DNA from: a virus | Strand: one strand, 5' to 3' | DNA: 53,597 bases | IMG/VR virus record: IMGVR_UViG_3300020196_001824 | Span: 1 to 53,597 of that record | In this document: positions 1 through 53,597 of the stretch, one piece after another | Layout of the letters: the number at the start of each line of letters is the position of its first letter | How positions within the stretch are numbered: position 1 is the first letter of the stretch | Notes under the pieces: model-generated | What the model was told of the DNA's origin: nothing | Database searches by the model: none | The model's input: the letters and a program-made list of their open reading frames with translations, nothing else | Translations under genes and position numbers: made by a program

Positions 1-2
1 TT

Positions 3-599
3 GTTCCTTTTAAAATACTCACAGATTTAATAGTAACTCAATCAGATTCAAACATATATCCTTTTTTCTTTAGACCGACAAATGAGTTTGAAAACAGGTC
101 AACAACAAGTACTGAAAAAAATAACAGATTAACTCTGTTTAATAACATAAAAATACCCGGGTCTACTTCAAAATCAAGTTTAGTTTATAATAGAGATAAG
201 GTTACACCAAACACGAAGACAGTTGAAAAAGTCATAAAAGTTTTAAAAACGGATTCTACGTCTTTTGAACAAACTTTTGGAAACGTGACCGCCGATAAAA
301 TTTACTTACTTTCTACGGACACAAATTTTACGGATAAAAAAATTGATTTTCCTGTTTTAAACACTTATGAATATGACCAATCTGACTATATTGAAAAGAT
401 AGAACCAAATACATATTCTTTAGTGAGAGGTGAAATATTATTAGATTTTATTGATGCTCTTTACACCGTTTTAACTAGTCACGTACACAATATCAATAAA
501 GAGTATGTTAAGAATGGATACTCCCCTCACGCAAAATTGGAAATACTGTATAAAAAATTAAGGGACGAGTTGATAAATAAATCTATTAAAATCAACTAA
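3..599 (+). CDS. C-terminal part of a virion-protein-like gene, 5' end outside the window
   Basis: The reading frame is open from the first bases of the window through the stop at 599, so the gene starts upstream. A GTG at 285 is an internal codon, not a convincing start. The 198 visible codons have no domain I recognise. The end has a helical stretch with a LVRGEILLDFIDALY segment followed by THVHN-like residues (SHVHN), which resembles C-termini of large baseplate or structural proteins of marine T4-like phages. It is followed 24 nt later by another structural-type gene with its own late-type promoter. Function unknown; virion role is inferred from position and residue style. Confidence 0.6.
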   Translation, partial: VPFKILTDLIVTQSDSNIYPFFFRPTNEFENRSTTSTEKNNRLTLFNNIKIPGSTSKSSLVYNRDKVTPNTKTVEKVIKVLKTDSTSFEQTFGNVTADKIYLLSTDTNFTDKKIDFPVLNTYEYDQSDYIEKIEPNTYSLVRGEILLDFIDALYTVLTSHVHNINKEYVKNGYSPHAKLEILYKKLRDELINKSIKIN

Positions 600-604
600 A
601 ACGA

Positions 605-612
605 TATTTATA
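605..612 (+). promoter_or_regulatory. Late-type promoter box TATTTATA, 457-aa gene
   Basis: Plus-strand TATTTATA, 11 nt before the ATG at 624. Confidence 0.5.
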
Positions 613-623
613 CTATAAAGGGA

Positions 624-1997
624 ATGTCGTACTATCGCTCATATTTTTCTAAAAACAATACTATCATCGAAGACAGTAGAGTTAACACCGCAAAAAATCC
701 AACAACTGAGATTTATTATGGGGACGGATATTCGAGATTCATATTTAAAGTTGATTTTACAGATTTACAATCAAAAATTGACAGTGGTGATTTAGTTATA
801 ACCACAGGAACAACTCACTACTTGAAAATGACTAATACGGTCATTGGTGACGCTAAATTAGTTGGAGACAGTAAGTCCAATGGTAAAGACCGAGCAACAT
901 CATTCGATTTAATATTATTTTCAATACCACAATCATGGGATGAAGGTGTTGGATATGATTATGAATTTACCACTTATGATGACAGTTCAGGTAACAAAAT
1001 ATATGACACACGAGCTTCTAATTGGTACGATAGAACTACAACATCGGGATGGACTCATCCAGGTGTGTATACAGGTTTTACCGTAATAAGTACAATACAC
1101 TTTGACAATGGTAATGAAAATATCAATGTTAACATTACAAATTATGTAAATGGTATATTACTATCAGGTAACACTGACCATGGATTAGGGTTGGCTTTCA
1201 CATCAGCATTTGAATCCATAACTACGGGTGAAACACAACAATCGGTATCGTTTTTCTCAAAATACACTCAAACATTCTTTGAGCCATTTGTTGAGACGAC
1301 TTTGTACGATAGAATATATGATAACAGACATAATTTTATTGAAAAGAGATATAATAATCTTTATCTATATGTAACGAAAGGTTCTAATTTCTATGATTTA
1401 GAAAGTAACCCCACTGTTGATATACTTAATTCAAGTAGTGTTGCTATTTCTGGATTAACAGGTCTTACAACAACAAAAATTAGAAAAGGTGTCTACAAAG
1501 TGAGATTCGGTTTAACAGGACAACTATGTGATGGTAAAAGATTTTTCTATGATAGATGGAAAAATCTAACACTTGATGGTGTGTCTATAGGTAACGCCAC
1601 TCAAAAGTTTGTACCAAAACCGTATACATCGGGGTATAGTGTTGGTTCAAACCCAACCGAGACTCAAAACTATAAAATTCAATTTTCAGGAATAAAACAG
1701 AATGAAAAAATAATTAGGGGTGAATTAAAAAAGATTGTACTTTATTTGAAATCAATTGAACAATCAAGAACAATATTATTTGACGATGTTTATTATAGAA
1801 TTTTCATAAAAGAAGGAAAAACAAATGTAATTGTTTACGATTGGACTAATGTAGATGTTACAAATGAGAATTCTTTTTATTTAGATACATCGTTTATGAT
1901 TCCAAGGGAGTATTTTATGGAATTTAAAGCTAAAACATATACTGAGGAAATATTTTACAACGACTATGTCAAGTTTGAAATATTATCAGAAATTTAA
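624..1997 (+). CDS. Putative virion/appendage protein, beta-rich, 457 aa
   Basis: ATG at 624 lies 11 nt after a TATTTATA box. The protein opens MSYYRSYFSKNNTII and is rich in Ser, Thr, Asn, Tyr and Gly with alternating polar/hydrophobic residues, as in beta-structured tail or fibre proteins. An N-terminal half reading NTAKNPTTEIYYGDGYSRF and VSFF recalls DNRLRE-type surface modules, and the second half has immunoglobulin-like strands (residues about 240-310). I recognise no enzyme motif. Neighbouring genes are also structural in style. Best call is an accessory virion protein of unknown role; it could be an adhesin or a capsid decoration protein. Confidence 0.5.
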   Translation: MSYYRSYFSKNNTIIEDSRVNTAKNPTTEIYYGDGYSRFIFKVDFTDLQSKIDSGDLVITTGTTHYLKMTNTVIGDAKLVGDSKSNGKDRATSFDLILFSIPQSWDEGVGYDYEFTTYDDSSGNKIYDTRASNWYDRTTTSGWTHPGVYTGFTVISTIHFDNGNENINVNITNYVNGILLSGNTDHGLGLAFTSAFESITTGETQQSVSFFSKYTQTFFEPFVETTLYDRIYDNRHNFIEKRYNNLYLYVTKGSNFYDLESNPTVDILNSSSVAISGLTGLTTTKIRKGVYKVRFGLTGQLCDGKRFFYDRWKNLTLDGVSIGNATQKFVPKPYTSGYSVGSNPTETQNYKIQFSGIKQNEKIIRGELKKIVLYLKSIEQSRTILFDDVYYRIFIKEGKTNVIVYDWTNVDVTNENSFYLDTSFMIPREYFMEFKAKTYTEEIFYNDYVKFEILSEI

Positions 1998-1999
1998 AA

Positions 2000-2007
2000 T
2001 ATTTATT
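2000..2007 (+). promoter_or_regulatory. Late-type promoter box TATTTATT, 143-aa gene
   Basis: Plus-strand TATTTATT, 3 nt before the ATG at 2011, in the 13-nt gap after the previous gene. Confidence 0.4.
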
Positions 2008-2010
2008 ATT

Positions 2011-2442
2011 ATGGATAACTTAGAAGGAATTATTAAAAATCAACTTGACAATTACAAGAATGAAAATATAACTGAAAACTACATGTTTTTCAGTAATCTT
2101 AAACAACTTCACAGACAATGTCAAATGTTGTTACAATTAGACCCATCTATCGTTGAAGACATTTTACAAAATGGTCATGATTGGGCTGATGACCATGTTG
2201 CTGTCGCTAAAGAAAATGTTGACCAAGTTTTTGATTTTATGATGAATATAACGAAAGAATCATTAAACGAGGCCAAATCAAATAAACTTTGTGCACGAGG
2301 AAAATCAGCAGCAAAATCAAAATTTAAAGTCTATCCAAGCGCGTACGCTAATGGATATGCGATTCAAGTTTGTAAAGGTAAAATAAAAGGTTTAGATGGG
2401 GTAAGAAAGTGCTCGGGGTCATATTGCTCGGGTAAAAAATAA
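2011..2442 (+). CDS. Conserved phage protein with basic Cys-containing C-terminal domain, 143 aa
   Basis: The start is set at ATG 2011, 13 nt after the preceding stop and 3 nt after a TATTTATT box; an in-frame ATG at 1966 would overlap the previous gene by 32 nt and is disfavoured. Residues 1-88 are helical and acidic. The C-terminus is basic and contains the phage-conserved motifs LCARGKSAAK, KFKVYPSAYANGYA and CKGKIKGLDG plus a CSGSYCSG end. A sequence SLNEAKSN sits exactly at the junction, a plausible gp21-family cleavage site (LNE|A). The stop overlaps the next start (TAATG). Function unknown. Confidence 0.6.
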   Translation: MDNLEGIIKNQLDNYKNENITENYMFFSNLKQLHRQCQMLLQLDPSIVEDILQNGHDWADDHVAVAKENVDQVFDFMMNITKESLNEAKSNKLCARGKSAAKSKFKVYPSAYANGYAIQVCKGKIKGLDGVRKCSGSYCSGKK

Positions 2443-3470
2443 TGGATAAAAAAATTGTCTGTCAATGCGGTTGGAATTGGTCTTTATATGATGGTGGAGA
2501 TGACCCGTATACGTGTCATAAATGTGGTCATGATAATACAGATAAGTACACAATGAAGATTTATATTAGTGAAGAAGATTTATCTTATGTAAATGAATCT
2601 ATTGAATCTGGAGAGGTTTTAAAAGAAGACTTGGCAAGATGGTTTAAAGAAAAATGGGTTGACGTTTCTCGTAAGATTGACGGTAAACACCCCCCCTGTG
2701 GTAGAAAATCGGCTGATGGTGAAGAAGGTAGAAAGGGTTATCCAAAATGTAGACCATCAAAAAAAGTATCAAAAGACACTCCAAAAACCGCTGGTAGTTA
2801 TAGTAAAAAAGAAAAAAAATCTATGACTTCTCAAAAAAGAAGAGCAGAAAAGAAAGAACCGAAGATAGGCAAGGGTAACAAACCTACAATGACAAAATTT
2901 AATGAAAATATGGAAAATATAATTAAATTAGATACAACTACAATTCAAAATACAATTAAACATCCAAAATTGGTTACTGAAAATATGGAAATTTCTAACG
3001 CTCTCCAATATCATATTATTTATAAAAAATCATTATTAGAAAATGTATACAAATTAGGTACTGATAATTTTTTTAAATTATTAGAAGAATGTAAAGAACT
3101 ATATTTGACTGGTCACTTAGATTTATCGGATGAGGATATTACATTCATTTATCAAAATGAATACGGCCCAATTGAAGAAACTAATTATGAAATTACAGAC
3201 CTTTTAAATGAAGCCGAATATCAGGGAAGAAAGGTACAACTTGGAAAAATTATGCAGGGTGATATTAAGAAATTTAAAGTTTATGTTAAGAATGATAAAG
3301 GAAAAGTAGTAAAAGTAAATTTTGGGTTTGGTGGTAAATCTGCAAAGGGTAAAGTAATGAAAATTAAAAAGAATAATCCCGAAAGAAGAAAATCATTTAG
3401 AGCTAGACACAATTGTGATAATCCAGGTCCACGTTGGAAACCAAGATATTGGGCTTGTAGAACTTGGTAA
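2442..3470 (+). CDS. DUF5872-type protein with zinc ribbon, 342 aa
   Basis: Three parts are visible. Residues 7-31 form a zinc ribbon (CQCGW ... CHKCGHD). Residues about 62-150 are a lysine-rich DUF5872-like region with WVDVSRKIDGKHPPCGRKSA and GYPKCRPSKK. The C-terminus (about 255-342) is a conserved basic module ending RARHNCDNPGPRWKPRYWAC. This last module is common in large phages and has no assigned activity that I know. A LLNEAEYQG sequence precedes the C-terminal module, matching an LNE|A maturation site. Translationally coupled to the upstream gene by TAATG. It converges with the deaminase gene, whose stop is at the next base. Nucleic-acid contact is inferred from charge. Confidence 0.6.
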   Translation: MDKKIVCQCGWNWSLYDGGDDPYTCHKCGHDNTDKYTMKIYISEEDLSYVNESIESGEVLKEDLARWFKEKWVDVSRKIDGKHPPCGRKSADGEEGRKGYPKCRPSKKVSKDTPKTAGSYSKKEKKSMTSQKRRAEKKEPKIGKGNKPTMTKFNENMENIIKLDTTTIQNTIKHPKLVTENMEISNALQYHIIYKKSLLENVYKLGTDNFFKLLEECKELYLTGHLDLSDEDITFIYQNEYGPIEETNYEITDLLNEAEYQGRKVQLGKIMQGDIKKFKVYVKNDKGKVVKVNFGFGGKSAKGKVMKIKKNNPERRKSFRARHNCDNPGPRWKPRYWACRTW

Positions 3471-3911
3471 TTAATAATAATTAACAACAACCCCACATTC
3501 AAGGAGGAGTTGGAGGGATTTCTTTTGAGATTCATCCCACTTCTCCTTATTTTTTGTGGTACATACCTCTTTACAGTAAACAGTTTTAATTCCACTATTT
3601 ACTATACCTCTAGCACAGTCCATACATGGTAATCCCGACGTAAGATATATTGTGGAACCTTTTAATGGTGTTCCTACACGAGCGGCGTTATAAATTGCAT
3701 TACGTTCCGCATGTTCAAACCAGAAGTATTTTTCAGGTCTTTCCTGACGTTCTAATTTAGAATCGTCCATTCCCCTTGGGAAAGAATTATAACCCGTAGA
3801 AAGTACCTCATTGTCACCCCCAACGATTACCGCACCTATCTGTGTGAATTGGTCTTTTGATTTAAGTTTTACTTGTTCCGCTAATCCTAAAAAATATTCC
3901 GTCCAATTCAT
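3471..3911 (-). CDS. Deoxycytidylate (dCMP) deaminase family protein, 146 aa
   Basis: Zinc-dependent cytidine/dCMP deaminase fold. The zinc site is clear: HAERNAI (His and catalytic Glu, residues about 67-73) and PCMDCARGI (the two Cys ligands, about 94-102). An early TQIGAVIV strand and TGYNSFPRG loop match ComEB/T4 Cd proteins. It would convert dCMP to dUMP for thymidylate synthesis during infection. Length fits the family (about 150; T4 Cd is 193). Its ATG overlaps the stop of the upstream SAP-like gene by 4 nt, so the two form an operon driven by the TATATTTG box at 4266-4273. I see no T4-type insertion, so allosteric dCTP control cannot be judged. Confidence 0.88.
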   Translation of the reverse strand: MNWTEYFLGLAEQVKLKSKDQFTQIGAVIVGGDNEVLSTGYNSFPRGMDDSKLERQERPEKYFWFEHAERNAIYNAARVGTPLKGSTIYLTSGLPCMDCARGIVNSGIKTVYCKEVCTTKNKEKWDESQKKSLQLLLECGVVVNYY

Positions 3912-4261
3912 ATTAATTTTTGGTTTGAAATAAAATGTACTCTATTATTGTAATATAATCTAAGATTTTCGGCAAGACCTTTTTCCATTAATTTACTCAT
4001 CTCTCTACAATTGTCCGAATCACTAATATCAATACCGACTATGAATCTACCATCATATTGTTTTTGATAAGTAATTGGTCGAATATATTTTCCTTGGTCT
4101 TCCATCTTAAGATATTTCACCATTTCATCTTTAGTCTGTTTACACTCAATATTCCTACTTTCTATCAAACCTTTTAATACGTCTAATCTTAATTTCTCAT
4201 AATCAAAGGGTTCGTCGGACATAATTGCTTTTTGTATATTTTTTTTTGATATTTTACCCAT
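3908..4261 (-). CDS. SAP-like domain protein, 117 aa
   Basis: Residues about 20-55 (YEKLRLDVLKGLIESRNIEC, then TKDEMVKYL) resemble a SAP helix-extension-helix motif, which usually binds DNA. The C-terminal half (FIVGIDISD ... LRLYYNNRVHFI) is unassigned. It is the first gene of a two-gene operon with the dCMP deaminase. A host-type TATATTTG box ends 5 nt before the ATG, so the transcript would have almost no leader. A DNA-binding regulatory or packaging role is possible but only inferred. Confidence 0.5.
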   Translation of the reverse strand: MGKISKKNIQKAIMSDEPFDYEKLRLDVLKGLIESRNIECKQTKDEMVKYLKMEDQGKYIRPITYQKQYDGRFIVGIDISDSDNCREMSKLMEKGLAENLRLYYNNRVHFISNQKLI

Positions 4262-4265
4262 ATTA

Positions 4266-4273
4266 CAAATATA
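4266..4273 (-). promoter_or_regulatory. Host-type -7 box TATATTTG upstream of the SAP-like/deaminase operon
   Basis: On the minus strand TATATTTG matches the Bacteroidetes TAnnTTTG element exactly and ends 5 nt before the ATG at 4261. A TTTG -33 element at 19-21 nt is not present; only T-rich sequence is there. Confidence 0.5.
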
Positions 4274-4290
4274 CTGAAAAATTGTACAAT

Positions 4291-4318
4291 AAAAAAGGGG
4301 GACTAATGTCCCCCTTTC
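4291..4318 (-). terminator. Rho-independent terminator of the capsid operon
   Basis: Minus strand: GGGGGAC-ATTA-GTCCCCC (7-bp stem) followed by TTTTTTATTG. It lies 24 nt beyond the stop of the major capsid gene. The same GGGGAC-TAAT-GTCCCC hairpin recurs at 28372-28389. Confidence 0.8.
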
Positions 4319-4337
4319 TATTATGAGATAGTTATGA

Positions 4338-6101
4338 TTATCTCAAGGTGTCAAGACTAAATGTAGACAAACCACTTACGTTTACCACACCAAAATAACG
4401 GTTGTTAACCATTTTCTTAGCGTATCTGGTCATAATACCTTTGATTGGTGTAAAGTTGAATGGATTGTACATTGTAGGTGTTAATTGTAATGGAACGTAT
4501 GGTGCGTAAATATAACCAGCGTCCAACAATGATTTACCTTTGTGACCGATAACAACCTTACCAGCTGGTAAGTATGGGTCACGGTACACTTGATAACGAC
4601 CTGCTAAAGAACCGATTTTCTCGATACCCATGTTATATTGGTCTTGCTCAGGAGCCGCGTTTGAAACGTGGAAGTATTCCAAGTCGTCAAATACTGCAGA
4701 TACCTCAGAAGATACAACAATCCAGTTAGCCCCACCTCTTAAGGTAGTTTTATGGATTTGAGCTGAGATTTGGTTAATTTTGGTAACCAATGTTTGGTTC
4801 CAGTCTTTTTGAGTGTAACCAGCGAATGATGAACCATCGTTACCGTATCTCCATTCGTTGTAGTCCCACTTAGATGTCCAAGCGGCACCTTTACGAATGT
4901 CACGAAGGATTTCACGGTCGATTTCTGCTGCGATTTGCTCAGACAATAAAGCTGTCAATTCAGCTTCAGCATCGATGTTGTGGAATGCACTTACGTCTTG
5001 TGCTAATTCAGGAGACCAGCTAGCTCTCAATTTTCTTTCAGTTACAGAAACTGTTACTGACTCAAGGTCGAAAGATACTTCACCGATTTCTTCTTCGAAT
5101 TCTAATGAATTGTATTCTCTCCAACTTACCTTAATGTCACTCGCCGCTAATGATGAACCAGCAACTGTGTAATCTGTAAAACCTGTTGTTACACCGTTGT
5201 ACTTTTGTAAGTCGATAGATAAGTAAATAACTCCATCAGCGTCACAAACGTTTGTGAATTTACCTGTTCTACCACTGTCTTTAGAACCGTACTCTACAAT
5301 GCCTTTACCGTATTTTTGAGTTACTACGCTGAAAGGAATATTAGCGGCTGCAGTAGCACCTAAGTGAGTATATAACGAACTATCAAGACCTGATAAAGTG
5401 TAAACAGTTAATGATGCTAAGAACTCTTCAGTATCCATGACATGACCATTAGGGCCGGAAAGTTTACTAGCACCTTCGTAAGTTGTAAAACCTGAAATTT
5501 TAGCAATTACACTTGATACTGTGTTACCTGTAGCAATAGCCGCTTGAGTTGAAGCTACGCCGTTACTAAATGTAACAAATTCAATTGTTGAGCCAGTAAT
5601 TGTTGCAAAAGTACCTTTTGAGTAGTCAAACAAACCAGAATCAACTGAATCACTCGCTTCGTAGAAACGGTCATACAAGTTGTTACCAGTGTAACCAACG
5701 GCTGGGTCGGTATCGGTTGTGTTTGGGAAACCGAATGGTTGACGGTGTGCGTTTGCCGATGTTCTATCTTGAATTTTAGGTACAAAGTAGAACAATTTAC
5801 CGATAGGTAAGTTCATTGCTTGTACGGATACGATGTCGTTCGCTAACAATTTAGAGAAAACACGACGGATAATAGGGAATACTACAGTTTCAAATGAACC
5901 TGAAGCATCGGCTACAGCCGCTTCGTTGATTAGGTATGAAGCTTGGTTTTCATACAATTGTGCGATGTTGTCTTTTTGGTGACCGTTAAGACCCTCAAGG
6001 AATCCTAAGTCATCCCATTTTTTAATGGTATCTTCTTTGATAACACGGAGGTGTTTTAATCCAATGTTACCAACCATACCAGATTCTAATAATGCTCCCA
6101 T
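4338..6101 (-). CDS. 23: Major capsid protein, T4 gp23-like, 587 aa
   Basis: Forms the hexameric shell of the prohead. The sequence follows gp23 from N- to C-terminus: an N-terminal delta region, then VFPIIRRVFSKLLANDIVSVQ and PIGKLFYFVP, a middle with KLRASWSPELAQDVSAFHNIDAEAEL, and a C-terminal PYVPLQLTPTMYNPFNFTP followed by IKGIMTRYAKKMVNNRYFG. It is a little longer than T4 gp23 (521 aa); extra material lies in residues about 120-320. SYLINE|AAVADA at residue 60/61 matches the gp21 maturation site (T4 cuts after Glu65). It is the last gene of an operon with the scaffold, 27 nt downstream, and is followed by a strong terminator. Confidence 0.95.
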   Translation of the reverse strand: MGALLESGMVGNIGLKHLRVIKEDTIKKWDDLGFLEGLNGHQKDNIAQLYENQASYLINEAAVADASGSFETVVFPIIRRVFSKLLANDIVSVQAMNLPIGKLFYFVPKIQDRTSANAHRQPFGFPNTTDTDPAVGYTGNNLYDRFYEASDSVDSGLFDYSKGTFATITGSTIEFVTFSNGVASTQAAIATGNTVSSVIAKISGFTTYEGASKLSGPNGHVMDTEEFLASLTVYTLSGLDSSLYTHLGATAAANIPFSVVTQKYGKGIVEYGSKDSGRTGKFTNVCDADGVIYLSIDLQKYNGVTTGFTDYTVAGSSLAASDIKVSWREYNSLEFEEEIGEVSFDLESVTVSVTERKLRASWSPELAQDVSAFHNIDAEAELTALLSEQIAAEIDREILRDIRKGAAWTSKWDYNEWRYGNDGSSFAGYTQKDWNQTLVTKINQISAQIHKTTLRGGANWIVVSSEVSAVFDDLEYFHVSNAAPEQDQYNMGIEKIGSLAGRYQVYRDPYLPAGKVVIGHKGKSLLDAGYIYAPYVPLQLTPTMYNPFNFTPIKGIMTRYAKKMVNNRYFGVVNVSGLSTFSLDTLR

Positions 6102-6128
6102 TTTAGTATTAATTTTTAATTTTTAAGT

Positions 6129-7442
6129 TTATTTTATTTTTGCCATTAAATCTTTCATTCTTCTGAATTGTGGATTCTCATATGCTTTTGATTCCGACAA
6201 TACTTTTGAAGAAGAAGATGTTTGTGACGTTGTTATTTTATCAACCACTGATTCAGTTACAGGTTTTTTTGTATCTAATTCAGTTTTTATAGAACTATAT
6301 AAGTTCTTAGACTCTTTCAAGGTTGAGATTGAATCGAATCTTTTTAAGATGTTTAACTTCTCTTGTTTGGTGGTCGAGTGTTCAGTAAACAAACGGGTAG
6401 CGTAAGCCAAGTTAGCGTTGAATACAGCAACTTCATTTAACTTTTCTTTGAATAAGACTAAAGCCTTTTTATATTCATCGTTTTGTTTTTTGAGTTTACT
6501 AACTTCTTCGTTGATTGAACCCGAACCAGCTTTATATTTTGTTTTGCCTTTAATACCGGCTCTATTCATACCACCTTTATCTCCGTGAAGATTTGATGTA
6601 GTTCTTGATGCTTCATCAACGTCACCCATCTTGGGGTCTTGGTCTTCGTCATCTTCGCACATCTTTTCGTCCTCGTACATCTTGGGGTCTATTTCATATT
6701 CGCACAACTCGTCGTCCTCGGGCATCATCATAGGGTCCATCATGTCTTCATCAACATCATCAAGTTCGATTTCGTAAACTGTTTGTTCAGAATCATCCAT
6801 CATTTCTTTCAATTCATTTGAATATTCCGACTCATAACCCATGCCCATGTCTTCATCATCCATTTCCATGTCTTCATCATCCATTTCCATGTCTTCATCA
6901 TCCATTTCCATGTCTTCATCATCCATTTCCATGTCTGCACCTAACTTAATGATATACTCGTCATCACCATCAGACAATTCGATGTGGTCATCATCTTTCT
7001 TAACGATTACTCCATCTTCAGGACTCATTGCTTTAAAAACTTTTAAAATTTCGTCTTCGTCAGCACCAGTCATATCAACCACATCGTCATCATCCATGTC
7101 TCCAAAGTCGTTCATGTTATCCATGTCGCCAAAGTCGTCATCAGATGAATCTTTTGAGTCGATGTCTTTAGATAGTTCATCAGATGAGTTGTCATCATCT
7201 TCGTCTGATTTATCGTCCCCAGTGTTATCGTCAGCACCTGCTGATACATCGTCTGCGGGGTCTTCTTCAGGATTAGGTTGTTCTTTAACAACTTTTTCCT
7301 CATCTTCCATGGATTCTTTCAACAAATCGCCGATTTCTTGTTTCATAGTTGAAGCAAGTATACCTTTTGCGTTTGCCCTTACCGCCTCCTCAAGGGTCTG
7401 TACTTGAAGCAATGCTTGTTCTAGAATGGATTTTTCGCTCAT
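6129..7442 (-). CDS. Prohead core scaffolding protein, gp22-like, 437 aa
   Basis: Highly acidic, coiled-coil protein between the prohead protease and capsid genes, the position of T4 gene 22. The middle is dominated by Asp/Glu/Met, including about five copies of a seven-residue DEDMEMD unit encoded by a 21-nt tandem repeat. Residues about 300-400 form helices (EVSKLKKQNDEYKKAL; ALVLFKEKLNEVAVFNANL) typical of core proteins. It ends RRMKDLMAKIK, and the protease gene next to it ends RMKNLMSKLDSYL, as if both share a capsid-docking tail. Several LxES sites (LKESM, LSESK) suggest destruction by the protease. A TATTTATA box lies 19 nt upstream. It is longer than T4 gp22 (269 aa) because of the acidic insert. 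Confidence 0.8.
   Translation of the reverse strand: MSEKSILEQALLQVQTLEEAVRANAKGILASTMKQEIGDLLKESMEDEEKVVKEQPNPEEDPADDVSAGADDNTGDDKSDEDDDNSSDELSKDIDSKDSSDDDFGDMDNMNDFGDMDDDDVVDMTGADEDEILKVFKAMSPEDGVIVKKDDDHIELSDGDDEYIIKLGADMEMDDEDMEMDDEDMEMDDEDMEMDDEDMGMGYESEYSNELKEMMDDSEQTVYEIELDDVDEDMMDPMMMPEDDELCEYEIDPKMYEDEKMCEDDEDQDPKMGDVDEASRTTSNLHGDKGGMNRAGIKGKTKYKAGSGSINEEVSKLKKQNDEYKKALVLFKEKLNEVAVFNANLAYATRLFTEHSTTKQEKLNILKRFDSISTLKESKNLYSSIKTELDTKKPVTESVVDKITTSQTSSSSKVLSESKAYENPQFRRMKDLMAKIK
6840..6944. repeat. 21-nt tandem repeat inside the scaffold gene, about five units
   Basis: Plus-strand unit CATTTCCATGTCTTCATCATC at 6861, 6882 and 6903, with diverged units at 6840 and 6924. It is in frame and codes for repeated acidic/methionine heptads, so copy number changes would alter scaffold length without a frameshift. 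Confidence 0.9.
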
Positions 7443-7461
7443 ATTATTAAATATATTTACC

Positions 7462-7469
7462 TATAAATA
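7462..7469 (-). promoter_or_regulatory. Late-type promoter box TATTTATA, scaffold-capsid operon
   Basis: Minus-strand TATTTATA, 19 nt upstream of the scaffold ATG at 7442. One of a family of identical boxes in this window. Confidence 0.55.
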
Positions 7470-7522
7470 TGCTGATAATGTAAAAAAATACCGATTATAG
7501 TTTGATAACCTATAATAAATTA

Positions 7523-8206
7523 TTATTTACCTAAATAACTATCCAACTTTGACATCAAATTTTTCATTCTATTTGAGTCTGATGGATTTTCTTGAATTGA
7601 TTCTTGATATTGGTCCCTGTCTTTTAAGTCTGAGAATACATATGCACCTGGTGTACTTGGGGATGACACTAAATCAAAACACACTAATTCAAAATCTTCT
7701 TGAACAATGTTTTGACCTTTAATATTTTTTAAAGAACCAACACCTCTTGATGATATACCAAGTGTTGCACCATTCATTAATAACATGGCAGCTTGGTCAC
7801 CTTTAGTACTAACTATTCCCATTTTTTTCCAAGCGGGAGAAGTAAATAATTTTATTTTACCCATAAGGATTTTACCATCCCACCATGTTTCTAAAATCGA
7901 ATGTGAAACTCTGTCTAAATCTATTAGTGAAGATGTTGGGTGATTTAGTTCGTTTAATGCACCACCTTTATTTATAATAGATTGATATTTTTCATTTTCT
8001 CTCTTAAGAATGTCTTCAGGGTAGATTCTACCATTTTTATTTGGTGTATCATATTTTTGTAAAACAGCGTAAAGGACCACATCATCAGAATAGTCCACAT
8101 CTTTCATTTCAGAAATAATTTTCTGATTTTCTTTTGGTGATATATAACCAGCGTCGTATTCTATTAGTATACCTTTACCGGTTTCATTTGGGCCGAGTAT
8201 TTTCAT
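7523..8206 (-). CDS. 21: Prohead core protease, T4 gp21-like (S77 family), 227 aa
   Basis: Serine protease that matures the prohead by cutting after (L/I)xE. The family signature is visible: NGRIYP near residue 59, the catalytic-histidine block ELNHPTSS (about 81-88), SHSILETWWDGKILMG, and the serine block GISSRGVGSL (about 150-159) followed by LVCFDLVSSPSTPGA. Length is near T4 gp21 (212 aa). The C-terminal NRMKNLMSKLDSYL resembles the scaffold's last residues. A TATTTATT box 12 nt upstream gives it its own promoter; 80 nt separate it from the scaffold gene. Confidence 0.93.
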   Translation of the reverse strand: MKILGPNETGKGILIEYDAGYISPKENQKIISEMKDVDYSDDVVLYAVLQKYDTPNKNGRIYPEDILKRENEKYQSIINKGGALNELNHPTSSLIDLDRVSHSILETWWDGKILMGKIKLFTSPAWKKMGIVSTKGDQAAMLLMNGATLGISSRGVGSLKNIKGQNIVQEDFELVCFDLVSSPSTPGAYVFSDLKDRDQYQESIQENPSDSNRMKNLMSKLDSYLGK

Positions 8207-8218
8207 CCAACTTTTTAT

Positions 8219-8226
8219 AATAAATA
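8219..8226 (-). promoter_or_regulatory. Late-type promoter box TATTTATT, prohead protease
   Basis: Minus-strand TATTTATT, 12 nt from the protease start codon at 8206. Confidence 0.5.
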
Positions 8227-8236
8227 CCTCAGATAC

Positions 8237-8665
8237 TTAATTAATTTTTTTTTCAAAGAAATTAAATAAAGTTTCGTTCGTCAAAACGGTGTCTATTATA
8301 GTTTCTGATAAGTTGGTAATAATATTTTCAACTTCTTTAGAACGCACATCAAAAAATTTATCGACATACAATGTAATTTCAAGGTCCATGAAAGACCTTT
8401 TATTTGTTTTTATGGCACTAGTTTTAATATCCAAATCAACAATTGATTCTCTTTTAAATAAATCAGAATTTAAACAATAAACTTTTTCTTTTATTTGTCT
8501 TCTTGTTTTTGAAATTAATTTTTCAAAATCGTGGTCGTTTATTGTTGGTTGAGTCCATGAATTTAATTGTACGTAGATTGTTTTTAAGTTTTTACAATCA
8601 ACCGTTCCGTATCCAATTTTTACATTATTGTGAACACCAATTGAAATAAACTTTCCTTTTTTCAT
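8237..8665 (-). CDS. Uncharacterised head-cluster protein, 142 aa
   Basis: I do not recognise this protein. It starts MKKGKFISIGVHNNVKIGYG and has a predicted alternation of strands and helices, with a C-terminal amphipathic helix (ENIITNLSETIIDTVL). It lies between the portal group and the protease gene, 31 nt upstream of the protease stop-to-start gap, so it probably belongs to head assembly. No clear TATTTATA box is seen upstream; the 97-nt gap to the divergent bS21 gene holds only AT-rich sequence. Confidence 0.5.
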   Translation of the reverse strand: MKKGKFISIGVHNNVKIGYGTVDCKNLKTIYVQLNSWTQPTINDHDFEKLISKTRRQIKEKVYCLNSDLFKRESIVDLDIKTSAIKTNKRSFMDLEITLYVDKFFDVRSKEVENIITNLSETIIDTVLTNETLFNFFEKKIN

Positions 8666-8739
8666 TTAATAATATCATACTTATGTACTTTATGGTGTAT
8701 TTAAAATATACAAAATAAACTTAATAAATCAAAACTTTT

Positions 8740-8747
8740 TATTTATA
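8740..8747 (+). promoter_or_regulatory. Late-type promoter box TATTTATA, bS21 gene
   Basis: Plus-strand TATTTATA, 15 nt upstream of the bS21 ATG at 8763. It places the phage bS21 in the same class as the virion genes. Confidence 0.5.
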
Positions 8748-8762
8748 TTTCAAAAAAAGATT

Positions 8763-8963
8763 ATGATAATCGTAAACGTCAACAAAGAAAAAAACCTTGA
8801 ATCAGCATTAAAAAAATACAAATACAAGGTTCAAAAAACTAAACAAATCGAAAAACTTAGAAAAAAACAAGAATATGTTAAACCATCGGTTGAAAAAAGA
8901 GATAAAAAATTAAAGGCGATTTATAAGCAGCAATTGTTTACCGATAAAGAAAAATCAAATTAA
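8763..8963 (+). CDS. rpsU: Ribosomal protein bS21, phage-encoded, 66 aa
   Basis: Small-subunit protein that sits near the 3' end of 16S rRNA. The sequence matches bS21 end to end: MIIVNV, LESALKKYKYKVQKT, then LRKKQEYVKPSVEKRDKKLKA. Length (66) fits Bacteroidetes bS21. Tyr54 in KAIYKQ occupies the place of the tyrosine that, as I recall, helps hide the anti-Shine-Dalgarno sequence in flavobacterial ribosomes. It is the only plus-strand gene inside the head cluster, with its own late-type box. Its tail overlaps the converging 8955-9695 gene by 9 nt. Phage bS21 genes are known in other aquatic phages; incorporation into host ribosomes is inferred. Confidence 0.88.
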   Translation: MIIVNVNKEKNLESALKKYKYKVQKTKQIEKLRKKQEYVKPSVEKRDKKLKAIYKQQLFTDKEKSN

Positions 8964-9695
8964 ACCATTTTTTAATTCAATTAGTTTATAGTAATTGAAT
9001 TTTGAAATTTCCGATTTTTCAACTTCTAATTTTACATTAGTAAGTTTACTAACTACAGAATCTTCAGTAGATTCTTTTAATAGTGAATCTAATTTGTTAT
9101 TAAGTTCTTTTTTTACAGAGTTCATTTCATTAATCAATTCCTCATCAGTCATTGATACAATCTTATTGAAAGTTTCTTTTTGTTCCTCATTCAAAAAATC
9201 ACTATACTTAATATTAAAATTATTTACCAACACCGCATTCAATAAAGAATGATTTTCTATTTGAACTGAAGGTTTTTCAAAAATTTCTTTTTTCTTTTCT
9301 TGAATCAAATGAAATATTAAGTTTTCTCTAGCGTCAATCTTAGATGCGATATTGTGCATATTGGTTTCCTCCGAAAGAATATCCAAATCGTTATAAAGTA
9401 AATTTGATTCCGCTACAACGCCTTTGATTGATTTATCAAACTCTTTTATTTCTTTTTTCAAAGATTTAGTTTTTTCTACTAAAATAGGTTCAATAGATTC
9501 CACATATAATTTGGCTTTATCTTTTGATGAAATGTTCAAGTTTTCAATATTTTCATAAAACATATACATTTCAGATAAAGATTTATTTGATTTTAGTTTA
9601 TTTACTAAATCTTTAATTTCACCTTTATTATTAGAGGCGTAAGATTCGGTAAGTTTTGTTAATAGTTTTATTTTTAATTTACCAAAGTTTGTCAT
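8955..9695 (-). CDS. Coiled-coil head-cluster protein, 246 aa
   Basis: Lysine/glutamate-rich, almost wholly helical protein with no family I recognise. LTESYASN near residue 15 and VAESN near residue 93 are (L/V)xE|S-type sites that the gp21-like protease might cut. It follows the portal gene by 5 nt and is co-transcribed with it. Position between genes 20 and 21 recalls the small core proteins gp67/gp68 of T4, but there is no sequence support for homology. A minor core or internal head protein is the best guess. Confidence 0.5.
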   Translation of the reverse strand: MTNFGKLKIKLLTKLTESYASNNKGEIKDLVNKLKSNKSLSEMYMFYENIENLNISSKDKAKLYVESIEPILVEKTKSLKKEIKEFDKSIKGVVAESNLLYNDLDILSEETNMHNIASKIDARENLIFHLIQEKKKEIFEKPSVQIENHSLLNAVLVNNFNIKYSDFLNEEQKETFNKIVSMTDEELINEMNSVKKELNNKLDSLLKESTEDSVVSKLTNVKLEVEKSEISKFNYYKLIELKNGLI

Positions 9696-9700
9696 TTTTG

Positions 9701-11515
9701 TTATTCGTTTAAGAAGTTTTTAAGTTTATTTTCTATTTCATAAATATTATCTTGAGCTTTATTCATATCAAACAAATCTTCTAATTTGTCATTTTCGTTC
9801 AACATACTCAATATATTGTGTTTTTTTGTTTCGTTCTCACTCAAAGGAGCGTCTCCACCCCCCGCTGGTGGCGGTGGTGGTGGGGTACCTCCGCCCGTAC
9901 CCATATTCATACCGCCAGCATCGCCGCCAGCCGCATCTCCACCTTCTTGTCTTTCCTCTTCGGGAACCCCATATTTTGAATCAACATCATCAAATACACC
10001 ACTTCGTTTGATAACGTTTTGTGTGTTAGTTAATTCGAAACCAATTGCTCTTTCAATTCTTTGTTGTTGTAAATCAAGAATCACTTCACTGTCACTCATA
10101 CCAAGAATATTTTTCTTAGCCCAAGTATGTGAAACAGGTAGGATTCCAATTTGAGATTGGTCAGATGTTGCATCTTTATACAATACAATTTTTTCTTTCC
10201 ATTGTTCAATTCTCAACAAATCAGATTGTGCTGACGGGTTTGTTAATGATAATGTGAAATTATCTAATTCATCTTCCAAACCCAATAAGTAAAGATGAAT
10301 TAATGCTATTTTATTTAATTCTTGAATTACCGATTTTTGAATTCTGTTGATTGTTCTTGCAAAACGAATATCCATCAACGCGAGAGTTTTACCGTCACCA
10401 ACAACTTCTTCAAAACCTAAGAAAGCTTTTGGAATACGAAGTGCCGCCAACATTTTCTTTTGGATATATTCAATGTCGGCAATTTCACCTAAGTTTTGTG
10501 CCCCTGCTAATGTTTCAATAGGATTTGTTTGAGCTGGGTCACGAACAGGGATGAAATAATCTTGGTCAACCGCCATTTGATTATATCTCATATCAACTTG
10601 ACCGTTTCTTGAATCAACCACTTGGTCTCTTTTAAATTTATTAGCCACACGTTGTACATAAGCCTCGATGTCTTTGTCATCCATGTTACCAACAAATATT
10701 TTAAAAACCCTTCTTTCAGGTGCTCTTGTTGTTCTATAAATCAACATAGCATCCTCTGCTAAAAGTAATTGTTTCCAAATTCTTCTAATTTTATCCAACA
10801 TAGAGGTACCATAAGGAAGTTTTCTATCATCACCCAATAATCTAAAATGGGCTATTTCCCAAGCTTGAAATTCTAAATCTTTATTTTTCCATTGAAATCT
10901 TAACTCTCTTGTTGGAAGTTGCATTGAGTTTTGTTGATTTGGTGTTTTGCTTTCTTTACCTTCATGTCTTTCAATTTCAATATTAGGTAATTGTTGACAC
11001 CCAATAATACCTCTTTCAGGGTCTATTTTAAGGTAAACAAAGTTATCGCCGTACTTACAAGTACCCCTTGTCCACATTTGTAAGTTAGTGTTCAAATCTA
11101 ACCTATTCATAAACAAATCATCAAGAATAATTTTGACTCTTGATGATTCTGAAAAAATAGTTAATATTTCACCTTTTTCAGATAATGTTGTTGATTCTTC
11201 GGCGTATATATCTAAAGCGGCAGAAATTTCAGGAGTAAATTCCATCGATTCATAATCGTAATATGCTGACAACCTATTTGGTTCGTAATATACCGATTGA
11301 TTATAAAGAGATTGGTCAAGTTTTGTCCACTTGTCTGCAATGTATTGACTCTGCTGAGCTTGTAGCATCGATTTTTCATACTCCTCCCTACTATTTGTTT
11401 TTAGTATTTGTTCTTTATCAAAATTGAAAGACGGAGCCTCCTCAGGAGTTACCCTACCAGGGAACCCAAACATTTTTGTTAATCTCTGAAATACCGTTAA
11501 ATTACTTTCCGCCAT
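9701..11515 (-). CDS. 20: Portal protein, T4 gp20-like, 604 aa
   Basis: Dodecameric ring at the packaging vertex through which DNA enters and leaves. Recognisable gp20 blocks: YYDYESMEFTPEISAALDIYA, GSDF-like KYGDNFVYLKI, LPYGTSMLDKIRRIWKQLLLAEDAM, RTTRAPERRVFKI, and RDPAQTNPIETLAGAQNLGE with PKAFLGFEE. The C-terminal 90 residues carry a Gly/Pro-rich linker (GGGTPPPPPPAGGG) not present in T4 gp20, then an acidic helical tail. A TATTTATA box ends only 3 nt before the ATG. Slightly longer than T4 gp20 (524 aa) because of this tail. Confidence 0.94.
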   Translation of the reverse strand: MAESNLTVFQRLTKMFGFPGRVTPEEAPSFNFDKEQILKTNSREEYEKSMLQAQQSQYIADKWTKLDQSLYNQSVYYEPNRLSAYYDYESMEFTPEISAALDIYAEESTTLSEKGEILTIFSESSRVKIILDDLFMNRLDLNTNLQMWTRGTCKYGDNFVYLKIDPERGIIGCQQLPNIEIERHEGKESKTPNQQNSMQLPTRELRFQWKNKDLEFQAWEIAHFRLLGDDRKLPYGTSMLDKIRRIWKQLLLAEDAMLIYRTTRAPERRVFKIFVGNMDDKDIEAYVQRVANKFKRDQVVDSRNGQVDMRYNQMAVDQDYFIPVRDPAQTNPIETLAGAQNLGEIADIEYIQKKMLAALRIPKAFLGFEEVVGDGKTLALMDIRFARTINRIQKSVIQELNKIALIHLYLLGLEDELDNFTLSLTNPSAQSDLLRIEQWKEKIVLYKDATSDQSQIGILPVSHTWAKKNILGMSDSEVILDLQQQRIERAIGFELTNTQNVIKRSGVFDDVDSKYGVPEEERQEGGDAAGGDAGGMNMGTGGGTPPPPPPAGGGDAPLSENETKKHNILSMLNENDKLEDLFDMNKAQDNIYEIENKLKNFLNE

Positions 11516-11518
11516 GTA

Positions 11519-11526
11519 TATAAATA
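11519..11526 (-). promoter_or_regulatory. Late-type promoter box TATTTATA, portal gene
   Basis: Minus-strand TATTTATA with only 3 nt between it and the portal ATG. Confidence 0.55.
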
Positions 11527-11567
11527 GTTTAAGAGAATATAATTAATTTTATTATTATAATAAAGGA

Positions 11568-13343
11568 TTATCTTTTTTTATTAAACAACCAAGAGTACCG
11601 AGAGTATTGTTCTTTTGTTGCGTTGTTATTATGTCTTGGAATATTGGGGTCATTATCCACTGACATTGAACCTATTTGGTCAAACGCTGTTCCGTATGAA
11701 TAAAATGATTTATTTGGTTCATATGTTCTTTCGGACAATGTCCAAGATTCTAACATCGCTTTATTAGCATTCTCGTTTTTAGTTAGTTGTGCAAATGAAA
11801 TATCACCAACATATAATGCCATTGACATACTCATAATCGCATCATCGTGAGCCCCTTTCATGTGGTCAGGTCTACCATTTATATAAACAAATGTGTTTAA
11901 TTCATTCATTAATCTCGCAGACCTAACTTGAAACCCTTTTCTTAATTGTTCTTCAAAAGCAGCAACAATTTGTGTCCTTTTATTGTTAAAGTTAATACCT
12001 GGAATTTTTTCCAACGCTTTAGAGTTGTACTCCCAAATATTTTTGGTATTAATTCCATCTATATAAAGATTTTTATAATTTAACTCTTGTAGTTTTCTTG
12101 ATGTTGCAACACCCATACCACCGGTAATATCAACCACAATAAAAGCTTCATAAAGTATCCCCCATTTATATGCGACCGAAGCCAAATCATCAGGTGGTAT
12201 TTTACCAACATATTCCGCCACTTGTTCTCTTTCATCAAAATCTATGATACTAATTGCAGAAAAGTCCTCACTATCACCTCTTGAAACGTCTACACCCATA
12301 ATATATTTATGACCCTGTACGGGTTCTTTCCATTGCCAAAAAGTACCATGCATATACTTTTCTTTTGGGTCCCTCAGCATGTTTTTAACAATATTATCTT
12401 GTACTTCAGTTGGAATTACACCGTCCCCTGAACCAAGAAAATCACATTCTAATTCTTGGGATATTTTTCTTCTATCAAACTTGAATTTTTTACACATTGA
12501 TTCAAACCAAGAAGATAAAGGTTTAAAACCTTCTTCTTCGTATTGTTTGTAATTTTCAATATCAAAATCAGTCATTACAATATCATCATCGTTATATTGT
12601 TCTCTATTCAACATGTAATGAACAATATCATTACATTTAACCCATCTCAAATCTTTTGTGTAACGAGGGTCTTTGAACCATCTAAGGTCGGTAATGTGAA
12701 AATCATTTACAGCTCTAATTGCTTGGTCATAAACACCATAATAAATCGGGTCAAAACCGTTTGGGGTAGAAATAAGAATAATCTTACCACCCGTAGATAA
12801 TGACGCCATAGACGCTGCCCAAAAGTCTTCACCCGCCTCAATATACGCAGCTTCGTCAAATATAAGAATTGTAGGTGTATAACCACGTAAAGCATCCGCA
12901 GAAGTTGCAACTGCTTTCACTTCGCAACCATTGTTTAACCTAAATCTACTTTCTGAGTTTTTATCGGGTGAAAATCCTACATTAATCCAATCAGGCCACT
13001 GGTCTAAAAAATGTCTAATCTTGTTAGCCATTTCAACCGCGGTGTCTTTTTTGTTTGCGATAATAAGAACTCTTTCAGGGTTCTCGGGTTTTGCTAATTG
13101 TAATTTTTTAGAAATCCAAGCGGCAGTAACCGTGGTCACACCCGCTTGTCTATACTTTCTTGTGATATTTTCATTGTAATCCTCGTAATCTTTTAATAAT
13201 TGAATTTGGTCAGGAAAAAGTTTTAATGGAACAAATCTTTTTTGAAGGTTATCGTAAGTCTGTAGGTATGTTCTCAAAGCATATGGTGTATCTTTTAAAA
13301 TACGGGCATACTCTTTTAATTGTTCTATTTTTTGATTACTCAT
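11568..13343 (-). CDS. 17: Terminase large subunit, T4 gp17-like, 591 aa
   Basis: Packaging motor ATPase and nuclease. Visible motifs: Walker A-like RQAGVTT (residues about 63-69), Walker B ILIFDEAAYIE (about 158-168), coupling motif ISTPNGFD, nuclease acid IMGVDVSRGDSEDF (about 350-363), DITGGMGVA and the final HDDAIMSMSMA. Length matches T4 gp17 (610). The Walker A lysine (GKT in T4) is Val here (GVT), confirmed in the nucleotide sequence. A TATTTATA box ends 3 nt before the ATG, and a terminator separates it from the upstream gene. Confidence 0.95.
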   Translation of the reverse strand: MSNQKIEQLKEYARILKDTPYALRTYLQTYDNLQKRFVPLKLFPDQIQLLKDYEDYNENITRKYRQAGVTTVTAAWISKKLQLAKPENPERVLIIANKKDTAVEMANKIRHFLDQWPDWINVGFSPDKNSESRFRLNNGCEVKAVATSADALRGYTPTILIFDEAAYIEAGEDFWAASMASLSTGGKIILISTPNGFDPIYYGVYDQAIRAVNDFHITDLRWFKDPRYTKDLRWVKCNDIVHYMLNREQYNDDDIVMTDFDIENYKQYEEEGFKPLSSWFESMCKKFKFDRRKISQELECDFLGSGDGVIPTEVQDNIVKNMLRDPKEKYMHGTFWQWKEPVQGHKYIMGVDVSRGDSEDFSAISIIDFDEREQVAEYVGKIPPDDLASVAYKWGILYEAFIVVDITGGMGVATSRKLQELNYKNLYIDGINTKNIWEYNSKALEKIPGINFNNKRTQIVAAFEEQLRKGFQVRSARLMNELNTFVYINGRPDHMKGAHDDAIMSMSMALYVGDISFAQLTKNENANKAMLESWTLSERTYEPNKSFYSYGTAFDQIGSMSVDNDPNIPRHNNNATKEQYSRYSWLFNKKR

Positions 13344-13346
13344 ATA

Positions 13347-13354
13347 TATAAATA
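13347..13354 (-). promoter_or_regulatory. Late-type promoter box TATTTATA, terminase gene
   Basis: Minus-strand TATTTATA, 3 nt before the terminase ATG and immediately after the terminator at 13355-13382. Confidence 0.55.
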
Positions 13355-13382
13355 TGAAAAAGGGTGGTTAAAAACCACCCTT
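13355..13382 (-). terminator. Rho-independent terminator between the 480-aa gene and terminase
   Basis: Minus strand: GGGTGGTT-TTT-AACCACCC followed by TTTTTC, located just after the stop of the upstream gene at 13390. Confidence 0.8.
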
Positions 13383-13389
13383 CGAACTT

Positions 13390-14832
13390 TTATACTATGG
13401 GACCTTGTGGGTCATCATCGTCATCTGTTAATCGTATACCAAGACCACCCAAGAAGTTTCCCAAATCATCATCATCTGTTTTATCTGTGATTCGTTCCAA
13501 TTCTTGGTTAAATCTATTAATTGCGTCATTGTAATTTTTATCTCTTAACATTTGACCGATACCTTGAAGTAGTACCCCCATCAATCTTTTACCTTCACCA
13601 GAACCTGAAACAACTTCTTTTGTGAATACTAAAAATTCTTTCGCCGGTAATCTAAAGATACTGGTAACTAGGTAATTTTGAAGATAATATGATTCTTCTT
13701 CATTAAAAATTTCATCAGGGAATTGTTGTCTGATTCTATCATAAATTGCTGGTCCTAATCTTAAATCCCATACCTCTTTTTCTAACGTATCTTCTGATTG
13801 TTCAATTTCAGCGAATCTTGGGTCTTCTTTACCTTCATCATCTTTTGGTCTTCCTTGTATACCAAATAACTCATATGTACCTTTAATTAATTCGTGCACT
13901 AAAATTGGGAAATTTACCGCTTCTACATAAACTGTTGGTGGTGTTGTACTACGTTTTACTTGTTCTTTTCCACCCATACCAGCACCTCCCATCATACCTT
14001 TCATTTGGTTATCACTTAATTGCCAGTATAATGTATCATTTATTGACATTAAAATACCGTAGTTAGCAACCAAATTGTTAGAACCTGTAATTTCAGCAAG
14101 TTTGTCCGCAACATACGAATACATGTAGTGACCCTTTTTAGAGACACCTTGTATCATTGCGTTAATCATTCTTCTTTTAGCTCTTTCAAAATCCATTTTT
14201 TCCAAATCAGTGGCTAAGTCTTTTTCAACATCAACAGGGTCAATATTTTGTTGTTGTTGCATTTCTCGATTGAAACCCTCAGGATTTACTTGACCTTGAC
14301 CGACAAGTTTTGCATCATATTGTATTTTGTACTTTTTACTACCATCTGGTAATCTATAAAAAACTTTATAAATTCCATTATCGAATTCAATTCCACCATT
14401 ATCACCCTCACTTAAAGTTGATTTTTCCTTTCTACTTAAAACAGGAATTTCATCAACAGCCAACCTAATACCTAACGCAATCAATTCCGGTCTATGATTT
14501 TCTTCTGCTTGTACAATTTCATTATGTGCAGTCATCATCATTTGTACCAACGGCATTATCCCACTCTCATCATCTGTTAATCTAACGTTTGAACCAGTAA
14601 GTTCCCTCAATCTTGCAACAACTTGTCTGTATCTTTCAGATGCTAATAATTCTTGGAAATTTTTATTTGGTTCATCACCCGTTTTGGGTAGAGGGACTTT
14701 TTTAAGTGGAGTATCACCCGTAGAAAGAGTTCTCTGTATGTCTATGTTCGGTCTATCTTCCGAATCAAAATCCATTGGCATTTCGTTTATATCTTCCAGT
14801 AAAGATACTAAATCTTTTTTCTTGAATTTCAT
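13390..14832 (-). CDS. Uncharacterised virion-cluster protein, 480 aa
   Basis: No family recognised. The N-terminus (KKKDLVSLLEDINEMPMDFD) is short and acidic, the middle is helical, and residues about 300-330 (VYVEAVNFPILVHELIKGTY) contain a HELIKG sequence that superficially resembles a zinc-peptidase helix but lacks the second His of HExxH. The C-terminus is Asp-rich and ends LTDDDDDPQGPIV. LSEG near residue 140 fits an LxE|G site. It is the last gene of a four-gene unit (17096 to 13390) whose members overlap by 4 nt and ends at a terminator. A structural or packaging-accessory role is inferred from position next to terminase. Confidence 0.5.
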   Translation of the reverse strand: MKFKKKDLVSLLEDINEMPMDFDSEDRPNIDIQRTLSTGDTPLKKVPLPKTGDEPNKNFQELLASERYRQVVARLRELTGSNVRLTDDESGIMPLVQMMMTAHNEIVQAEENHRPELIALGIRLAVDEIPVLSRKEKSTLSEGDNGGIEFDNGIYKVFYRLPDGSKKYKIQYDAKLVGQGQVNPEGFNREMQQQQNIDPVDVEKDLATDLEKMDFERAKRRMINAMIQGVSKKGHYMYSYVADKLAEITGSNNLVANYGILMSINDTLYWQLSDNQMKGMMGGAGMGGKEQVKRSTTPPTVYVEAVNFPILVHELIKGTYELFGIQGRPKDDEGKEDPRFAEIEQSEDTLEKEVWDLRLGPAIYDRIRQQFPDEIFNEEESYYLQNYLVTSIFRLPAKEFLVFTKEVVSGSGEGKRLMGVLLQGIGQMLRDKNYNDAINRFNQELERITDKTDDDDLGNFLGGLGIRLTDDDDDPQGPIV

Positions 14833-15635
14833 TTTTTAATTTTTTTCTTTTCGGCTAACGCCTTTGGTTTAGTATCAGGACCTGGTTGTGGTTCAAACGG
14901 GTCAAACGGTTCGTCTTCTTGTGGTCTTGTTGGTGTTTTTGGTTTGGTTGGTGTTTCTGTTGGTGTTTCAACAGGTGCTGGTTGGGCTGCAGCCATGATT
15001 GCATCATAAGTCATAAACTCAGGTACACCATTGTGACCTTTTTTCGCTCTTGTTGCCGGCATTGGTTGAAACGTCGATTCCATTTTTTCACTAATAATAT
15101 TCATGATGTCATTTTTAGATGTAAAATTACTGTATTTTGATTCAGTCAAATCTAACACCCATTCTTCAACTTCTGAAACACTTTCGTTCATTTTTTTCTT
15201 CCAACCTTGTTTTGCTCTAATAGCAAATTTTATTTCGGCTTCTTGGTCTATAATTTTTTTAGGTACTTTTTTACCTTCGTCTTGATATTTCTTACTTTTT
15301 TCTTTTAAAGAATTAAGTTCTTTTTTTAGTTCTACAACTGACTTACCAGCGTGTTCACCGGTTTTTTTAACCTTGGTATCACCCTCCCATTTTTCATTTA
15401 CACCCCCATGTTTTTTGTCCTTACATTTAGGACATACTTTAGATTCGTAAGTTTCAATGGTTTTACCATCGGCTTTAGCTGCTTCGATATCTTTTAAATT
15501 ATTCGCTTTAATCATAACAGCTTCTTTAAGAACTGTTTTAGATAAAGTTATAAGTTCGTTATCACTTAAACGAGAAAGAGTTCTCTCTGAAAACCCTTCC
15601 ATTATTAATTCTTCAATGACTAATCTTCTATTCAT
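14829..15635 (-). CDS. Uncharacterised virion-cluster protein with Pro/Thr-rich tail, 268 aa
   Basis: The N-terminus (MNRRLVIEELIMEGFSERTL) is helical; residues about 66-78 hold a CPKCKDKKHGG knuckle; then a lysine-rich helical stretch (KKELNSLKEKSKKYQDEGKK). Residues about 205-268 are low complexity (PVETPTETPTKPKTP), ending KKKIKK. LKEA and DLTESKYS are potential gp21-family sites. The ATG overlaps the upstream stop region by 4 nt, and its own stop overlaps the next ATG (ATGA), so translation is coupled. Function unknown; an internal head protein is plausible. Confidence 0.45.
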   Translation of the reverse strand: MNRRLVIEELIMEGFSERTLSRLSDNELITLSKTVLKEAVMIKANNLKDIEAAKADGKTIETYESKVCPKCKDKKHGGVNEKWEGDTKVKKTGEHAGKSVVELKKELNSLKEKSKKYQDEGKKVPKKIIDQEAEIKFAIRAKQGWKKKMNESVSEVEEWVLDLTESKYSNFTSKNDIMNIISEKMESTFQPMPATRAKKGHNGVPEFMTYDAIMAAAQPAPVETPTETPTKPKTPTRPQEDEPFDPFEPQPGPDTKPKALAEKKKIKK

Positions 15636-16033
15636 GATTCTTTGAATTTTATTGATTTTTTTTCAAGGGAGATATTCCTTTCTTTTAATTTTTTTGAAAC
15701 ATTTTCATATGACTCACCAAAACGGAAAAATAACCTATCTTCTTCTAAATCAAAATTAGATTTTTCCCACGCCATAGCAATTATACCATCTACAGCATCA
15801 ATAACACCGAAATAGTCTGAATTTTGTATTAATTCAAAAACTATTTCGGTGTCTTTCAGTAGACCAACTTGGTCTATATATTCAATGTTTGGTGATTTTG
15901 GTGTGGATGTTGATGATGCGGGTATGTCAAACCATTCGTCCATGTCTATCTCAGTTGATTCACTAAAAATGAATTCATACTGTTTTTGACCCTTATAATC
16001 GGTTCCAATTTCGTTGACATATATAAGTCGCAT
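15632..16033 (-). CDS. Uncharacterised virion-cluster protein, 133 aa
   Basis: Acidic protein starting MRLIYVNEIGTDYKGQKQYEF and containing a strand-rich N-terminus, a Ser/Thr/Pro linker (PASSTSTPKSP) and a helical C-terminus. No family recognised. It follows the 353-aa gene with a 1-nt gap and overlaps the next gene by 4 nt. Likely a small structural or assembly component because of the operon it belongs to. Confidence 0.45.
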   Translation of the reverse strand: MRLIYVNEIGTDYKGQKQYEFIFSESTEIDMDEWFDIPASSTSTPKSPNIEYIDQVGLLKDTEIVFELIQNSDYFGVIDAVDGIIAMAWEKSNFDLEEDRLFFRFGESYENVSKKLKERNISLEKKSIKFKES

Positions 16034-16034
16034 T

Positions 16035-17096
16035 TTACTTAAAGTATTTACCTAAAGTATTAGATATTGTTTTGTTAATTTCTTTTTTGATTTCGTCCAA
16101 ATCGATTTCCTTAACATCATCACCACCTAAATCAGCGTATTTTGATAAATCAATTTCTTCTTCCGTTGACATTGGTGTGTTTATAAAACTTTCCAATTTG
16201 TCCATTGCGTGCATTTCACCTAAATCAGCGTCAGCAGTTGGTTCAGCTGGTGTAGTATCGTCATCAGCAGGAACGTCAGACATATCATCAGATGGTTCGT
16301 CAGATAACTCTACATCATCCTCAATATCCCTATCGAATTTTTTACCAATCTCTTCGATATCATCATCCTCCAACTTATCTAAATCTACTGCCGAAATAAC
16401 CATGTTAAGGACATATTTGATATCGTCACTTTCCATTTTATCTTTTTGGTCTCTTAGTTCTTGTCCTAATTTTCCTGCAAATTTTTGGATTTCAGTCATA
16501 TAGTCAGATGGTTTACCTGATTCATCAGATGGTAAATCATCACCCATTTCGTCCCCTTCAGGTGCCATTGGAGTATTACTTTCGGGAGCCATTGGGACAT
16601 CACTTTCGGGAGCCATTGGGACATCACCACCCATTTCAGGTGATGGTGGTACGTCACCCTCAGGAGCTACGGGAGCTGGCGGAACCTCACCCATTTCTGG
16701 TGATGAAACAGGAGCTTCGTTAGCGGGTTCTGAAGTTGGTTTTTGTTTTAAAACGTACTTAGTTGCTTCATTTAATTCACGTCCAGATAATAACTCTAAT
16801 CTTTTTAGTGCTTCCGCATATGAATTAAATTTATTTTTATTTTTCATGAATAGACCACCGATGTAGTCTAATGAATTTTCGTTTAAACCTTTTTTAACGT
16901 AGTATCCATCTTTTTCTCTTACAATACCAAATCTGAAACCACTTACGGATTCAGAAAGATATTCAGTTTTAGATACTGGTGATTGGTTAGGGGTAGATGA
17001 TTTTTTATCATTACCGTAATAGGTCAACTCGAGGATACGTCTTAGTTTGTCGTCTCCGTTAAGTTTTTCGCTTCCTAATGGTTTTAAATCTGCCAT
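16035..17096 (-). CDS. Acidic virion-cluster protein with Pro-rich repeats, 353 aa
   Basis: First gene of the 17096-13390 operon. The N-terminal 110 residues look folded (FRFGIVREKDGYYVKKG). Residues about 120-185 contain repeated VPMAPES/VPPAPV units, and the rest is very acidic (EDDIEEIGKKFDRDIEDD) with a helical C-terminus ending TISNTLGKYFK. YLSES at about residue 48 and RELNEATK at about 106 fit LxE|S/A cleavage sites. No family recognised. It resembles a scaffold- or core-like protein in composition. Confidence 0.45.
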   Translation of the reverse strand: MADLKPLGSEKLNGDDKLRRILELTYYGNDKKSSTPNQSPVSKTEYLSESVSGFRFGIVREKDGYYVKKGLNENSLDYIGGLFMKNKNKFNSYAEALKRLELLSGRELNEATKYVLKQKPTSEPANEAPVSSPEMGEVPPAPVAPEGDVPPSPEMGGDVPMAPESDVPMAPESNTPMAPEGDEMGDDLPSDESGKPSDYMTEIQKFAGKLGQELRDQKDKMESDDIKYVLNMVISAVDLDKLEDDDIEEIGKKFDRDIEDDVELSDEPSDDMSDVPADDDTTPAEPTADADLGEMHAMDKLESFINTPMSTEEEIDLSKYADLGGDDVKEIDLDEIKKEINKTISNTLGKYFK

Positions 17097-17133
17097 TGCT
17101 TTAAATGTTGATAATTATATTATTCTTGTATCC

Positions 17134-17141
17134 TATAAATA
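17134..17141 (-). promoter_or_regulatory. Late-type promoter box TATTTATA for the 17096-13390 operon
   Basis: Minus-strand TATTTATA, 37 nt upstream of the ATG at 17096. Confidence 0.55.
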
Positions 17142-17170
17142 CATGCATATAGATAAAAAATTTACTGTTT

Positions 17171-17959
17171 CTATTGCGGTAAGGACAATTTTTTATTTCG
17201 TATTGAACTTTTGATATTAAAAAGTTTTTCGATAAATCCATTTCTTCTTAATAATTTGAAGGTTAAATTTTCATAGGAATATTCACCTCCTTTTTCTAAT
17301 CCTGATTGTCTGAATTTTTTTAGCTTGTCTTTTAGGGTTTTTATTTCTTTTGAAACATCTCGACCTTTATTGTTTAAATCTTCTAAACGTTCTACTTCTT
17401 TTGCGTATTCCTCGGATTTTTCTAAAATTTTCTTCTCATCGATTTCAAAAGCTGATTCAAATTTTTTAGGTTCAATAACCCAATCATTATTCAAAACCGA
17501 GTAAACACCTGTTGCAAAATACTTGTCATCCACGTCTTGAACATACATCTCCACTTCATATCCTTTAATTTTAATATCGGTGGTCTCGTTCCACAATCTT
17601 CGTTTTACATCAAAAAATTCTTGTACGATTTGGTGATAAACAACTAAATCTTTAGACTCTGATTCATCAAATTCGTCATAATCAATTAATATGTGGATAT
17701 CAACGTCTGAATATTCAGACCAATTATAGTTTGCTAATGAACCAATAAAAATAATATCATAGATGAAAAAATTAACCCCAACAAAGTCGATAAATTCTTC
17801 TGTTATTTCTAACATTTTTTTTCGAACTTCTGAATTTAAAACAGATTTACCATTATTAATATCAAAGATATCGTTAGGCAATGAATCCTTTGGAACAAAA
17901 GATTTTACAATCTCTTTGTTCTTTTCCATGTCTTCAATTATTTCGTCAATTACACTCAT
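17171..17959 (-). CDS. Nucleotidyltransferase-fold protein, 262 aa
   Basis: Pol-beta-type nucleotidyltransferase signature FIGSLANYNWSEYSDVDIHI (residues about 71-90): GS, then Asp-x-Asp metal ligands. A third acid is likely in GYEVEMYVQD (about residue 130). The C-terminal half is a lysine/glutamate helix (ERLEDLNNKGRDVSKEIKTL). Similar proteins occur in other large phages, but their substrate is unknown to me; RNA, protein or small-molecule nucleotidylation are all possible. It overlaps the KTSC gene by 4 nt. Confidence 0.7.
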   Translation of the reverse strand: MSVIDEIIEDMEKNKEIVKSFVPKDSLPNDIFDINNGKSVLNSEVRKKMLEITEEFIDFVGVNFFIYDIIFIGSLANYNWSEYSDVDIHILIDYDEFDESESKDLVVYHQIVQEFFDVKRRLWNETTDIKIKGYEVEMYVQDVDDKYFATGVYSVLNNDWVIEPKKFESAFEIDEKKILEKSEEYAKEVERLEDLNNKGRDVSKEIKTLKDKLKKFRQSGLEKGGEYSYENLTFKLLRRNGFIEKLFNIKSSIRNKKLSLPQ

Positions 17960-18201
17960 TTGATTTTTTTATATTTATACGTTCTCGATATATTCGAATT
18001 AAAAAATTTACCTTGAGATTCTGATTTTTTAAAATTTTCAAAAATCTCTAGTGGCACATTTTCATATTCATAAATAGAACCATTATTAAATTCAATCGAT
18101 AAATGGTTTTCAGATGAATTATAAATCGCTCGATTCAGATTTGATGATGAAACCACAACCTCTGTAATGTTACCTTCTGTTTTTTCTAAAATAATTGACA
18201 T
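17956..18201 (-). CDS. KTSC-domain protein, 81 aa
   Basis: Small single-domain protein matching the KTSC family pattern: SSNLNRAIYNSSENHLSIEF, then NGSIYEYENVPLEIFENF and SQGKFFNSNI. The family is widespread in phages and bacteria and sometimes fused to nucleic-acid enzymes; its activity is not established. It heads a two-gene operon with the nucleotidyltransferase. Confidence 0.75.
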   Translation of the reverse strand: MSIILEKTEGNITEVVVSSSNLNRAIYNSSENHLSIEFNNGSIYEYENVPLEIFENFKKSESQGKFFNSNISRTYKYKKIK

Positions 18202-18229
18202 AATTTTTTTTTTAGATATTAGTATACAT

Positions 18230-18237
18230 AATAAATA
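18230..18237 (-). promoter_or_regulatory. Late-type promoter box TATTTATT, KTSC/nucleotidyltransferase operon
   Basis: Minus-strand TATTTATT, 28 nt upstream of the ATG at 18201. Confidence 0.45.
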
Positions 18238-18242
18238 TCAAA

Positions 18243-18264
18243 TAAAAAACCCCTTGTAGGGGTG
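18243..18264 (-). terminator. Hairpin terminator in the divergent gap before the Clp gene
   Basis: Minus strand: ACCCCT-ACA-AGGGGT followed by TTTTTTATT. No minus-strand gene lies upstream of it, so it may stop antisense transcription coming from the Clp side. On the plus strand the T-tract follows after GTCA. Confidence 0.6.
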
Positions 18265-18325
18265 TCATTTTTTATTTATGTTTGTGGAAACAGGTATTCC
18301 TAAAAACAACTTCTCGGAGTCAACA

Positions 18326-18357
18326 TTTGTTTTTACGGGATTCTTTTTGTATACTTA
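18326..18357 (+). promoter_or_regulatory. Host-type promoter of the ClpC-like gene
   Basis: TTTG at 18326-18329, 20-nt spacer, TATACTTA at 18350-18357, 16 nt before the ATG. It fits the Bacteroidetes TTTG/TAnnTTTG architecture with mismatches in the -7 box. Confidence 0.5.
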
Positions 18358-18373
18358 AAGAAAATTATTTCGT

Positions 18374-20392
18374 ATGTCAGTAGATTTTTTCGAAGAAGGA
18401 AACACAACCAACCCAAAGAAAACAAGAAAGGGTTCAACCACCCCTATCCTTGATAACTTTTCAAGGGATTTAAACAAAATGGTAGAAGAGGGTAAAATTG
18501 ACCCAATAATTGGGAGAGATGGTGAGGTTAAAAGAATTGCACAGATATTATCTAGAAAAAAGAAAAACAACGTAGTGATAATTGGTGACGCGGGTGTGGG
18601 TAAATCGGCTTTAGTTGAGAAACTCGCTCAGATGATTGTAAAAGGAGATTGTCCATCAAATCTTTTAGACAAACGAGTTGTATCATTAGATTTAACATCT
18701 TTGGTGGCTGGTACAAAATACAGAGGTCAGTTTGAAGAACGTATTAAAGCAGTTCTAAACGAAATACAGAATGAACCTAATGTAATTGTGTTTATTGATG
18801 AAATACACACAATGGTTGGTGCTGGCAACGCTAGCGGGTCAATGGACGCCGCTAATATTATGAAACCCGCATTAGCTCGAGGAGAAATTCAATGTATTGG
18901 GGCGACAACATTTGATGAATTTAAAAAACACATCGAGAAAGATGGTGCATTAGTTAGAAGATTTCAAAAAATAATTTTGAAAGAACCAAGTAAGGAAGAA
19001 ACAGTTCAAATTTTAAAAAATTTAAAAGATTCATATCAAAATTTTCACAAAGTATTTTATGAACCGGAGGTTTTTGAAACTATCGTGAATTTGTCATCAA
19101 GATTTATCACAGACCGTCAGTTTCCCGATAAAGCAATTGACGTGATGGATGAATTGGGTTCAGAAAAAAAAATAAATACCAAAATTCCTGAGATTATTGA
19201 AAAACTAAAAAAGGAATCTGATGATTTAAAAAATAGGAAGATAGAAGTTGTAAAAAGTCAAAACTATGAACAAGCGGCTAAATTAAGAGATGAAGAAAGA
19301 AAATTACTGAGTAAATTAAATGATGAAAAAAAGAAGTGGTTAGACAAACAAAAAGACAATAAAACACCCGTAACGGTTGCAGATGTATATGAAATGATTT
19401 CACAAATTACAGGTGTACCTCTCTCTAAGATTGATGATACAGAGACCGCAAATCTTTTGAACTTAGAAGAAAAATTAAAATCTAAAGTAATTGGTCAAGA
19501 CGAGGCTATTTCAATAATTTCCAAATCAATTAGAAGAAATAGGGTTGGTATTAAAGATACAAATAAACCAATAGGTTCTTTTATATTTTTAGGTTCAACT
19601 GGTGTTGGTAAAACATATCTCGCAAAATCGATTGCTGAACTACTTTTCGGAGACTCCGAAAAAGTAATTCGTGTTGATATGAGTGAATACATGGAAAAAC
19701 ACAACGTGGCAAAATTAATTGGTTCACCTCCAGGTTATGTTGGTTATGATGAAGGAGGCCAACTTACTGAGAAGATTAAAAATAATCCATTTTCTGTGGT
19801 ATTGTTCGATGAGGTTGAAAAAGCACACAAAGACGTTTTCAATATCTTACTTCAAATTTTGGATGAAGGACATTTAACCGATTCGTTTGGAAGAAAAGTA
19901 AACTTTACAAACACTATAGTAATCATGACATCCAATATTGGTGCAAAAAAAGTATCTGAATTTGGTAAGGGTGTTGGTTTTAGTTCATCATCTTCAGAAT
20001 CACAAAACTTTGAGGTTAAAAAATCAATCGTTCAAAAATCATTAAAACAACACTTTAACCCTGAGTTTTTGAATCGAGTAGACGACATAATCAGTTTTAA
20101 TTCGTTAGATAAAGATGTAATTAAAAAGATTATTGAAATTGAATTAAATAAGTTGTCTGTTAGATTAAAAGAAAAAAATTATAAAGTTTCTTTTGATAAG
20201 ACAATTGTGGAGAGAATATCGGAACTTAATATTCAAGAAGATTTTGGTGCAAGACCAGTTAAAAGAATCATCCAAAATATGTGTGAAGATTATTTAAGTG
20301 ATTCAATCTTAAAAGGCGAAATTAAGGAGAATGATTCCATTAATTTAAAATTTAAAGACGGTGAAATAAAAATTTTTAAAAAAAGGGTGTAA
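18374..20392 (+). CDS. ClpC/ClpA-like AAA+ unfoldase lacking the N-domain, 672 aa
   Basis: Two complete AAA+ modules: D1 with Walker A GDAGVGKS (about residues 72-79) and Walker B VIVFIDEIH; a short middle region with a UVR-like NYEQAAKLRDEER; D2 with GSTGVGKT, VVLFDEVEKAH and GARPVKR at the end. The roughly 150-residue Clp_N adaptor domain of ClpA/ClpC is absent; the protein starts 25 residues before D1. The D2 loop SEFGKGVGFSSS carries VGF, the position and sequence of the ClpP-docking tripeptide in ClpC. It probably pairs with host ClpP, since no clpP is seen here. Host-type promoter, so probably expressed early. Confidence 0.9.
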   Translation: MSVDFFEEGNTTNPKKTRKGSTTPILDNFSRDLNKMVEEGKIDPIIGRDGEVKRIAQILSRKKKNNVVIIGDAGVGKSALVEKLAQMIVKGDCPSNLLDKRVVSLDLTSLVAGTKYRGQFEERIKAVLNEIQNEPNVIVFIDEIHTMVGAGNASGSMDAANIMKPALARGEIQCIGATTFDEFKKHIEKDGALVRRFQKIILKEPSKEETVQILKNLKDSYQNFHKVFYEPEVFETIVNLSSRFITDRQFPDKAIDVMDELGSEKKINTKIPEIIEKLKKESDDLKNRKIEVVKSQNYEQAAKLRDEERKLLSKLNDEKKKWLDKQKDNKTPVTVADVYEMISQITGVPLSKIDDTETANLLNLEEKLKSKVIGQDEAISIISKSIRRNRVGIKDTNKPIGSFIFLGSTGVGKTYLAKSIAELLFGDSEKVIRVDMSEYMEKHNVAKLIGSPPGYVGYDEGGQLTEKIKNNPFSVVLFDEVEKAHKDVFNILLQILDEGHLTDSFGRKVNFTNTIVIMTSNIGAKKVSEFGKGVGFSSSSSESQNFEVKKSIVQKSLKQHFNPEFLNRVDDIISFNSLDKDVIKKIIEIELNKLSVRLKEKNYKVSFDKTIVERISELNIQEDFGARPVKRIIQNMCEDYLSDSILKGEIKENDSINLKFKDGEIKIFKKRV

Positions 20393-20420
20393 ATATTCAT
20401 ACTTTTTAAAAAAACATATA

Positions 20421-20428
20421 TATTTATA
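20421..20428 (+). promoter_or_regulatory. Late-type box TATTTATA before a small structured RNA
   Basis: Plus-strand TATTTATA just before the conserved RNA element at 20432-20536. Confidence 0.4.
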
Positions 20429-20431
20429 TTC

Positions 20432-20536
20432 ACACAGGATATCTTTGCCGATTTCCTTTCGTTTTATAGTCTGTGGTGTTGAAACCACAAAATGACCACA
20501 AACCCCCGACTCTCTGTTGGGGGTTTTTATTTTTTT
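20432..20536 (+). ncRNA. Candidate small structured RNA ending in a terminator
   Basis: About 105 nt between the Clp gene and the RNA-repair operon with no open frame. It folds as CACAG/CTGTG closing around an AGGA/TCCT hairpin, then GTGGT/ACCAC, then the terminator ACCCCC/GGGGGT with a T-tract at 20524-20536. Two blocks, CTTTGCCGA (20443) and CCTTTCGTTTTATAGTCT (20455), recur at 31215 and 31238. It could be an independent small RNA or the structured 3' UTR of the Clp transcript. Confidence 0.45.
20501..20536 (+). terminator. Rho-independent terminator downstream of the Clp gene/small RNA
   Basis: ACCCCC-gactctctgtt-GGGGGT followed by TTTTATTTTTTT. Confidence 0.85.
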
Positions 20537-20566
20537 GGTATTCTAAAAATTATTATTTATATTTGC
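20534..20566 (+). promoter_or_regulatory. Host-type promoter of the RNA-repair operon
   Basis: TTTG at 20534-20537, 21-nt spacer, perfect TATATTTG at 20559-20566, 17 nt before the ATG at 20584. A TATTTATA octamer at 20554-20561 overlaps the -7 box, so this site might also serve late transcription. Confidence 0.6.
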
Positions 20567-20583
20567 GATAAATCTATTTTACC

Positions 20584-20997
20584 ATGGAATATACAAAAGA
20601 TTTGATATTAGTTAGGGGTTTACCCGGCTCGGGTAAATCCACTTTAGGTGAGGTCATTCTTTATACCCCAAATAATCCAATGAAACCATTGTCGGCGGAT
20701 GATTTCTTTACAGACAAGGAAGGTAACTACAATTTTGACCCAATAAAATTAAGGGAAGCTCATAACGACTGCCAACAAAGGTGTGCAAATTTGATGATGA
20801 ATAGCGTCGTAAGAGTTGTTGTGTCAAATACGTTTACCCAAGAATGGGAAATGGAACCATATTTTGAAATGGCGAAAAGATACGGATATCGAATTCACAC
20901 TATTGTTGTTGAAAACAGACACGGTGGTGAAAATGTCCACGGAGTACCCTCTGACAAATTAGAGATTATGAAAAATCGTTTTGAAGTAAAACTCTGA
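20584..20997 (+). CDS. P-loop polynucleotide kinase-like protein, 137 aa
   Basis: Single P-loop kinase domain of the AAA_33/N4BP2/Pnkp-kinase type: Walker A RGLPGSGKSTL (residues about 10-20), SADDFF with the acid expected for the 5'-OH site, and VVVSNTFTQEWEMEPY as the lid/strand region. It lacks the phosphatase domain of T4 Pnkp, so it would only phosphorylate 5'-OH ends. The following gene is an Rnl1-type RNA ligase, whose coding frame appears to begin at or over this stop. Together they would heal and seal cleaved RNAs such as tRNAs cut by host anticodon nucleases. Confidence 0.8.
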   Translation: MEYTKDLILVRGLPGSGKSTLGEVILYTPNNPMKPLSADDFFTDKEGNYNFDPIKLREAHNDCQQRCANLMMNSVVRVVVSNTFTQEWEMEPYFEMAKRYGYRIHTIVVENRHGGENVHGVPSDKLEIMKNRFEVKL

Positions 20998-21029
20998 TAG
21001 TTAGGTTACAAAAATACCATGAGGATGGT

Positions 21030-22076
21030 TTGTTAATAAAACAAACTCACCCCACAAAAGATTTGTGCATATGGAATTATACCCCAAGAGTACAATACGA
21101 ATCTTTGTGGGACGATATTACTATGCAATGTCGTGGACTCGTTACCAATTCAAAAGGCGATGTAATTGCAGAACCGTTTGGTAAGTTCTTTAACTATGAG
21201 GAAGTTATTGATAAGGACTTAATTCCATGGGACAGTGAATATGTTCACATTCAAGATAAAATGGATGGTTCTCTTGGTATTCTATTCTTTTACGATGGGG
21301 AATGGATTATGTCAACAAGAGGTTCATTTACTTCTGAACAGTCTATCCGTGGTTTTGAAATTTTAAAATCAAAATACAATTTAAATAATTTTGTAAAAGA
21401 GGTTACATACCTATGTGAAATTATTTATCCTGAGAATAGAATTGTTGTAAATTATAATTGTGAAAAAATCACATTCCTTTCTGTAACAACCCCTGAAGGT
21501 GAATTGAACTGGTACACCGCATGTGCAATTTTTAATTCATCAGGTATTTTGGAAGAAGACGTTGTTGGAAGCACAATGGTAACTTTCAATAAAGAAACAT
21601 TTGACACATATAAGAAACTTAATACATCAAACAGTGAAGGTTTTGTTGTAAGATTTTACCCATCAAATTTTAGAATGAAAATTAAATTTGAGGAGTATGT
21701 TCGATTACATAAAATTTTAACCAATGTGTCAAGTAGAGATATTTGGGAATACCTTAAAGAAGATAAATCATTTGATGAGTTACTTGAAAAAGTACCTGAT
21801 GAGTTTAACAGTTGGGTGAAAGAAACTGTTAAAGATTTTGTGGTTCGTTATGAAAATATTGAGAAGGAATATCAATGGATATTCAATAAAATACGAAACA
21901 CTTATTTTGAGGCACATCAAAAAGAATGTAACCGACGCGAGTTTGCTGAATTAGCAAAAAGATATAAGCACCCATCAATATTATTTAATATGTTGGACGG
22001 TAAAGAATATAAAAGTATAATATGGAAAATATTATACCCACCATATACAAAACCATTTAAAAAAGATGAAATATAA
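21030..22076 (+). CDS. RNA ligase, T4 Rnl1-like, at least 348 aa
   Basis: ATP-dependent RNA ligase. Nucleotidyltransferase motif I is QDKMDGSLGI (Lys about 82); motif Ia STRGSF; motif III-like LCEIIYPENRIVVNY; motif IV EGFVVRFY; motif V MKIKFEEYVRLH. A helical C-terminal domain follows, as in tRNA-repair ligases. The first recognisable start is TTG at 21030, but the frame is open and protein-like back to about 20994 (IVRLQKYHEDG). No ATG or GTG occurs there; a CTG at 20994 would overlap the kinase stop as CTGA, like the ATGA overlaps elsewhere in this genome. The true start is therefore uncertain. Confidence 0.9.
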   Translation: MLIKQTHPTKDLCIWNYTPRVQYESLWDDITMQCRGLVTNSKGDVIAEPFGKFFNYEEVIDKDLIPWDSEYVHIQDKMDGSLGILFFYDGEWIMSTRGSFTSEQSIRGFEILKSKYNLNNFVKEVTYLCEIIYPENRIVVNYNCEKITFLSVTTPEGELNWYTACAIFNSSGILEEDVVGSTMVTFNKETFDTYKKLNTSNSEGFVVRFYPSNFRMKIKFEEYVRLHKILTNVSSRDIWEYLKEDKSFDELLEKVPDEFNSWVKETVKDFVVRYENIEKEYQWIFNKIRNTYFEAHQKECNRREFAELAKRYKHPSILFNMLDGKEYKSIIWKILYPPYTKPFKKDEI

Positions 22077-22116
22077 AATTTACTTAGATGATGTAAGAAC
22101 CCCCGTTGATAAATAA
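22066..22116 (+). pseudogene. 5' end of the cyclic-phosphate receiver-like gene, closed by an in-frame TAA
   Basis: ATG at 22066, overlapping the ligase stop by 11 nt, encodes MKYKIYLDDVRTPVDK and then TAA at 22114-22116, after which the same frame continues NWVVVRSYDEL into the next feature. LDDVRTP is the first conserved block of the family, so this is the genuine N-terminus separated by one stop codon. Confidence 0.7.
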
Positions 22117-22125
22117 AATTGGGTA

Positions 22126-22476
22126 GTGGTTCGTTCCTATGATGAATTGGTTCAAAAGATAACCGAGATTGGTTTAGATAATGTTGAGTTGATTTCTTTA
22201 GACCACGACTTGGGTGATAGCGCAATGAAAGAATGGTTACACGGTGTAGTTAAAAACTACGAAATCAACTACGACAATATCACCGAGAAAACAGGTATGG
22301 ACTGTACCAAATGGTTAGTTAATCAGTGGTTGGATGGAAAACCTGTTGTTGATGTGGTTGTACATTCAGCCAACGCGGTTGGGAGTGCTAATATGATGGG
22401 GTACATCAATAATTATAGACATATCCACAGATTACCCCAAAACTGTGTGAGAGTTCAGTGGGACCATACGGTTTAA
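22126..22476 (+). CDS. Cyclic-phosphate processing receiver-like protein, downstream part, 116 aa
   Basis: Counted from a GTG that is really an internal Val codon of the full gene beginning at 22066. Receiver-fold features: VVVRSYDELVQ, ISLDHDLGD (acid pocket), TGMDCTKWLV and VVHSANAVGSANM. In the literature this receiver variant is predicted to act on 2',3'-cyclic phosphate RNA ends and is often found beside RNA ligases and kinases, exactly as here. The first strand (LDDVRTP) lies upstream of an in-frame TAA, so the gene is either nonsense-mutated, read through, or split. GTG initiation would lose the first strand and an acidic pair. Confidence 0.7.
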   Translation: MVRSYDELVQKITEIGLDNVELISLDHDLGDSAMKEWLHGVVKNYEINYDNITEKTGMDCTKWLVNQWLDGKPVVDVVVHSANAVGSANMMGYINNYRHIHRLPQNCVRVQWDHTV

Positions 22477-22499
22477 ACTTTTTTTAAACAATTTATTCA

Positions 22500-22507
22500 T
22501 TTATTTG
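22500..22507 (+). promoter_or_regulatory. Host-type -7 box (one mismatch) before the 114-aa gene
   Basis: TTTATTTG, one mismatch to TAnnTTTG. The expected transcription start falls close to the first base of the hairpin at 22513. Confidence 0.35.
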
Positions 22508-22512
22508 TATAG

Positions 22513-22559
22513 GTCGATTTTTTTGGTCAAATTTGTGATGAACCAAAAATTAAATCGAC
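22513..22559 (+). promoter_or_regulatory. Leader hairpin ending at the start codon
   Basis: GTCGATTT/AAATCGAC (8 bp) plus TTTTGGT/ACCAAAA (7 bp) with a 3-nt bulge and a loop of about 14 nt. The stem ends at the base just before ATG 22560, so it could block ribosome access or bind the gene product. There is no T-tract, so it is not a terminator. Confidence 0.5.
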
Positions 22560-22904
22560 ATGCCACCAAAACTACCTAAAAAACCAAACGATACCGTAAT
22601 CAAAAAGTTAATACTCCAACAGGACTATAATAGCTTTGGTGATTTTTACAATGTTAACAAAGAACTAATTTATCTGACGTTAGTCAACCTCTTTAAAAGT
22701 CTTAAAAGAAAAGATAAAAACAATGTAATTTTAGTGTTAGGCGCTAAGATAAATGGTTTACAATGGGAAACTGAGTTAAAATTTAAAAGAAAAGAATCAA
22801 TTGTTTTAGTAAGGGATATTCTACCATTCTTTGAAGGTAACGAAGATTATGAAACTTGTGCTGAAATAACCGATACGTACAATAAAATACTTCAGATTCA
22901 ATAA
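22560..22904 (+). CDS. Uncharacterised basic protein, 114 aa
   Basis: No family recognised. It begins MPPKLPKKPND, has a helical middle (LIYLTLVNLFKSLKRKDKNN) and two strands (VILVLGAKI, SIVLVRDILPF). It is preceded by a long leader hairpin that ends at the start codon. It follows the RNA-repair operon but has its own promoter-like box. A translation-controlled early protein is possible; no function can be assigned. Confidence 0.5.
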   Translation: MPPKLPKKPNDTVIKKLILQQDYNSFGDFYNVNKELIYLTLVNLFKSLKRKDKNNVILVLGAKINGLQWETELKFKRKESIVLVRDILPFFEGNEDYETCAEITDTYNKILQIQ

Positions 22905-22958
22905 TAAGATGATGATTGATTGATATCACCTAAACGGGTTATATCACTCCGTAATCAC

Positions 22959-23213
22959 TTACTCAGATACTGAGTCGTCTGATTTCTTTTTATGTGAGAA
23001 CTTGTCTACAGTATCTGCACCCATTCCAATTGCAGTAATAACCATAACTGCGTTTACTAATTCTTCAGATGGTTTAATGTCACCATGAGAAAAAGAATTT
23101 ACAGCCATGGTACCACAAAGGAATAATGCGCCTAATAGAGCAATTACCGGTTTGATTGAAGTTGACCCTCTTTCATCTTTGAATAGGTCAATAATCCATT
23201 TTTTAAAGTTCAT
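22959..23213 (-). CDS. Small two-TM membrane protein, holin-like, 84 aa
   Basis: N-terminal amphipathic basic stretch (MNFKKWIIDLFKDERGS), TM1 PVIALLGALFLCGTMAVNSF (about residues 22-41), a short loop with HGDIKPS, TM2 ELVNAVMVITAIGMGADTV (about 51-69), then a charged tail KKKSDD. This layout fits class II holins, and a TATTTATA late box lies 37 nt upstream. No endolysin is adjacent, so a lysis role is only inferred; other small phage membrane proteins look alike. Confidence 0.5.
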   Translation of the reverse strand: MNFKKWIIDLFKDERGSTSIKPVIALLGALFLCGTMAVNSFSHGDIKPSEELVNAVMVITAIGMGADTVDKFSHKKKSDDSVSE

Positions 23214-23250
23214 AGTTGTAATTTAGTTTAGTTTTATTTATTTGGTTTAC

Positions 23251-23258
23251 TATAAATA
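23251..23258 (-). promoter_or_regulatory. Late-type promoter box TATTTATA, holin-like gene
   Basis: Minus-strand TATTTATA, 37 nt upstream of the ATG at 23213. Confidence 0.5.
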
Positions 23259-23348
23259 CCTCGGCAATGAAGATTGTTATATATATTTTTTTAAACATTT
23301 TGAAATATGAAATTTACTTGTTATAATTTATAATAAAAGTTAACAGAT

Positions 23349-23434
23349 GAATAAGAAGCGAAGTTGGTCGATTACATCTGACTTGAAATTAGGTGTACTA
23401 CAAAGTATCGTAGGTTCAAATTCTACTCTCTCCG
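23349..23434 (+). tRNA. tRNA-Ser(TGA)-like gene with a decayed acceptor stem
   Basis: Type II tRNA pattern: D-loop AGTTGGTCGA, anticodon arm TCTGA-CTTGAAA-TTAGG giving anticodon TGA, long variable arm TACT-ACAA-AGTA, and a perfect T arm GTAGG-TTCAAAT-TCTAC. The 3' acceptor strand TCTCTCC plus discriminator G fits Ser, but the 5' strand GAATAAG pairs at only about four of seven positions (A-C and U-C mismatches). CCA is not encoded. Either a pseudo-tRNA or one needing unusual repair; a weak TTTG-N19-TATAATTT lies upstream at 23299. Confidence 0.5.
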
Positions 23435-23491
23435 ACACAGATGAAAGCGTGGTTCGATTTCCTATAGGGATACAACTAAAAAAGACAAAAT

Positions 23492-23734
23492 ATGTTAGAA
23501 AAAATTTTAGAACAATATGCAGATGAGGAAATTTTAATAGCGGATGGATTTGATTCCGCGGTATTAGGAATTGATGAAAACTCTATGAGATTGATTTACT
23601 CGGTTGAAAAGTGTTTAAAGATTCTCATGGACCAAGGTATGGACATGACTGAAGCGGTTGAATATTTTGATTTTAACGTGTCAGGTTCATACATGGGAGA
23701 GAAGACACCAATATGGTGTGATGATTTATTTTAA
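23492..23734 (+). CDS. Conserved phage protein, 80 aa
   Basis: Short acidic protein with ADGFDSAVLGIDENSMRLIY, a helical middle (SVEKCLKILMDQGMDMTEAV) and the end FNVSGSYMGEKTPIWCDD. I recognise this as a conserved hypothetical of large phages, without known function. It lies between the tRNA-Ser-like gene and a host-type promoter, in the early region. Confidence 0.65.
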   Translation: MLEKILEQYADEEILIADGFDSAVLGIDENSMRLIYSVEKCLKILMDQGMDMTEAVEYFDFNVSGSYMGEKTPIWCDDLF

Positions 23735-23746
23735 AAAAACTTTTTG

Positions 23747-23754
23747 TATATTTG
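23747..23754 (+). promoter_or_regulatory. Host-type -7 box TATATTTG before a microprotein gene
   Basis: Perfect TAnnTTTG match, with TTTA at 23725-23728 as a weak -33 at 18 nt. The predicted start is about 23760. Confidence 0.55.
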
Positions 23755-23771
23755 TATATACTTATTAAACA

Positions 23772-23873
23772 ATGATGAACTTGGTACACATACAACAAAC
23801 GTCAAACAACCCGCTAAGTGGTAATGGGAGAGGTTTGTATTTAAGTAACCCAAGTTCGGATTTTAAGTTGTAA
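23772..23873 (+). CDS. Candidate 33-aa microprotein
   Basis: Double ATG at 23772/23775 opens a frame MMNLVHIQQTSNNPLSGNGR followed by GLYLSNPSSDFKL and TAA. It has its own promoter box 17 nt upstream and a strong terminator 33 nt downstream, so a transcript of about 175 nt exists mainly to carry this frame or to act as RNA. The RNA can also pair ACAAAC with GTTTGT. No homologue recognised. The alternative is a noncoding small RNA. Confidence 0.4.
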   Translation: MMNLVHIQQTSNNPLSGNGRGLYLSNPSSDFKL

Positions 23874-23905
23874 GTTATACTGAGAGTAAACTCTAACTAA
23901 TTGAA

Positions 23906-23940
23906 CCCGAACTTTTATTTTTGAAGTTCGGGTTTTTTAT
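23906..23940 (+). terminator. Rho-independent terminator after the microprotein gene
   Basis: CCCGAACTT/AAGTTCGGG (9 bp) followed by TTTTTTATTTT. Confidence 0.9.
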
Positions 23941-23957
23941 TTTAAGTCTTTTTTTTG

Positions 23958-23965
23958 TATAATTG
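23958..23965 (+). promoter_or_regulatory. Host-type -7 box (one mismatch) for the tRNA-Leu transcript
   Basis: TATAATTG, one mismatch to TAnnTTTG, directly after the preceding terminator and upstream of the boxA-like element at 23991. Confidence 0.4.
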
Positions 23966-23990
23966 TACAATAGTTCAGATTGAACTGAAT

Positions 23991-24004
23991 TTGTTCTTTG
24001 ACAT
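23991..24004 (+). promoter_or_regulatory. boxA-like antitermination element before tRNA-Leu
   Basis: TTGTTCTTTGACAT resembles the boxA found in rRNA leaders (GTTCTTTGACAT in Bacteroidetes, TGCTCTTTAACA in E. coli). The 11-mer TTGTTCTTTGA is repeated before the tmRNA. Confidence 0.5.
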
Positions 24005-24019
24005 GTTGGTGAAATTGAT

Positions 24020-24105
24020 GCCGCTGTGTTGAAACAGGTAGACAAGAGAGACTTAAAATTTCTTGGACAGTAATGTCCGTGCCGGTTCGATTCCGGCCAG
24101 CGGTA
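24020..24105 (+). tRNA. tRNA-Leu(TAA)
   Basis: Acceptor GCCGCTG/CAGCGGT, anticodon arm AGAGA-CTTAAAA-TTTCT with anticodon TAA, long variable arm GGACA/TGTCC and T arm GCCGG-TTCGATT-CCGGC. Discriminator A; the encoded 3' end is only CA, so CCA must be completed. Confidence 0.93.
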
Positions 24106-24107
24106 CA

Positions 24108-24166
24108 AAAATGGAAAACTCCTCAAATCTACAACTACGGTTATCGTAGAAGGAAATTTCCATTTT
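24108..24166 (+). ncRNA. Structured spacer between tRNA-Leu and tRNA-Arg
   Basis: AAAATGGAAA (24108-24117) pairs with TTTCCATTTT (24157-24166), enclosing TCTAC/GTAGA with an ACG/CGT top. It fills nearly the whole gap between the two tRNAs and is likely a processing element of the tRNA precursor. Confidence 0.4.
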
Positions 24167-24169
24167 AAT

Positions 24170-24241
24170 GGGCCCATAGGTAAAGGGATATACCCTCTCA
24201 CTTCTAATGAGATATTCCAAGTTCGAATCTTGGTGGGCCTA
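24170..24241 (+). tRNA. tRNA-Arg(TCT)
   Basis: Acceptor GGGCCCA/TGGGCCT, anticodon arm TCTCA-CTTCTAA-TGAGA with anticodon TCT, T arm CCAAG-TTCGAAT-CTTGG, discriminator A. It reads AGA codons, which are common in this AT-rich genome. CCA is not encoded. Confidence 0.92.
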
Positions 24242-24478
24242 CGAATTTAAATGATGTCTCTTTCTATGACAATTTGAACATAAAAGAACACATTTATTAA
24301 GTTCATTTTTGATTGATTCATCAGACTTCAATCTGAGTTTTGACCAATCAACATCTTTTTCAGAAGGATTTAAATGGTGAAAATCAAAAATGACATATGA
24401 ACGATTGAACTTTTGTTCGTACAGATTGTGGTAATTGGACATGTCATATGAATCCCTCGGGACATAAAAAGGTGGCAA
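24239..24478 (-). CDS. HNH endonuclease, N-terminally truncated, 79 aa
   Basis: HNH core is visible: FDFHHLNPSEKD (His pair) and NKCVLLCSNCHRKRHH (CxxC and final His). The usual first CxxC knuckle in front of the FHH block is missing, and there is no ATG start: the frame opens with TTG at 24478 (first ATG at 24442) two codons after a stop. The stop codon overlaps the last base of tRNA-Arg. This looks like a homing endonuclease remnant inserted beside a tRNA. Confidence 0.6.
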   Translation of the reverse strand: MPPFYVPRDSYDMSNYHNLYEQKFNRSYVIFDFHHLNPSEKDVDWSKLRLKSDESIKNELNKCVLLCSNCHRKRHHLNS

Positions 24479-24521
24479 ATGCTGTTATCACACAGATGAA
24501 ATTCAAAGTAAAAAACTAATA

Positions 24522-24566
24522 TCGCCGATTTAAACGATAATTCATTTTATCGGTTATTTCGACGAT
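24522..24566 (+). ncRNA. Structured spacer before the CAT-anticodon tRNA
   Basis: ATCG/CGAT enclosing CCGAT/ATCGG, with a competing CGATAA/TTATCG hairpin inside. Same two-tier design as the other tRNA spacers. Confidence 0.3.
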
Positions 24567-24568
24567 AC

Positions 24569-24642
24569 GGTCCCTTAGCTCAGTTGGTCAGAGCACCCGA
24601 CTCATAATCGGTAGGTCCACGGTTCAAGCCCGTGAGGGACCA
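24569..24642 (+). tRNA. tRNA with CAT anticodon (Met elongator or Ile2)
   Basis: Acceptor GGTCCCT/AGGGACC, D arm AGCTCAGTTGGTCAGAGC, anticodon arm CCGA-CTCATAA-TCGG with anticodon CAT, T arm CACGG-TTCAAGC-CCGTG, discriminator A. Whether it is Met or lysidine-modified Ile cannot be told by eye. It lacks the initiator C1-A72 mismatch, so it is not tRNA-fMet. Confidence 0.9.
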
Positions 24643-24647
24643 CGAGA

Positions 24648-24655
24648 TATTTATA
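24648..24655 (+). promoter_or_regulatory. Late-type promoter box TATTTATA, 150-aa gene
   Basis: Plus-strand TATTTATA, 13 nt before ATG 24669 and 6 nt after the tRNA end. Confidence 0.5.
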
Positions 24656-24668
24656 TAATAAAAAAATC

Positions 24669-25121
24669 ATGGGAATTGAATTAAAAAAGAAAAAACAACT
24701 TATCGAAAGATTAAACAAAAGACTCCTATCCGAAGCGGAAATGGAATGTCCTAAAGCAACTCAAGATTTAGAGTTAAATACCAATAATAGAGACAAGTCA
24801 ATAAAAGCGGATTATATAAAATATGGTCCACTTAATATTGACGAACCCGGTGATTATTGGGAAATGGTTGCATCTGATTGGAACACCACTGTTGAAGCTG
24901 CTAAAAAATCACTATGTGGTAATTGTGTAGCATTTGATATATCACCAAGAATGGATGAGTGTATGCCAGGTTCGGTTTCTGATGATAGTGGTAGATTAGG
25001 GTACTGTTGGATGCATCACTTTAAATGTCACTCCGCAAGAACATGTAAAACATGGGCAAAAGGTGGTCCAATTACCGAAGATACGGTGTCCTATGAGTGG
25101 CAACAAAAAAATCAAAAATAA
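24669..25121 (+). CDS. Conserved phage protein with Cys-rich C-terminal domain, 150 aa
   Basis: A lysine-rich N-terminus (MGIELKKKKQLIERLNKRLL) leads to a conserved domain with LCGNCVAFDISPRMDECMPG, then GYCWMHHFKCHSARTCKTWA and GGPI. Six Cys and nearby His residues suggest metal or Fe-S binding; the C-x2-C ... GYCW pattern superficially resembles high-potential iron-sulfur proteins but that is not established. Homologues are familiar from marine T4-like phages as hypothetical proteins. Late-type box upstream. Confidence 0.65.
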   Translation: MGIELKKKKQLIERLNKRLLSEAEMECPKATQDLELNTNNRDKSIKADYIKYGPLNIDEPGDYWEMVASDWNTTVEAAKKSLCGNCVAFDISPRMDECMPGSVSDDSGRLGYCWMHHFKCHSARTCKTWAKGGPITEDTVSYEWQQKNQK

Positions 25122-25130
25122 TATCAACAT

Positions 25131-25189
25131 GTGGTCGTACCCTTAACTCCAAAACCTATTAAGGAAATCGTTATGGGAAGACCACTCCA
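25131..25189 (+). ncRNA. tRNA-like hairpin ending in CCA before tRNA-Gly
   Basis: GTGGTC (25131-25136) pairs with GACCAC (25180-25185), followed by T-CCA like the T-CCA end of the adjacent tRNA-Gly. Inside, CCTTAA/TTAAGG forms a second stem. There is no T-loop or anticodon arm, so it is not a functional tRNA; it may be a degenerate tRNA or a processing decoy. Confidence 0.35.
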
Positions 25190-25190
25190 A

Positions 25191-25265
25191 GCGGGAGTAG
25201 CTCAGTGGTAGAGCATCGCCTTGCCAAGGCGAGGGCCGTGGGTTCAAATCCCATTTCCCGCTCCA
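25191..25265 (+). tRNA. tRNA-Gly(GCC)
   Basis: Acceptor GCGGGAG/TTCCCGC (with one wobble), D arm AGCTCAGTGGTAGAGC, anticodon arm TCGCC-TTGCCAA-GGCGA with anticodon GCC, T arm GTGGG-TTCAAAT-CCCAT, then T and an encoded CCA. Unlike the other tRNAs here it carries its CCA and a more GC-rich body. Confidence 0.93.
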
Positions 25266-25266
25266 A

Positions 25267-25327
25267 GTAGACCTTAAAAAGGGCCCTTCCGTTGCGTACG
25301 AAAACGGCTTGTTGGGCCCGGGTCTAC
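25267..25327 (+). ncRNA. Strong three-tier stem-loop after tRNA-Gly
   Basis: GTAGACC/GGTCTAC, GGGCCC/GGGCCC and CCGTT/AACGG stack in one stem-loop with loop GCGTACGAA, starting 1 nt after the tRNA CCA and followed by TTTT. It may act as terminator or as a processing/stability element for the tRNA-Gly precursor. Confidence 0.5.
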
Positions 25328-25345
25328 CTTTTAAGCGAATATCGT

Positions 25346-25385
25346 ATAACCGACATTATCGGTTATATTAAAGACTACTTGGTAG
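25346..25385 (+). pseudogene. Fragment of a DUF458 gene, duplicated 198 nt upstream of the intact copy
   Basis: These 40 nt match 25544-25583 at 33 positions. Read in the same frame they code ITDIIGYIKDYLV against ITDVIGYIKDYLV, with all but one change synonymous. Before and after this block the similarity stops. It is a remnant of a paralogue or of a replaced gene copy. Confidence 0.6.
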
Positions 25386-25485
25386 TTATGTGTAATAATT
25401 TTCACCAACCCACATCAACCCCACAAAATTACTACACATAACAAGGTGTTACAGTCGCAAGGGTTCGAGCCCCTCACCTTCCGCG
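25385..25485 (+). ncRNA. Long hairpin plus tRNA 3'-half-like segment
   Basis: 25385-25402 pairs with 25425-25442 at 17 of 18 positions around a C-rich loop. Immediately after, AAGGTG (25443) pairs with CACCTT (25475) around a T-arm-like GGGTTCGAGCCCC, followed by CCGCGG. No matching 5' half of a tRNA is seen. It looks like a tRNA 3' remnant joined to an unrelated inverted repeat. Confidence 0.35.
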
Positions 25486-25510
25486 GAGTACTTATATATT
25501 ATAAAATGGT

Positions 25511-25972
25511 ATGAAAAAATTTAGAACATTGCACGGAACACTCATAACCGACGTTATAGGTTACATCAAAGATTATTTGGTGGATAAAAACGATATTGAA
25601 ATATTGATTGGTTCGGATTCACAATCATTTAGTAATTCTAAAACAGTTTACGGGGTGGTTATTGCTCTTTACACAAAAGGTAAGGGTGCTCACGTATTGT
25701 GTACTAAAGACACAATACCATTTGAAAAAGATACGTCAAGTAGACTAATGACTGAAGTGTGGAAGGCGGTTGAAGTTGCTGAACACTTGAGAAACAATGG
25801 TTTACCAAAAGTCACTTGGATTGATATTGACCTTAATCCTGACCCAAAATACAAATCAAATAAGGTTTTAAGACAAGCCGTTGGTTTGGTTGAGGGTATG
25901 GGGTATAAAGTGAGATACAAACACGCGGGGGCTATGATGACCTACAGCGCGAATCATTTGGTGAGGATTTAA
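25511..25972 (+). CDS. DUF458/YkuK-like RNase H-fold protein, 153 aa
   Basis: RNase H-like fold protein: EILIGSDSQSFSNSKTVYGV (first strand with Asp), ALYTKGKGAHVLCTKD, a helix with MTEVWKAVEVAEHL, and WIDIDLNPDPKYKSN carrying further acids, ending AGAMMTYSANHLVRI. The arrangement of acids is compatible with a nuclease, but activity of the family has not been shown as far as I know. A fragment of a second copy lies upstream. It sits between tRNAs and the TerD-like gene, so an RNA-related role is possible. Confidence 0.75.
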   Translation: MKKFRTLHGTLITDVIGYIKDYLVDKNDIEILIGSDSQSFSNSKTVYGVVIALYTKGKGAHVLCTKDTIPFEKDTSSRLMTEVWKAVEVAEHLRNNGLPKVTWIDIDLNPDPKYKSNKVLRQAVGLVEGMGYKVRYKHAGAMMTYSANHLVRI

Positions 25973-26002
25973 AAATTTTTTTTAATTTTTTTTAAAAAAA
26001 AC

Positions 26003-26033
26003 TTTGTTTTTACAAAAAGTTTATATATCTTTG
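26003..26033 (+). promoter_or_regulatory. Consensus host-type promoter of the 690-aa gene
   Basis: TTTG at 26003-26006, exactly 19-nt spacer, TATCTTTG at 26026-26033. The best match to the Bacteroidetes consensus in the window; leader of about 30 nt. Confidence 0.75.
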
Positions 26034-26069
26034 TACCATTACAATAAATTACAACATTAATACGACATT

Positions 26070-28142
26070 ATGACAACAAGGAATTTAGTTGCGTTTCAAA
26101 AAGGTTTGGTCTGTTCACCAAACGACGGTCAAGATAATAGAATCGCGGTAGCAACCGTTCAATCCCACTTAATGCAATGGGGTTACATGTTAGACGAAGA
26201 TGCTTTCTTCGCGTTGTCCAAATCAGAATTATCGTTTATTCAAAACTTCAATCATGAAGTATTGAATCATTTGAAAAATGTAATGGGTGGTAATCGTAAT
26301 TACCAACCCCTATATAAGAATTTCCCACAAGAAGTGATGGTTATGTCCGACTTCGAATTATACATGAACGCAATCTTGCATTATTGGAGTAATGGTCAAT
26401 GGGAACCATCAACCCACACTTACGAAAAAGAAATCAAGTTTGAAAAAATTAAATACAACTTGATTAAGTATGGTACCTCTGATAGATTCTCAAAAATTTT
26501 CACTGACTTAGTGTCAATCAACACATCATTAACCCCCCAAGACCTTGAGATTGTTAAGTGGTTTGTATCAAGTGGTGAAACATTGATTTTCCCTGACACA
26601 ATTCCTTTCAAAGAGAATTTGTGTACACTTGCGGGAATGGGAATCGAGGGACTTCCAGTAAAGACTTCAACCGACGTGTTAAGAATAGCCGTTCATCTTT
26701 CAGGTGGAGACATTAGTTTACCTAAAGTTCCTGAAAAGGAAATTAGACTAAACAGATGGTCTACCGATAAAGGAGTAAATCCCGAAAGAGAAAAGTTTAA
26801 ATTCAAGAAATTCACTCGTAAAGAGAGGAAGTACATCTTGAATTTACTTGAGAACACAAACTGTGACCCAAGAGAAATGGTTTTAAGAGACCAACGATGG
26901 GTTCGTTTAGGTGAAATCTTACACCCGGGTGAGTATAAAAACCAATTCCCTAAATCTTTTGATGCGTTCAACAAGATTAGAAACGAGAAAGTAAAATCTT
27001 GGTTCTCCCTTGTAGATGAGGGATTCAAAAAAAGTTTGGAGAATGGTTTGAGAGTATTGTCTCAAAGACCCGGTGAATTCTCTCGTCGATTAGATTGGTT
27101 GGTTCGTACATATCCACAAGATATTGAAACAATTATGAAATTATTCGGAGAAGCGGTAAAAGGTACATCAAACAAAGTATTGTTTGAGGTTTACACTCAC
27201 TTTGAAGGTCGTACTGAACCTAAAACAAATAGGTCAGTTATGATTAAAGGAGCGAGAAAACGTACCGAATTACCATCACTACAAGCAATCCCTAAAGAGA
27301 TTGTGGAAACCATCCACTCTAAATTATTCGAAACTCTTAGAGATAAGTTTTCGGTAATGGATTCTTTAGGTAACTGTTGGATTGATGAGGAATTAAAAAA
27401 GATTCCTTTACCAACCAACATGAGAAGTATGAACTTCTCAACTAAACCTACCATCAGAGGTCAACGAGTTCCGCTCGATAACCCCGATGCAAAAGTTATC
27501 AGACCATTTATTCATTGGATGGATAAACGTGGTTCTGAAGACTTGGATTTAAGTGTTACGTTTGTTGGTGAAAAAGTGTCAGAAGTACTATCTTTCAGTA
27601 ACTTGAGAGTTGGTAACTCTGTTCACTCGGGGGACGTGAGACATAGACAGGGTCCTTGTGCGGAGTACATCGACATCGATATTCAAGATGGATTAAATCG
27701 TGGATTCAAGTACGCGGTTATTGACGTAAGAAACTTCAATGGCGGTAGTTTAAGTTCACTTGAAACATCCTTTGGTATCATGGAGAGAGAACATCCTGAA
27801 TCAAACACGACATGGTTACCTGAGACAATTTCAAATTGTCAATCATTAGAATCTGAGTCGTCAAACACTTTGATTGCAATTATTGACTTAGAAACCAAAG
27901 AGTACATCATGTTGGACATTGATTCAAGTGGTTTTGTAACCGCGAGGAGCGACTTCAATAACACCTTTAAAGTAATTCAACAATACGCTGAATTACCAAA
28001 AGTAAGTGTTTATGACCTTATTCTTCTACACGTAGAAGGTCGAGGAAAACAAGTTACCCTTGACGAGAATGTGGATACACATTTCAAGTACGAGGACTTC
28101 TGTTACTCTTATGAAGAGACAGGTAAATTGATGGGTGTCTAA
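26070..28142 (+). CDS. Large protein with TerD-like C-terminal domain, 690 aa
   Basis: The N-terminal two thirds are mostly helical (NYQPLYKNFPQEVMVMSDFEL; LLENTNCDPREMVLRDQRW) and belong to a family I know only as hypothetical proteins of bacteria. Residues about 500-640 look TerD-like: DLDLSVTFVGE, VSEVLSFSNLR, HSGDVRHRQGPCAEYIDIDI, FKYAVIDVRNFNGG and a following ETSFGIMERE. TerD domains bind Ca2+ and act in stress systems; the acidic positions are partly kept. It has the best host-type promoter here, so strong early expression is likely. It is followed by 490 nt of noncoding sequence with a boxA-like motif. Role in infection unknown. Confidence 0.6.
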   Translation: MTTRNLVAFQKGLVCSPNDGQDNRIAVATVQSHLMQWGYMLDEDAFFALSKSELSFIQNFNHEVLNHLKNVMGGNRNYQPLYKNFPQEVMVMSDFELYMNAILHYWSNGQWEPSTHTYEKEIKFEKIKYNLIKYGTSDRFSKIFTDLVSINTSLTPQDLEIVKWFVSSGETLIFPDTIPFKENLCTLAGMGIEGLPVKTSTDVLRIAVHLSGGDISLPKVPEKEIRLNRWSTDKGVNPEREKFKFKKFTRKERKYILNLLENTNCDPREMVLRDQRWVRLGEILHPGEYKNQFPKSFDAFNKIRNEKVKSWFSLVDEGFKKSLENGLRVLSQRPGEFSRRLDWLVRTYPQDIETIMKLFGEAVKGTSNKVLFEVYTHFEGRTEPKTNRSVMIKGARKRTELPSLQAIPKEIVETIHSKLFETLRDKFSVMDSLGNCWIDEELKKIPLPTNMRSMNFSTKPTIRGQRVPLDNPDAKVIRPFIHWMDKRGSEDLDLSVTFVGEKVSEVLSFSNLRVGNSVHSGDVRHRQGPCAEYIDIDIQDGLNRGFKYAVIDVRNFNGGSLSSLETSFGIMEREHPESNTTWLPETISNCQSLESESSNTLIAIIDLETKEYIMLDIDSSGFVTARSDFNNTFKVIQQYAELPKVSVYDLILLHVEGRGKQVTLDENVDTHFKYEDFCYSYEETGKLMGV

Positions 28143-28153
28143 ACTCACCCATT

Positions 28154-28163
28154 AGTTCTTTGA
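28154..28163 (+). promoter_or_regulatory. boxA-like element after the 690-aa gene
   Basis: AGTTCTTTGA, sharing GTTCTTTGA with the elements before tRNA-Leu and the tmRNA. It opens a long noncoding stretch. Confidence 0.4.
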
Positions 28164-28570
28164 AATATTATATGTGGCTATGTGAGCCATTGAGAGGATA
28201 GTCAACTGACCATCACATCAAACCACGGAGTGGTTCTGTTTTGGTCCTTAGCGGTGACAAAAGTATCAATGCAAACGTCTTACTTCTAACAAACAACTAT
28301 CAGATACGAAAACCAGACACACAATTTCCACATAACTTCTTAGACGGCTATGTATTGGGTTACTTCTGCTAGGGGACTAATGTCCCCCCTTCTATAACAA
28401 TTATATGTTACATTACCCGTACTTTTTCCGTCAATCATATTGAGTGGCTATCTATCAACTTACTTCTAAATTTTAAGCAAAAAATCAAAAATTAGTTGTA
28501 GTCTTTCCACTTTTAAAACACACATGGATATGTGTTCAGTTATTTCTACTTTGACCGATAATCAAAACAA
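28164..28570 (+). ncRNA. Candidate long noncoding RNA region, about 400 nt
   Basis: No credible open frame on either strand. Small hairpins are visible (GGCT/AGCC at 28176, GTCA/TGAC at 28201, ACCAC/GTGGT at 28222, GGGGAC/GTCCCC at 28372). A 22-nt motif GGCTAT..TAT....TTACTTCT occurs at 28346 and again exactly 100 nt later at 28446, and TTACTTCT also at 28280. A boxA-like element precedes it. It may be a stable RNA of unknown class, a decayed gene, or a 3' UTR. Confidence 0.35.
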
Positions 28571-28630
28571 TTATTGACACAGTTTCCATTTTTTAAAAAC
28601 AACAAAATAAATAACATAAAAACAACAATT

Positions 28631-29077
28631 ATGGCAACAAAAACAACTGACCAGAAAGTAAAAGAACTATTCGATTTAGTTCAAAGTAAAAAATTAGCAA
28701 TTGAAAAAGCTGAAAGACCTTGTTGGAAAACCAGCGGTAACTTTGGTTATTCAGCGAATTCCGCACATGACAGGACATCAATTCCAACTATCACAGATGT
28801 ACGTAAAATCGTAGAGATGTACGCATTTCTGATGGAAAGAAAAGATAAATCCGAAACCGCAGCCAAAGAACTTGGCGTAAACTACAAATTCACATGGTTA
28901 GGATTTACTGTCGATGAATGGAAAGATGATTTTCAAACAAGAGTAAATCAAATTTTAATTCAAGAAAAACGTAAAGAACTTTCTGAAATTGAATCTCGTT
29001 TGAATTCATTAATTTCACCCGAGATAAGAGTACAAATGGAATTGGAAGCAATCACGGAGTTACTTAACGAAAAGTAA
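28631..29077 (+). CDS. Conserved phage protein, 148 aa
   Basis: The start is ATG 28631, preceded by an A-rich leader typical of Bacteroidetes genes; an in-frame ATG at 28574 would add 19 Asn/Lys-rich residues read from that leader. Helical protein with KVKELFDLVQSKKLAIEKAE, ERPCWKTSGNFGYS and a WLGFTVDEWKDDFQTRVNQI block. I recognise it as a conserved phage hypothetical without known function. Confidence 0.6.
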   Translation: MATKTTDQKVKELFDLVQSKKLAIEKAERPCWKTSGNFGYSANSAHDRTSIPTITDVRKIVEMYAFLMERKDKSETAAKELGVNYKFTWLGFTVDEWKDDFQTRVNQILIQEKRKELSEIESRLNSLISPEIRVQMELEAITELLNEK

Positions 29078-29134
29078 TTTCTTGGTTTTTTAAACCAAGT
29101 GGTGGAGTCGAACCGAGAAACCGGTCGTCCTAAA

Positions 29135-29165
29135 AAGGGGTTGGGTGACTAACCCCTTCTTTTTT
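29135..29165 (+). terminator. Rho-independent terminator before the metallophosphoesterase gene
   Basis: AAGGGGTT-gggtgact-AACCCCTT followed by CTTTTTTT. Confidence 0.85.
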
Positions 29166-29180
29166 AAACATATTTTTTGA

Positions 29181-29188
29181 TATATTTA
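29181..29188 (+). promoter_or_regulatory. Host-type -7 box (one mismatch) for the phosphoesterase gene
   Basis: TATATTTA, 5 nt before the ATG at 29194; no clear -33 element. Confidence 0.35.
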
Positions 29189-29193
29189 CAAAT

Positions 29194-29913
29194 ATGAGAA
29201 TAGTATGTATTTCTGACACCCACTCTTTACACAATGGTATGTTGTATAACATACCACAGGGAGATATTTTGATACACTCAGGAGATTGCACAAATGTCGG
29301 ACGACAAAATGATGTTCGTGATTTTATTAATTGGTTTCAAAATATACAAGGATTTACCCATAAAATTTTCATTGCAGGTAACCACGATTTTGCGTTTCAA
29401 AGAAAACCAACATGGTTAAATCTTTACATAGACCCATCAATTCTCACAGAAAATAATGTTACTTATTTGGAAGATGGTGAGTTGGAAATTATTAGTTCAG
29501 AATTCTCAAGACCAATAAAAATTTATGGTTCTCCATGGCAACCTGAATTTTTTGATTGGGCATTTAATTTACCAAGAAACGGTGAGGTGTTAAAAGAAAA
29601 ATGGGACTCAATCCCAAATAATACCGATATCTTAATAACACATGGTCCACCACATGGAATTAGAGATTTTACACCCAATAATTTACAGGTCGGATGTGAA
29701 CTTTTAAGAGAGCGTGTTGAAGTTTTAAAACCACTTTTACATGTTTTTGGTCACATACATGGTGCATATGGTGTTGCAATGATTGGCGATACAGTATTTG
29801 CTAACGCATCAACTTGTACAGAAAGGTATCGACCAATAAATAAACCATTAGTTTTTGATTTAATCGAAAATGATGGTATATTTACAATAAATTATATAGA
29901 CGAAGAAAATTAA
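29194..29913 (+). CDS. Calcineurin-like metallophosphoesterase, 239 aa
   Basis: All metal motifs are present: ISDTHSLH (DxH), HSGDCTNVG (GD), AGNHDF (GNHD), LITHGPPHG (H) and FGHIHGAYG (GHxH). Closest in style to MPPED-type and bacterial Rv0805-like phosphodiesterases, which act on cyclic nucleotides or other phosphodiesters. It lies between the RNA-repair/tRNA block and the tmRNA, so a 2',3'-cyclic phosphate or RNA-end substrate is conceivable but not shown. Length fits the family. Confidence 0.88.
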   Translation: MRIVCISDTHSLHNGMLYNIPQGDILIHSGDCTNVGRQNDVRDFINWFQNIQGFTHKIFIAGNHDFAFQRKPTWLNLYIDPSILTENNVTYLEDGELEIISSEFSRPIKIYGSPWQPEFFDWAFNLPRNGEVLKEKWDSIPNNTDILITHGPPHGIRDFTPNNLQVGCELLRERVEVLKPLLHVFGHIHGAYGVAMIGDTVFANASTCTERYRPINKPLVFDLIENDGIFTINYIDEEN

Positions 29914-29914
29914 C

Positions 29915-29922
29915 TATCTTTG
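29915..29922 (+). promoter_or_regulatory. Host-type -7 box TATCTTTG for the tmRNA
   Basis: Perfect TAnnTTTG, 18 nt before the mature tmRNA 5' end. No TTTG at the -33 position. Confidence 0.5.
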
Positions 29923-29924
29923 TC

Positions 29925-29938
29925 TTGTTCTTTGACTT
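29925..29938 (+). promoter_or_regulatory. boxA-like element before the tmRNA
   Basis: TTGTTCTTTGACTT, identical over 12 nt to the element before tRNA-Leu, ending 2 nt before the mature tmRNA. Confidence 0.5.
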
Positions 29939-30033
29939 ATGGGGGTGTATGGAATTGATTGGCGTTGATATGGTAAATGGGCACGTAGTCGGATGTCATC
30001 TACGACTTTAATCCACGGTGGTAAATTTTAAAC

Positions 30034-30096
30034 GGCAACGTTTATAACCAAATGGAAGTAGCAGGTCTTCTTGCGACTTCTAAAGTTGCAGCCTAA
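30034..30096 (+). other. tmRNA tag reading frame (proteolysis tag)
   Basis: Starting from GGC at 30034 the frame reads GNVYNQMEVAGLLATSKVAA and stops at TAA. The end VAA fits ClpXP recognition. Twenty codons is long compared with the usual 8-12 for Bacteroidetes, so the resume codon might lie later in this frame. The other frames do not end in AA. Confidence 0.6.
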
Positions 30097-30304
30097 TTGG
30101 TTGTAACTAACGGGTCGACGGACAGATAACCTTGGAACAGAAGTCCTTGTAGGGTGTGGTTTCTATCCTAAAAGAAACAAAGTGGAAGATTAGTTCTCAG
30201 TAAACCGAACCACTTTAAAATAAGGGAATTGTGAATTTCGGAGTATTAGAAAATACTGTCCTAAACGTGTAGTCCATTTATTGTATTGCGAGCAAGACGC
30301 GGGT

Positions 30305-30497
30305 TTTTAATCGAGCCCCTTCATATCGTGAGATATGTCGAAAATCGGATGAACTCAGGGGAAGTCTTTTAGATAATCCTGAGCCAAGCCTGATAGGAAC
30401 AGGAAGGTGCAGAGACTAGTGGGTGATAGACGCTTCTATCGTAATACCACATTAGCGTCCGACATCTCGTTGAGATGATGATATAGTCCAATAATTG
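30305..30497 (+). other. Group I self-splicing intron in the tmRNA T-loop, 193 nt
   Basis: Core elements are near consensus: Q AATCCTGAGCCAAGCC (30375), R GGTGCAGAGACTA (30406) and S GATATAGTCC (30480), with GACTA/TAGTC forming P7. P1 pairs exon GGGT (30301-30304) with GCCC (30315-30318), giving the U-G pair at the 5' splice site; the intron ends in G at 30497. P2 is CATATC-GTGA-GATATG and P9 CATCTC/GAGATG. No open frame lies inside; the HNH gene at 30531 is outside, on the other strand. Confidence 0.92.
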
Positions 30498-30518
30498 TCG
30501 AAACCCGCCACCTCCACA

Positions 30519-30551
30519 TTAAAGGGAACCTCAAAAGGGTTCCCTTTTATT
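30519..30551 (+). terminator. Rho-independent terminator of the tmRNA
   Basis: AAAGGGAACC-tcaaaag-GGTTCCCTTT followed by TATTTTT. It overlaps the last codons (KREPF) and stop of the converging HNH gene. Confidence 0.9.
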
Positions 30552-31052
30552 TTTAATTAAAATACTAATTAATTCATGAATATACGCATCATCCATTTCA
30601 TTTTTCATCCAATTAATTGCCCTTGAAACCCATCTAACATTTCCTTTAACATAACCTAATTTATTATCTATCCTATCTAAAGACGCAGAATATATTGGAT
30701 TCTTTTTTATTTTGGTATATGATGACAACTCTAATTTTATACCACTGAATGGACAAATTCCATTTTGTAAAACCCATTGATTAGACAAATCTTCAATAGT
30801 TAAATCAATAATTTGATTTCTTTTTTTAATATTTCTAAAATGATATTTGAATTTTGAATATTCCCCACCTCTATTATTTGAGTGTCTTTGTATATCGTAT
30901 CGATTTTTAACGTTTAATAAATTTTTAGTATTGTTAATACCAACACAATTTCTTGAACAAAAATTAGGTCTATTTAATTTTTTATTACGATTTAATTCAG
31001 AATTTGATTTTTCAAATTCAATCCCACAGCTTGAACAAATACATTTTCCCAT
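30531..31052 (-). CDS. HNH homing endonuclease, 173 aa
   Basis: An N-terminal zinc knuckle (CICSSCGIEFEKS ... FCSRNCVG, Cys4) precedes the HNH nuclease: ICPFSGIKLE, SASLDRIDNKLGYVKGNVRW with the catalytic Asp-Arg region, and a C-terminal helix. This is the type found as free-standing phage homing endonucleases. It converges on the tmRNA: its stop is 15 nt past the tmRNA 3' end and its final codons are built from the tmRNA terminator. Late-type box 13 nt upstream. It probably cleaves intron-less tmRNA genes and so spreads the group I intron, as inferred from position. Confidence 0.85.
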   Translation of the reverse strand: MGKCICSSCGIEFEKSNSELNRNKKLNRPNFCSRNCVGINNTKNLLNVKNRYDIQRHSNNRGGEYSKFKYHFRNIKKRNQIIDLTIEDLSNQWVLQNGICPFSGIKLELSSYTKIKKNPIYSASLDRIDNKLGYVKGNVRWVSRAINWMKNEMDDAYIHELISILIKNKREPF

Positions 31053-31065
31053 TTTATTACTTTAT

Positions 31066-31073
31066 TATAAATA
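31066..31073 (-). promoter_or_regulatory. Late-type promoter box TATTTATA, HNH gene
   Basis: Minus-strand TATTTATA, 13 nt upstream of the HNH ATG. Confidence 0.5.
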
Positions 31074-31118
31074 TGGAGATAATGGGAAAAGTATGGAGGT
31101 GTTACTAATTAAATAATA

Positions 31119-31147
31119 AACCCACCAATTGGTGGGTTTTTTGTTTT
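31119..31147. terminator. Bidirectional hairpin terminator
   Basis: CCCACC-AATT-GGTGGG followed by TTTTTTG on the plus strand and by TTTATTATTT on the minus strand. On the minus strand it would end the 36303-31317 operon. Confidence 0.75.
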
Positions 31148-31169
31148 AAGGACACTTTGTCCTCGATAT

Positions 31170-31260
31170 TGTCTTTGAGAGGTATATAACGAACAAAGAG
31201 GTCAATTCAGACCCCTTTGCCGAGATGTGGAATACCTCCTTTCGTTTTTAGTCTAATTAT
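31170..31260 (+). ncRNA. Second copy of the conserved RNA element
   Basis: Shares CTTTGCCGA (31215) and CCTTTCGTTTTTAGTCT (31238) with the element at 20432. Here GAGGTAT (31179) pairs with ATACCTC (31232) and AAAG.GGTC pairs with GACC.CTTT inside. The strand is taken from the first copy; a minus-strand late box at 31294 would instead transcribe its complement. The rest of this 263-nt gap holds the terminator at 31119 and nothing coding. Confidence 0.35.
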
Positions 31261-31293
31261 CATCTCATGGCGACCAAACCATTTGATTCTAAT

Positions 31294-31301
31294 TATAAAT
31301 A
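31294..31301 (-). promoter_or_regulatory. Late-type box TATTTATA with no gene directly downstream
   Basis: Minus-strand TATTTATA just past the stop of the 320-aa gene. It would direct transcription of the complement of the structured element toward the terminator at 31119. Confidence 0.3.
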
Positions 31302-31316
31302 TCTTGTAATCTTAAT

Positions 31317-32279
31317 TTAGACGTATTTTTTTGCTAAAGTTTTTAATAAACCTATACCTAAAATTCCAGCTAAGGGGTTCACAGATTCCCCTCCTTGATT
31401 TGTGTTTGAATCACCTTCAATTTGACTTAAATCATCGGGAGTCGTGTTTTGTGCAATGTATTGACTAACTGTTGGGTCATTAGCTAAAGCATTTTTAAAT
31501 CTATCATCAAGCATCGCTCTATCGAGTTGGTTCATACTTAAATTGGGTAAGCCAAACATTTTTGCAACTTGACTTGATATGACAATTGACCTAAACATGT
31601 CTTTTCTTGATTGTCTTCCTGCTCTTGTTATATTCCACCATTTACTCAACCAATTGCTAGGTTCCATACCTTTTTTCGCAATATACTGAGCTAATTTTTC
31701 TTCTCTAAAGAATGCTTTCATACCTGTTGCCACAGGTCCTCTACCTGACATCATTTTAAGATAACCAGCCGAAGGTTGTGTTGCAATCTCTTTACCAATT
31801 CTTTGAGTCATTTGTACAGGTCTTAATTTAGATGCTGTGGTTTTTAGAGAACTAAGACCATCAGTCATTTTTTGACCCCAACCCTTGTTTATATTTGATA
31901 CTGAATTTATTGTTTGTTTTACACCAGCATCGTCAAAGTGTTTTGACATCTTTAAGAATTGTTCTTTCGCACTTGGATTTTGCATCAAGTATTTAGCTAA
32001 ATCATCACTACTCCTAAGAGCTGTTTTACCAGCAATACCTGCGCTCTTTAATACTCGAATAAATGGTTTAACTATAAAGTCACCCACTGTAGGTATAAGC
32101 GCGACTAACATCAATGCTGCGTATAGATATTCTTTTTTATAGATATATCTAATAATCAATATAATGTCAGCGATTTCACCAATTACAGGTACAAATCCCG
32201 CTACCATTAGAATATTTTCTAATGTATCTTCTTTTAATACTTTTTTATTTTCTATTATTTGTTTTTTAGTGAATTCCAT
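31317..32279 (-). CDS. Putative internal virion/ejection protein with TM hairpin, 320 aa
   Basis: After MEFTKKQIIENKKVLKEDT come two membrane segments: NILMVAGFVPVIGEIADIIL (about residues 22-41) and LYAALMLVALIPTVGDFIV (about 52-70), of the kind seen in phage ejection proteins and in pre-toxin modules. The rest is helical and Ala/Lys-rich, with a Gly-rich end (NPLAGILGIGLLKTLAKKYV). It is the last of four co-directed genes (36303 to 31317) that share this style; its ATG overlaps the previous stop by 1 nt. Membrane penetration during DNA delivery is inferred. Confidence 0.5.
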   Translation of the reverse strand: MEFTKKQIIENKKVLKEDTLENILMVAGFVPVIGEIADIILIIRYIYKKEYLYAALMLVALIPTVGDFIVKPFIRVLKSAGIAGKTALRSSDDLAKYLMQNPSAKEQFLKMSKHFDDAGVKQTINSVSNINKGWGQKMTDGLSSLKTTASKLRPVQMTQRIGKEIATQPSAGYLKMMSGRGPVATGMKAFFREEKLAQYIAKKGMEPSNWLSKWWNITRAGRQSRKDMFRSIVISSQVAKMFGLPNLSMNQLDRAMLDDRFKNALANDPTVSQYIAQNTTPDDLSQIEGDSNTNQGGESVNPLAGILGIGLLKTLAKKYV

Positions 32280-32881
32280 TAGTGAATAAATTTACATATT
32301 TTGTCTGATATGGTTTCACCTATATTAGAATCTTTTATTACTTCACCAAATATATTTCCAGCAAAACCTGAAGATAAACCTCCTAAATTTAATCCGTAAT
32401 TATTCCTATCTACACCAACAGCAGAACCTGCCACATATCTTGATAAAGCTTCTAATACCCCATCAACCATTTTTGGCATATGAGACATACAATTCGGTTC
32501 ATCTTTAAAAGGTTTAAGTATGTCTCTAACATCATAATCAGCAAAAACCACTGAGATGGTTGTAATCATTCCTTGATTCTTACCACCAAAAATAAATGTT
32601 AATAATAGATTGATTGCGTACTCTTTCAATTGCGAACCACCCGCACTTAATAAATCATCACCAGTTAAGTCAAGACCCGATAATGGATTTTCAACTTCAT
32701 TAAGTACAGACTCAACTTCTTCAAAGGAATATCCTTCATTTAAAAGACCAGAGGTTATAACAAAGTATCTTTCAAGAAAATACTCCTTATCTCTGATGTC
32801 ATTTAATTCATCATAAGATTCGTACAACTTTCTTTCTCTTTCTTCGAGTAGAGTTTCTTTAATGTATTTCCTTAATTCCAT
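32279..32881 (-). CDS. Uncharacterised protein of the virion/ejection operon, 200 aa
   Basis: Starts MELRKYIKETLLEERERKLY, a leader-like helix seen in related forms in its neighbours (IRKYLTLMES in the 697-aa protein). A middle hydrophobic helix (KEYAINLLLTFIFGGKNQGM) and a Gly-rich segment (GLNLGGLSSGFAGNIFGEV) follow. GLLNEG near residue 47 fits an LxE|G site. No family recognised. Overlaps the next gene by 1 nt. Likely part of the same virion subassembly. Confidence 0.45.
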   Translation of the reverse strand: MELRKYIKETLLEERERKLYESYDELNDIRDKEYFLERYFVITSGLLNEGYSFEEVESVLNEVENPLSGLDLTGDDLLSAGGSQLKEYAINLLLTFIFGGKNQGMITTISVVFADYDVRDILKPFKDEPNCMSHMPKMVDGVLEALSRYVAGSAVGVDRNNYGLNLGGLSSGFAGNIFGEVIKDSNIGETISDKICKFIH

Positions 32882-32892
32882 TGTCTATATTT

Positions 32893-34986
32893 TTATCTTA
32901 TTCCTCTGTCTCCACCTGAAGATGTTAGTCCATATCTTCTCTTCATTCTAGTTACACCACTTCCAACACCAAAGTTGTACTGTTGCATACAGAATTTAAG
33001 TTGTTGTTTTTCTTTATCCGTAGCAGTTGCTTTACCCGCGGATTGGTCTCTATCGTTAATTGTGTCAAACAAATTTTTACAAGTTCTTCTATTTAAAGAG
33101 GCTTCAGGTTTAACAGTTGTGTCTCCACCTGATGTTGGTTTTGGTGAAACAGTTCCACCACCCTGTACAGGTGGTGTTACGGTTGTTCCAGTACTAGCAA
33201 TTGTAGTTCCTGTATTAACCGTGGTACCTGTTTGTGATACTTTTTTACATTTACTGATAATTCCATTATATGTGATTTCATCAATAACATCCATACCAAA
33301 TTTATTTCTCATTTGAGATAAAGTTAATGGCCCAAAATTACCCGTTTGGTATTTCGATTCCATCCCTAAACATCTTTGTACTTCTCTAATTTTTTCATTC
33401 TTACAACCAAATCTGAATGGGAACGCATCACATTGATAATATTTTATTGGTTGAGGCACTGGTATTGGTTTATCACCGTCACCGCCTCCACCTTCTTCTT
33501 TTTTCTTTTCACCATCCCATGTAATTTCAATACCAGATAAATCTGCGGTTTGATTACCTCCTTGATTTTCACCACCACCTGTTTTACCAGATTCGATTTG
33601 TTTAATAAGTTCATACATTTTATTTTTAGATAAAACTGAACTTGCTTGGAATGTTGCGATGTAATCTAATGATTTTTTTAACGAACCACTTCCTAATCCT
33701 GAGTCTTTATATAATTGTAAGAAATCTTTTCCTTTTGGACTTTTTGCATATTTTGCCAATAATGTTCTTGCCTGTACCAAGTCACCACCCGAAACCGGAA
33801 AGTCTAACAAATCAATCATTGTCTCAACGTCGTTTGTCATTTCGGTTTCGGATTGTTCATTAATTACAAATGATTCAGGAATTGTTTGAATTTTACCTTG
33901 TTTACATTTCCAATTACCTCTTTTAGATGCATCATCACTAATAACTCTACCATTCATGTAGAAATTTAACCCACCTAAACTATCGTATTCTGAGTTACCT
34001 GTGTTTTTAACATAAACTATTGGGGAACCGTCAGATGATTCTTCAATTTGTGCAGAACCATTATCAATAAGGTTTCTTAAACATTCTGCCATTCCATCGA
34101 TTAAATTTGGGTCAACTTTTTTACCCTCCTCATCAACAACAACAACGTCACTTCCGTCTGAATCGGTTAATAAAGAGTAAATGAAGTATGCACCACCGGC
34201 CAATAATGCCCATTGTAATAATTTTTTAGTAACGGTAACTTTTTTAATACCATCTTCGATAACAGTTTTTTTCTTACCGAATTTTTCCCACATTTTTTTC
34301 AACCACTCGTGGTATTTTTTACCACCACCAGCAATCATAACTTCTTTACCTTTTGAGATTTTAGAAGCTTCCTCAGCCGTCTTAGCAGCATCTTTACCCG
34401 CTCCTGTGGCTTTTTTGGTGGTATCACCAGCCCTTTTTGCGACTGCCTTGTCTACAGCTTTCGCGGTAACTTTAGTAGAACCACCCGCATCTTGTGCTGC
34501 TTTTTTCAACATAGCCTCAGCTTCTTTACCCTCAATACCAAATTTAGCCATTGTTTCTTGTGCTAACTTTAGTTTAGACGCATCTGCAGCCATTTGTGTT
34601 CCTTTTGGAAATACTTGTTTTGCAATTTCCTTAAATTCAGGTTGAGTTCTTAAAAGTCCTTTCATTTTAATTGCAACTTCAGGAACATTCTTGATTGCAT
34701 ATTTTACAATTTCTGCAGACTCAACAGAGGTAATTTTACCAGCCTCAGCGGCTGCTTTAAATTCTGCGGCACTTTTAAATTTATTTCCAATTGCTGGAAT
34801 TTCAGTTTTAAGTGTTTGCCATAACGCTTTTTCCACTTCAACTGTTCTTGCTAAGGTTTTTACCAAATCTTGGAACATTCTTAACTGTTCATTAAGAGGT
34901 TCTTCTGTTTTTGATTTAACTTTATTATCAATTGACTCCATTAGAGTCAGATACTTTCTTATTAGGATTGCGTCTTTGTTTTCCAT
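32893..34986 (-). CDS. Large virion-type protein with TM segment and peptidoglycan-binding-like domain, 697 aa
   Basis: N-terminal leader with LMES (LxE|S site at about residue 17), then about 230 residues of Ala/Lys-rich helices, one membrane segment LLQWALLAGGAYFIYSLLTD (about 258-277), an acidic region, Gly-rich linkers, and a domain reading FRFGCKNEKIREVQRCLGME and TGNFGPLTLSQMRNKFG, which resembles PG_binding_1. The tail has Thr/Gly/Pro-rich repeats (TGTTVNTGTTIASTGTTV). The architecture suits a protein that touches both membrane and cell wall during infection. No lytic catalytic domain was seen. Confidence 0.55.
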   Translation of the reverse strand: MENKDAILIRKYLTLMESIDNKVKSKTEEPLNEQLRMFQDLVKTLARTVEVEKALWQTLKTEIPAIGNKFKSAAEFKAAAEAGKITSVESAEIVKYAIKNVPEVAIKMKGLLRTQPEFKEIAKQVFPKGTQMAADASKLKLAQETMAKFGIEGKEAEAMLKKAAQDAGGSTKVTAKAVDKAVAKRAGDTTKKATGAGKDAAKTAEEASKISKGKEVMIAGGGKKYHEWLKKMWEKFGKKKTVIEDGIKKVTVTKKLLQWALLAGGAYFIYSLLTDSDGSDVVVVDEEGKKVDPNLIDGMAECLRNLIDNGSAQIEESSDGSPIVYVKNTGNSEYDSLGGLNFYMNGRVISDDASKRGNWKCKQGKIQTIPESFVINEQSETEMTNDVETMIDLLDFPVSGGDLVQARTLLAKYAKSPKGKDFLQLYKDSGLGSGSLKKSLDYIATFQASSVLSKNKMYELIKQIESGKTGGGENQGGNQTADLSGIEITWDGEKKKEEGGGGDGDKPIPVPQPIKYYQCDAFPFRFGCKNEKIREVQRCLGMESKYQTGNFGPLTLSQMRNKFGMDVIDEITYNGIISKCKKVSQTGTTVNTGTTIASTGTTVTPPVQGGGTVSPKPTSGGDTTVKPEASLNRRTCKNLFDTINDRDQSAGKATATDKEKQQLKFCMQQYNFGVGSGVTRMKRRYGLTSSGGDRGIR

Positions 34987-35001
34987 TTTTTTATTTTTAA
35001 T

Positions 35002-36303
35002 TTATTGATTATCCATTTGTTTAAATTTATTGATTAAAGCCTGCATATCGGTTTGTGCCGCCTGTTTTAAGGTTTCGTCATTACTTGCGTATTGGGCAAT
35101 TGCTTGGTCAGCTTTTGCTTTCTCTTGTTTTAATTTATTTTCATCTTCTTTAGCCTTACTTTCCGCATATTTCTCCACACCTTTCATACCAAGAGCAAAT
35201 GCGGTACCTGTTTTAGCACCTTTAAATGCTGCCCTCTCTAATTCCGCTGCGGTTTTAGTTTTTAGTGCGGTTTTTAATGGATTAACAACATCAGTTTTAA
35301 CACCTTGAACTATTGTTTTACCAAGACCTGGCCCCTCTGCAGCTTTACTAAAGGCATTTTGTAGTTTTTTAACAACCTCACCAATTTTATTCTTAGCGAT
35401 GTTTATCATTTCTGTTACCTTAGAACCACCCAAAGTTTTTGCCAACCATTCAATTGGTTTTAAAATCATATTACTAATGAAACTAACACCCTTTCCTAAA
35501 AGTTGTAATAATTGTTTGATACCAGGTAATTTTGCTAATTTAGCAATACTTCTACCTGTTGCTTTTATTGCACCACCTAAGGCCTTTGCAGCGCCACCTG
35601 TTAAAAGTAAACCAAGAAGACAAACACCAATATCAAGATAAGACCATATGCTATTTTCAATTTTACCTGTGAACAGTTGATATATTTTCCATATTCCAAG
35701 AGCGCCCCATAAGATTGCTCCCGCGATTTTACCCACACCTATTGCCATTAATGCAACTTCAATACCAATGGTTACGGGATTCAATAAAAATGCTTCGAGT
35801 TTTTCAAAAAACCAAGGAAGTCCTTTATTTAAAATCCAAGAACCAGCTTGTTTGACTTTATCCCAAACATATGAAGCCCCTTGTTTGACTTTTCCCCACG
35901 TATCATCCAACCATCCTTCCAACAATTCTGAAGGTGTGACAGGGAATACTTCTAACATTTTTGTTTTGACAAAATCCCAAGATTCCTCAATTGTTCTATA
36001 TGTAGTCAGACTAAATTCTTCGGTTGATTCATAAATGAGATGCATACCAAATCTTATTTCATATTCCGAAACAATACCTCTATCGTGTGTGATTAGTGGG
36101 TATATTAATTGTTTCATCTTTGAAAACAAATCAGTAGATTCCATTAATTTATATTTGTAACTGTGTGTAAACTGATTTTTGAACATTTCACAAACAACGG
36201 ATGGGTGGGCGTGATTTAAATCAAATTTTATTCCCGTTTCTAAATCTACAACCATAGTTTCTAGTTGTACATATCTTCTATCTTTACTAACAGTAAAATC
36301 CAT
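35002..36303 (-). CDS. Putative internal virion/ejection protein, 433 aa
   Basis: First gene of the operon. An N-terminal folded part (QLETMVVDLETGIKFDLNHA) contains LMESTD and IYESTE, both (L/I)xE|S sites. Then hydrophobic, Gly/Ala-rich helices (IEVALMAIGVGKIAGAILWG; IGVCLLGLLLTGGAAKALGG) that could span or insert into membranes, and a lysine-rich C-terminus. No family recognised. Two TATTTATA/T boxes precede it. A pilot/ejection role is inferred from composition and from its partners. Confidence 0.5.
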   Translation of the reverse strand: MDFTVSKDRRYVQLETMVVDLETGIKFDLNHAHPSVVCEMFKNQFTHSYKYKLMESTDLFSKMKQLIYPLITHDRGIVSEYEIRFGMHLIYESTEEFSLTTYRTIEESWDFVKTKMLEVFPVTPSELLEGWLDDTWGKVKQGASYVWDKVKQAGSWILNKGLPWFFEKLEAFLLNPVTIGIEVALMAIGVGKIAGAILWGALGIWKIYQLFTGKIENSIWSYLDIGVCLLGLLLTGGAAKALGGAIKATGRSIAKLAKLPGIKQLLQLLGKGVSFISNMILKPIEWLAKTLGGSKVTEMINIAKNKIGEVVKKLQNAFSKAAEGPGLGKTIVQGVKTDVVNPLKTALKTKTAAELERAAFKGAKTGTAFALGMKGVEKYAESKAKEDENKLKQEKAKADQAIAQYASNDETLKQAAQTDMQALINKFKQMDNQ

Positions 36304-36321
36304 TTTTTTGTGTTTCTATAT

Positions 36322-36340
36322 AATAAATATCATATAAATA
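36322..36340 (-). promoter_or_regulatory. Two late-type boxes before the 36303-31317 operon
   Basis: Minus-strand TATTTATA (36333-36340) and TATTTATT (36322-36329), 18 nt from the start codon for the nearer box. Confidence 0.55.
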
Positions 36341-36344
36341 TCAT

Positions 36345-36599
36345 TTATTTGAGTGGATTTCCATGACCTCTTTTTAAAACTGAACCAACCACGTCCGACC
36401 ATTTGGTCACACCAATTTGATTGCCAGGCCCTCTAGTTACACCGCTTTCCCATTTTCCAACCTCAGGATAACCTTGTTTGCTACCTGAACTACCAACACC
36501 ACTGGACGGTTGTGCCGCGGATGGGTCATTACCTTGCTCATCTAATTGAGCACTATCTACAATTTTTTTATATTGTTTTTCTGAGATTATAATCTTCAT
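36345..36599 (-). CDS. Small virion-cluster protein, 84 aa
   Basis: Opens MKIIISEKQYKKIVDSAQLDE, a leader helix common among small proteins of this phage type, followed by a Ser/Gly/Pro-rich disordered stretch and the end KRGHGNPLK. No family recognised. It has its own TATTTATA box 5 nt before the ATG. Gene is short but start, promoter and composition support it. Confidence 0.5.
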   Translation of the reverse strand: MKIIISEKQYKKIVDSAQLDEQGNDPSAAQPSSGVGSSGSKQGYPEVGKWESGVTRGPGNQIGVTKWSDVVGSVLKRGHGNPLK

Positions 36600-36604
36600 A
36601 TCCT

Positions 36605-36612
36605 TATAAATA
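36605..36612 (-). promoter_or_regulatory. Late-type promoter box TATTTATA, 84-aa gene
   Basis: Minus-strand TATTTATA, 5 nt before the ATG at 36599. Confidence 0.5.
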
Positions 36613-36683
36613 GTAAAAAAAATCTTTAAAAATTTATTGTATAGTATAAAAATATACCTATTTTAGCTGAAATTTTAAATATC

Positions 36684-37274
36684 ATGAAAAATTTATTTTA
36701 TGTTTTTATTTTACTATTACTTACAAGTTGTCAGAAATATGAAGAAGTAAGTGAACCAATTTTGTACATGGGTGGTGGTAAATGGACTTTTGTTGATTAT
36801 GATGTTGTTGTAATAAGTTCCCAAAGTCAAGTTGAGCTTATAAAAAACGACACCATTTGTATCAATTCGTTTAATCAACAAAGTTTTATTAGTGGAGGGA
36901 CTTTAATGTCACAAAATTATAAAAACACCGCGTTGTCACGTAGGTTTATTAAGAATAAAACGATGTGGGAGTTTGATGGATATAATTTGTATTGTGATTG
37001 GTCGTTTCAACCAGGAGGTCAAAAACCCTCTCATGAACCATTTTGGGTTACTTACCCATCAAATGGTTTGTACACAAACTACACAAGGATGTCAATTTTA
37101 GACCATACTCTTGGTTTAAAAACCGATTACACTTTTAAAACGAATAATGTTGGGGTTGCACCACCAAATGAATTAATTTTAATGAGCCCTGAAATAATTA
37201 CGGATTTATATCTTTCAGATGGGACAAGAGAAAGGGCGGTTACTGTGAAAGTAATTTTAACCTTTTTAAGATAA
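36684..37274 (+). CDS. Phage-encoded lipoprotein, 196 aa
   Basis: Signal peptide MKNLFYVFILLLLTSC with lipobox LTSC (Cys16) cleaved by signal peptidase II. The residues after Cys, QKYEE, resemble the acidic lipoprotein export signal that sends Bacteroidetes lipoproteins to the cell surface. The mature part (GGGKWTFVDYDVVVI; FDGYNLYCDWSFQPG) looks like a small beta-barrel or lipocalin-like fold, unassigned. Expressed on infected cells it might block superinfection or alter receptors; this is inferred. It is a lone plus-strand gene between minus-strand virion genes. Confidence 0.75.
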   Translation: MKNLFYVFILLLLTSCQKYEEVSEPILYMGGGKWTFVDYDVVVISSQSQVELIKNDTICINSFNQQSFISGGTLMSQNYKNTALSRRFIKNKTMWEFDGYNLYCDWSFQPGGQKPSHEPFWVTYPSNGLYTNYTRMSILDHTLGLKTDYTFKTNNVGVAPPNELILMSPEIITDLYLSDGTRERAVTVKVILTFLR

Positions 37275-37275
37275 T

Positions 37276-37644
37276 TTACTCATCATATATTGTATTATCT
37301 TTCTTGGAAAACATCTTTATGTATTGTCCAGCTTTAGAATTGGCTTCATCTTCAATTTCACCCCCTATGTCAGGTGGTTGTACTTTTAGTCTACCTTGTT
37401 CATATTGTTTATGGTGAATCATTTCGTGAGCGATACTTCTTAACACGTCAACCAAAGCTCTATTTTTAACATTAACTCGAATTATTTTTGGGTCCTTTAA
37501 ATAATTGTAACTCGCTGTGGTTTTTAGTTCACCTCTACCATTTTGTAAAATAACAACAGGGCACTTCTCTAAGTTTAGTTCGATTTTAACAAACTTAACA
37601 AACTCACTAATTTTATCTTTTTTTTTGTCACTTAAAAAATCCAT
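37276..37644 (-). CDS. HExxH metallopeptidase-like protein, 122 aa
   Basis: Zinc-peptidase helix IAHEMIHHKQYEQG (HEMIH at about residues 74-78) followed by a GGEIEDEAN segment that can supply the third, glutamate ligand, as in gluzincin or SprT-like minimal proteins. A preceding strand RVNVKNRALVDV fits the fold. Proteins like this are common in virion clusters of large phages. Substrate unknown; a structural role in tail or capsid processing is possible. TATTTATT box 3 nt before the ATG. Confidence 0.7.
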   Translation of the reverse strand: MDFLSDKKKDKISEFVKFVKIELNLEKCPVVILQNGRGELKTTASYNYLKDPKIIRVNVKNRALVDVLRSIAHEMIHHKQYEQGRLKVQPPDIGGEIEDEANSKAGQYIKMFSKKDNTIYDE

Positions 37645-37647
37645 ATT

Positions 37648-37655
37648 AATAAATA
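37648..37655 (-). promoter_or_regulatory. Late-type promoter box TATTTATT, metallopeptidase gene
   Basis: Minus-strand TATTTATT, 3 nt before the ATG at 37644. Confidence 0.45.
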
Positions 37656-37724
37656 TTGTTGGTATGGTAATTTATCATTGAAAAAAAAAATTGAATTAAT
37701 ATCTTATTTCAAATAATTACTGAT

Positions 37725-38060
37725 ATGATGGATTGGTATACCATTAAATATTTATATCCGAGAGCGTTAAACATCTTTTCTAAAATGATGTTTCCTAACG
37801 TTGGTTTACCATGCTTATCGGTTCTTCGATATTACGACATTAAGAAATTGTACAAATTTTTTGATAAAAACGGTATCTATCTTACTGTAGAAATGATGAC
37901 AAGGAATAATTGGGTTTATAGTTTGTCATTAAATGATGGCAAGATATTTTTTCCTTGTCAAGACTCTCAATCAAATAGAGAATTGATTGAAGTAGAGGGT
38001 TTTTATGAATGTTTTAGATTATTAGAATCAAAACTGAAAGATGTCAATTATCCTTTTTAG
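37725..38060 (+). CDS. Conserved phage protein, 111 aa
   Basis: Aromatic-rich small protein with YPRALNIFSKMMFPNVGLPC, RYYDIKKLYKFFDKNGIYLT and EGFYECFRLLESKLKD. I recognise the pattern as a conserved hypothetical of large phages. Its 3' end overlaps the converging membrane-protein gene by 17 nt. No function can be assigned. Confidence 0.65.
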   Translation: MMDWYTIKYLYPRALNIFSKMMFPNVGLPCLSVLRYYDIKKLYKFFDKNGIYLTVEMMTRNNWVYSLSLNDGKIFFPCQDSQSNRELIEVEGFYECFRLLESKLKDVNYPF

Positions 38061-38274
38061 AAGATAATGTTCGAGTAAAAAATATATACGATAACCAAAA
38101 ACATCCTGAAATAAAGTAAAAAATTATATCTGCAACCCAATACGAGCCAGTGACCTCCATCAACAACTTGAATGAAGCGTCGTACCCAAATGGGAGAAAG
38201 AACATCGCTAACATTAGAGATGTATCTCGATAAAGGGTCAATCTTGTCTCCTTGTGTTTCAGTTTGTGTATCAC
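38044..38274 (-). CDS. Small membrane protein, 76 aa
   Basis: GTG start; two hydrophobic segments SLMLAMFFLPFGYDASFKLL and YWVADIIFYFISGCFWLSYI separated by a short loop, with a charged tail SSKKDN. I recall similar small conserved membrane proteins (YRDT-MFFLPFGYD) in large phages. An overlapping frame at 38057-38287 starts with ATG but encodes a non-conserved-looking sequence and is rejected. Function unknown. Confidence 0.6.
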   Translation of the reverse strand: MIHKLKHKETRLTLYRDTSLMLAMFFLPFGYDASFKLLMEVTGSYWVADIIFYFISGCFWLSYIFFTRTLSSKKDN

Positions 38275-38330
38275 TATCGGGGTCCATATAGGTGTATTAA
38301 AATACTTATGACTATTAGTCGGGGTTTATA

Positions 38331-39263
38331 TTAAATATTCGGATAATCTAACATTTTTTTAATACCATCTTTTAATTGTATAAAATTATTATAATTTGTA
38401 CAATTTTTTAATTCATCTAAATCAGGTTTTCTCCATTTAGTATCGTTCTTCCAACCTTCTTTATAGATAACGTTGAACTCAATACCCATGATTTCGTGAA
38501 TTACTTTTGATAATTCATTTATTGTCACCTCTTCGTCAAAACCAATATTTAAAATTTTATCATTAACATTTTCAATCAATTGATTCATTATGTCGGTATG
38601 GTTTGTAACATAACAAAAAGAACGAGTTTGTTTACCATCACCAAACAAGTAAAATTGTTCGCTCGATTTAATTCTTTCTATAAATTCAGGTATAACTTGT
38701 CCGTAACCGTTTGTTGCCATTCTTGGTCCATAGGTATTGAATGGTCTAACGATTAGATAATTTTTTTGATTTTCCCTAGCCCATAATCTAACCAAATACT
38801 CACCTATTGCTTTTGATGACGCATAAGAATCTCTATCGGATAATGAATCTAAAATTATATATTCAGTTTCTTTTGTTGGGACTTTAGGTTCGGGACCATA
38901 TACTTCAGAAGACGACGCATAAACAACTTTTCTAACTGACTTTCCACAGGATTCTAAAATGTTTTGTGTTAAAAGAATATTATCATTACAAACTTTGTAC
39001 GGTATGTCATAAAAATACTTTGTTCCGTTGATTGCTGCATAGTGTACAACAATTTCAGGATACTCGGTATTCATCATAATCTTTGTTTGACTTAAATTCC
39101 TTAAATCAATTTCGTAAAACCTAAAATTATCATGAATCGGTAAATTTGATTTTTTACCTCTGAAAAAATTATCAACACCAATAACTTGATGTCCATTACT
39201 TAAAAGAGAATCACATAAATGTGAACCTAAAAATCCAGCGGCTCCTGTGACTAAAATTCTCAC
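38331..39263 (-). CDS. NAD-dependent epimerase/dehydratase (extended SDR), 310 aa
   Basis: Nucleotide-sugar SDR. Rossmann TGAAGFLGSHLC (residues about 6-17), VDNFFRGKK, catalytic SSSEVYG and YASSK (Tyr/Lys about 147-151), and substrate loop RPFNTYGPRM. Closest in pattern to UDP-glucuronate decarboxylase/UDP-glucose 4-epimerase-like proteins. It is the last gene of the 16-gene sugar/glycosylation operon and abuts the next gene with no gap. Exact substrate unknown. Confidence 0.82.
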   Translation of the reverse strand: MRILVTGAAGFLGSHLCDSLLSNGHQVIGVDNFFRGKKSNLPIHDNFRFYEIDLRNLSQTKIMMNTEYPEIVVHYAAINGTKYFYDIPYKVCNDNILLTQNILESCGKSVRKVVYASSSEVYGPEPKVPTKETEYIILDSLSDRDSYASSKAIGEYLVRLWARENQKNYLIVRPFNTYGPRMATNGYGQVIPEFIERIKSSEQFYLFGDGKQTRSFCYVTNHTDIMNQLIENVNDKILNIGFDEEVTINELSKVIHEIMGIEFNVIYKEGWKNDTKWRKPDLDELKNCTNYNNFIQLKDGIKKMLDYPNI

Positions 39264-40061
39264 TTATTTTCTCATCCCTTTTGGGACCTTTTTTATAAAT
39301 TTATCATTTTCCTCATCAATAAATTTGAAAATGTCAACATCGATATTATATTTTTTACAAAGAACTTTCATAGCTTTGGTGTCCTTAGGTAAACAAGGGC
39401 CCGCGTATCCACCAAACTCTTCATTTACGTTCAAATAATGACTTTCACCCACTCCGTGAAATAAAAACGCATCTTTAATCGCGCCATAATTAGCTCCAAA
39501 ATGTTGACAAACTTTGTGGAATGAATTCGCAAATGTAATTTTTGTTGCTTTATAAGTGTTTGAAAAATACTTCATTAATTCAGCTTCAACAATTTTCATT
39601 TTTACCCTATGAATAGGTAAATTACCATGACTTTCAACAATTAAGTTATAATCGATATCATTTTCAGTCCCAACTACAAGTATGTTATTATTAAATACAA
39701 AATCATTATATGCGCATCTTTCTTTTAAAAATTCCGGTACAAAAACAAATCTACAATTTGGATAAACTAATTTTAATTTATTAGTTGTTCCAGGTTCTAC
39801 CGTGCTTTTTATTGCAATTAAACCGTTATAGTTTAATTCATCTAATTGACTCACCACACTGCTTACCGCGGATAAATCACATTCTTCATTTAAACCAATT
39901 ATCGTACTAACCGTTAAGTATTTTATTTCACAACCTAAAACATCCTCTATTTTTGTCTCAGGCATTTTTATATCGTAAATAGATACTTCGTGTCCAATAT
40001 ATTCAAACCCATCTTTAATTGCTTGACCCACAACACCAATACCAATGACTCCAATTTTCAT
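39264..40061 (-). CDS. Short nucleotide-sugar dehydrogenase-like protein, 265 aa
   Basis: Member of the UDP-glucose/GDP-mannose dehydrogenase family: IGVIGIGVVGQAI NAD-binding loop, IKSTVEPGTT, EFLKER, KYFSNTYKATKITFANS, and the catalytic cysteine in GGYAGPCLPKDTKAM (about residues 228-242). The family normally has about 390-440 residues; the C-terminal UDP-sugar domain is absent here. It may act on a smaller or differently bound substrate, or work with another protein. Five nt from the next gene, so co-transcribed. Confidence 0.8.
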   Translation of the reverse strand: MKIGVIGIGVVGQAIKDGFEYIGHEVSIYDIKMPETKIEDVLGCEIKYLTVSTIIGLNEECDLSAVSSVVSQLDELNYNGLIAIKSTVEPGTTNKLKLVYPNCRFVFVPEFLKERCAYNDFVFNNNILVVGTENDIDYNLIVESHGNLPIHRVKMKIVEAELMKYFSNTYKATKITFANSFHKVCQHFGANYGAIKDAFLFHGVGESHYLNVNEEFGGYAGPCLPKDTKAMKVLCKKYNIDVDIFKFIDEENDKFIKKVPKGMRK

Positions 40062-40066
40062 AAAAT

Positions 40067-41776
40067 TTAATTTTCTCTTCTTTCGTCGGGTTGATAGTGT
40101 TTAATTCTATCATGCCAAATCGGTGACGCTAATAATACCGCAGGTCTTAGTTTATTTTCTTTTGTTAATTGATACATATATGACATCCACGTTTGTTCAA
40201 ATGGATGTGCCCATTTTGTTTCTATGAACATTTTATAATTACCTTCTTTACTAACAATCATTGGCCAATTTGCATAATAAATTTCACCGTCGATATAAGA
40301 TAATCCATCCATACTTTTAATATTCTTAAAATTAGTTAATGGTACATTTGGGTCTAAACCTGTCACAGGTAATTTATCATAGTTGGGCCAATCTCTTGTT
40401 CTAATTGTTTGTGGCACATTGTACCAAGAACATTGTTTGTCGTTATCAAAATATACTTCAGTAAATGACAATTTAAGAAAATCAAATTGTTCTTTTAACA
40501 TTATTCTGTGAACCAAATTGTAAAGATTGGGGATGTATTTTCTAAATCCGTTTCTACAAAATTGACCTTCAATTTCAGGAGGATTAACGGTCATATCGTC
40601 TTCAAAAAAGAACATAAAATCAGCATCAGAATTATGAAAATGTTCTGACGCCGCTTGTCTACCTCCACAAATACCGGTGTTACCCCCTAAACTAACATAT
40701 TCAAATTTAAAACTTTCAGCGATTTCCCTATTTTTATCTCGAGATTCTTGGGTTGTTGAATTATCGAGTAAAACTAAATGCGGTCTATTTAACCAATCGG
40801 GCGTTTTTTCCATTGATGTAATGGTGTGTAAAACCTGCTCAGCGAAATTAAATGTTAAGACGTATAAATTTGTTTTAACCTTTTCAACATCCCTATCTGT
40901 GTACTTAATAAATTTTTGGGATTGGGTTATTTTAGGTGCAACGATATCTACTTTTTTATCAATAATCGCTTGGGTAAATTTCACAATCAAACCATTACCA
41001 TCTAATTCAAATCTTTTGTACAAGTGAGGTTCATTGTATGACATCAAAGTAAAGACACTTTCCTCTGTTCCCATGTAACCCGTATTCAATGTGTTAGTCA
41101 AGATTGAATAATATGTTGCATTTGCTTCGTGTATTTGTTGTTTGTGTCCACCGAACAAACCACCTCGACAAACATATTCTACCTTCGTTCGTGCAATCTT
41201 ATTCATTTCAGTAAAAGTGAAACCATGAATTTCATTTTCGGCTTGATATGGATAACTTAAAAATAAAAATGGATTACCATATTCAGGTAATTTATTTAAG
41301 ATGTTATTTTCAGTTATATGTGTGTGAGGCACAGTATTTGTAATTCCCGCATCTAACCAAAAGAAATACTCAGTGTCAAATGGATTCCAAATTGACGCGT
41401 CATTTAACATAAACATTTTAGATTGAACTATTGGGTTATAGTATTCCAAAACTGCTTGTGGTGAACCCGATAACCAACCAGCTTGATTTAACCAATCAGG
41501 ACATGTCCTTATTTCTTGAGTTTTATTCCAAAAAGGGTCGTATAATCTTTTTATATCTTCCAATTCGGTTATTCGTACATATGTATTCTCTCTACTTCGT
41601 TTTTCCCAAACCAAATATTCATATTCCGCTGGTATATAAATGAATAAATTTTGTGGAATATCTAAGAACATTTTGAAGTGTTCAATATAATGTGTAAAAT
41701 CCCTCCCCGGTCTACCAATATTCCATAAACCAGTAACAATAGTTAAATTTTTATTAATCTCTTGATTCATCACCAA
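40067..41776 (-). CDS. Two-domain glycosyltransferase: HtrL/WlaTC-like plus GT2-like, 569 aa
   Basis: The first half matches the HtrL/YibB/WlaTC family: LTIVTGLWNIGR, FFWLDAGITNTV and VCRGGLFGGHKQQ. From about residue 295 a GT-A domain begins: NLYVLTFNFAEQVLHTI, LVLLDNSTTQ, GGNTGICGGRQAA and the DxD-like FFFEDDMTVN. The end holds WHDRIKHYQPDERRE. The fusion would carry two transfer activities or one transferase with a family-specific partner. It belongs to the surface-glycan operon; donor and acceptor unknown. Confidence 0.8.
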   Translation of the reverse strand: MVMNQEINKNLTIVTGLWNIGRPGRDFTHYIEHFKMFLDIPQNLFIYIPAEYEYLVWEKRSRENTYVRITELEDIKRLYDPFWNKTQEIRTCPDWLNQAGWLSGSPQAVLEYYNPIVQSKMFMLNDASIWNPFDTEYFFWLDAGITNTVPHTHITENNILNKLPEYGNPFLFLSYPYQAENEIHGFTFTEMNKIARTKVEYVCRGGLFGGHKQQIHEANATYYSILTNTLNTGYMGTEESVFTLMSYNEPHLYKRFELDGNGLIVKFTQAIIDKKVDIVAPKITQSQKFIKYTDRDVEKVKTNLYVLTFNFAEQVLHTITSMEKTPDWLNRPHLVLLDNSTTQESRDKNREIAESFKFEYVSLGGNTGICGGRQAASEHFHNSDADFMFFFEDDMTVNPPEIEGQFCRNGFRKYIPNLYNLVHRIMLKEQFDFLKLSFTEVYFDNDKQCSWYNVPQTIRTRDWPNYDKLPVTGLDPNVPLTNFKNIKSMDGLSYIDGEIYYANWPMIVSKEGNYKMFIETKWAHPFEQTWMSYMYQLTKENKLRPAVLLASPIWHDRIKHYQPDERREN

Positions 41777-41789
41777 CTCTTTATTTATT

Positions 41790-42566
41790 TCATTTGTTTC
41801 GTAATCTGTTATACGTGTTTTTTATTCCTTGTTCTAATCCAACATACTCAATTCCTAAATCAATAAAATTTCCGCAATATTTTTTACCTATTATAGAGTC
41901 GTTAAGGGTTGGTGATTTGAACTCACCTAAATTATTTATCATCTGTAGAATTTCTATAGTTTTAAAGGTTTTATTGTAAGTACATTCATGAATTTTTGGT
42001 AGAATATCTTTATCACTAAAGATAAAATATTTTACCAACCTTGTAAAGTCTTCCATATAAAAAAAATCCATTTCTTTATTTTCATATAAAACAAATGGCT
42101 CCTCCTTGATGTATCTTACTATATTCGACTTTATAAATCTTGTGTCAATCTCGTTTTCATCAAAAACTGCAAACAATCTTATATTAAAAAAATTATCTTT
42201 TTCTAAAATGGAATTATGGATAACTTTTTTACTTAAACCATATGGTGACTCACTATTGAAAATTTCTGCACCCGAACCCAAATTAATAAATCTATCAAAC
42301 CGATTTTTACAACCTAAAAGATTAAAATACATCTTCAAATTCTCATCCATTATTTGAAAATCATCTTTTTTTAGTCTACTTCCTCCAATTACTGCGCAAT
42401 GTAAAACAACATCGAAATATTTGTCTGAAAAAAATTTCAAAGTTTCAAAAGAGTCGGTTAAATCAAAATCTTTTCTCGATATCCCAACAACATTAAATTG
42501 ATTTTTTAAACTTTCAAACAATGATTTACCTATGTATCCATTTGCTCCTGTAATTAGTATTCTCAT
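41790..42566 (-). CDS. SDR reductase/epimerase for a nucleotide sugar, 258 aa
   Basis: Short extended-SDR protein: TGANGYIGKSL (about residues 6-16), FDLTDSFETLKFF, HCAVIGGS, NLGSGAEIF and catalytic YGLSKK (Tyr/Lys about 114-118). Resembles GDP-fucose synthase or dTDP-dehydrorhamnose reductase-like enzymes, which reduce the 4-keto group at the end of deoxysugar pathways. Overlaps the transketolase C gene by 4 nt and so completes the five-gene cassette. A role in reducing the cassette product is inferred. Confidence 0.78.
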   Translation of the reverse strand: MRILITGANGYIGKSLFESLKNQFNVVGISRKDFDLTDSFETLKFFSDKYFDVVLHCAVIGGSRLKKDDFQIMDENLKMYFNLLGCKNRFDRFINLGSGAEIFNSESPYGLSKKVIHNSILEKDNFFNIRLFAVFDENEIDTRFIKSNIVRYIKEEPFVLYENKEMDFFYMEDFTRLVKYFIFSDKDILPKIHECTYNKTFKTIEILQMINNLGEFKSPTLNDSIIGKKYCGNFIDLGIEYVGLEQGIKNTYNRLRNK

Positions 42567-43039
42567 TTTTTTAAATTAATATAAACAGGAGAATTATTAT
42601 TAACAGCAAAATTAAAATCATTTTCTAATTCATCCTGAGTATGTGGTTTAAATAATTTAAGATTTTCAAATATGCTTAGAGCAGCTAAATCTTCACTAGC
42701 CCAATGTGAGAATCCTAAATAACCATAATCTTCATTTCTACCACCACCTAATATCTTTACAGGAATATTTTCATGATTAACGTAATTTCTAATCATTTCA
42801 AATGGTCTATAAATAGCAAACGGTGTAATTGAATATACAAATGGTATTTTATTTTCCATCGCTAGTCCAATAGCTATGCCCATCATAGCCATTTCAGATG
42901 ACCCCACATTAAAAAATCTATCAGGAAATATATTCATAATGTCATCCCATAAACCATAACCTAAATCACCTGTAATAAGATAAATATCAGGATTAGATTT
43001 CATTTCATTAAGCAATAATTTAGCAAATTCTCGTCTCAT
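42563..43039 (-). CDS. Transketolase-like C subunit (pyrimidine-binding domain), 158 aa
   Basis: Matches the Pyr domain of transketolase: REFAKLLLNEMKSNPDIYLI, TGDLGYG, FFNVGSSEMAMMGIAIGLAM (the conserved Glu that activates thiamine diphosphate), and ITPFAIYRPFEMIRNYVNH. Only the Pyr domain is present; the usual third domain is missing. The ATG overlaps the preceding subunit's stop by 4 nt, so both halves are made together. Pairs with 43036-43659. Confidence 0.88.
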   Translation of the reverse strand: MRREFAKLLLNEMKSNPDIYLITGDLGYGLWDDIMNIFPDRFFNVGSSEMAMMGIAIGLAMENKIPFVYSITPFAIYRPFEMIRNYVNHENIPVKILGGGRNEDYGYLGFSHWASEDLAALSIFENLKLFKPHTQDELENDFNFAVNNNSPVYINLKK

Positions 43040-43659
43040 AATAATTGTTCTAATGCTGTTTGGTAATCATTTTCTTTCATTATATGGTAGTGAGCATTTA
43101 ATCCTTTAAGAAATGAAAAATGTTCTACTGTAGTGTAATGGATATTAATATTAGATAGAAATGATTTTAATCTATTTGTCAAATATTCAACGTCTACTTC
43201 TCTATAAGCTGCATATCCATTTACGTTAACATGTACCTCAATGTTTGTAATGTTTTGTTCAACTATGGTTTTAAGAGATTCCCAAACACTACCTTCAGCA
43301 CACTCACCATCACTTAATAACACATATACTTTTCTATTTAGATTAGCAATTGCTCTTCCTAGGGCAATAGTAATACCTAAACCCAAACTACCTGTTGAGC
43401 AACATATACCCGCTTCTTCATCCCAATGTGGGTGTCCACCATGTTTTAAAAATAATGCTTCAGCATCTTGTCCTCTATATTTTTCCAAGCAAACGTATAA
43501 TGCTAATGCGGCATGGCCTGATGATAAGATGAATATATCATCTTTATTCATTTTTTGATAGATACTATCAATTATTTCTAGTGCTGAGAAATAACTACCA
43601 AGATGACCTAATTTATGTTTATAGGCGATTTCAACTATTCGTTTCTTTAGCTCTACCAT
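43036..43659 (-). CDS. Transketolase-like N subunit (thiamine diphosphate domain), 207 aa
   Basis: TPP domain: KHKLGHLGSYFSALEIIDSI with the substrate His, SSGHAALALY, HPHWDEEAGICCSTGSLGLG, and the TPP motif SDGECAEGSVWES ending in VNVNGYAAY. The usual GDG is SDG. In sugar clusters split transketolases transfer two-carbon units to keto-sugars to make branched sugars. It lies directly after the 4,6-dehydratase gene with 7-nt overlap. Substrate assignment is inferred from neighbours. Confidence 0.88.
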   Translation of the reverse strand: MVELKKRIVEIAYKHKLGHLGSYFSALEIIDSIYQKMNKDDIFILSSGHAALALYVCLEKYRGQDAEALFLKHGGHPHWDEEAGICCSTGSLGLGITIALGRAIANLNRKVYVLLSDGECAEGSVWESLKTIVEQNITNIEVHVNVNGYAAYREVDVEYLTNRLKSFLSNINIHYTTVEHFSFLKGLNAHYHIMKENDYQTALEQLL

Positions 43660-44600
43660 ATAAATTTATTTTTATAATATTCTACTATTTTTATTATTTC
43701 ATCATCAAAATTTTTCAATGGTGTCCAACCTAATGACCTCATTTTAGAATCGTTTAATGAATATCTCATATCCATACCGGGTCTGGAATATGTTAAATCA
43801 ATAAAATCATTTGGGTCGTCTTTACCATGGTAAATTTTCACTATTTTACTCACGGTTTCGTAATTTGTCTGTTCGTAATTTGATGAGATATTAAAAATCT
43901 CATTTACTCTATTTGAATTTATTATTGTTATTACGGCCCTTGCAGTATCTTCAGCGTGTAACCAATTTCTAATTGGGAAACCATTGTTATGTAAAGGTAT
44001 TTTTCTACCTAATATTAGATATTTGCAAGTTTTTGGTATAAGTTTTTCAACGTATTGACCAACACCATAATTGTTTGTTGGTCGAATAATTACATATGGT
44101 AAGTTATACGTCCTACCCCACGCAACTATTAATTGGTCTGCGGCTGATTTGGTTGCAGAATAAGGATTACTTGGTTTTAAGATATCATCTTCATTGTGTT
44201 CACCATTAAGTATATCACCATATACCTCATCGGTACTAAAATGTAATAAAACAGGTGTCTTTGACGTTTCTAAACGATATGTTCTAATTAATTCCAATAA
44301 ATTATGGACACCATTAATATTACTTGAGACAAATTCATTACTATTTGATATTGAATTACCAACGTGGGTTTCTGCTGCGGTATTAATCACATAGTCACAA
44401 TCATATAAAAATTTTAAATCATTAATATCACTTTTAACAAATGTGAAATTTTTATATTCATTAAATTCTTTTAATAATTCTTTATTTGATGCATATGTCA
44501 TTTTATCAACACCCATAACATACCACCCTAAATTCAGACATTCTCTTGTAATATGAGAACCAATAAAACCTAAACAACCTGTTATGTAAACTACCTTCAT
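43653..44600 (-). CDS. dTDP/CDP-glucose 4,6-dehydratase-like (RmlB family), 315 aa
   Basis: Extended SDR with TGCLGFIGSHI, NTAAETHVGNS, HFSTDEVYGD (Asp-Glu pair typical of 4,6-dehydratases), NPYSATKSAADQL (Tyr/Lys) and RPTNNYGVGQYVEKLIPK. It would make a 4-keto-6-deoxyhexose nucleotide, the substrate of the 3-dehydrase encoded by the gene just upstream (1-nt overlap). Length matches RmlB (about 330-360) slightly short. The nucleotide (dTDP, CDP or GDP) cannot be decided by eye. Confidence 0.88.
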   Translation of the reverse strand: MKVVYITGCLGFIGSHITRECLNLGWYVMGVDKMTYASNKELLKEFNEYKNFTFVKSDINDLKFLYDCDYVINTAAETHVGNSISNSNEFVSSNINGVHNLLELIRTYRLETSKTPVLLHFSTDEVYGDILNGEHNEDDILKPSNPYSATKSAADQLIVAWGRTYNLPYVIIRPTNNYGVGQYVEKLIPKTCKYLILGRKIPLHNNGFPIRNWLHAEDTARAVITIINSNRVNEIFNISSNYEQTNYETVSKIVKIYHGKDDPNDFIDLTYSRPGMDMRYSLNDSKMRSLGWTPLKNFDDEIIKIVEYYKNKFIW

Positions 44601-45739
44601 TAATTAAAAAATTTTATAATTTTATCTGTCACGTAATCAACATCATCAATATTCATCCCATGGTGTGCACCAAGTAAAAACCCATTTCTCATAATCATGT
44701 CTGAGTTTTTAAATGACTTTAAATAATTTCTATACGCTGGATGTCTTGTAACATTACCAGCAAAAGTTACTCTTGTTTGTATATTATTTTCCTCTAAGAA
44801 ATGAAGTAAATCGTACCTGTACTCACTTTGTAGTGGGATAGCCAACCAATTGGGTTTTATTGAATCATCGGGTAAAATAATGTCACCAACACCTCTTAAA
44901 TTATTAATGTATCTTTCTATATTATTTCGTCTTATTTGTTCAAAATTTTTAAATCTATCTAATTGTACTAAACCAAATGCCGCATTCATTTCCGAACTTT
45001 TAAAATTATAACCCAACACCGAATACAAGAATTTGTGGTCGTAAGGAATTCCGTCAACAGAATGGTTAAATCTGTCAGACATTATTTCAGAATTATCTCC
45101 TAACCTTCCCCAATCTCTGTATTGTAAGCATACGTCTCTTAATTTGGTGTCATTGAACATAACCATACCCCCCGAACCACCAGCTGTAATCACATGACTA
45201 GCGTAAAAACTTGTTGTTGAGATGTCCGATTCTAATGTGTGAGTTATAGTGTCAGCAGAATCCTCAATTAAAATAATATCCCCTCTACCAATTTCGATTA
45301 AACATTCTTTTAATAATTTCCAATTGGGTTTGTTACCAATAAGATTTGGTAGCATAATGACTTTAACTTCATTATCAACCAAAGAAATTATTTCACTTAC
45401 AGTTGGTACATAAGAGTTTATACCAACATCACAAAATACAGGTATTAAACCTAATTGAATTATAGGTGCTAAAGTTGTTGAAAATGTACAAGAGGGTGTA
45501 ATCACCTTAGTTCCCTTGTTTAATTGTAAACAAGCTAATGATAATAAACAGGCGGACGAACCGCTGTTCACAAAAACACCGAATTTTTTACCAAAAAAAC
45601 GACTAATTCTTTCTTCAAATTCAATCGTTTTAGGTCCAAATCCGGCAATCCAACCATCTCTTAAACAATTAACAACCGCTTGTATTTCCTCCTCACCATA
45701 TGACTCAAACTTATTAGGTGCGTACCATATTTTTTTCAT
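44600..45739 (-). CDS. RfbH/ColD-like PLP-dependent 3-dehydrase (DegT fold), 379 aa
   Basis: DegT/DnrJ/EryC1 family but the PLP lysine is replaced by His182 in SFYASHVITAGGSGG, the hallmark of sugar 3-dehydrases (RfbH AHHIT; ColD) rather than aminotransferases. Other RfbH-like blocks: RDGWIAGFGPKT, VNSGSSACLLSL, IIQLGLIPVF, LIEDSAD, YRDWGR and GYNFKSSEMNAAFGLVQL. The Cys cluster that binds 2Fe-2S in RfbH (CWC...C after RDWGR) is absent; this stretch reads GDNSEIMSDRF, so the chemistry may follow the ColD route. It would remove O3 to give a 4-keto-3,6-dideoxy sugar. Confidence 0.85.
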   Translation of the reverse strand: MKKIWYAPNKFESYGEEEIQAVVNCLRDGWIAGFGPKTIEFEERISRFFGKKFGVFVNSGSSACLLSLACLQLNKGTKVITPSCTFSTTLAPIIQLGLIPVFCDVGINSYVPTVSEIISLVDNEVKVIMLPNLIGNKPNWKLLKECLIEIGRGDIILIEDSADTITHTLESDISTTSFYASHVITAGGSGGMVMFNDTKLRDVCLQYRDWGRLGDNSEIMSDRFNHSVDGIPYDHKFLYSVLGYNFKSSEMNAAFGLVQLDRFKNFEQIRRNNIERYINNLRGVGDIILPDDSIKPNWLAIPLQSEYRYDLLHFLEENNIQTRVTFAGNVTRHPAYRNYLKSFKNSDMIMRNGFLLGAHHGMNIDDVDYVTDKIIKFFN

Positions 45740-45748
45740 AATGTTTTT

Positions 45749-46594
45749 TTACATCCAACCTAATTGAATAAATCTCATGTGGTTGTCGTCAATATTTTGA
45801 TTCCTGTGTATGTTACAACCCTCGATACCTTCGTGTGTTGTATGTCTGATTACTGGAAATGTGGTGACACCACCTTTTTCTCTCCATTGTTCAATGGTGA
45901 TAAGTGGTTCTTCGTCACTGTAAAATCTAACCAATTTCTTAAATCCATGTTTACCCATGTATGCAGAAAATGATACGTCATCATTCCATGATACGTCCAT
46001 AAACTCCTTATATAAATCATCTTGGAAAAAATATCTTTGATAAGAAATTGTTTTATAGTGTTGTAAAAATTTTACATACACGTCTTTATAAACGGAAACA
46101 ACAAAAGTGTTTCTAACATCATCAAAATCACTCGGGTTCTCACATCTACTTCCATCATATCCACAAGCGGTGTCAGTATAGGTTTCTTGATTTTTAACTT
46201 GTTCTTCAACCATCTTGGGGTGATAAACTAAATCATCATCACATACAATCAAAATAGCGTCTCTTTCGGTAACTCTTTTTAAGGTGGGAACTAACTTTGT
46301 CATAGTACCTAAATCATCTAAACCTTCAAAAATTTTAAATTTAGGATGTTGTTGTGACAACTCTTTCATCCATTCTGGTATAACGTAAGGTTCACCGGTT
46401 AATTTACTTACAGACGGTACGTTTAAATGTATTTCATATTCACCATTATATTCTTGTTCTATTAATGATTTAATATTACTTTTTATCCCTGTATCATATT
46501 CCGCCGAAAGTCTTGATGGGATTGTTGTTAATGTTACGATAACTCTTCTCTTATGTTTCATAATTAAATTTTTAATTGTATTCAGAATTGACAT
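45749..46594 (-). CDS. GT-A glycosyltransferase-like protein, 281 aa
   Basis: GT-A fold: RRVIVTLTTIPSRL start strand, LIEQEYNGEYEIHLNVP, VTERDAILIVCDDDLVYHPK with the DxD metal site (about residues 117-121), FFQDDLYKEFMDVSWNDDVS. A paralogue is encoded directly upstream (46598-47449). The first ATG is used; MKHKRR at 46561 is an alternative start. Acceptor and donor unknown. Confidence 0.75.
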   Translation of the reverse strand: MSILNTIKNLIMKHKRRVIVTLTTIPSRLSAEYDTGIKSNIKSLIEQEYNGEYEIHLNVPSVSKLTGEPYVIPEWMKELSQQHPKFKIFEGLDDLGTMTKLVPTLKRVTERDAILIVCDDDLVYHPKMVEEQVKNQETYTDTACGYDGSRCENPSDFDDVRNTFVVSVYKDVYVKFLQHYKTISYQRYFFQDDLYKEFMDVSWNDDVSFSAYMGKHGFKKLVRFYSDEEPLITIEQWREKGGVTTFPVIRHTTHEGIEGCNIHRNQNIDDNHMRFIQLGWM

Positions 46595-46597
46595 AAT

Positions 46598-47449
46598 TTA
46601 TTTTTGAGTGTAAATTTTATTGTTATTTTGGGTAAATTCATCAAAAATTCTATCATGCATATAACCCATATGGTGACCGCATTGAGCTCTAAACTCATTA
46701 AATCCCGAATCAGGAAATAATATCTGTCTTACGATTGGGAAAGAATGTGAACCTCTTCCATTATTGTTTACAGACCTCCAGTCCGTCTCATTTTCCCAAG
46801 TTGCAACAATATATGGTCTTTCCCTTAATCTAAAATAATAACCTGTTAATACATCATCATTTGTTGCCATGGATAAAAATGATTCATCCATAAAATCATC
46901 ACTAAAGTAATTTCTTAGATAAGATACCGAATGCCAATGACCGGGTTGAATAACTTGACCATCGTATTTTATTGGGAAATAAAAATGTGTAGGACTTAAG
47001 GTATATTTAACAATACCATCACTGTCTAACCACTCTCTTTTTTCAATACAATTATCACCCCTGAAACAAATCATAGCTTCAGGGTATTGAGACATCTTTT
47101 TTAAATGGTATTCTAACATGTCTTCGTGGTAAACATGGTCATCATCACAAACAATCATTATGTCGTCGGGATTTGTGATATAGAGTAACGCTCCTGTAAT
47201 TTTAACCACGGGACCATAATCTTTCTCAACGCGATTAATTATTAATTTAGAATTTTTATTTACAAAATCAATTAAGTCATTTGAGATGATGTATTCTTCA
47301 TCGTTATTATTTTTATACTTGTATGGTATATTTAACAATACTTTGTAATCTTTATCTGTCTTCTGATTCAAAAGAGAGGTCAGATTTTCTTTAAATGAAT
47401 CCCAAAGATTTATTCTTTTAGGTACTGTTGTAAGTGAAATGTAAATCAT
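46598..47449 (-). CDS. GT-A glycosyltransferase-like protein, 283 aa
   Basis: Paralogue of the next gene: MIYISLTTVPKRINLWDSF, LLNQKTDKDYKVLLNIPY, DDIMIVCDDDHVYHEDML (DxD site about residues 99-103), SFLSMATNDDVLTGYYF. Same length and motif order, so a duplication followed by divergence. Part of the glycosylation operon. Confidence 0.75.
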   Translation of the reverse strand: MIYISLTTVPKRINLWDSFKENLTSLLNQKTDKDYKVLLNIPYKYKNNNDEEYIISNDLIDFVNKNSKLIINRVEKDYGPVVKITGALLYITNPDDIMIVCDDDHVYHEDMLEYHLKKMSQYPEAMICFRGDNCIEKREWLDSDGIVKYTLSPTHFYFPIKYDGQVIQPGHWHSVSYLRNYFSDDFMDESFLSMATNDDVLTGYYFRLRERPYIVATWENETDWRSVNNNGRGSHSFPIVRQILFPDSGFNEFRAQCGHHMGYMHDRIFDEFTQNNNKIYTQK

Positions 47450-47450
47450 G

Positions 47451-48236
47451 TTATAGTTTGTTTATTAATTTTATAAAATCTAAAGAATGTTCGGGTCTAT
47501 TTAAATCGTTTTTTCTATCATATTCGGGATTTGGGTAATTGTTCATATCTAAATCAACTTTTTTACCACTTTTAAAAGTGTCTAAAAATCTACTTAGAGT
47601 CGACTTATTATTCGCGACCAGTGTTTTATTTATGAACGTCATTTCCAATATGTGTGGTAAAGTAATATCAAGTCCATATTCTGAGTATGGAGATGAACCC
47701 GCATAATTGTTACAATGAATATGACAATGATAAAAATATTCGTTAATTTTTTTAAGTACGTCAAAATACTCTTGTAGTAATCTTGGGTTGTCAATTGGGT
47801 GAAACTCCACAACAATTCCCGTTACGATTTCTGATAATCTTTTTATATCAGAATTTAAAAAGAAGGGGAATTCTGCACCCTCAATATCCATTTTTAAAAA
47901 AACTTGTTCTTTAATGCCACTCTGTTCATAGTGAGCAAAGAATGTATCTAAATCGGTTTCTTTTTGGTAAGACAAACCCTCTTTTTTAAACACCATTAGG
48001 TGTTGTAAATCATGAGGAATACCCGCACCTTCCACTGTGTGGTCATATGAGAATGAAGGTTTATTAGTTTTTCTTACGTAATCAATTTCAAATGAAATAT
48101 CAGAACCAACTCCATAAGAGAATAATGCTGCACTTGAATCTAATATTATTTGGGGAGCAACATAACCACCATCCCATTCATTTCCCAATCTAACTTTGGG
48201 TGACTTAACGTCGTATAATTTTAATTGCTCAATCAT
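47451..48236 (-). CDS. FkbM-like methyltransferase, 261 aa
   Basis: SAM-dependent fold with LFSYGVGSDISFEIDYV (SAM loop), SYDHTVEGAG, and the FkbM signature VFLKMDIEGAEFPFF (about residues 114-128) followed by IVVEFHPI. Such enzymes O-methylate sugars of surface glycans. Located between glycosyltransferase and SGNH genes in one operon. Target sugar unknown. Confidence 0.75.
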   Translation of the reverse strand: MIEQLKLYDVKSPKVRLGNEWDGGYVAPQIILDSSAALFSYGVGSDISFEIDYVRKTNKPSFSYDHTVEGAGIPHDLQHLMVFKKEGLSYQKETDLDTFFAHYEQSGIKEQVFLKMDIEGAEFPFFLNSDIKRLSEIVTGIVVEFHPIDNPRLLQEYFDVLKKINEYFYHCHIHCNNYAGSSPYSEYGLDITLPHILEMTFINKTLVANNKSTLSRFLDTFKSGKKVDLDMNNYPNPEYDRKNDLNRPEHSLDFIKLINKL

Positions 48237-48253
48237 TTTTTCTTTATCTTTAA

Positions 48254-48883
48254 TTATAGTAATCCCATTTTTTCAAAAAAATCAAATAGTCTATCTCTAT
48301 CAGTTATATGTACTTCACCATCTGACCATTCTTTTACCATGTAACCTTCGTTATCACAGTATAATGAATGTACATCAATGTATGGGTAGTTATTTTCTTT
48401 ACATTTTTCTTTTAATAAATCATTTATTTTTTGAACGTAACGTAATCTATCACTGTCTAATCCAATTACAGGGTATTGTTCTTGGAATCGACTATGGTCA
48501 TAATTACCTGTGAGATACCTTATTGTGGGAACGACACTCATTATTGCAATTTCATGATAATTTGCGTTTTTAATTGATTCAAAATAGTTTGAAACTAATG
48601 TGTTTATTACTTCATCTTCATTTCTACCGTTCACATTAATCTGATTCCATAAATGACATCGACAATCTATTTCACCAAACGCCAACACCCACAAACCTTC
48701 TCTTGAAACTTCACCTCTCGGAATGTAATAGTTATCAAAGTTTTCTTCTAAACCATCTCTACCAACTCTATGCATGGTTATTGGTCCAACGTTTAGTGTC
48801 CCTATTTTTGGGTGACCAATATGAAAAGTGTTTGAATGCGAATCACCGATTACCCATATTTTTTCATATTTTTTATAATTCAC
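48254..48883 (-). CDS. SGNH/GDSL-like hydrolase, 209 aa
   Basis: SGNH blocks: WVIGDSHSNTFH (Ser in GDSHS, about residue 15), VLAFGEIDCRCH (block III-like), and a catalytic DGEVHITDRDR (Asp/His about 190-193). Such proteins add or remove acyl groups on polysaccharides, or act as O-acetyltransferases. Its stop precedes the FkbM gene by 17 nt. Substrate inferred from operon only. Confidence 0.72.
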   Translation of the reverse strand: MNYKKYEKIWVIGDSHSNTFHIGHPKIGTLNVGPITMHRVGRDGLEENFDNYYIPRGEVSREGLWVLAFGEIDCRCHLWNQINVNGRNEDEVINTLVSNYFESIKNANYHEIAIMSVVPTIRYLTGNYDHSRFQEQYPVIGLDSDRLRYVQKINDLLKEKCKENNYPYIDVHSLYCDNEGYMVKEWSDGEVHITDRDRLFDFFEKMGLL

Positions 48884-49917
48884 TATAAAAGTTTATCTAA
48901 GTTTATTAATTCATCAACAAATAGTTTTGAATAAGAATCTAATCTTGAATTTTCCTCATACCATTTTCTACCATTTTGACCAATAAATTCTACCAATTTC
49001 GGTTTGTTTTTTAATTCTTCAAATTTTTCAATATAAGCGTTCGCTAATCTGGGAAAATCAGACAAATCATCACAATCAACTTTAGCATAATGATAATTAG
49101 GAATCAATTTATTATGATATTGAATAGCTAATTCAGGTCTTATAACCGCACAACCCAAACCCATACCGTCAATTAAACGACCTGATATTTCTACCACTGA
49201 GTTTACGTCCATAATGATAGAATATTGTGAAAGTTCTATCATAAATTCATCACCCGTTAACCTATCGGGATAAAAAATGTTAAACCTATCATCAAAATGT
49301 CTCAAGTATTCCCTAAACGGGGCATTACCACCTCTTAAAAACAATTTTTCGGGTATTTTCCTATCGACCCTATTGTATAACTTTTCAATTTCAATCATAC
49401 CACTTTTAAAATATGTTGACATGGTACACGGTGTGTAGACATATTCCAAACAATTTTTTTTATACCCCTCTTCATCGGTACAATCAAATGGTATCATTGG
49501 TTTATAATGTACGACATCAAAATTAATGCCCACAGGTTGAAACACATCAACACAATTATCTAAATCCCAACCCCAAGGCGATTCGCCCTTTGTTATATAA
49601 TACCCCCTATCGCAATACGATATTATCATAAACTTTCCCGTTTTTGGATTTTTTATGACAGGTGTGGCAATACCATATGCGGGGCAACAACAATCTTTGT
49701 TTATTAATCTTGTATTAATTGGTATGAATTCAATTTCTGGATATTTTTTAATTAAACTTCTAAGAATTTCTATGGGACATATTTGATGCATATATTCTAC
49801 ACCATCGTATGTAATGTCGGGATTTTTAATATCGTCTGCGTCGAATTCACTAAACCCGTCAACCCCCGTAACTTGAGGAAAATCTAAATAAAATTCTATT
49901 TTTTTGATTGACGACAT
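48883..49917 (-). CDS. Probable GT-B-like glycosyltransferase, 344 aa
   Basis: C-terminal half has features of GT-B enzymes: PEKLFLRGGNAPFREYL, FNIFYPDRLTG, SQYSIIMDVNSVVEISGRLI and DGMGLGCAVIRPEL, where the EISGRLIDGMGLG segment corresponds to a donor-binding ExxGxxxxE-like loop. A CCCPAYG cysteine cluster sits in the N-terminal half. Shares single bases with both neighbours. Family assignment is tentative. Confidence 0.55.
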   Translation of the reverse strand: MSSIKKIEFYLDFPQVTGVDGFSEFDADDIKNPDITYDGVEYMHQICPIEILRSLIKKYPEIEFIPINTRLINKDCCCPAYGIATPVIKNPKTGKFMIISYCDRGYYITKGESPWGWDLDNCVDVFQPVGINFDVVHYKPMIPFDCTDEEGYKKNCLEYVYTPCTMSTYFKSGMIEIEKLYNRVDRKIPEKLFLRGGNAPFREYLRHFDDRFNIFYPDRLTGDEFMIELSQYSIIMDVNSVVEISGRLIDGMGLGCAVIRPELAIQYHNKLIPNYHYAKVDCDDLSDFPRLANAYIEKFEELKNKPKLVEFIGQNGRKWYEENSRLDSYSKLFVDELINLDKLL

Positions 49918-50660
49918 TAATTACCAAATAATTTAGAAAAAAGACCCGTTTTATTATTTTCTAAATCAGAATTTTTTACAAAAACAGTTTGTCTACCCCA
50001 TAGAACTTTGATATATCCGTTTTCTAATAGATATGGTGTAAGGTATTTGTCTTTTCCACCTAAATCCGTATCAAAATCGGTGTCATCAATTGAAATCAGA
50101 TGATTGTCAGCCAATTTATCTTTCGCGGCCATAAACGCCTCTAAATGTTTCTCAGCAAAATTATCAGTACCCACATCCCAACCATCTAAAAATAATAAAT
50201 CAATTTTCTTATTGAAATTTTTCAAAAACTCAATACCATCATGTGGAATGTGCATATGTAAATTACTTGGTATTGGTTCTTTAATGTGATGTTCATAAGA
50301 ACTCTCAATTTCTTGTTTACACATTTGGTCGATATCAACCGTATGTACTTCAAAACCTTCTCTAACCCAAAAATAAGTTGAATGACCATCTTGACAACAT
50401 GGGGGAGCGTCTTTACTTTCCAATTTCATTGAGTTATTATGATAAGAAATACAACTCTGAGTCAATTCTCTTCTTGTTGAACCAATTTCAACGATAACAT
50501 TACCTTCAATTATTTTCAATAACTCTACGGTTTTTGTAATCCAAGGTGCGGGGTAATTTCTAATACTATTTTCCTCGTGCGTTAAAATATTGTGGTCCCA
50601 ATAGTATGTTGTTTTTTTAAAATTACTACATGCTTTTAATACTTCTGTAAATTTGCTCAT
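49917..50660 (-). CDS. Class I SAM-dependent methyltransferase-like protein, 247 aa
   Basis: Motifs: VIVEIGSTRRELTQ (motif I variant), VHTVDIDQ (acid that binds the SAM ribose), KIDLLFLDGWDVGT and HLISIDDTDFD, as in Methyltransf_24 proteins of glycan clusters. A CCQDG cysteine pair is present at about residue 87. Overlaps the downstream gene by 1 nt. The methyl acceptor is unknown. Confidence 0.68.
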   Translation of the reverse strand: MSKFTEVLKACSNFKKTTYYWDHNILTHEENSIRNYPAPWITKTVELLKIIEGNVIVEIGSTRRELTQSCISYHNNSMKLESKDAPPCCQDGHSTYFWVREGFEVHTVDIDQMCKQEIESSYEHHIKEPIPSNLHMHIPHDGIEFLKNFNKKIDLLFLDGWDVGTDNFAEKHLEAFMAAKDKLADNHLISIDDTDFDTDLGGKDKYLTPYLLENGYIKVLWGRQTVFVKNSDLENNKTGLFSKLFGN

Positions 50661-50664
50661 TTTT

Positions 50665-51933
50665 TTAATTATTTAAATTTATTTCTTTTCTTTCTACCCA
50701 TCCTCTTTCAGGTGAGTGAGCCCAATAAACGACTCTTTTTGGTTCTTTTTCAATCAAAAACATTTCTTCGTAGTGAATTGGTCCATCACCATTTAAAAAT
50801 TTTTGTAAATTATGACCATCAATGTACTTGTTAAATATTGATAACCCATTTTCATCATCATACGCTACCAATATAAAATCATAATCATTTTCAGGTAGGT
50901 CATTTCTATCAATATTAACTAAATAGTAAAATGATTTCATAAATGATTCCTCCCACTCTTCCTCTGTATCAAATTGTGGATTAGGTGGGAATTTATCGTC
51001 AATTGTCCACTTTTGAAACGCTCTTTTCTTGAAATGAATACCCGCATATTTTTCATAGTCACGAATAGTCCTATCAGTTCCCAACCCATATGGTCCTAAA
51101 TCGTGACCATTATCCTCAGTGCACAATAGTTGTCTAATTCTTGAACGAGCAACGTCATTACCTTTCCACCACATACTTTCACCCCGTTTATGTTGGTCAT
51201 CCCATACCAATTTACCAGCGCGTTCTTCTCTCATGGTTGCGTGCCATATAACAACTTGATGTGGGTGAAACAAATCGTATCCATGTGTAAAACTCCGAAC
51301 CGAAAGATTGATTTCTTCACCAGCAAAAAAGATATTTGGGTCGTGCCTAACTTCTTTAGCCCATTTATTAGGACCAAAACAAAAATGACCACTTAAGAAT
51401 CTGGCGGGATATGGTTTTGTCAAGTCTTGCCAACCACCACGAACACCGGCAGGTCTTATGAATATTGTACCATGTGGGTAAAAACATTCAGCTCTTGAGA
51501 ACCAAGGTTCGTGAACTCTTTTTTCAGGGTCATTAAACGGGTCATAGTAAGGTAAATAACCACAAATAAGTGGATTATGTCCATCCTCCTTTAATTCGTG
51601 ATACCAACCAATCAATTTAGAATCCCAATTCTCAGAAAATCTATGATGAGAGTCTAATTGACAAACAAAATCTTCATCGGTTAACAATTCTTCATTAATG
51701 ACAGAACGTGCATACGCTAAACCTTTTGCTTCGGTATAATGAATGTCTTTTATTTTAAATCGTGGGTCATCTCTATACTCATCAACATTATCAAAACCAT
51801 CCTCGGGGTTAAATTGTCGACAAATACCAAAGTGAATTCTTTCGGGAAACTGGGCGTTTTCTAACGCACTTTTTATTGTAGGTAATAACTCAGGTTCCCT
51901 ATATGCTGGTAAATGAACTAATATTTTTTCCAT
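50665..51933 (-). CDS. GlcNAc-type glycosyltransferase (Skp1-GnT-like family), 422 aa
   Basis: Matches the GlcNAc transferase family: ILVHLPAYREPELLPTIKSA, FGICRQFNPEDG, YTEAKGLAYARSVINEELL, FVCQLDSHHRFSENWD (DxH metal site, about residues 90-92), ARFLSGHFCFGPNKW, HDPNIFFAGEEINLSVRSFT with HGYDLFHPH. A second copy follows upstream at 51942. In eukaryotes relatives add GlcNAc to hydroxyproline; in phages the acceptor is unknown. Confidence 0.85.
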   Translation of the reverse strand: MEKILVHLPAYREPELLPTIKSALENAQFPERIHFGICRQFNPEDGFDNVDEYRDDPRFKIKDIHYTEAKGLAYARSVINEELLTDEDFVCQLDSHHRFSENWDSKLIGWYHELKEDGHNPLICGYLPYYDPFNDPEKRVHEPWFSRAECFYPHGTIFIRPAGVRGGWQDLTKPYPARFLSGHFCFGPNKWAKEVRHDPNIFFAGEEINLSVRSFTHGYDLFHPHQVVIWHATMREERAGKLVWDDQHKRGESMWWKGNDVARSRIRQLLCTEDNGHDLGPYGLGTDRTIRDYEKYAGIHFKKRAFQKWTIDDKFPPNPQFDTEEEWEESFMKSFYYLVNIDRNDLPENDYDFILVAYDDENGLSIFNKYIDGHNLQKFLNGDGPIHYEEMFLIEKEPKRVVYWAHSPERGWVERKEINLNN

Positions 51934-51941
51934 ATATTTTA

Positions 51942-53198
51942 TTAAATTACACCCTCTAGTCTATTACCCCAACCATGTTTTTCTGAATGTGGCCAAACAT
52001 ACCATTTAGCGGGTTTACTTACCGTTTCAAAACTTCTCCATAGTTTACAGTAACCGTCCACATCTCTTTTCATCATTCGAATTTCTTCAGGTGAGGCGTC
52101 TTGTCTGTAAATTTCATTACCATTTTCATCATTAAAAGACACCGCCCAAAACGTGTAGTCGTCATGAGGTACATCATGGTAACCAATATCTATACAATGT
52201 TTAAAATGTGAAGTAAATGAATTATCATATTCGATTTGGTCTTCAATATATGGATTTGGTGGGTGGTTGTAATCTAATGTATATCTTTGTGTCGCTCTTT
52301 TTTTAAAAGAGATACCCGAATATCTTTCGTATTGTTCAAGAGTTCTATTTGGACCAAAACCAAAATCACCAAAATCAATTTCTTTACCGTCATTCTCCAT
52401 ACCAAATAGTTTCCTATTTTTATAATGACTGTACTCATTTCTTTTGTGCCATATCGGGTCGTCATCCCACTGTTTAGTGGAACCCCTACGAGTGTAATAG
52501 TGCCATATTAAAACTCGATGTAAATGGAATAAATCATATCCATGGGTATAGGCTCTAACAGATATCGAAATTTCCTCACCATGAAAATAATAATCGGGGT
52601 CATGTTGTACTTCTAACGCAAATTGACCAAGAGTGAAACAAAAGTGAGCGGAATAAAATCTAGCTTTGACAGGCTCGTCTCTTTCTTTAAAATCATCAAT
52701 TGATGCCGGAAGAAAATGTATATTACCATCAGGACTAAATCTATCAAAGTTCATTTTCCATGGTACGTCTAAACGACCTTTTGGGTCGTTCTCAGGTTCG
52801 TATGAGGGTATGTATCCCGTTAACATGGGTTTTTTATGACCCTTTTCCTGTAATTTTTTTAATTCTATAATTAATTCTTCATCCCAATTTTTTGTAAATC
52901 TGTGATGTGAGTCCAATTGTAAAGTGTACTCTTCACCATCATATTGTTGTTGTAAGATATGTCTCGCCCAACACGGACCTTTAGCTTTTGTATGATTGAT
53001 GTCGATTATTTTAAATCGTGGGTCACATTTCCATTCATCTAAATTATCCCACTCATCATCTTTTGAGTGTTGCCAGGCAATGGAAAATACGAGTTTATCA
53101 GGGTTTTTGGCTTTCTTTATACAATCTTTGAGTGTTGGTAACAGTTCTTTATCCCTGTAGGCCGCTATCTGTATAAAAATTTTTCTATTATCAGGCAT
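51942..53198 (-). CDS. GlcNAc-type glycosyltransferase, paralogue, 418 aa
   Basis: First gene of the sugar operon and paralogue of 50665-51933: IFIQIAAYRDKELLPTLKDC, FSIAWQHSKDDE, HTKAKGPCWARHIL, TLQLDSHHRFTKNWDEEL (DxH site), ARFYSAHFCFTLGQF, HDPDYYFHGEEISISVRAYT and HGYDLFHLH. All metal and donor-loop motifs are kept, so both copies are probably active, perhaps on different acceptors. No clear late-type box lies upstream. Confidence 0.85.
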   Translation of the reverse strand: MPDNRKIFIQIAAYRDKELLPTLKDCIKKAKNPDKLVFSIAWQHSKDDEWDNLDEWKCDPRFKIIDINHTKAKGPCWARHILQQQYDGEEYTLQLDSHHRFTKNWDEELIIELKKLQEKGHKKPMLTGYIPSYEPENDPKGRLDVPWKMNFDRFSPDGNIHFLPASIDDFKERDEPVKARFYSAHFCFTLGQFALEVQHDPDYYFHGEEISISVRAYTHGYDLFHLHRVLIWHYYTRRGSTKQWDDDPIWHKRNEYSHYKNRKLFGMENDGKEIDFGDFGFGPNRTLEQYERYSGISFKKRATQRYTLDYNHPPNPYIEDQIEYDNSFTSHFKHCIDIGYHDVPHDDYTFWAVSFNDENGNEIYRQDASPEEIRMMKRDVDGYCKLWRSFETVSKPAKWYVWPHSEKHGWGNRLEGVI

Positions 53199-53252
53199 AC
53201 CGTAAACTTTTTTTTAAAAAATAACCATTTATTGTATCAATGTCAAGAGGTC

Positions 53253-53283
53253 TTTGTTTTTTCATCTTTATTTCTTATACTTT
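53253..53283 (+). promoter_or_regulatory. Host-type promoter of the last gene
   Basis: TTTG at 53253-53256, 19-nt spacer, TATACTTT at 53276-53283, 17 nt before the ATG at 53301. Confidence 0.55.
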
Positions 53284-53300
53284 ACTAAGACACTTAAAAC

Positions 53301-53597
53301 ATGAAAAACATATACCAACCAATCGTCATGGAAAAGGCGAGTGAAATTGTTCTCTTACTTAGGGAATCTGATTTTTTTAATGAGTATGAGATTGAAGACG
53401 AATCTTACGCGTTGGAGTTCTTCTGTGATAAACTCACAACAAAATTTATTAATGGCGACTTAGATGAAGACTCATTAGAAAATATCTTCAATCAAGACGA
53501 CATGGAAGAATTTCTAAAAGAAATAGTCACCGGTAGTCTTTTATATGAACTACAAAAAAAAGGAATCATAGACTCCATTGAAGATGAAAATAATTTT
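53301..53597 (+). CDS. Conserved phage protein, 3' end outside the window
   Basis: ATG at 53301 opens a frame that runs to the last base without a stop (99 codons). It starts MKNIYQPIVMEKASEIVLLL and continues acidic and helical (LRESDFFNEYEIEDESYALE; GDLDEDSLENIFNQDDMEEF). I recall similar acidic hypothetical proteins in large phages. It is preceded by a good host-type promoter, so it is probably an early gene. Confidence 0.65.
   Translation, partial: MKNIYQPIVMEKASEIVLLLRESDFFNEYEIEDESYALEFFCDKLTTKFINGDLDEDSLENIFNQDDMEEFLKEIVTGSLLYELQKKGIIDSIEDENNF

Follow-up and report, generated by a model that had tools for sequence, protein, structure and literature searches.

The virus fragment analysed here (the window, meaning the whole stretch of 53,597 bases, with portal, major head and terminase genes) appears to encode its own tmRNA, and we find that a group I intron of the self-splicing type interrupts the T loop of this tmRNA gene. 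The split gene is well supported by the evidence below; splicing is inferred, as is any function of the tmRNA in infection. A gene for an endonuclease-like protein adjoins the tmRNA and is probably the other half of the element, its nuclease activity again being an inference. Read directly from the sequences are the tmRNA, the intron, its site, the co-variation of the T stem across it, the association of the neighbouring open reading frame (hereafter the ORF), and a pair of sister phages that differs by intron and ORF. As the best explanation we propose collaborative homing at the tmRNA gene, which we consider likely, with splicing, nuclease activity, target site, homing and tmRNA function all inferred.

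The first-pass annotation, made from the letters alone, had called a phage tmRNA gene interrupted in its T loop, and these parts that it named are present: for the acceptor, GGGGGTG (29941-29947) with CACCTCC (30509-30515); for the T stem, GCGGG (30299-30303) with CCCGC (30504-30508); and a tag frame (Table 1). CCA is not encoded in the 3′ exon. Run on the whole window, ARAGORN called four tRNAs but no tmRNA; it found nothing in the interrupted gene, and it returned a full tmRNA with the tag GNVYNQMEVAGLLATSKVAA* once 30305-30497 was left out; the annotation, which was to fall if no tmRNA appeared after removal of the intron, survives on this point. Of the two Rfam searches that it had suggested, the one for the intron succeeded, whereas the tmRNA model (RF00023) gave 35.4 bits on the interrupted gene, over 29941-30326, which is below its gathering score of 47 (E 1.6e-12, 751 bases searched). 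The same model scores 70-111 bits in eleven intronless relatives, all over the gathering score. The tRNA-like ends, the resume and tag frame and the long pseudoknot region are thus present by ARAGORN on the joined exons and by RF00023 in the 11 intronless relatives, and the 5′ exon is based on the RF00023 match, ARAGORN on the joined exons and syntenic relatives without the intron.

Table 1. Features of the tmRNA locus in the window.
Feature	Position	Strand	Content or basis
TAnnTTTG promoter-like box (TATCTTTG)	29915-29922	+	precedes the tmRNA; read in the sequence
Complete tmRNA gene	29941-30516	+	split after the first T-loop base by the intron 30305-30497
tmRNA 5′ exon	29941-30304	+	acceptor 5′ strand, tag frame, pseudoknot region, T-stem 5′ half, first T-loop base
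tmRNA tag frame, GNVYNQMEVAGLLATSKVAA*	30034-30096	+	ARAGORN
ORF-less group I intron, 193 nt	30305-30497	+	RF00028, 68.8 bits; L011 and L014 share the insertion site
Internal guide sequence TCGA|GCCC	30311-30318	+	pairs with GGGT|TCGA of the joined exons, giving U.G at the splice site
tmRNA 3′ exon	30498-30516	+	remainder of T loop, T-stem 3′ half, acceptor CACCTCC, discriminator A
Hairpin and T-run, intrinsic-terminator-like	30524-30555	+	read in the sequence, no terminator scan
HNH/EndoVII-like ORF, 173 aa, proposed free-standing homing endonuclease	30531-31052	-	PHROG profiles, linkage

The tmRNA has a promoter-like box of its own, and the terminator-like hairpin behind it overlaps the 3′ end of the convergent ORF. 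A TAnnTTTG box, which we take to be the Bacteroidota -7 element, lies within 45 nt upstream of 65 of the 73 distinct phage tmRNA starts, against a mean of 3.55 in shuffled sequence. A closely similar long tag was found in 13 of the 18 related loci with an ARAGORN tmRNA, and a shorter tag was assigned in the other 5. We observed that the tags of this family are long, often end in KVAA or NVAVA, and are common to diverged phages (the same 13 of 18 calls); the most frequent tmRNA tag length is 10 aa, shorter than these, according to PMC11915505.

The evidence for the intron comes from its core, its ends and its relatives. The Rfam Intron_gpI model (RF00028) matches 30295-30507 at 68.8 bits (gathering score 50, E 1.9e-15). 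The intron is inserted between T-loop bases 1 and 2, a position that we equate with subsite 2, and its terminal base is a G (30497). On the 5′ exon the guide pairs with GGGT, where a U.G pair marks the splice site, and on the 3′ exon it pairs with TCGA, so the U-G pair of P1 and the terminal G of the first-pass annotation are both borne out. That annotation had also predicted that excision restores a normal T arm, and nature supplies the product: the arm of the intronless relative L008 is exactly the joined sequence GACGCGGGT-TCGAAACCCGCCACCTCCAC, identical to the predicted spliced arm of the window. The splice sites 30304/30498 are supported because the intronless relatives (L008 exactly), the terminal G and the guide pairing all indicate them. 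As a single strand, 30299-30508 folds better than shuffled versions of itself (z -3.09, 1 of 200 as good). RF00028, ARAGORN, the intronless relatives and the T-stem co-variation described below therefore uphold the call of a group I intron that splits a tmRNA in its T loop. The window intron does not meet the criterion for a Bacteroidia-type intron, insertion after the second T-loop base (subsite 3); that base is used by introns on other phage contigs.

Relatives were collected from viral contigs with the metallophosphoesterase gene that precedes the tmRNA (29194-29913), which found 284, of which the best 80 were kept. Four of these (L004-L007) hold the same tmRNA locus at 100%, and others carry a tmRNA at this position. 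When 16 of these loci were aligned with the window, L011 and L014 proved to share its intron site, and the T arm is unbroken in the other 14; the intronless relatives are natural empty sites. A scan with the core pattern returned 47 stretches, and together with loci collected earlier there were 56 core matches. Four were cut by a contig end (L229, L246, L247 and L256), one lies in a tRNA (L258), and the 51 that could be parsed yield 29 distinct phage tmRNAs with an intron, at either of two T-loop subsites that differ by one base. Fifteen of the 29 introns follow the first T-loop base and are window-like, with lengths of 192-197 nt; the other 14 were called after the second base, thirteen of them with 222-228 nt and L233 with 213 nt. 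The guide matches both exons with a U.G pair at the splice site in 27 of the 29 rows, window included, the exceptions being L011, which is tied between two guides, and L233, a misfit. At the first subsite the guide is TCGA|GCCC-like and at the second TCG|GACCC-like, a difference of two bases that shifts the U.G pair, and hence the splice site, by one base and leaves the joined exons unchanged. L233 and L397, from the same contig, combine a subsite-2 5′ half with a subsite-3 3′ half at the contig end; L233 is probably chimeric, as an assembly chimera or a recombinant.

Once the presumed chimera L233 is set aside, 26 of 28 distinct sequences have a perfect T stem (five Watson-Crick pairs) across the intron, and the two others keep four pairs (L254) or four plus a G.U (L257). 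Shuffling of the 3′ halves gave a mean of 5.2 perfect stems and a maximum of 15 in 100,000 trials. The rows in this test are related and not independent, and eight different perfect stem sequences are found among them. Judged from these contigs, the intron-split phage tmRNA is widespread, the same arrangement recurring in other phages; within an unselected set of 88 tmRNAs, described below, the intron is present in at most 3 distinct phages.

A relative of the window intron was also seen by eye in the anticodon loop of a CAT tRNA on a viral contig (L258:8845-9046, minus strand). Some of the phages contain long tRNA genes of 123-130 nt (L016:4233-4362 and L011:3606-3728), with similar long matches in L013, L015, L017, L018 and L020. 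ARAGORN places an insertion of 56 nt (L016) or 33 nt (L011) in the anticodon loop, which is too short for a group I intron. No such long tRNA match was found in 28101-29200 of the window. At 28346-28547 the window has three spaced copies of a 22-nt sequence like GGCTATGTATTGGGTTACTTCT, and the tRNA insertions of L011 and L016 contain, as judged by eye, something similar; a pattern built on it, one mismatch being allowed, had no match in the window. GOLLD RNA (RF02032) was observed at L012:3846-4251 and L231:1-240, within a few kb of a phage tmRNA.

The first-pass annotation had described the phage as T4-like and of a Bacteroidetes type, a label that fits but remains inferential. Among 50,697 phage records, the named phages closest in portal and terminase, at 28-44% identity, are Microcystis phage Mel-JY01 and the Flavobacterium immuto phages; for the portal, a single uncultured phage without annotation ranks between Mel-JY01 and immuto. 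The immuto portal is annotated as T4-like Gp20, and the TAnnTTTG box agrees with the second half of the label. No tmRNA over the cut-off was found in immuto or Mel-JY01. A blastn search matched 42 phage records, and in the 20 listed the alignments lay only within the intron and covered no whole gene. SmpB was not found on the two longest assemblies of the window phage (134 and 171 kb), from which we infer that its tmRNA probably uses the SmpB of the host. Among related contigs, 3 of 9 in one set and 4 of 41 in another have an SmpB gene (the sets share four contigs, and most are fragments), for example at L094:1492-1932, L021:7334-7753 and L016:1057-1479; it follows an RNase H-like gene or lies near the tmRNA, and in L021 just behind it.

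We also searched for a host origin of the intron. A pattern scan of genome contigs gave 18 stretches that we read as chance matches, neither a tmRNA nor an intron core being seen in the flanks inspected. RF00028 had 41 matches in 29 of 395 Bacteroidota genomes; the 30 flanks read by eye were tRNA, 23S rRNA or other genes without a tmRNA, and 11 remained unread. A second model, R1, was derived from alignment A1, whose first columns are misaligned. It hit 21 of the same 395 genomes (loci L323-L342 were not read separately) and gave 24 matches in 23 of 149 genomes from the phylum of G011. In 20 R1 loci of the latter set the readable exons are tRNAs, L308 is unresolved and no tmRNA was seen. With no tmRNA in the host matches searched, no host group is shown as donor.

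The ORF is convergent to the tmRNA, its stop codon lying 14 nt beyond the tmRNA end. The window ORF matches PHROG endonuclease profiles (E 6.5e-22 and 7.8e-13) and, more weakly, an anti-sigma-factor profile (E 1e-10), and it has no Pfam match. All 21 aligned ORFs match the PHROG endonuclease, EndoVII, HNH and Srd anti-sigma-factor profiles, the best E for Srd being 4.8e-17, and 14 of the 21 also match a sigma70 decoy family. A role other than that of a nuclease is possible because of these Srd and sigma70 matches. At dN/dS values of 0.09-0.14 in six pairs, the ORF is, by this estimate, under purifying selection. The predicted structure (mean pLDDT 79.9, pTM 0.56) gave only weak fold matches: the HNH enzyme PacI (Z 6.2), Gme HNH (Z 4.8) and T4 EndoVII (Z 3.9), with two unrelated chains ranking second and third and a best nuclease Foldseek E of about 0.1. 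A sequence search of solved structures returned 3 chains at E up to 1, none a nuclease. By eye, the ORF has DRID in place of the D-H-x-H pattern of EndoVII and F-CphI, and in the absence of that pattern catalysis is not assured. The D-H-H-R-N catalytic set is likewise not met, since no His is invariant in the 21 aligned ORFs (the F-CphI sequence was not aligned). With these residues not visible, the ORF is not placed in the F-CphI enzyme family, and it may act alike.

We found that the ORF goes together with a T arm that is interrupted or altered. In a loose comparison it occurs somewhere in 36 of 51 intron loci against 3 of 95 loci with an unbroken T arm, counts that include duplicate contigs and truncated loci. 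A sample blind to the T arm was then drawn with a pattern for the 5′ domain of the tmRNA, giving 111 stretches. Five of these lie in loci collected before (L091, L093, L103 and L104 among them, all intron-bearing); from the 106 used we removed 6 that were too short and 12 with no ORF and <700 nt downstream, leaving 88. An arm was called intact if the 5′ T stem ends in GGG and is followed by TTC. The ORF accompanies none of 53 intact arms and 14 of 35 with an intron or an altered arm (4 intron, 10 altered), and the ORF-less relatives mostly keep the putative target (53 intact, 21 altered). Two of the 4 rows with intron and ORF (L099 and L101) are assemblies of the window's own phage. The association has a Fisher p of 3.6e-7, or 1.6e-5 for the intronless rows alone; after clustering at 92% the counts are 9, 0, 9 and 28 (p 4.4e-5, or 8e-4 for intronless rows). 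A tree was built from the tmRNAs of 73 of the 88 rows, after removal of exact repeats and of one truncated row; on it the ORF requires 9 changes. In 9 independent pairs that differ in the ORF, T-arm protection changes in the same direction 6.7 times on average and in the opposite direction 0 times, a modest result by sign test (median p 0.016, range 0.008-0.06). As a reconstruction, the tree supports repeated joint gain of the ORF and of T-arm protection.

A second sample was obtained by a profile search for the ORF, before which the hypothesis had been set down. It returned 67 loci, 63 of which adjoin a tmRNA: 29 with an intron, 32 with an altered arm and 2 with an intact one. By script alone the 67 had been divided into 28 intron, 32 altered, 2 intact and 5 unresolved; inspection by eye added L393 to the intron class and L374 and L390 to the altered class, and exposed L424 and L425 as false altered calls that are not tmRNAs. 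L411 is too short, and L422 shows no tmRNA. Many of the 67 overlap the previous samples. On contigs outside those samples there are 24 resolved loci (L368, L373, L383-L393, L395, L406, L407, L412-L415, L418, L420, L421 and L423), of which 22 have an altered arm, 2 an intron and 0 an intact arm; overlap of this subset with the contigs of L183-L208 is possible. The two exceptions, L416 and L417 (the same as L357 and L358), are divergent, with an ORF of 43.5% identity beside GGG-TTC. In the altered arms the stem is still paired, the loop-closing GGG has become GGT, GGC, CGG, CAG, GAT, GGA or others, and some have a six-base loop or no TTC. The loop-closing pair G53-C61 is near-universal in tRNAs. 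In L120, L147, L192, L196, L201, L205, L126 and L373 we observed a T loop without TTC (GGCRGTR or similar) over a paired stem.

The sister phages L014 and L016 suggest, from their alignment, that intron and ORF moved together. They share 92.9% identity over the preceding gene, 92.5% over the opening 200 nt of the tmRNA and 98.0% and 94.1% over the parts that follow, and L014 alone has the intron and the ORF. L014 shows just 68.3% identity to the window over the preceding gene, with 84.0% and 58.6% for the tmRNA parts, and reaches 93.2% in the intron, 85.0% in the ORF and 79% in the next 250 nt. High identity of the intron is by itself no proof of transfer, because intron cores may evolve slowly, and the identity of the ORF is the better sign. 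In L016 the slot beside the tmRNA holds a homing endonuclease of another type (phrog_314, E 6.1e-31, GIY-YIG-like by eye), and in L010 it is empty, so it appears to be a general endonuclease slot.

On the reading we prefer, the ORF product would be a free-standing homing endonuclease that, during mixed infection, cuts the uninterrupted tmRNA genes of rival viruses at the GGG-TTC T arm, and repair from the carrier would copy intron and endonuclease together. The intron would protect the carrier by splitting the recognition site, and it would remove itself from the transcript through a guide that matches the joined T arm, leaving a normal arm; it may thus serve as both armour and hitch-hiker. 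Other carriers would be protected by mutated T arms, which are expected in intronless carriers if the site of the enzyme is the insertion site of the intron. Loss of the ORF after fixation would explain the 21 altered arms without it, loss itself not having been shown.

The same locus could instead hold a resident self-splicing intron, inherited vertically or by ordinary recombination, beside an ORF that merely sits in a hotspot for mobile genes, with T arms varying for other reasons. The absence of the ORF from 8 of 21 distinct intron-bearing rows fits this account, as do the different occupants of the slot in L016 and L010 (the intron locus L245 has yet another HNH ORF beside its tmRNA). It is nonetheless unlikely in our judgement, given the split of 0/53 intact against 14/35 protected arms, the repeated joint changes on the tmRNA tree, and an intron and ORF common to otherwise diverged phages and missing from a close sister. 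It is also conceivable that the altered arms, and perhaps the intron, answer a host or rival nuclease that reads the T arm of tmRNA or tRNA as RNA, the ORF tracking such lineages or being a sigma-factor decoy. Such an origin would suit the altered arms, which change the RNA too, including the G53-C61 pair, the Srd match of all 21 ORFs, and a report, seen in part, that the Septu defence cuts a phage tRNA (PMC13096335). We consider it very unlikely: the link is to one neighbouring gene, and an intron that is spliced out leaves the T arm of the RNA unchanged and would protect the DNA, not the RNA.

Two further accounts concern the tmRNA itself. If the intron were a regulatory switch that delays or conditions tmRNA maturation in infection, splicing would be the sole visible control besides the promoter-like box and terminator-like hairpin that the gene has of its own; yet the intron occurs in no more than the 3 phages of the unselected 88, and the introns of 192-197 nt have no obvious extra domain (no dedicated search was made), which leaves us giving this idea even less weight. 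That the locus is a decayed or decoy tmRNA, left unspliced, has in its favour only the lack of expression data; T-stem co-variation across the intron and the retained tag frame and acceptor make it barely credible. Beyond the collaborative homing that we favour for this locus, we lean towards a broader proposition, with less assurance and from sequence comparison alone: phage tmRNA genes would be a battleground for a family of tmRNA-specific homing endonucleases, from which carriers escape by a group I intron in the T loop or by a rewritten T arm (an altered closing pair G53-C61, a loop of six bases or a missing TTC, pairing of the stem being retained), so that selection at the DNA level would override the tRNA-like consensus.

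These results place group I introns in phage tmRNA genes and supply a likely driver. It is an open question by what route an intron without an ORF and an independent endonuclease end up at one site and move as a unit, and the phages offer many natural replicates of it: two insertion subsites that differ by one base, sites that lack the intron, the ORF both in company of the intron and without it, and another form of immunity. The altered arms also suggest which features of the T arm are dispensable for a working tmRNA.

Bacterial tmRNAs with a T-loop intron, phages with a tmRNA, and collaborative homing are each already known. The first-pass annotation had thought an intron-bearing tmRNA undescribed for a T4-like Bacteroidetes-type phage, and among the papers listed in our literature searches no title or abstract start reports an intron-bearing phage tmRNA or a homing endonuclease that targets tmRNA. 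Zeng and others, in 2009, reportedly described the collaborative homing of F-CphI and the psbA intron. The bacterial intron form of tmRNA numbers 883 unique sequences, and in the parts of PMC11915505 available to us it resembles the phage form in having a T-loop group I intron with a U before it and a G at its end, in mostly lacking a homing endonuclease gene, and in a P7.1-type extra region, which we see by eye in the phage intron. It differs in being bacterial and in the distribution of its subsites: subsite 2 belongs to Anaerolineae and one Myxococcota and subsite 3 to Bacteroidia (the match of numbering is inferred), whereas both are used within one closely related set of phage introns. 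The same source counts 79 phage tmRNAs, and its main-text parts, supplements excluded, mention no phage intron form. Introns related to ours are also shared with bacterial tRNAs, the flanks read in the 395 Bacteroidota and 149 other genomes placing them mostly in anticodon loops; host gene and insertion site are different there. Parts of the trans-translation system are carried, as here, by huge phages (PMC7162821) and by mycobacteriophages and phage G (PMC4131195), the word intron not occurring in the main text of either source so far as it was covered; unlike phage systems of tmRNA plus SmpB, the window phage has no SmpB on its 134- and 171-kb assemblies, though some relatives have it. The closest parallel to the proposed mechanism is in cyanophage S-PM2, where F-CphI, free-standing and EndoVII-like, cuts intronless psbA and the neighbouring intron protects the carrier (PMC6083498, consulted in part). 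In both cases a free-standing EndoVII-like gene, so classed here from profiles and weak fold matches, adjoins an intron-containing gene, and the intron prevents self-cleavage, here by proposal. The tmRNA locus differs in that its evidence comes from many natural lineages and no enzyme assay, that the DHHRN signature is not visible in the window ORF, that the target gene is a tmRNA, and that a second apparent route to immunity exists, mutation of the T arm.
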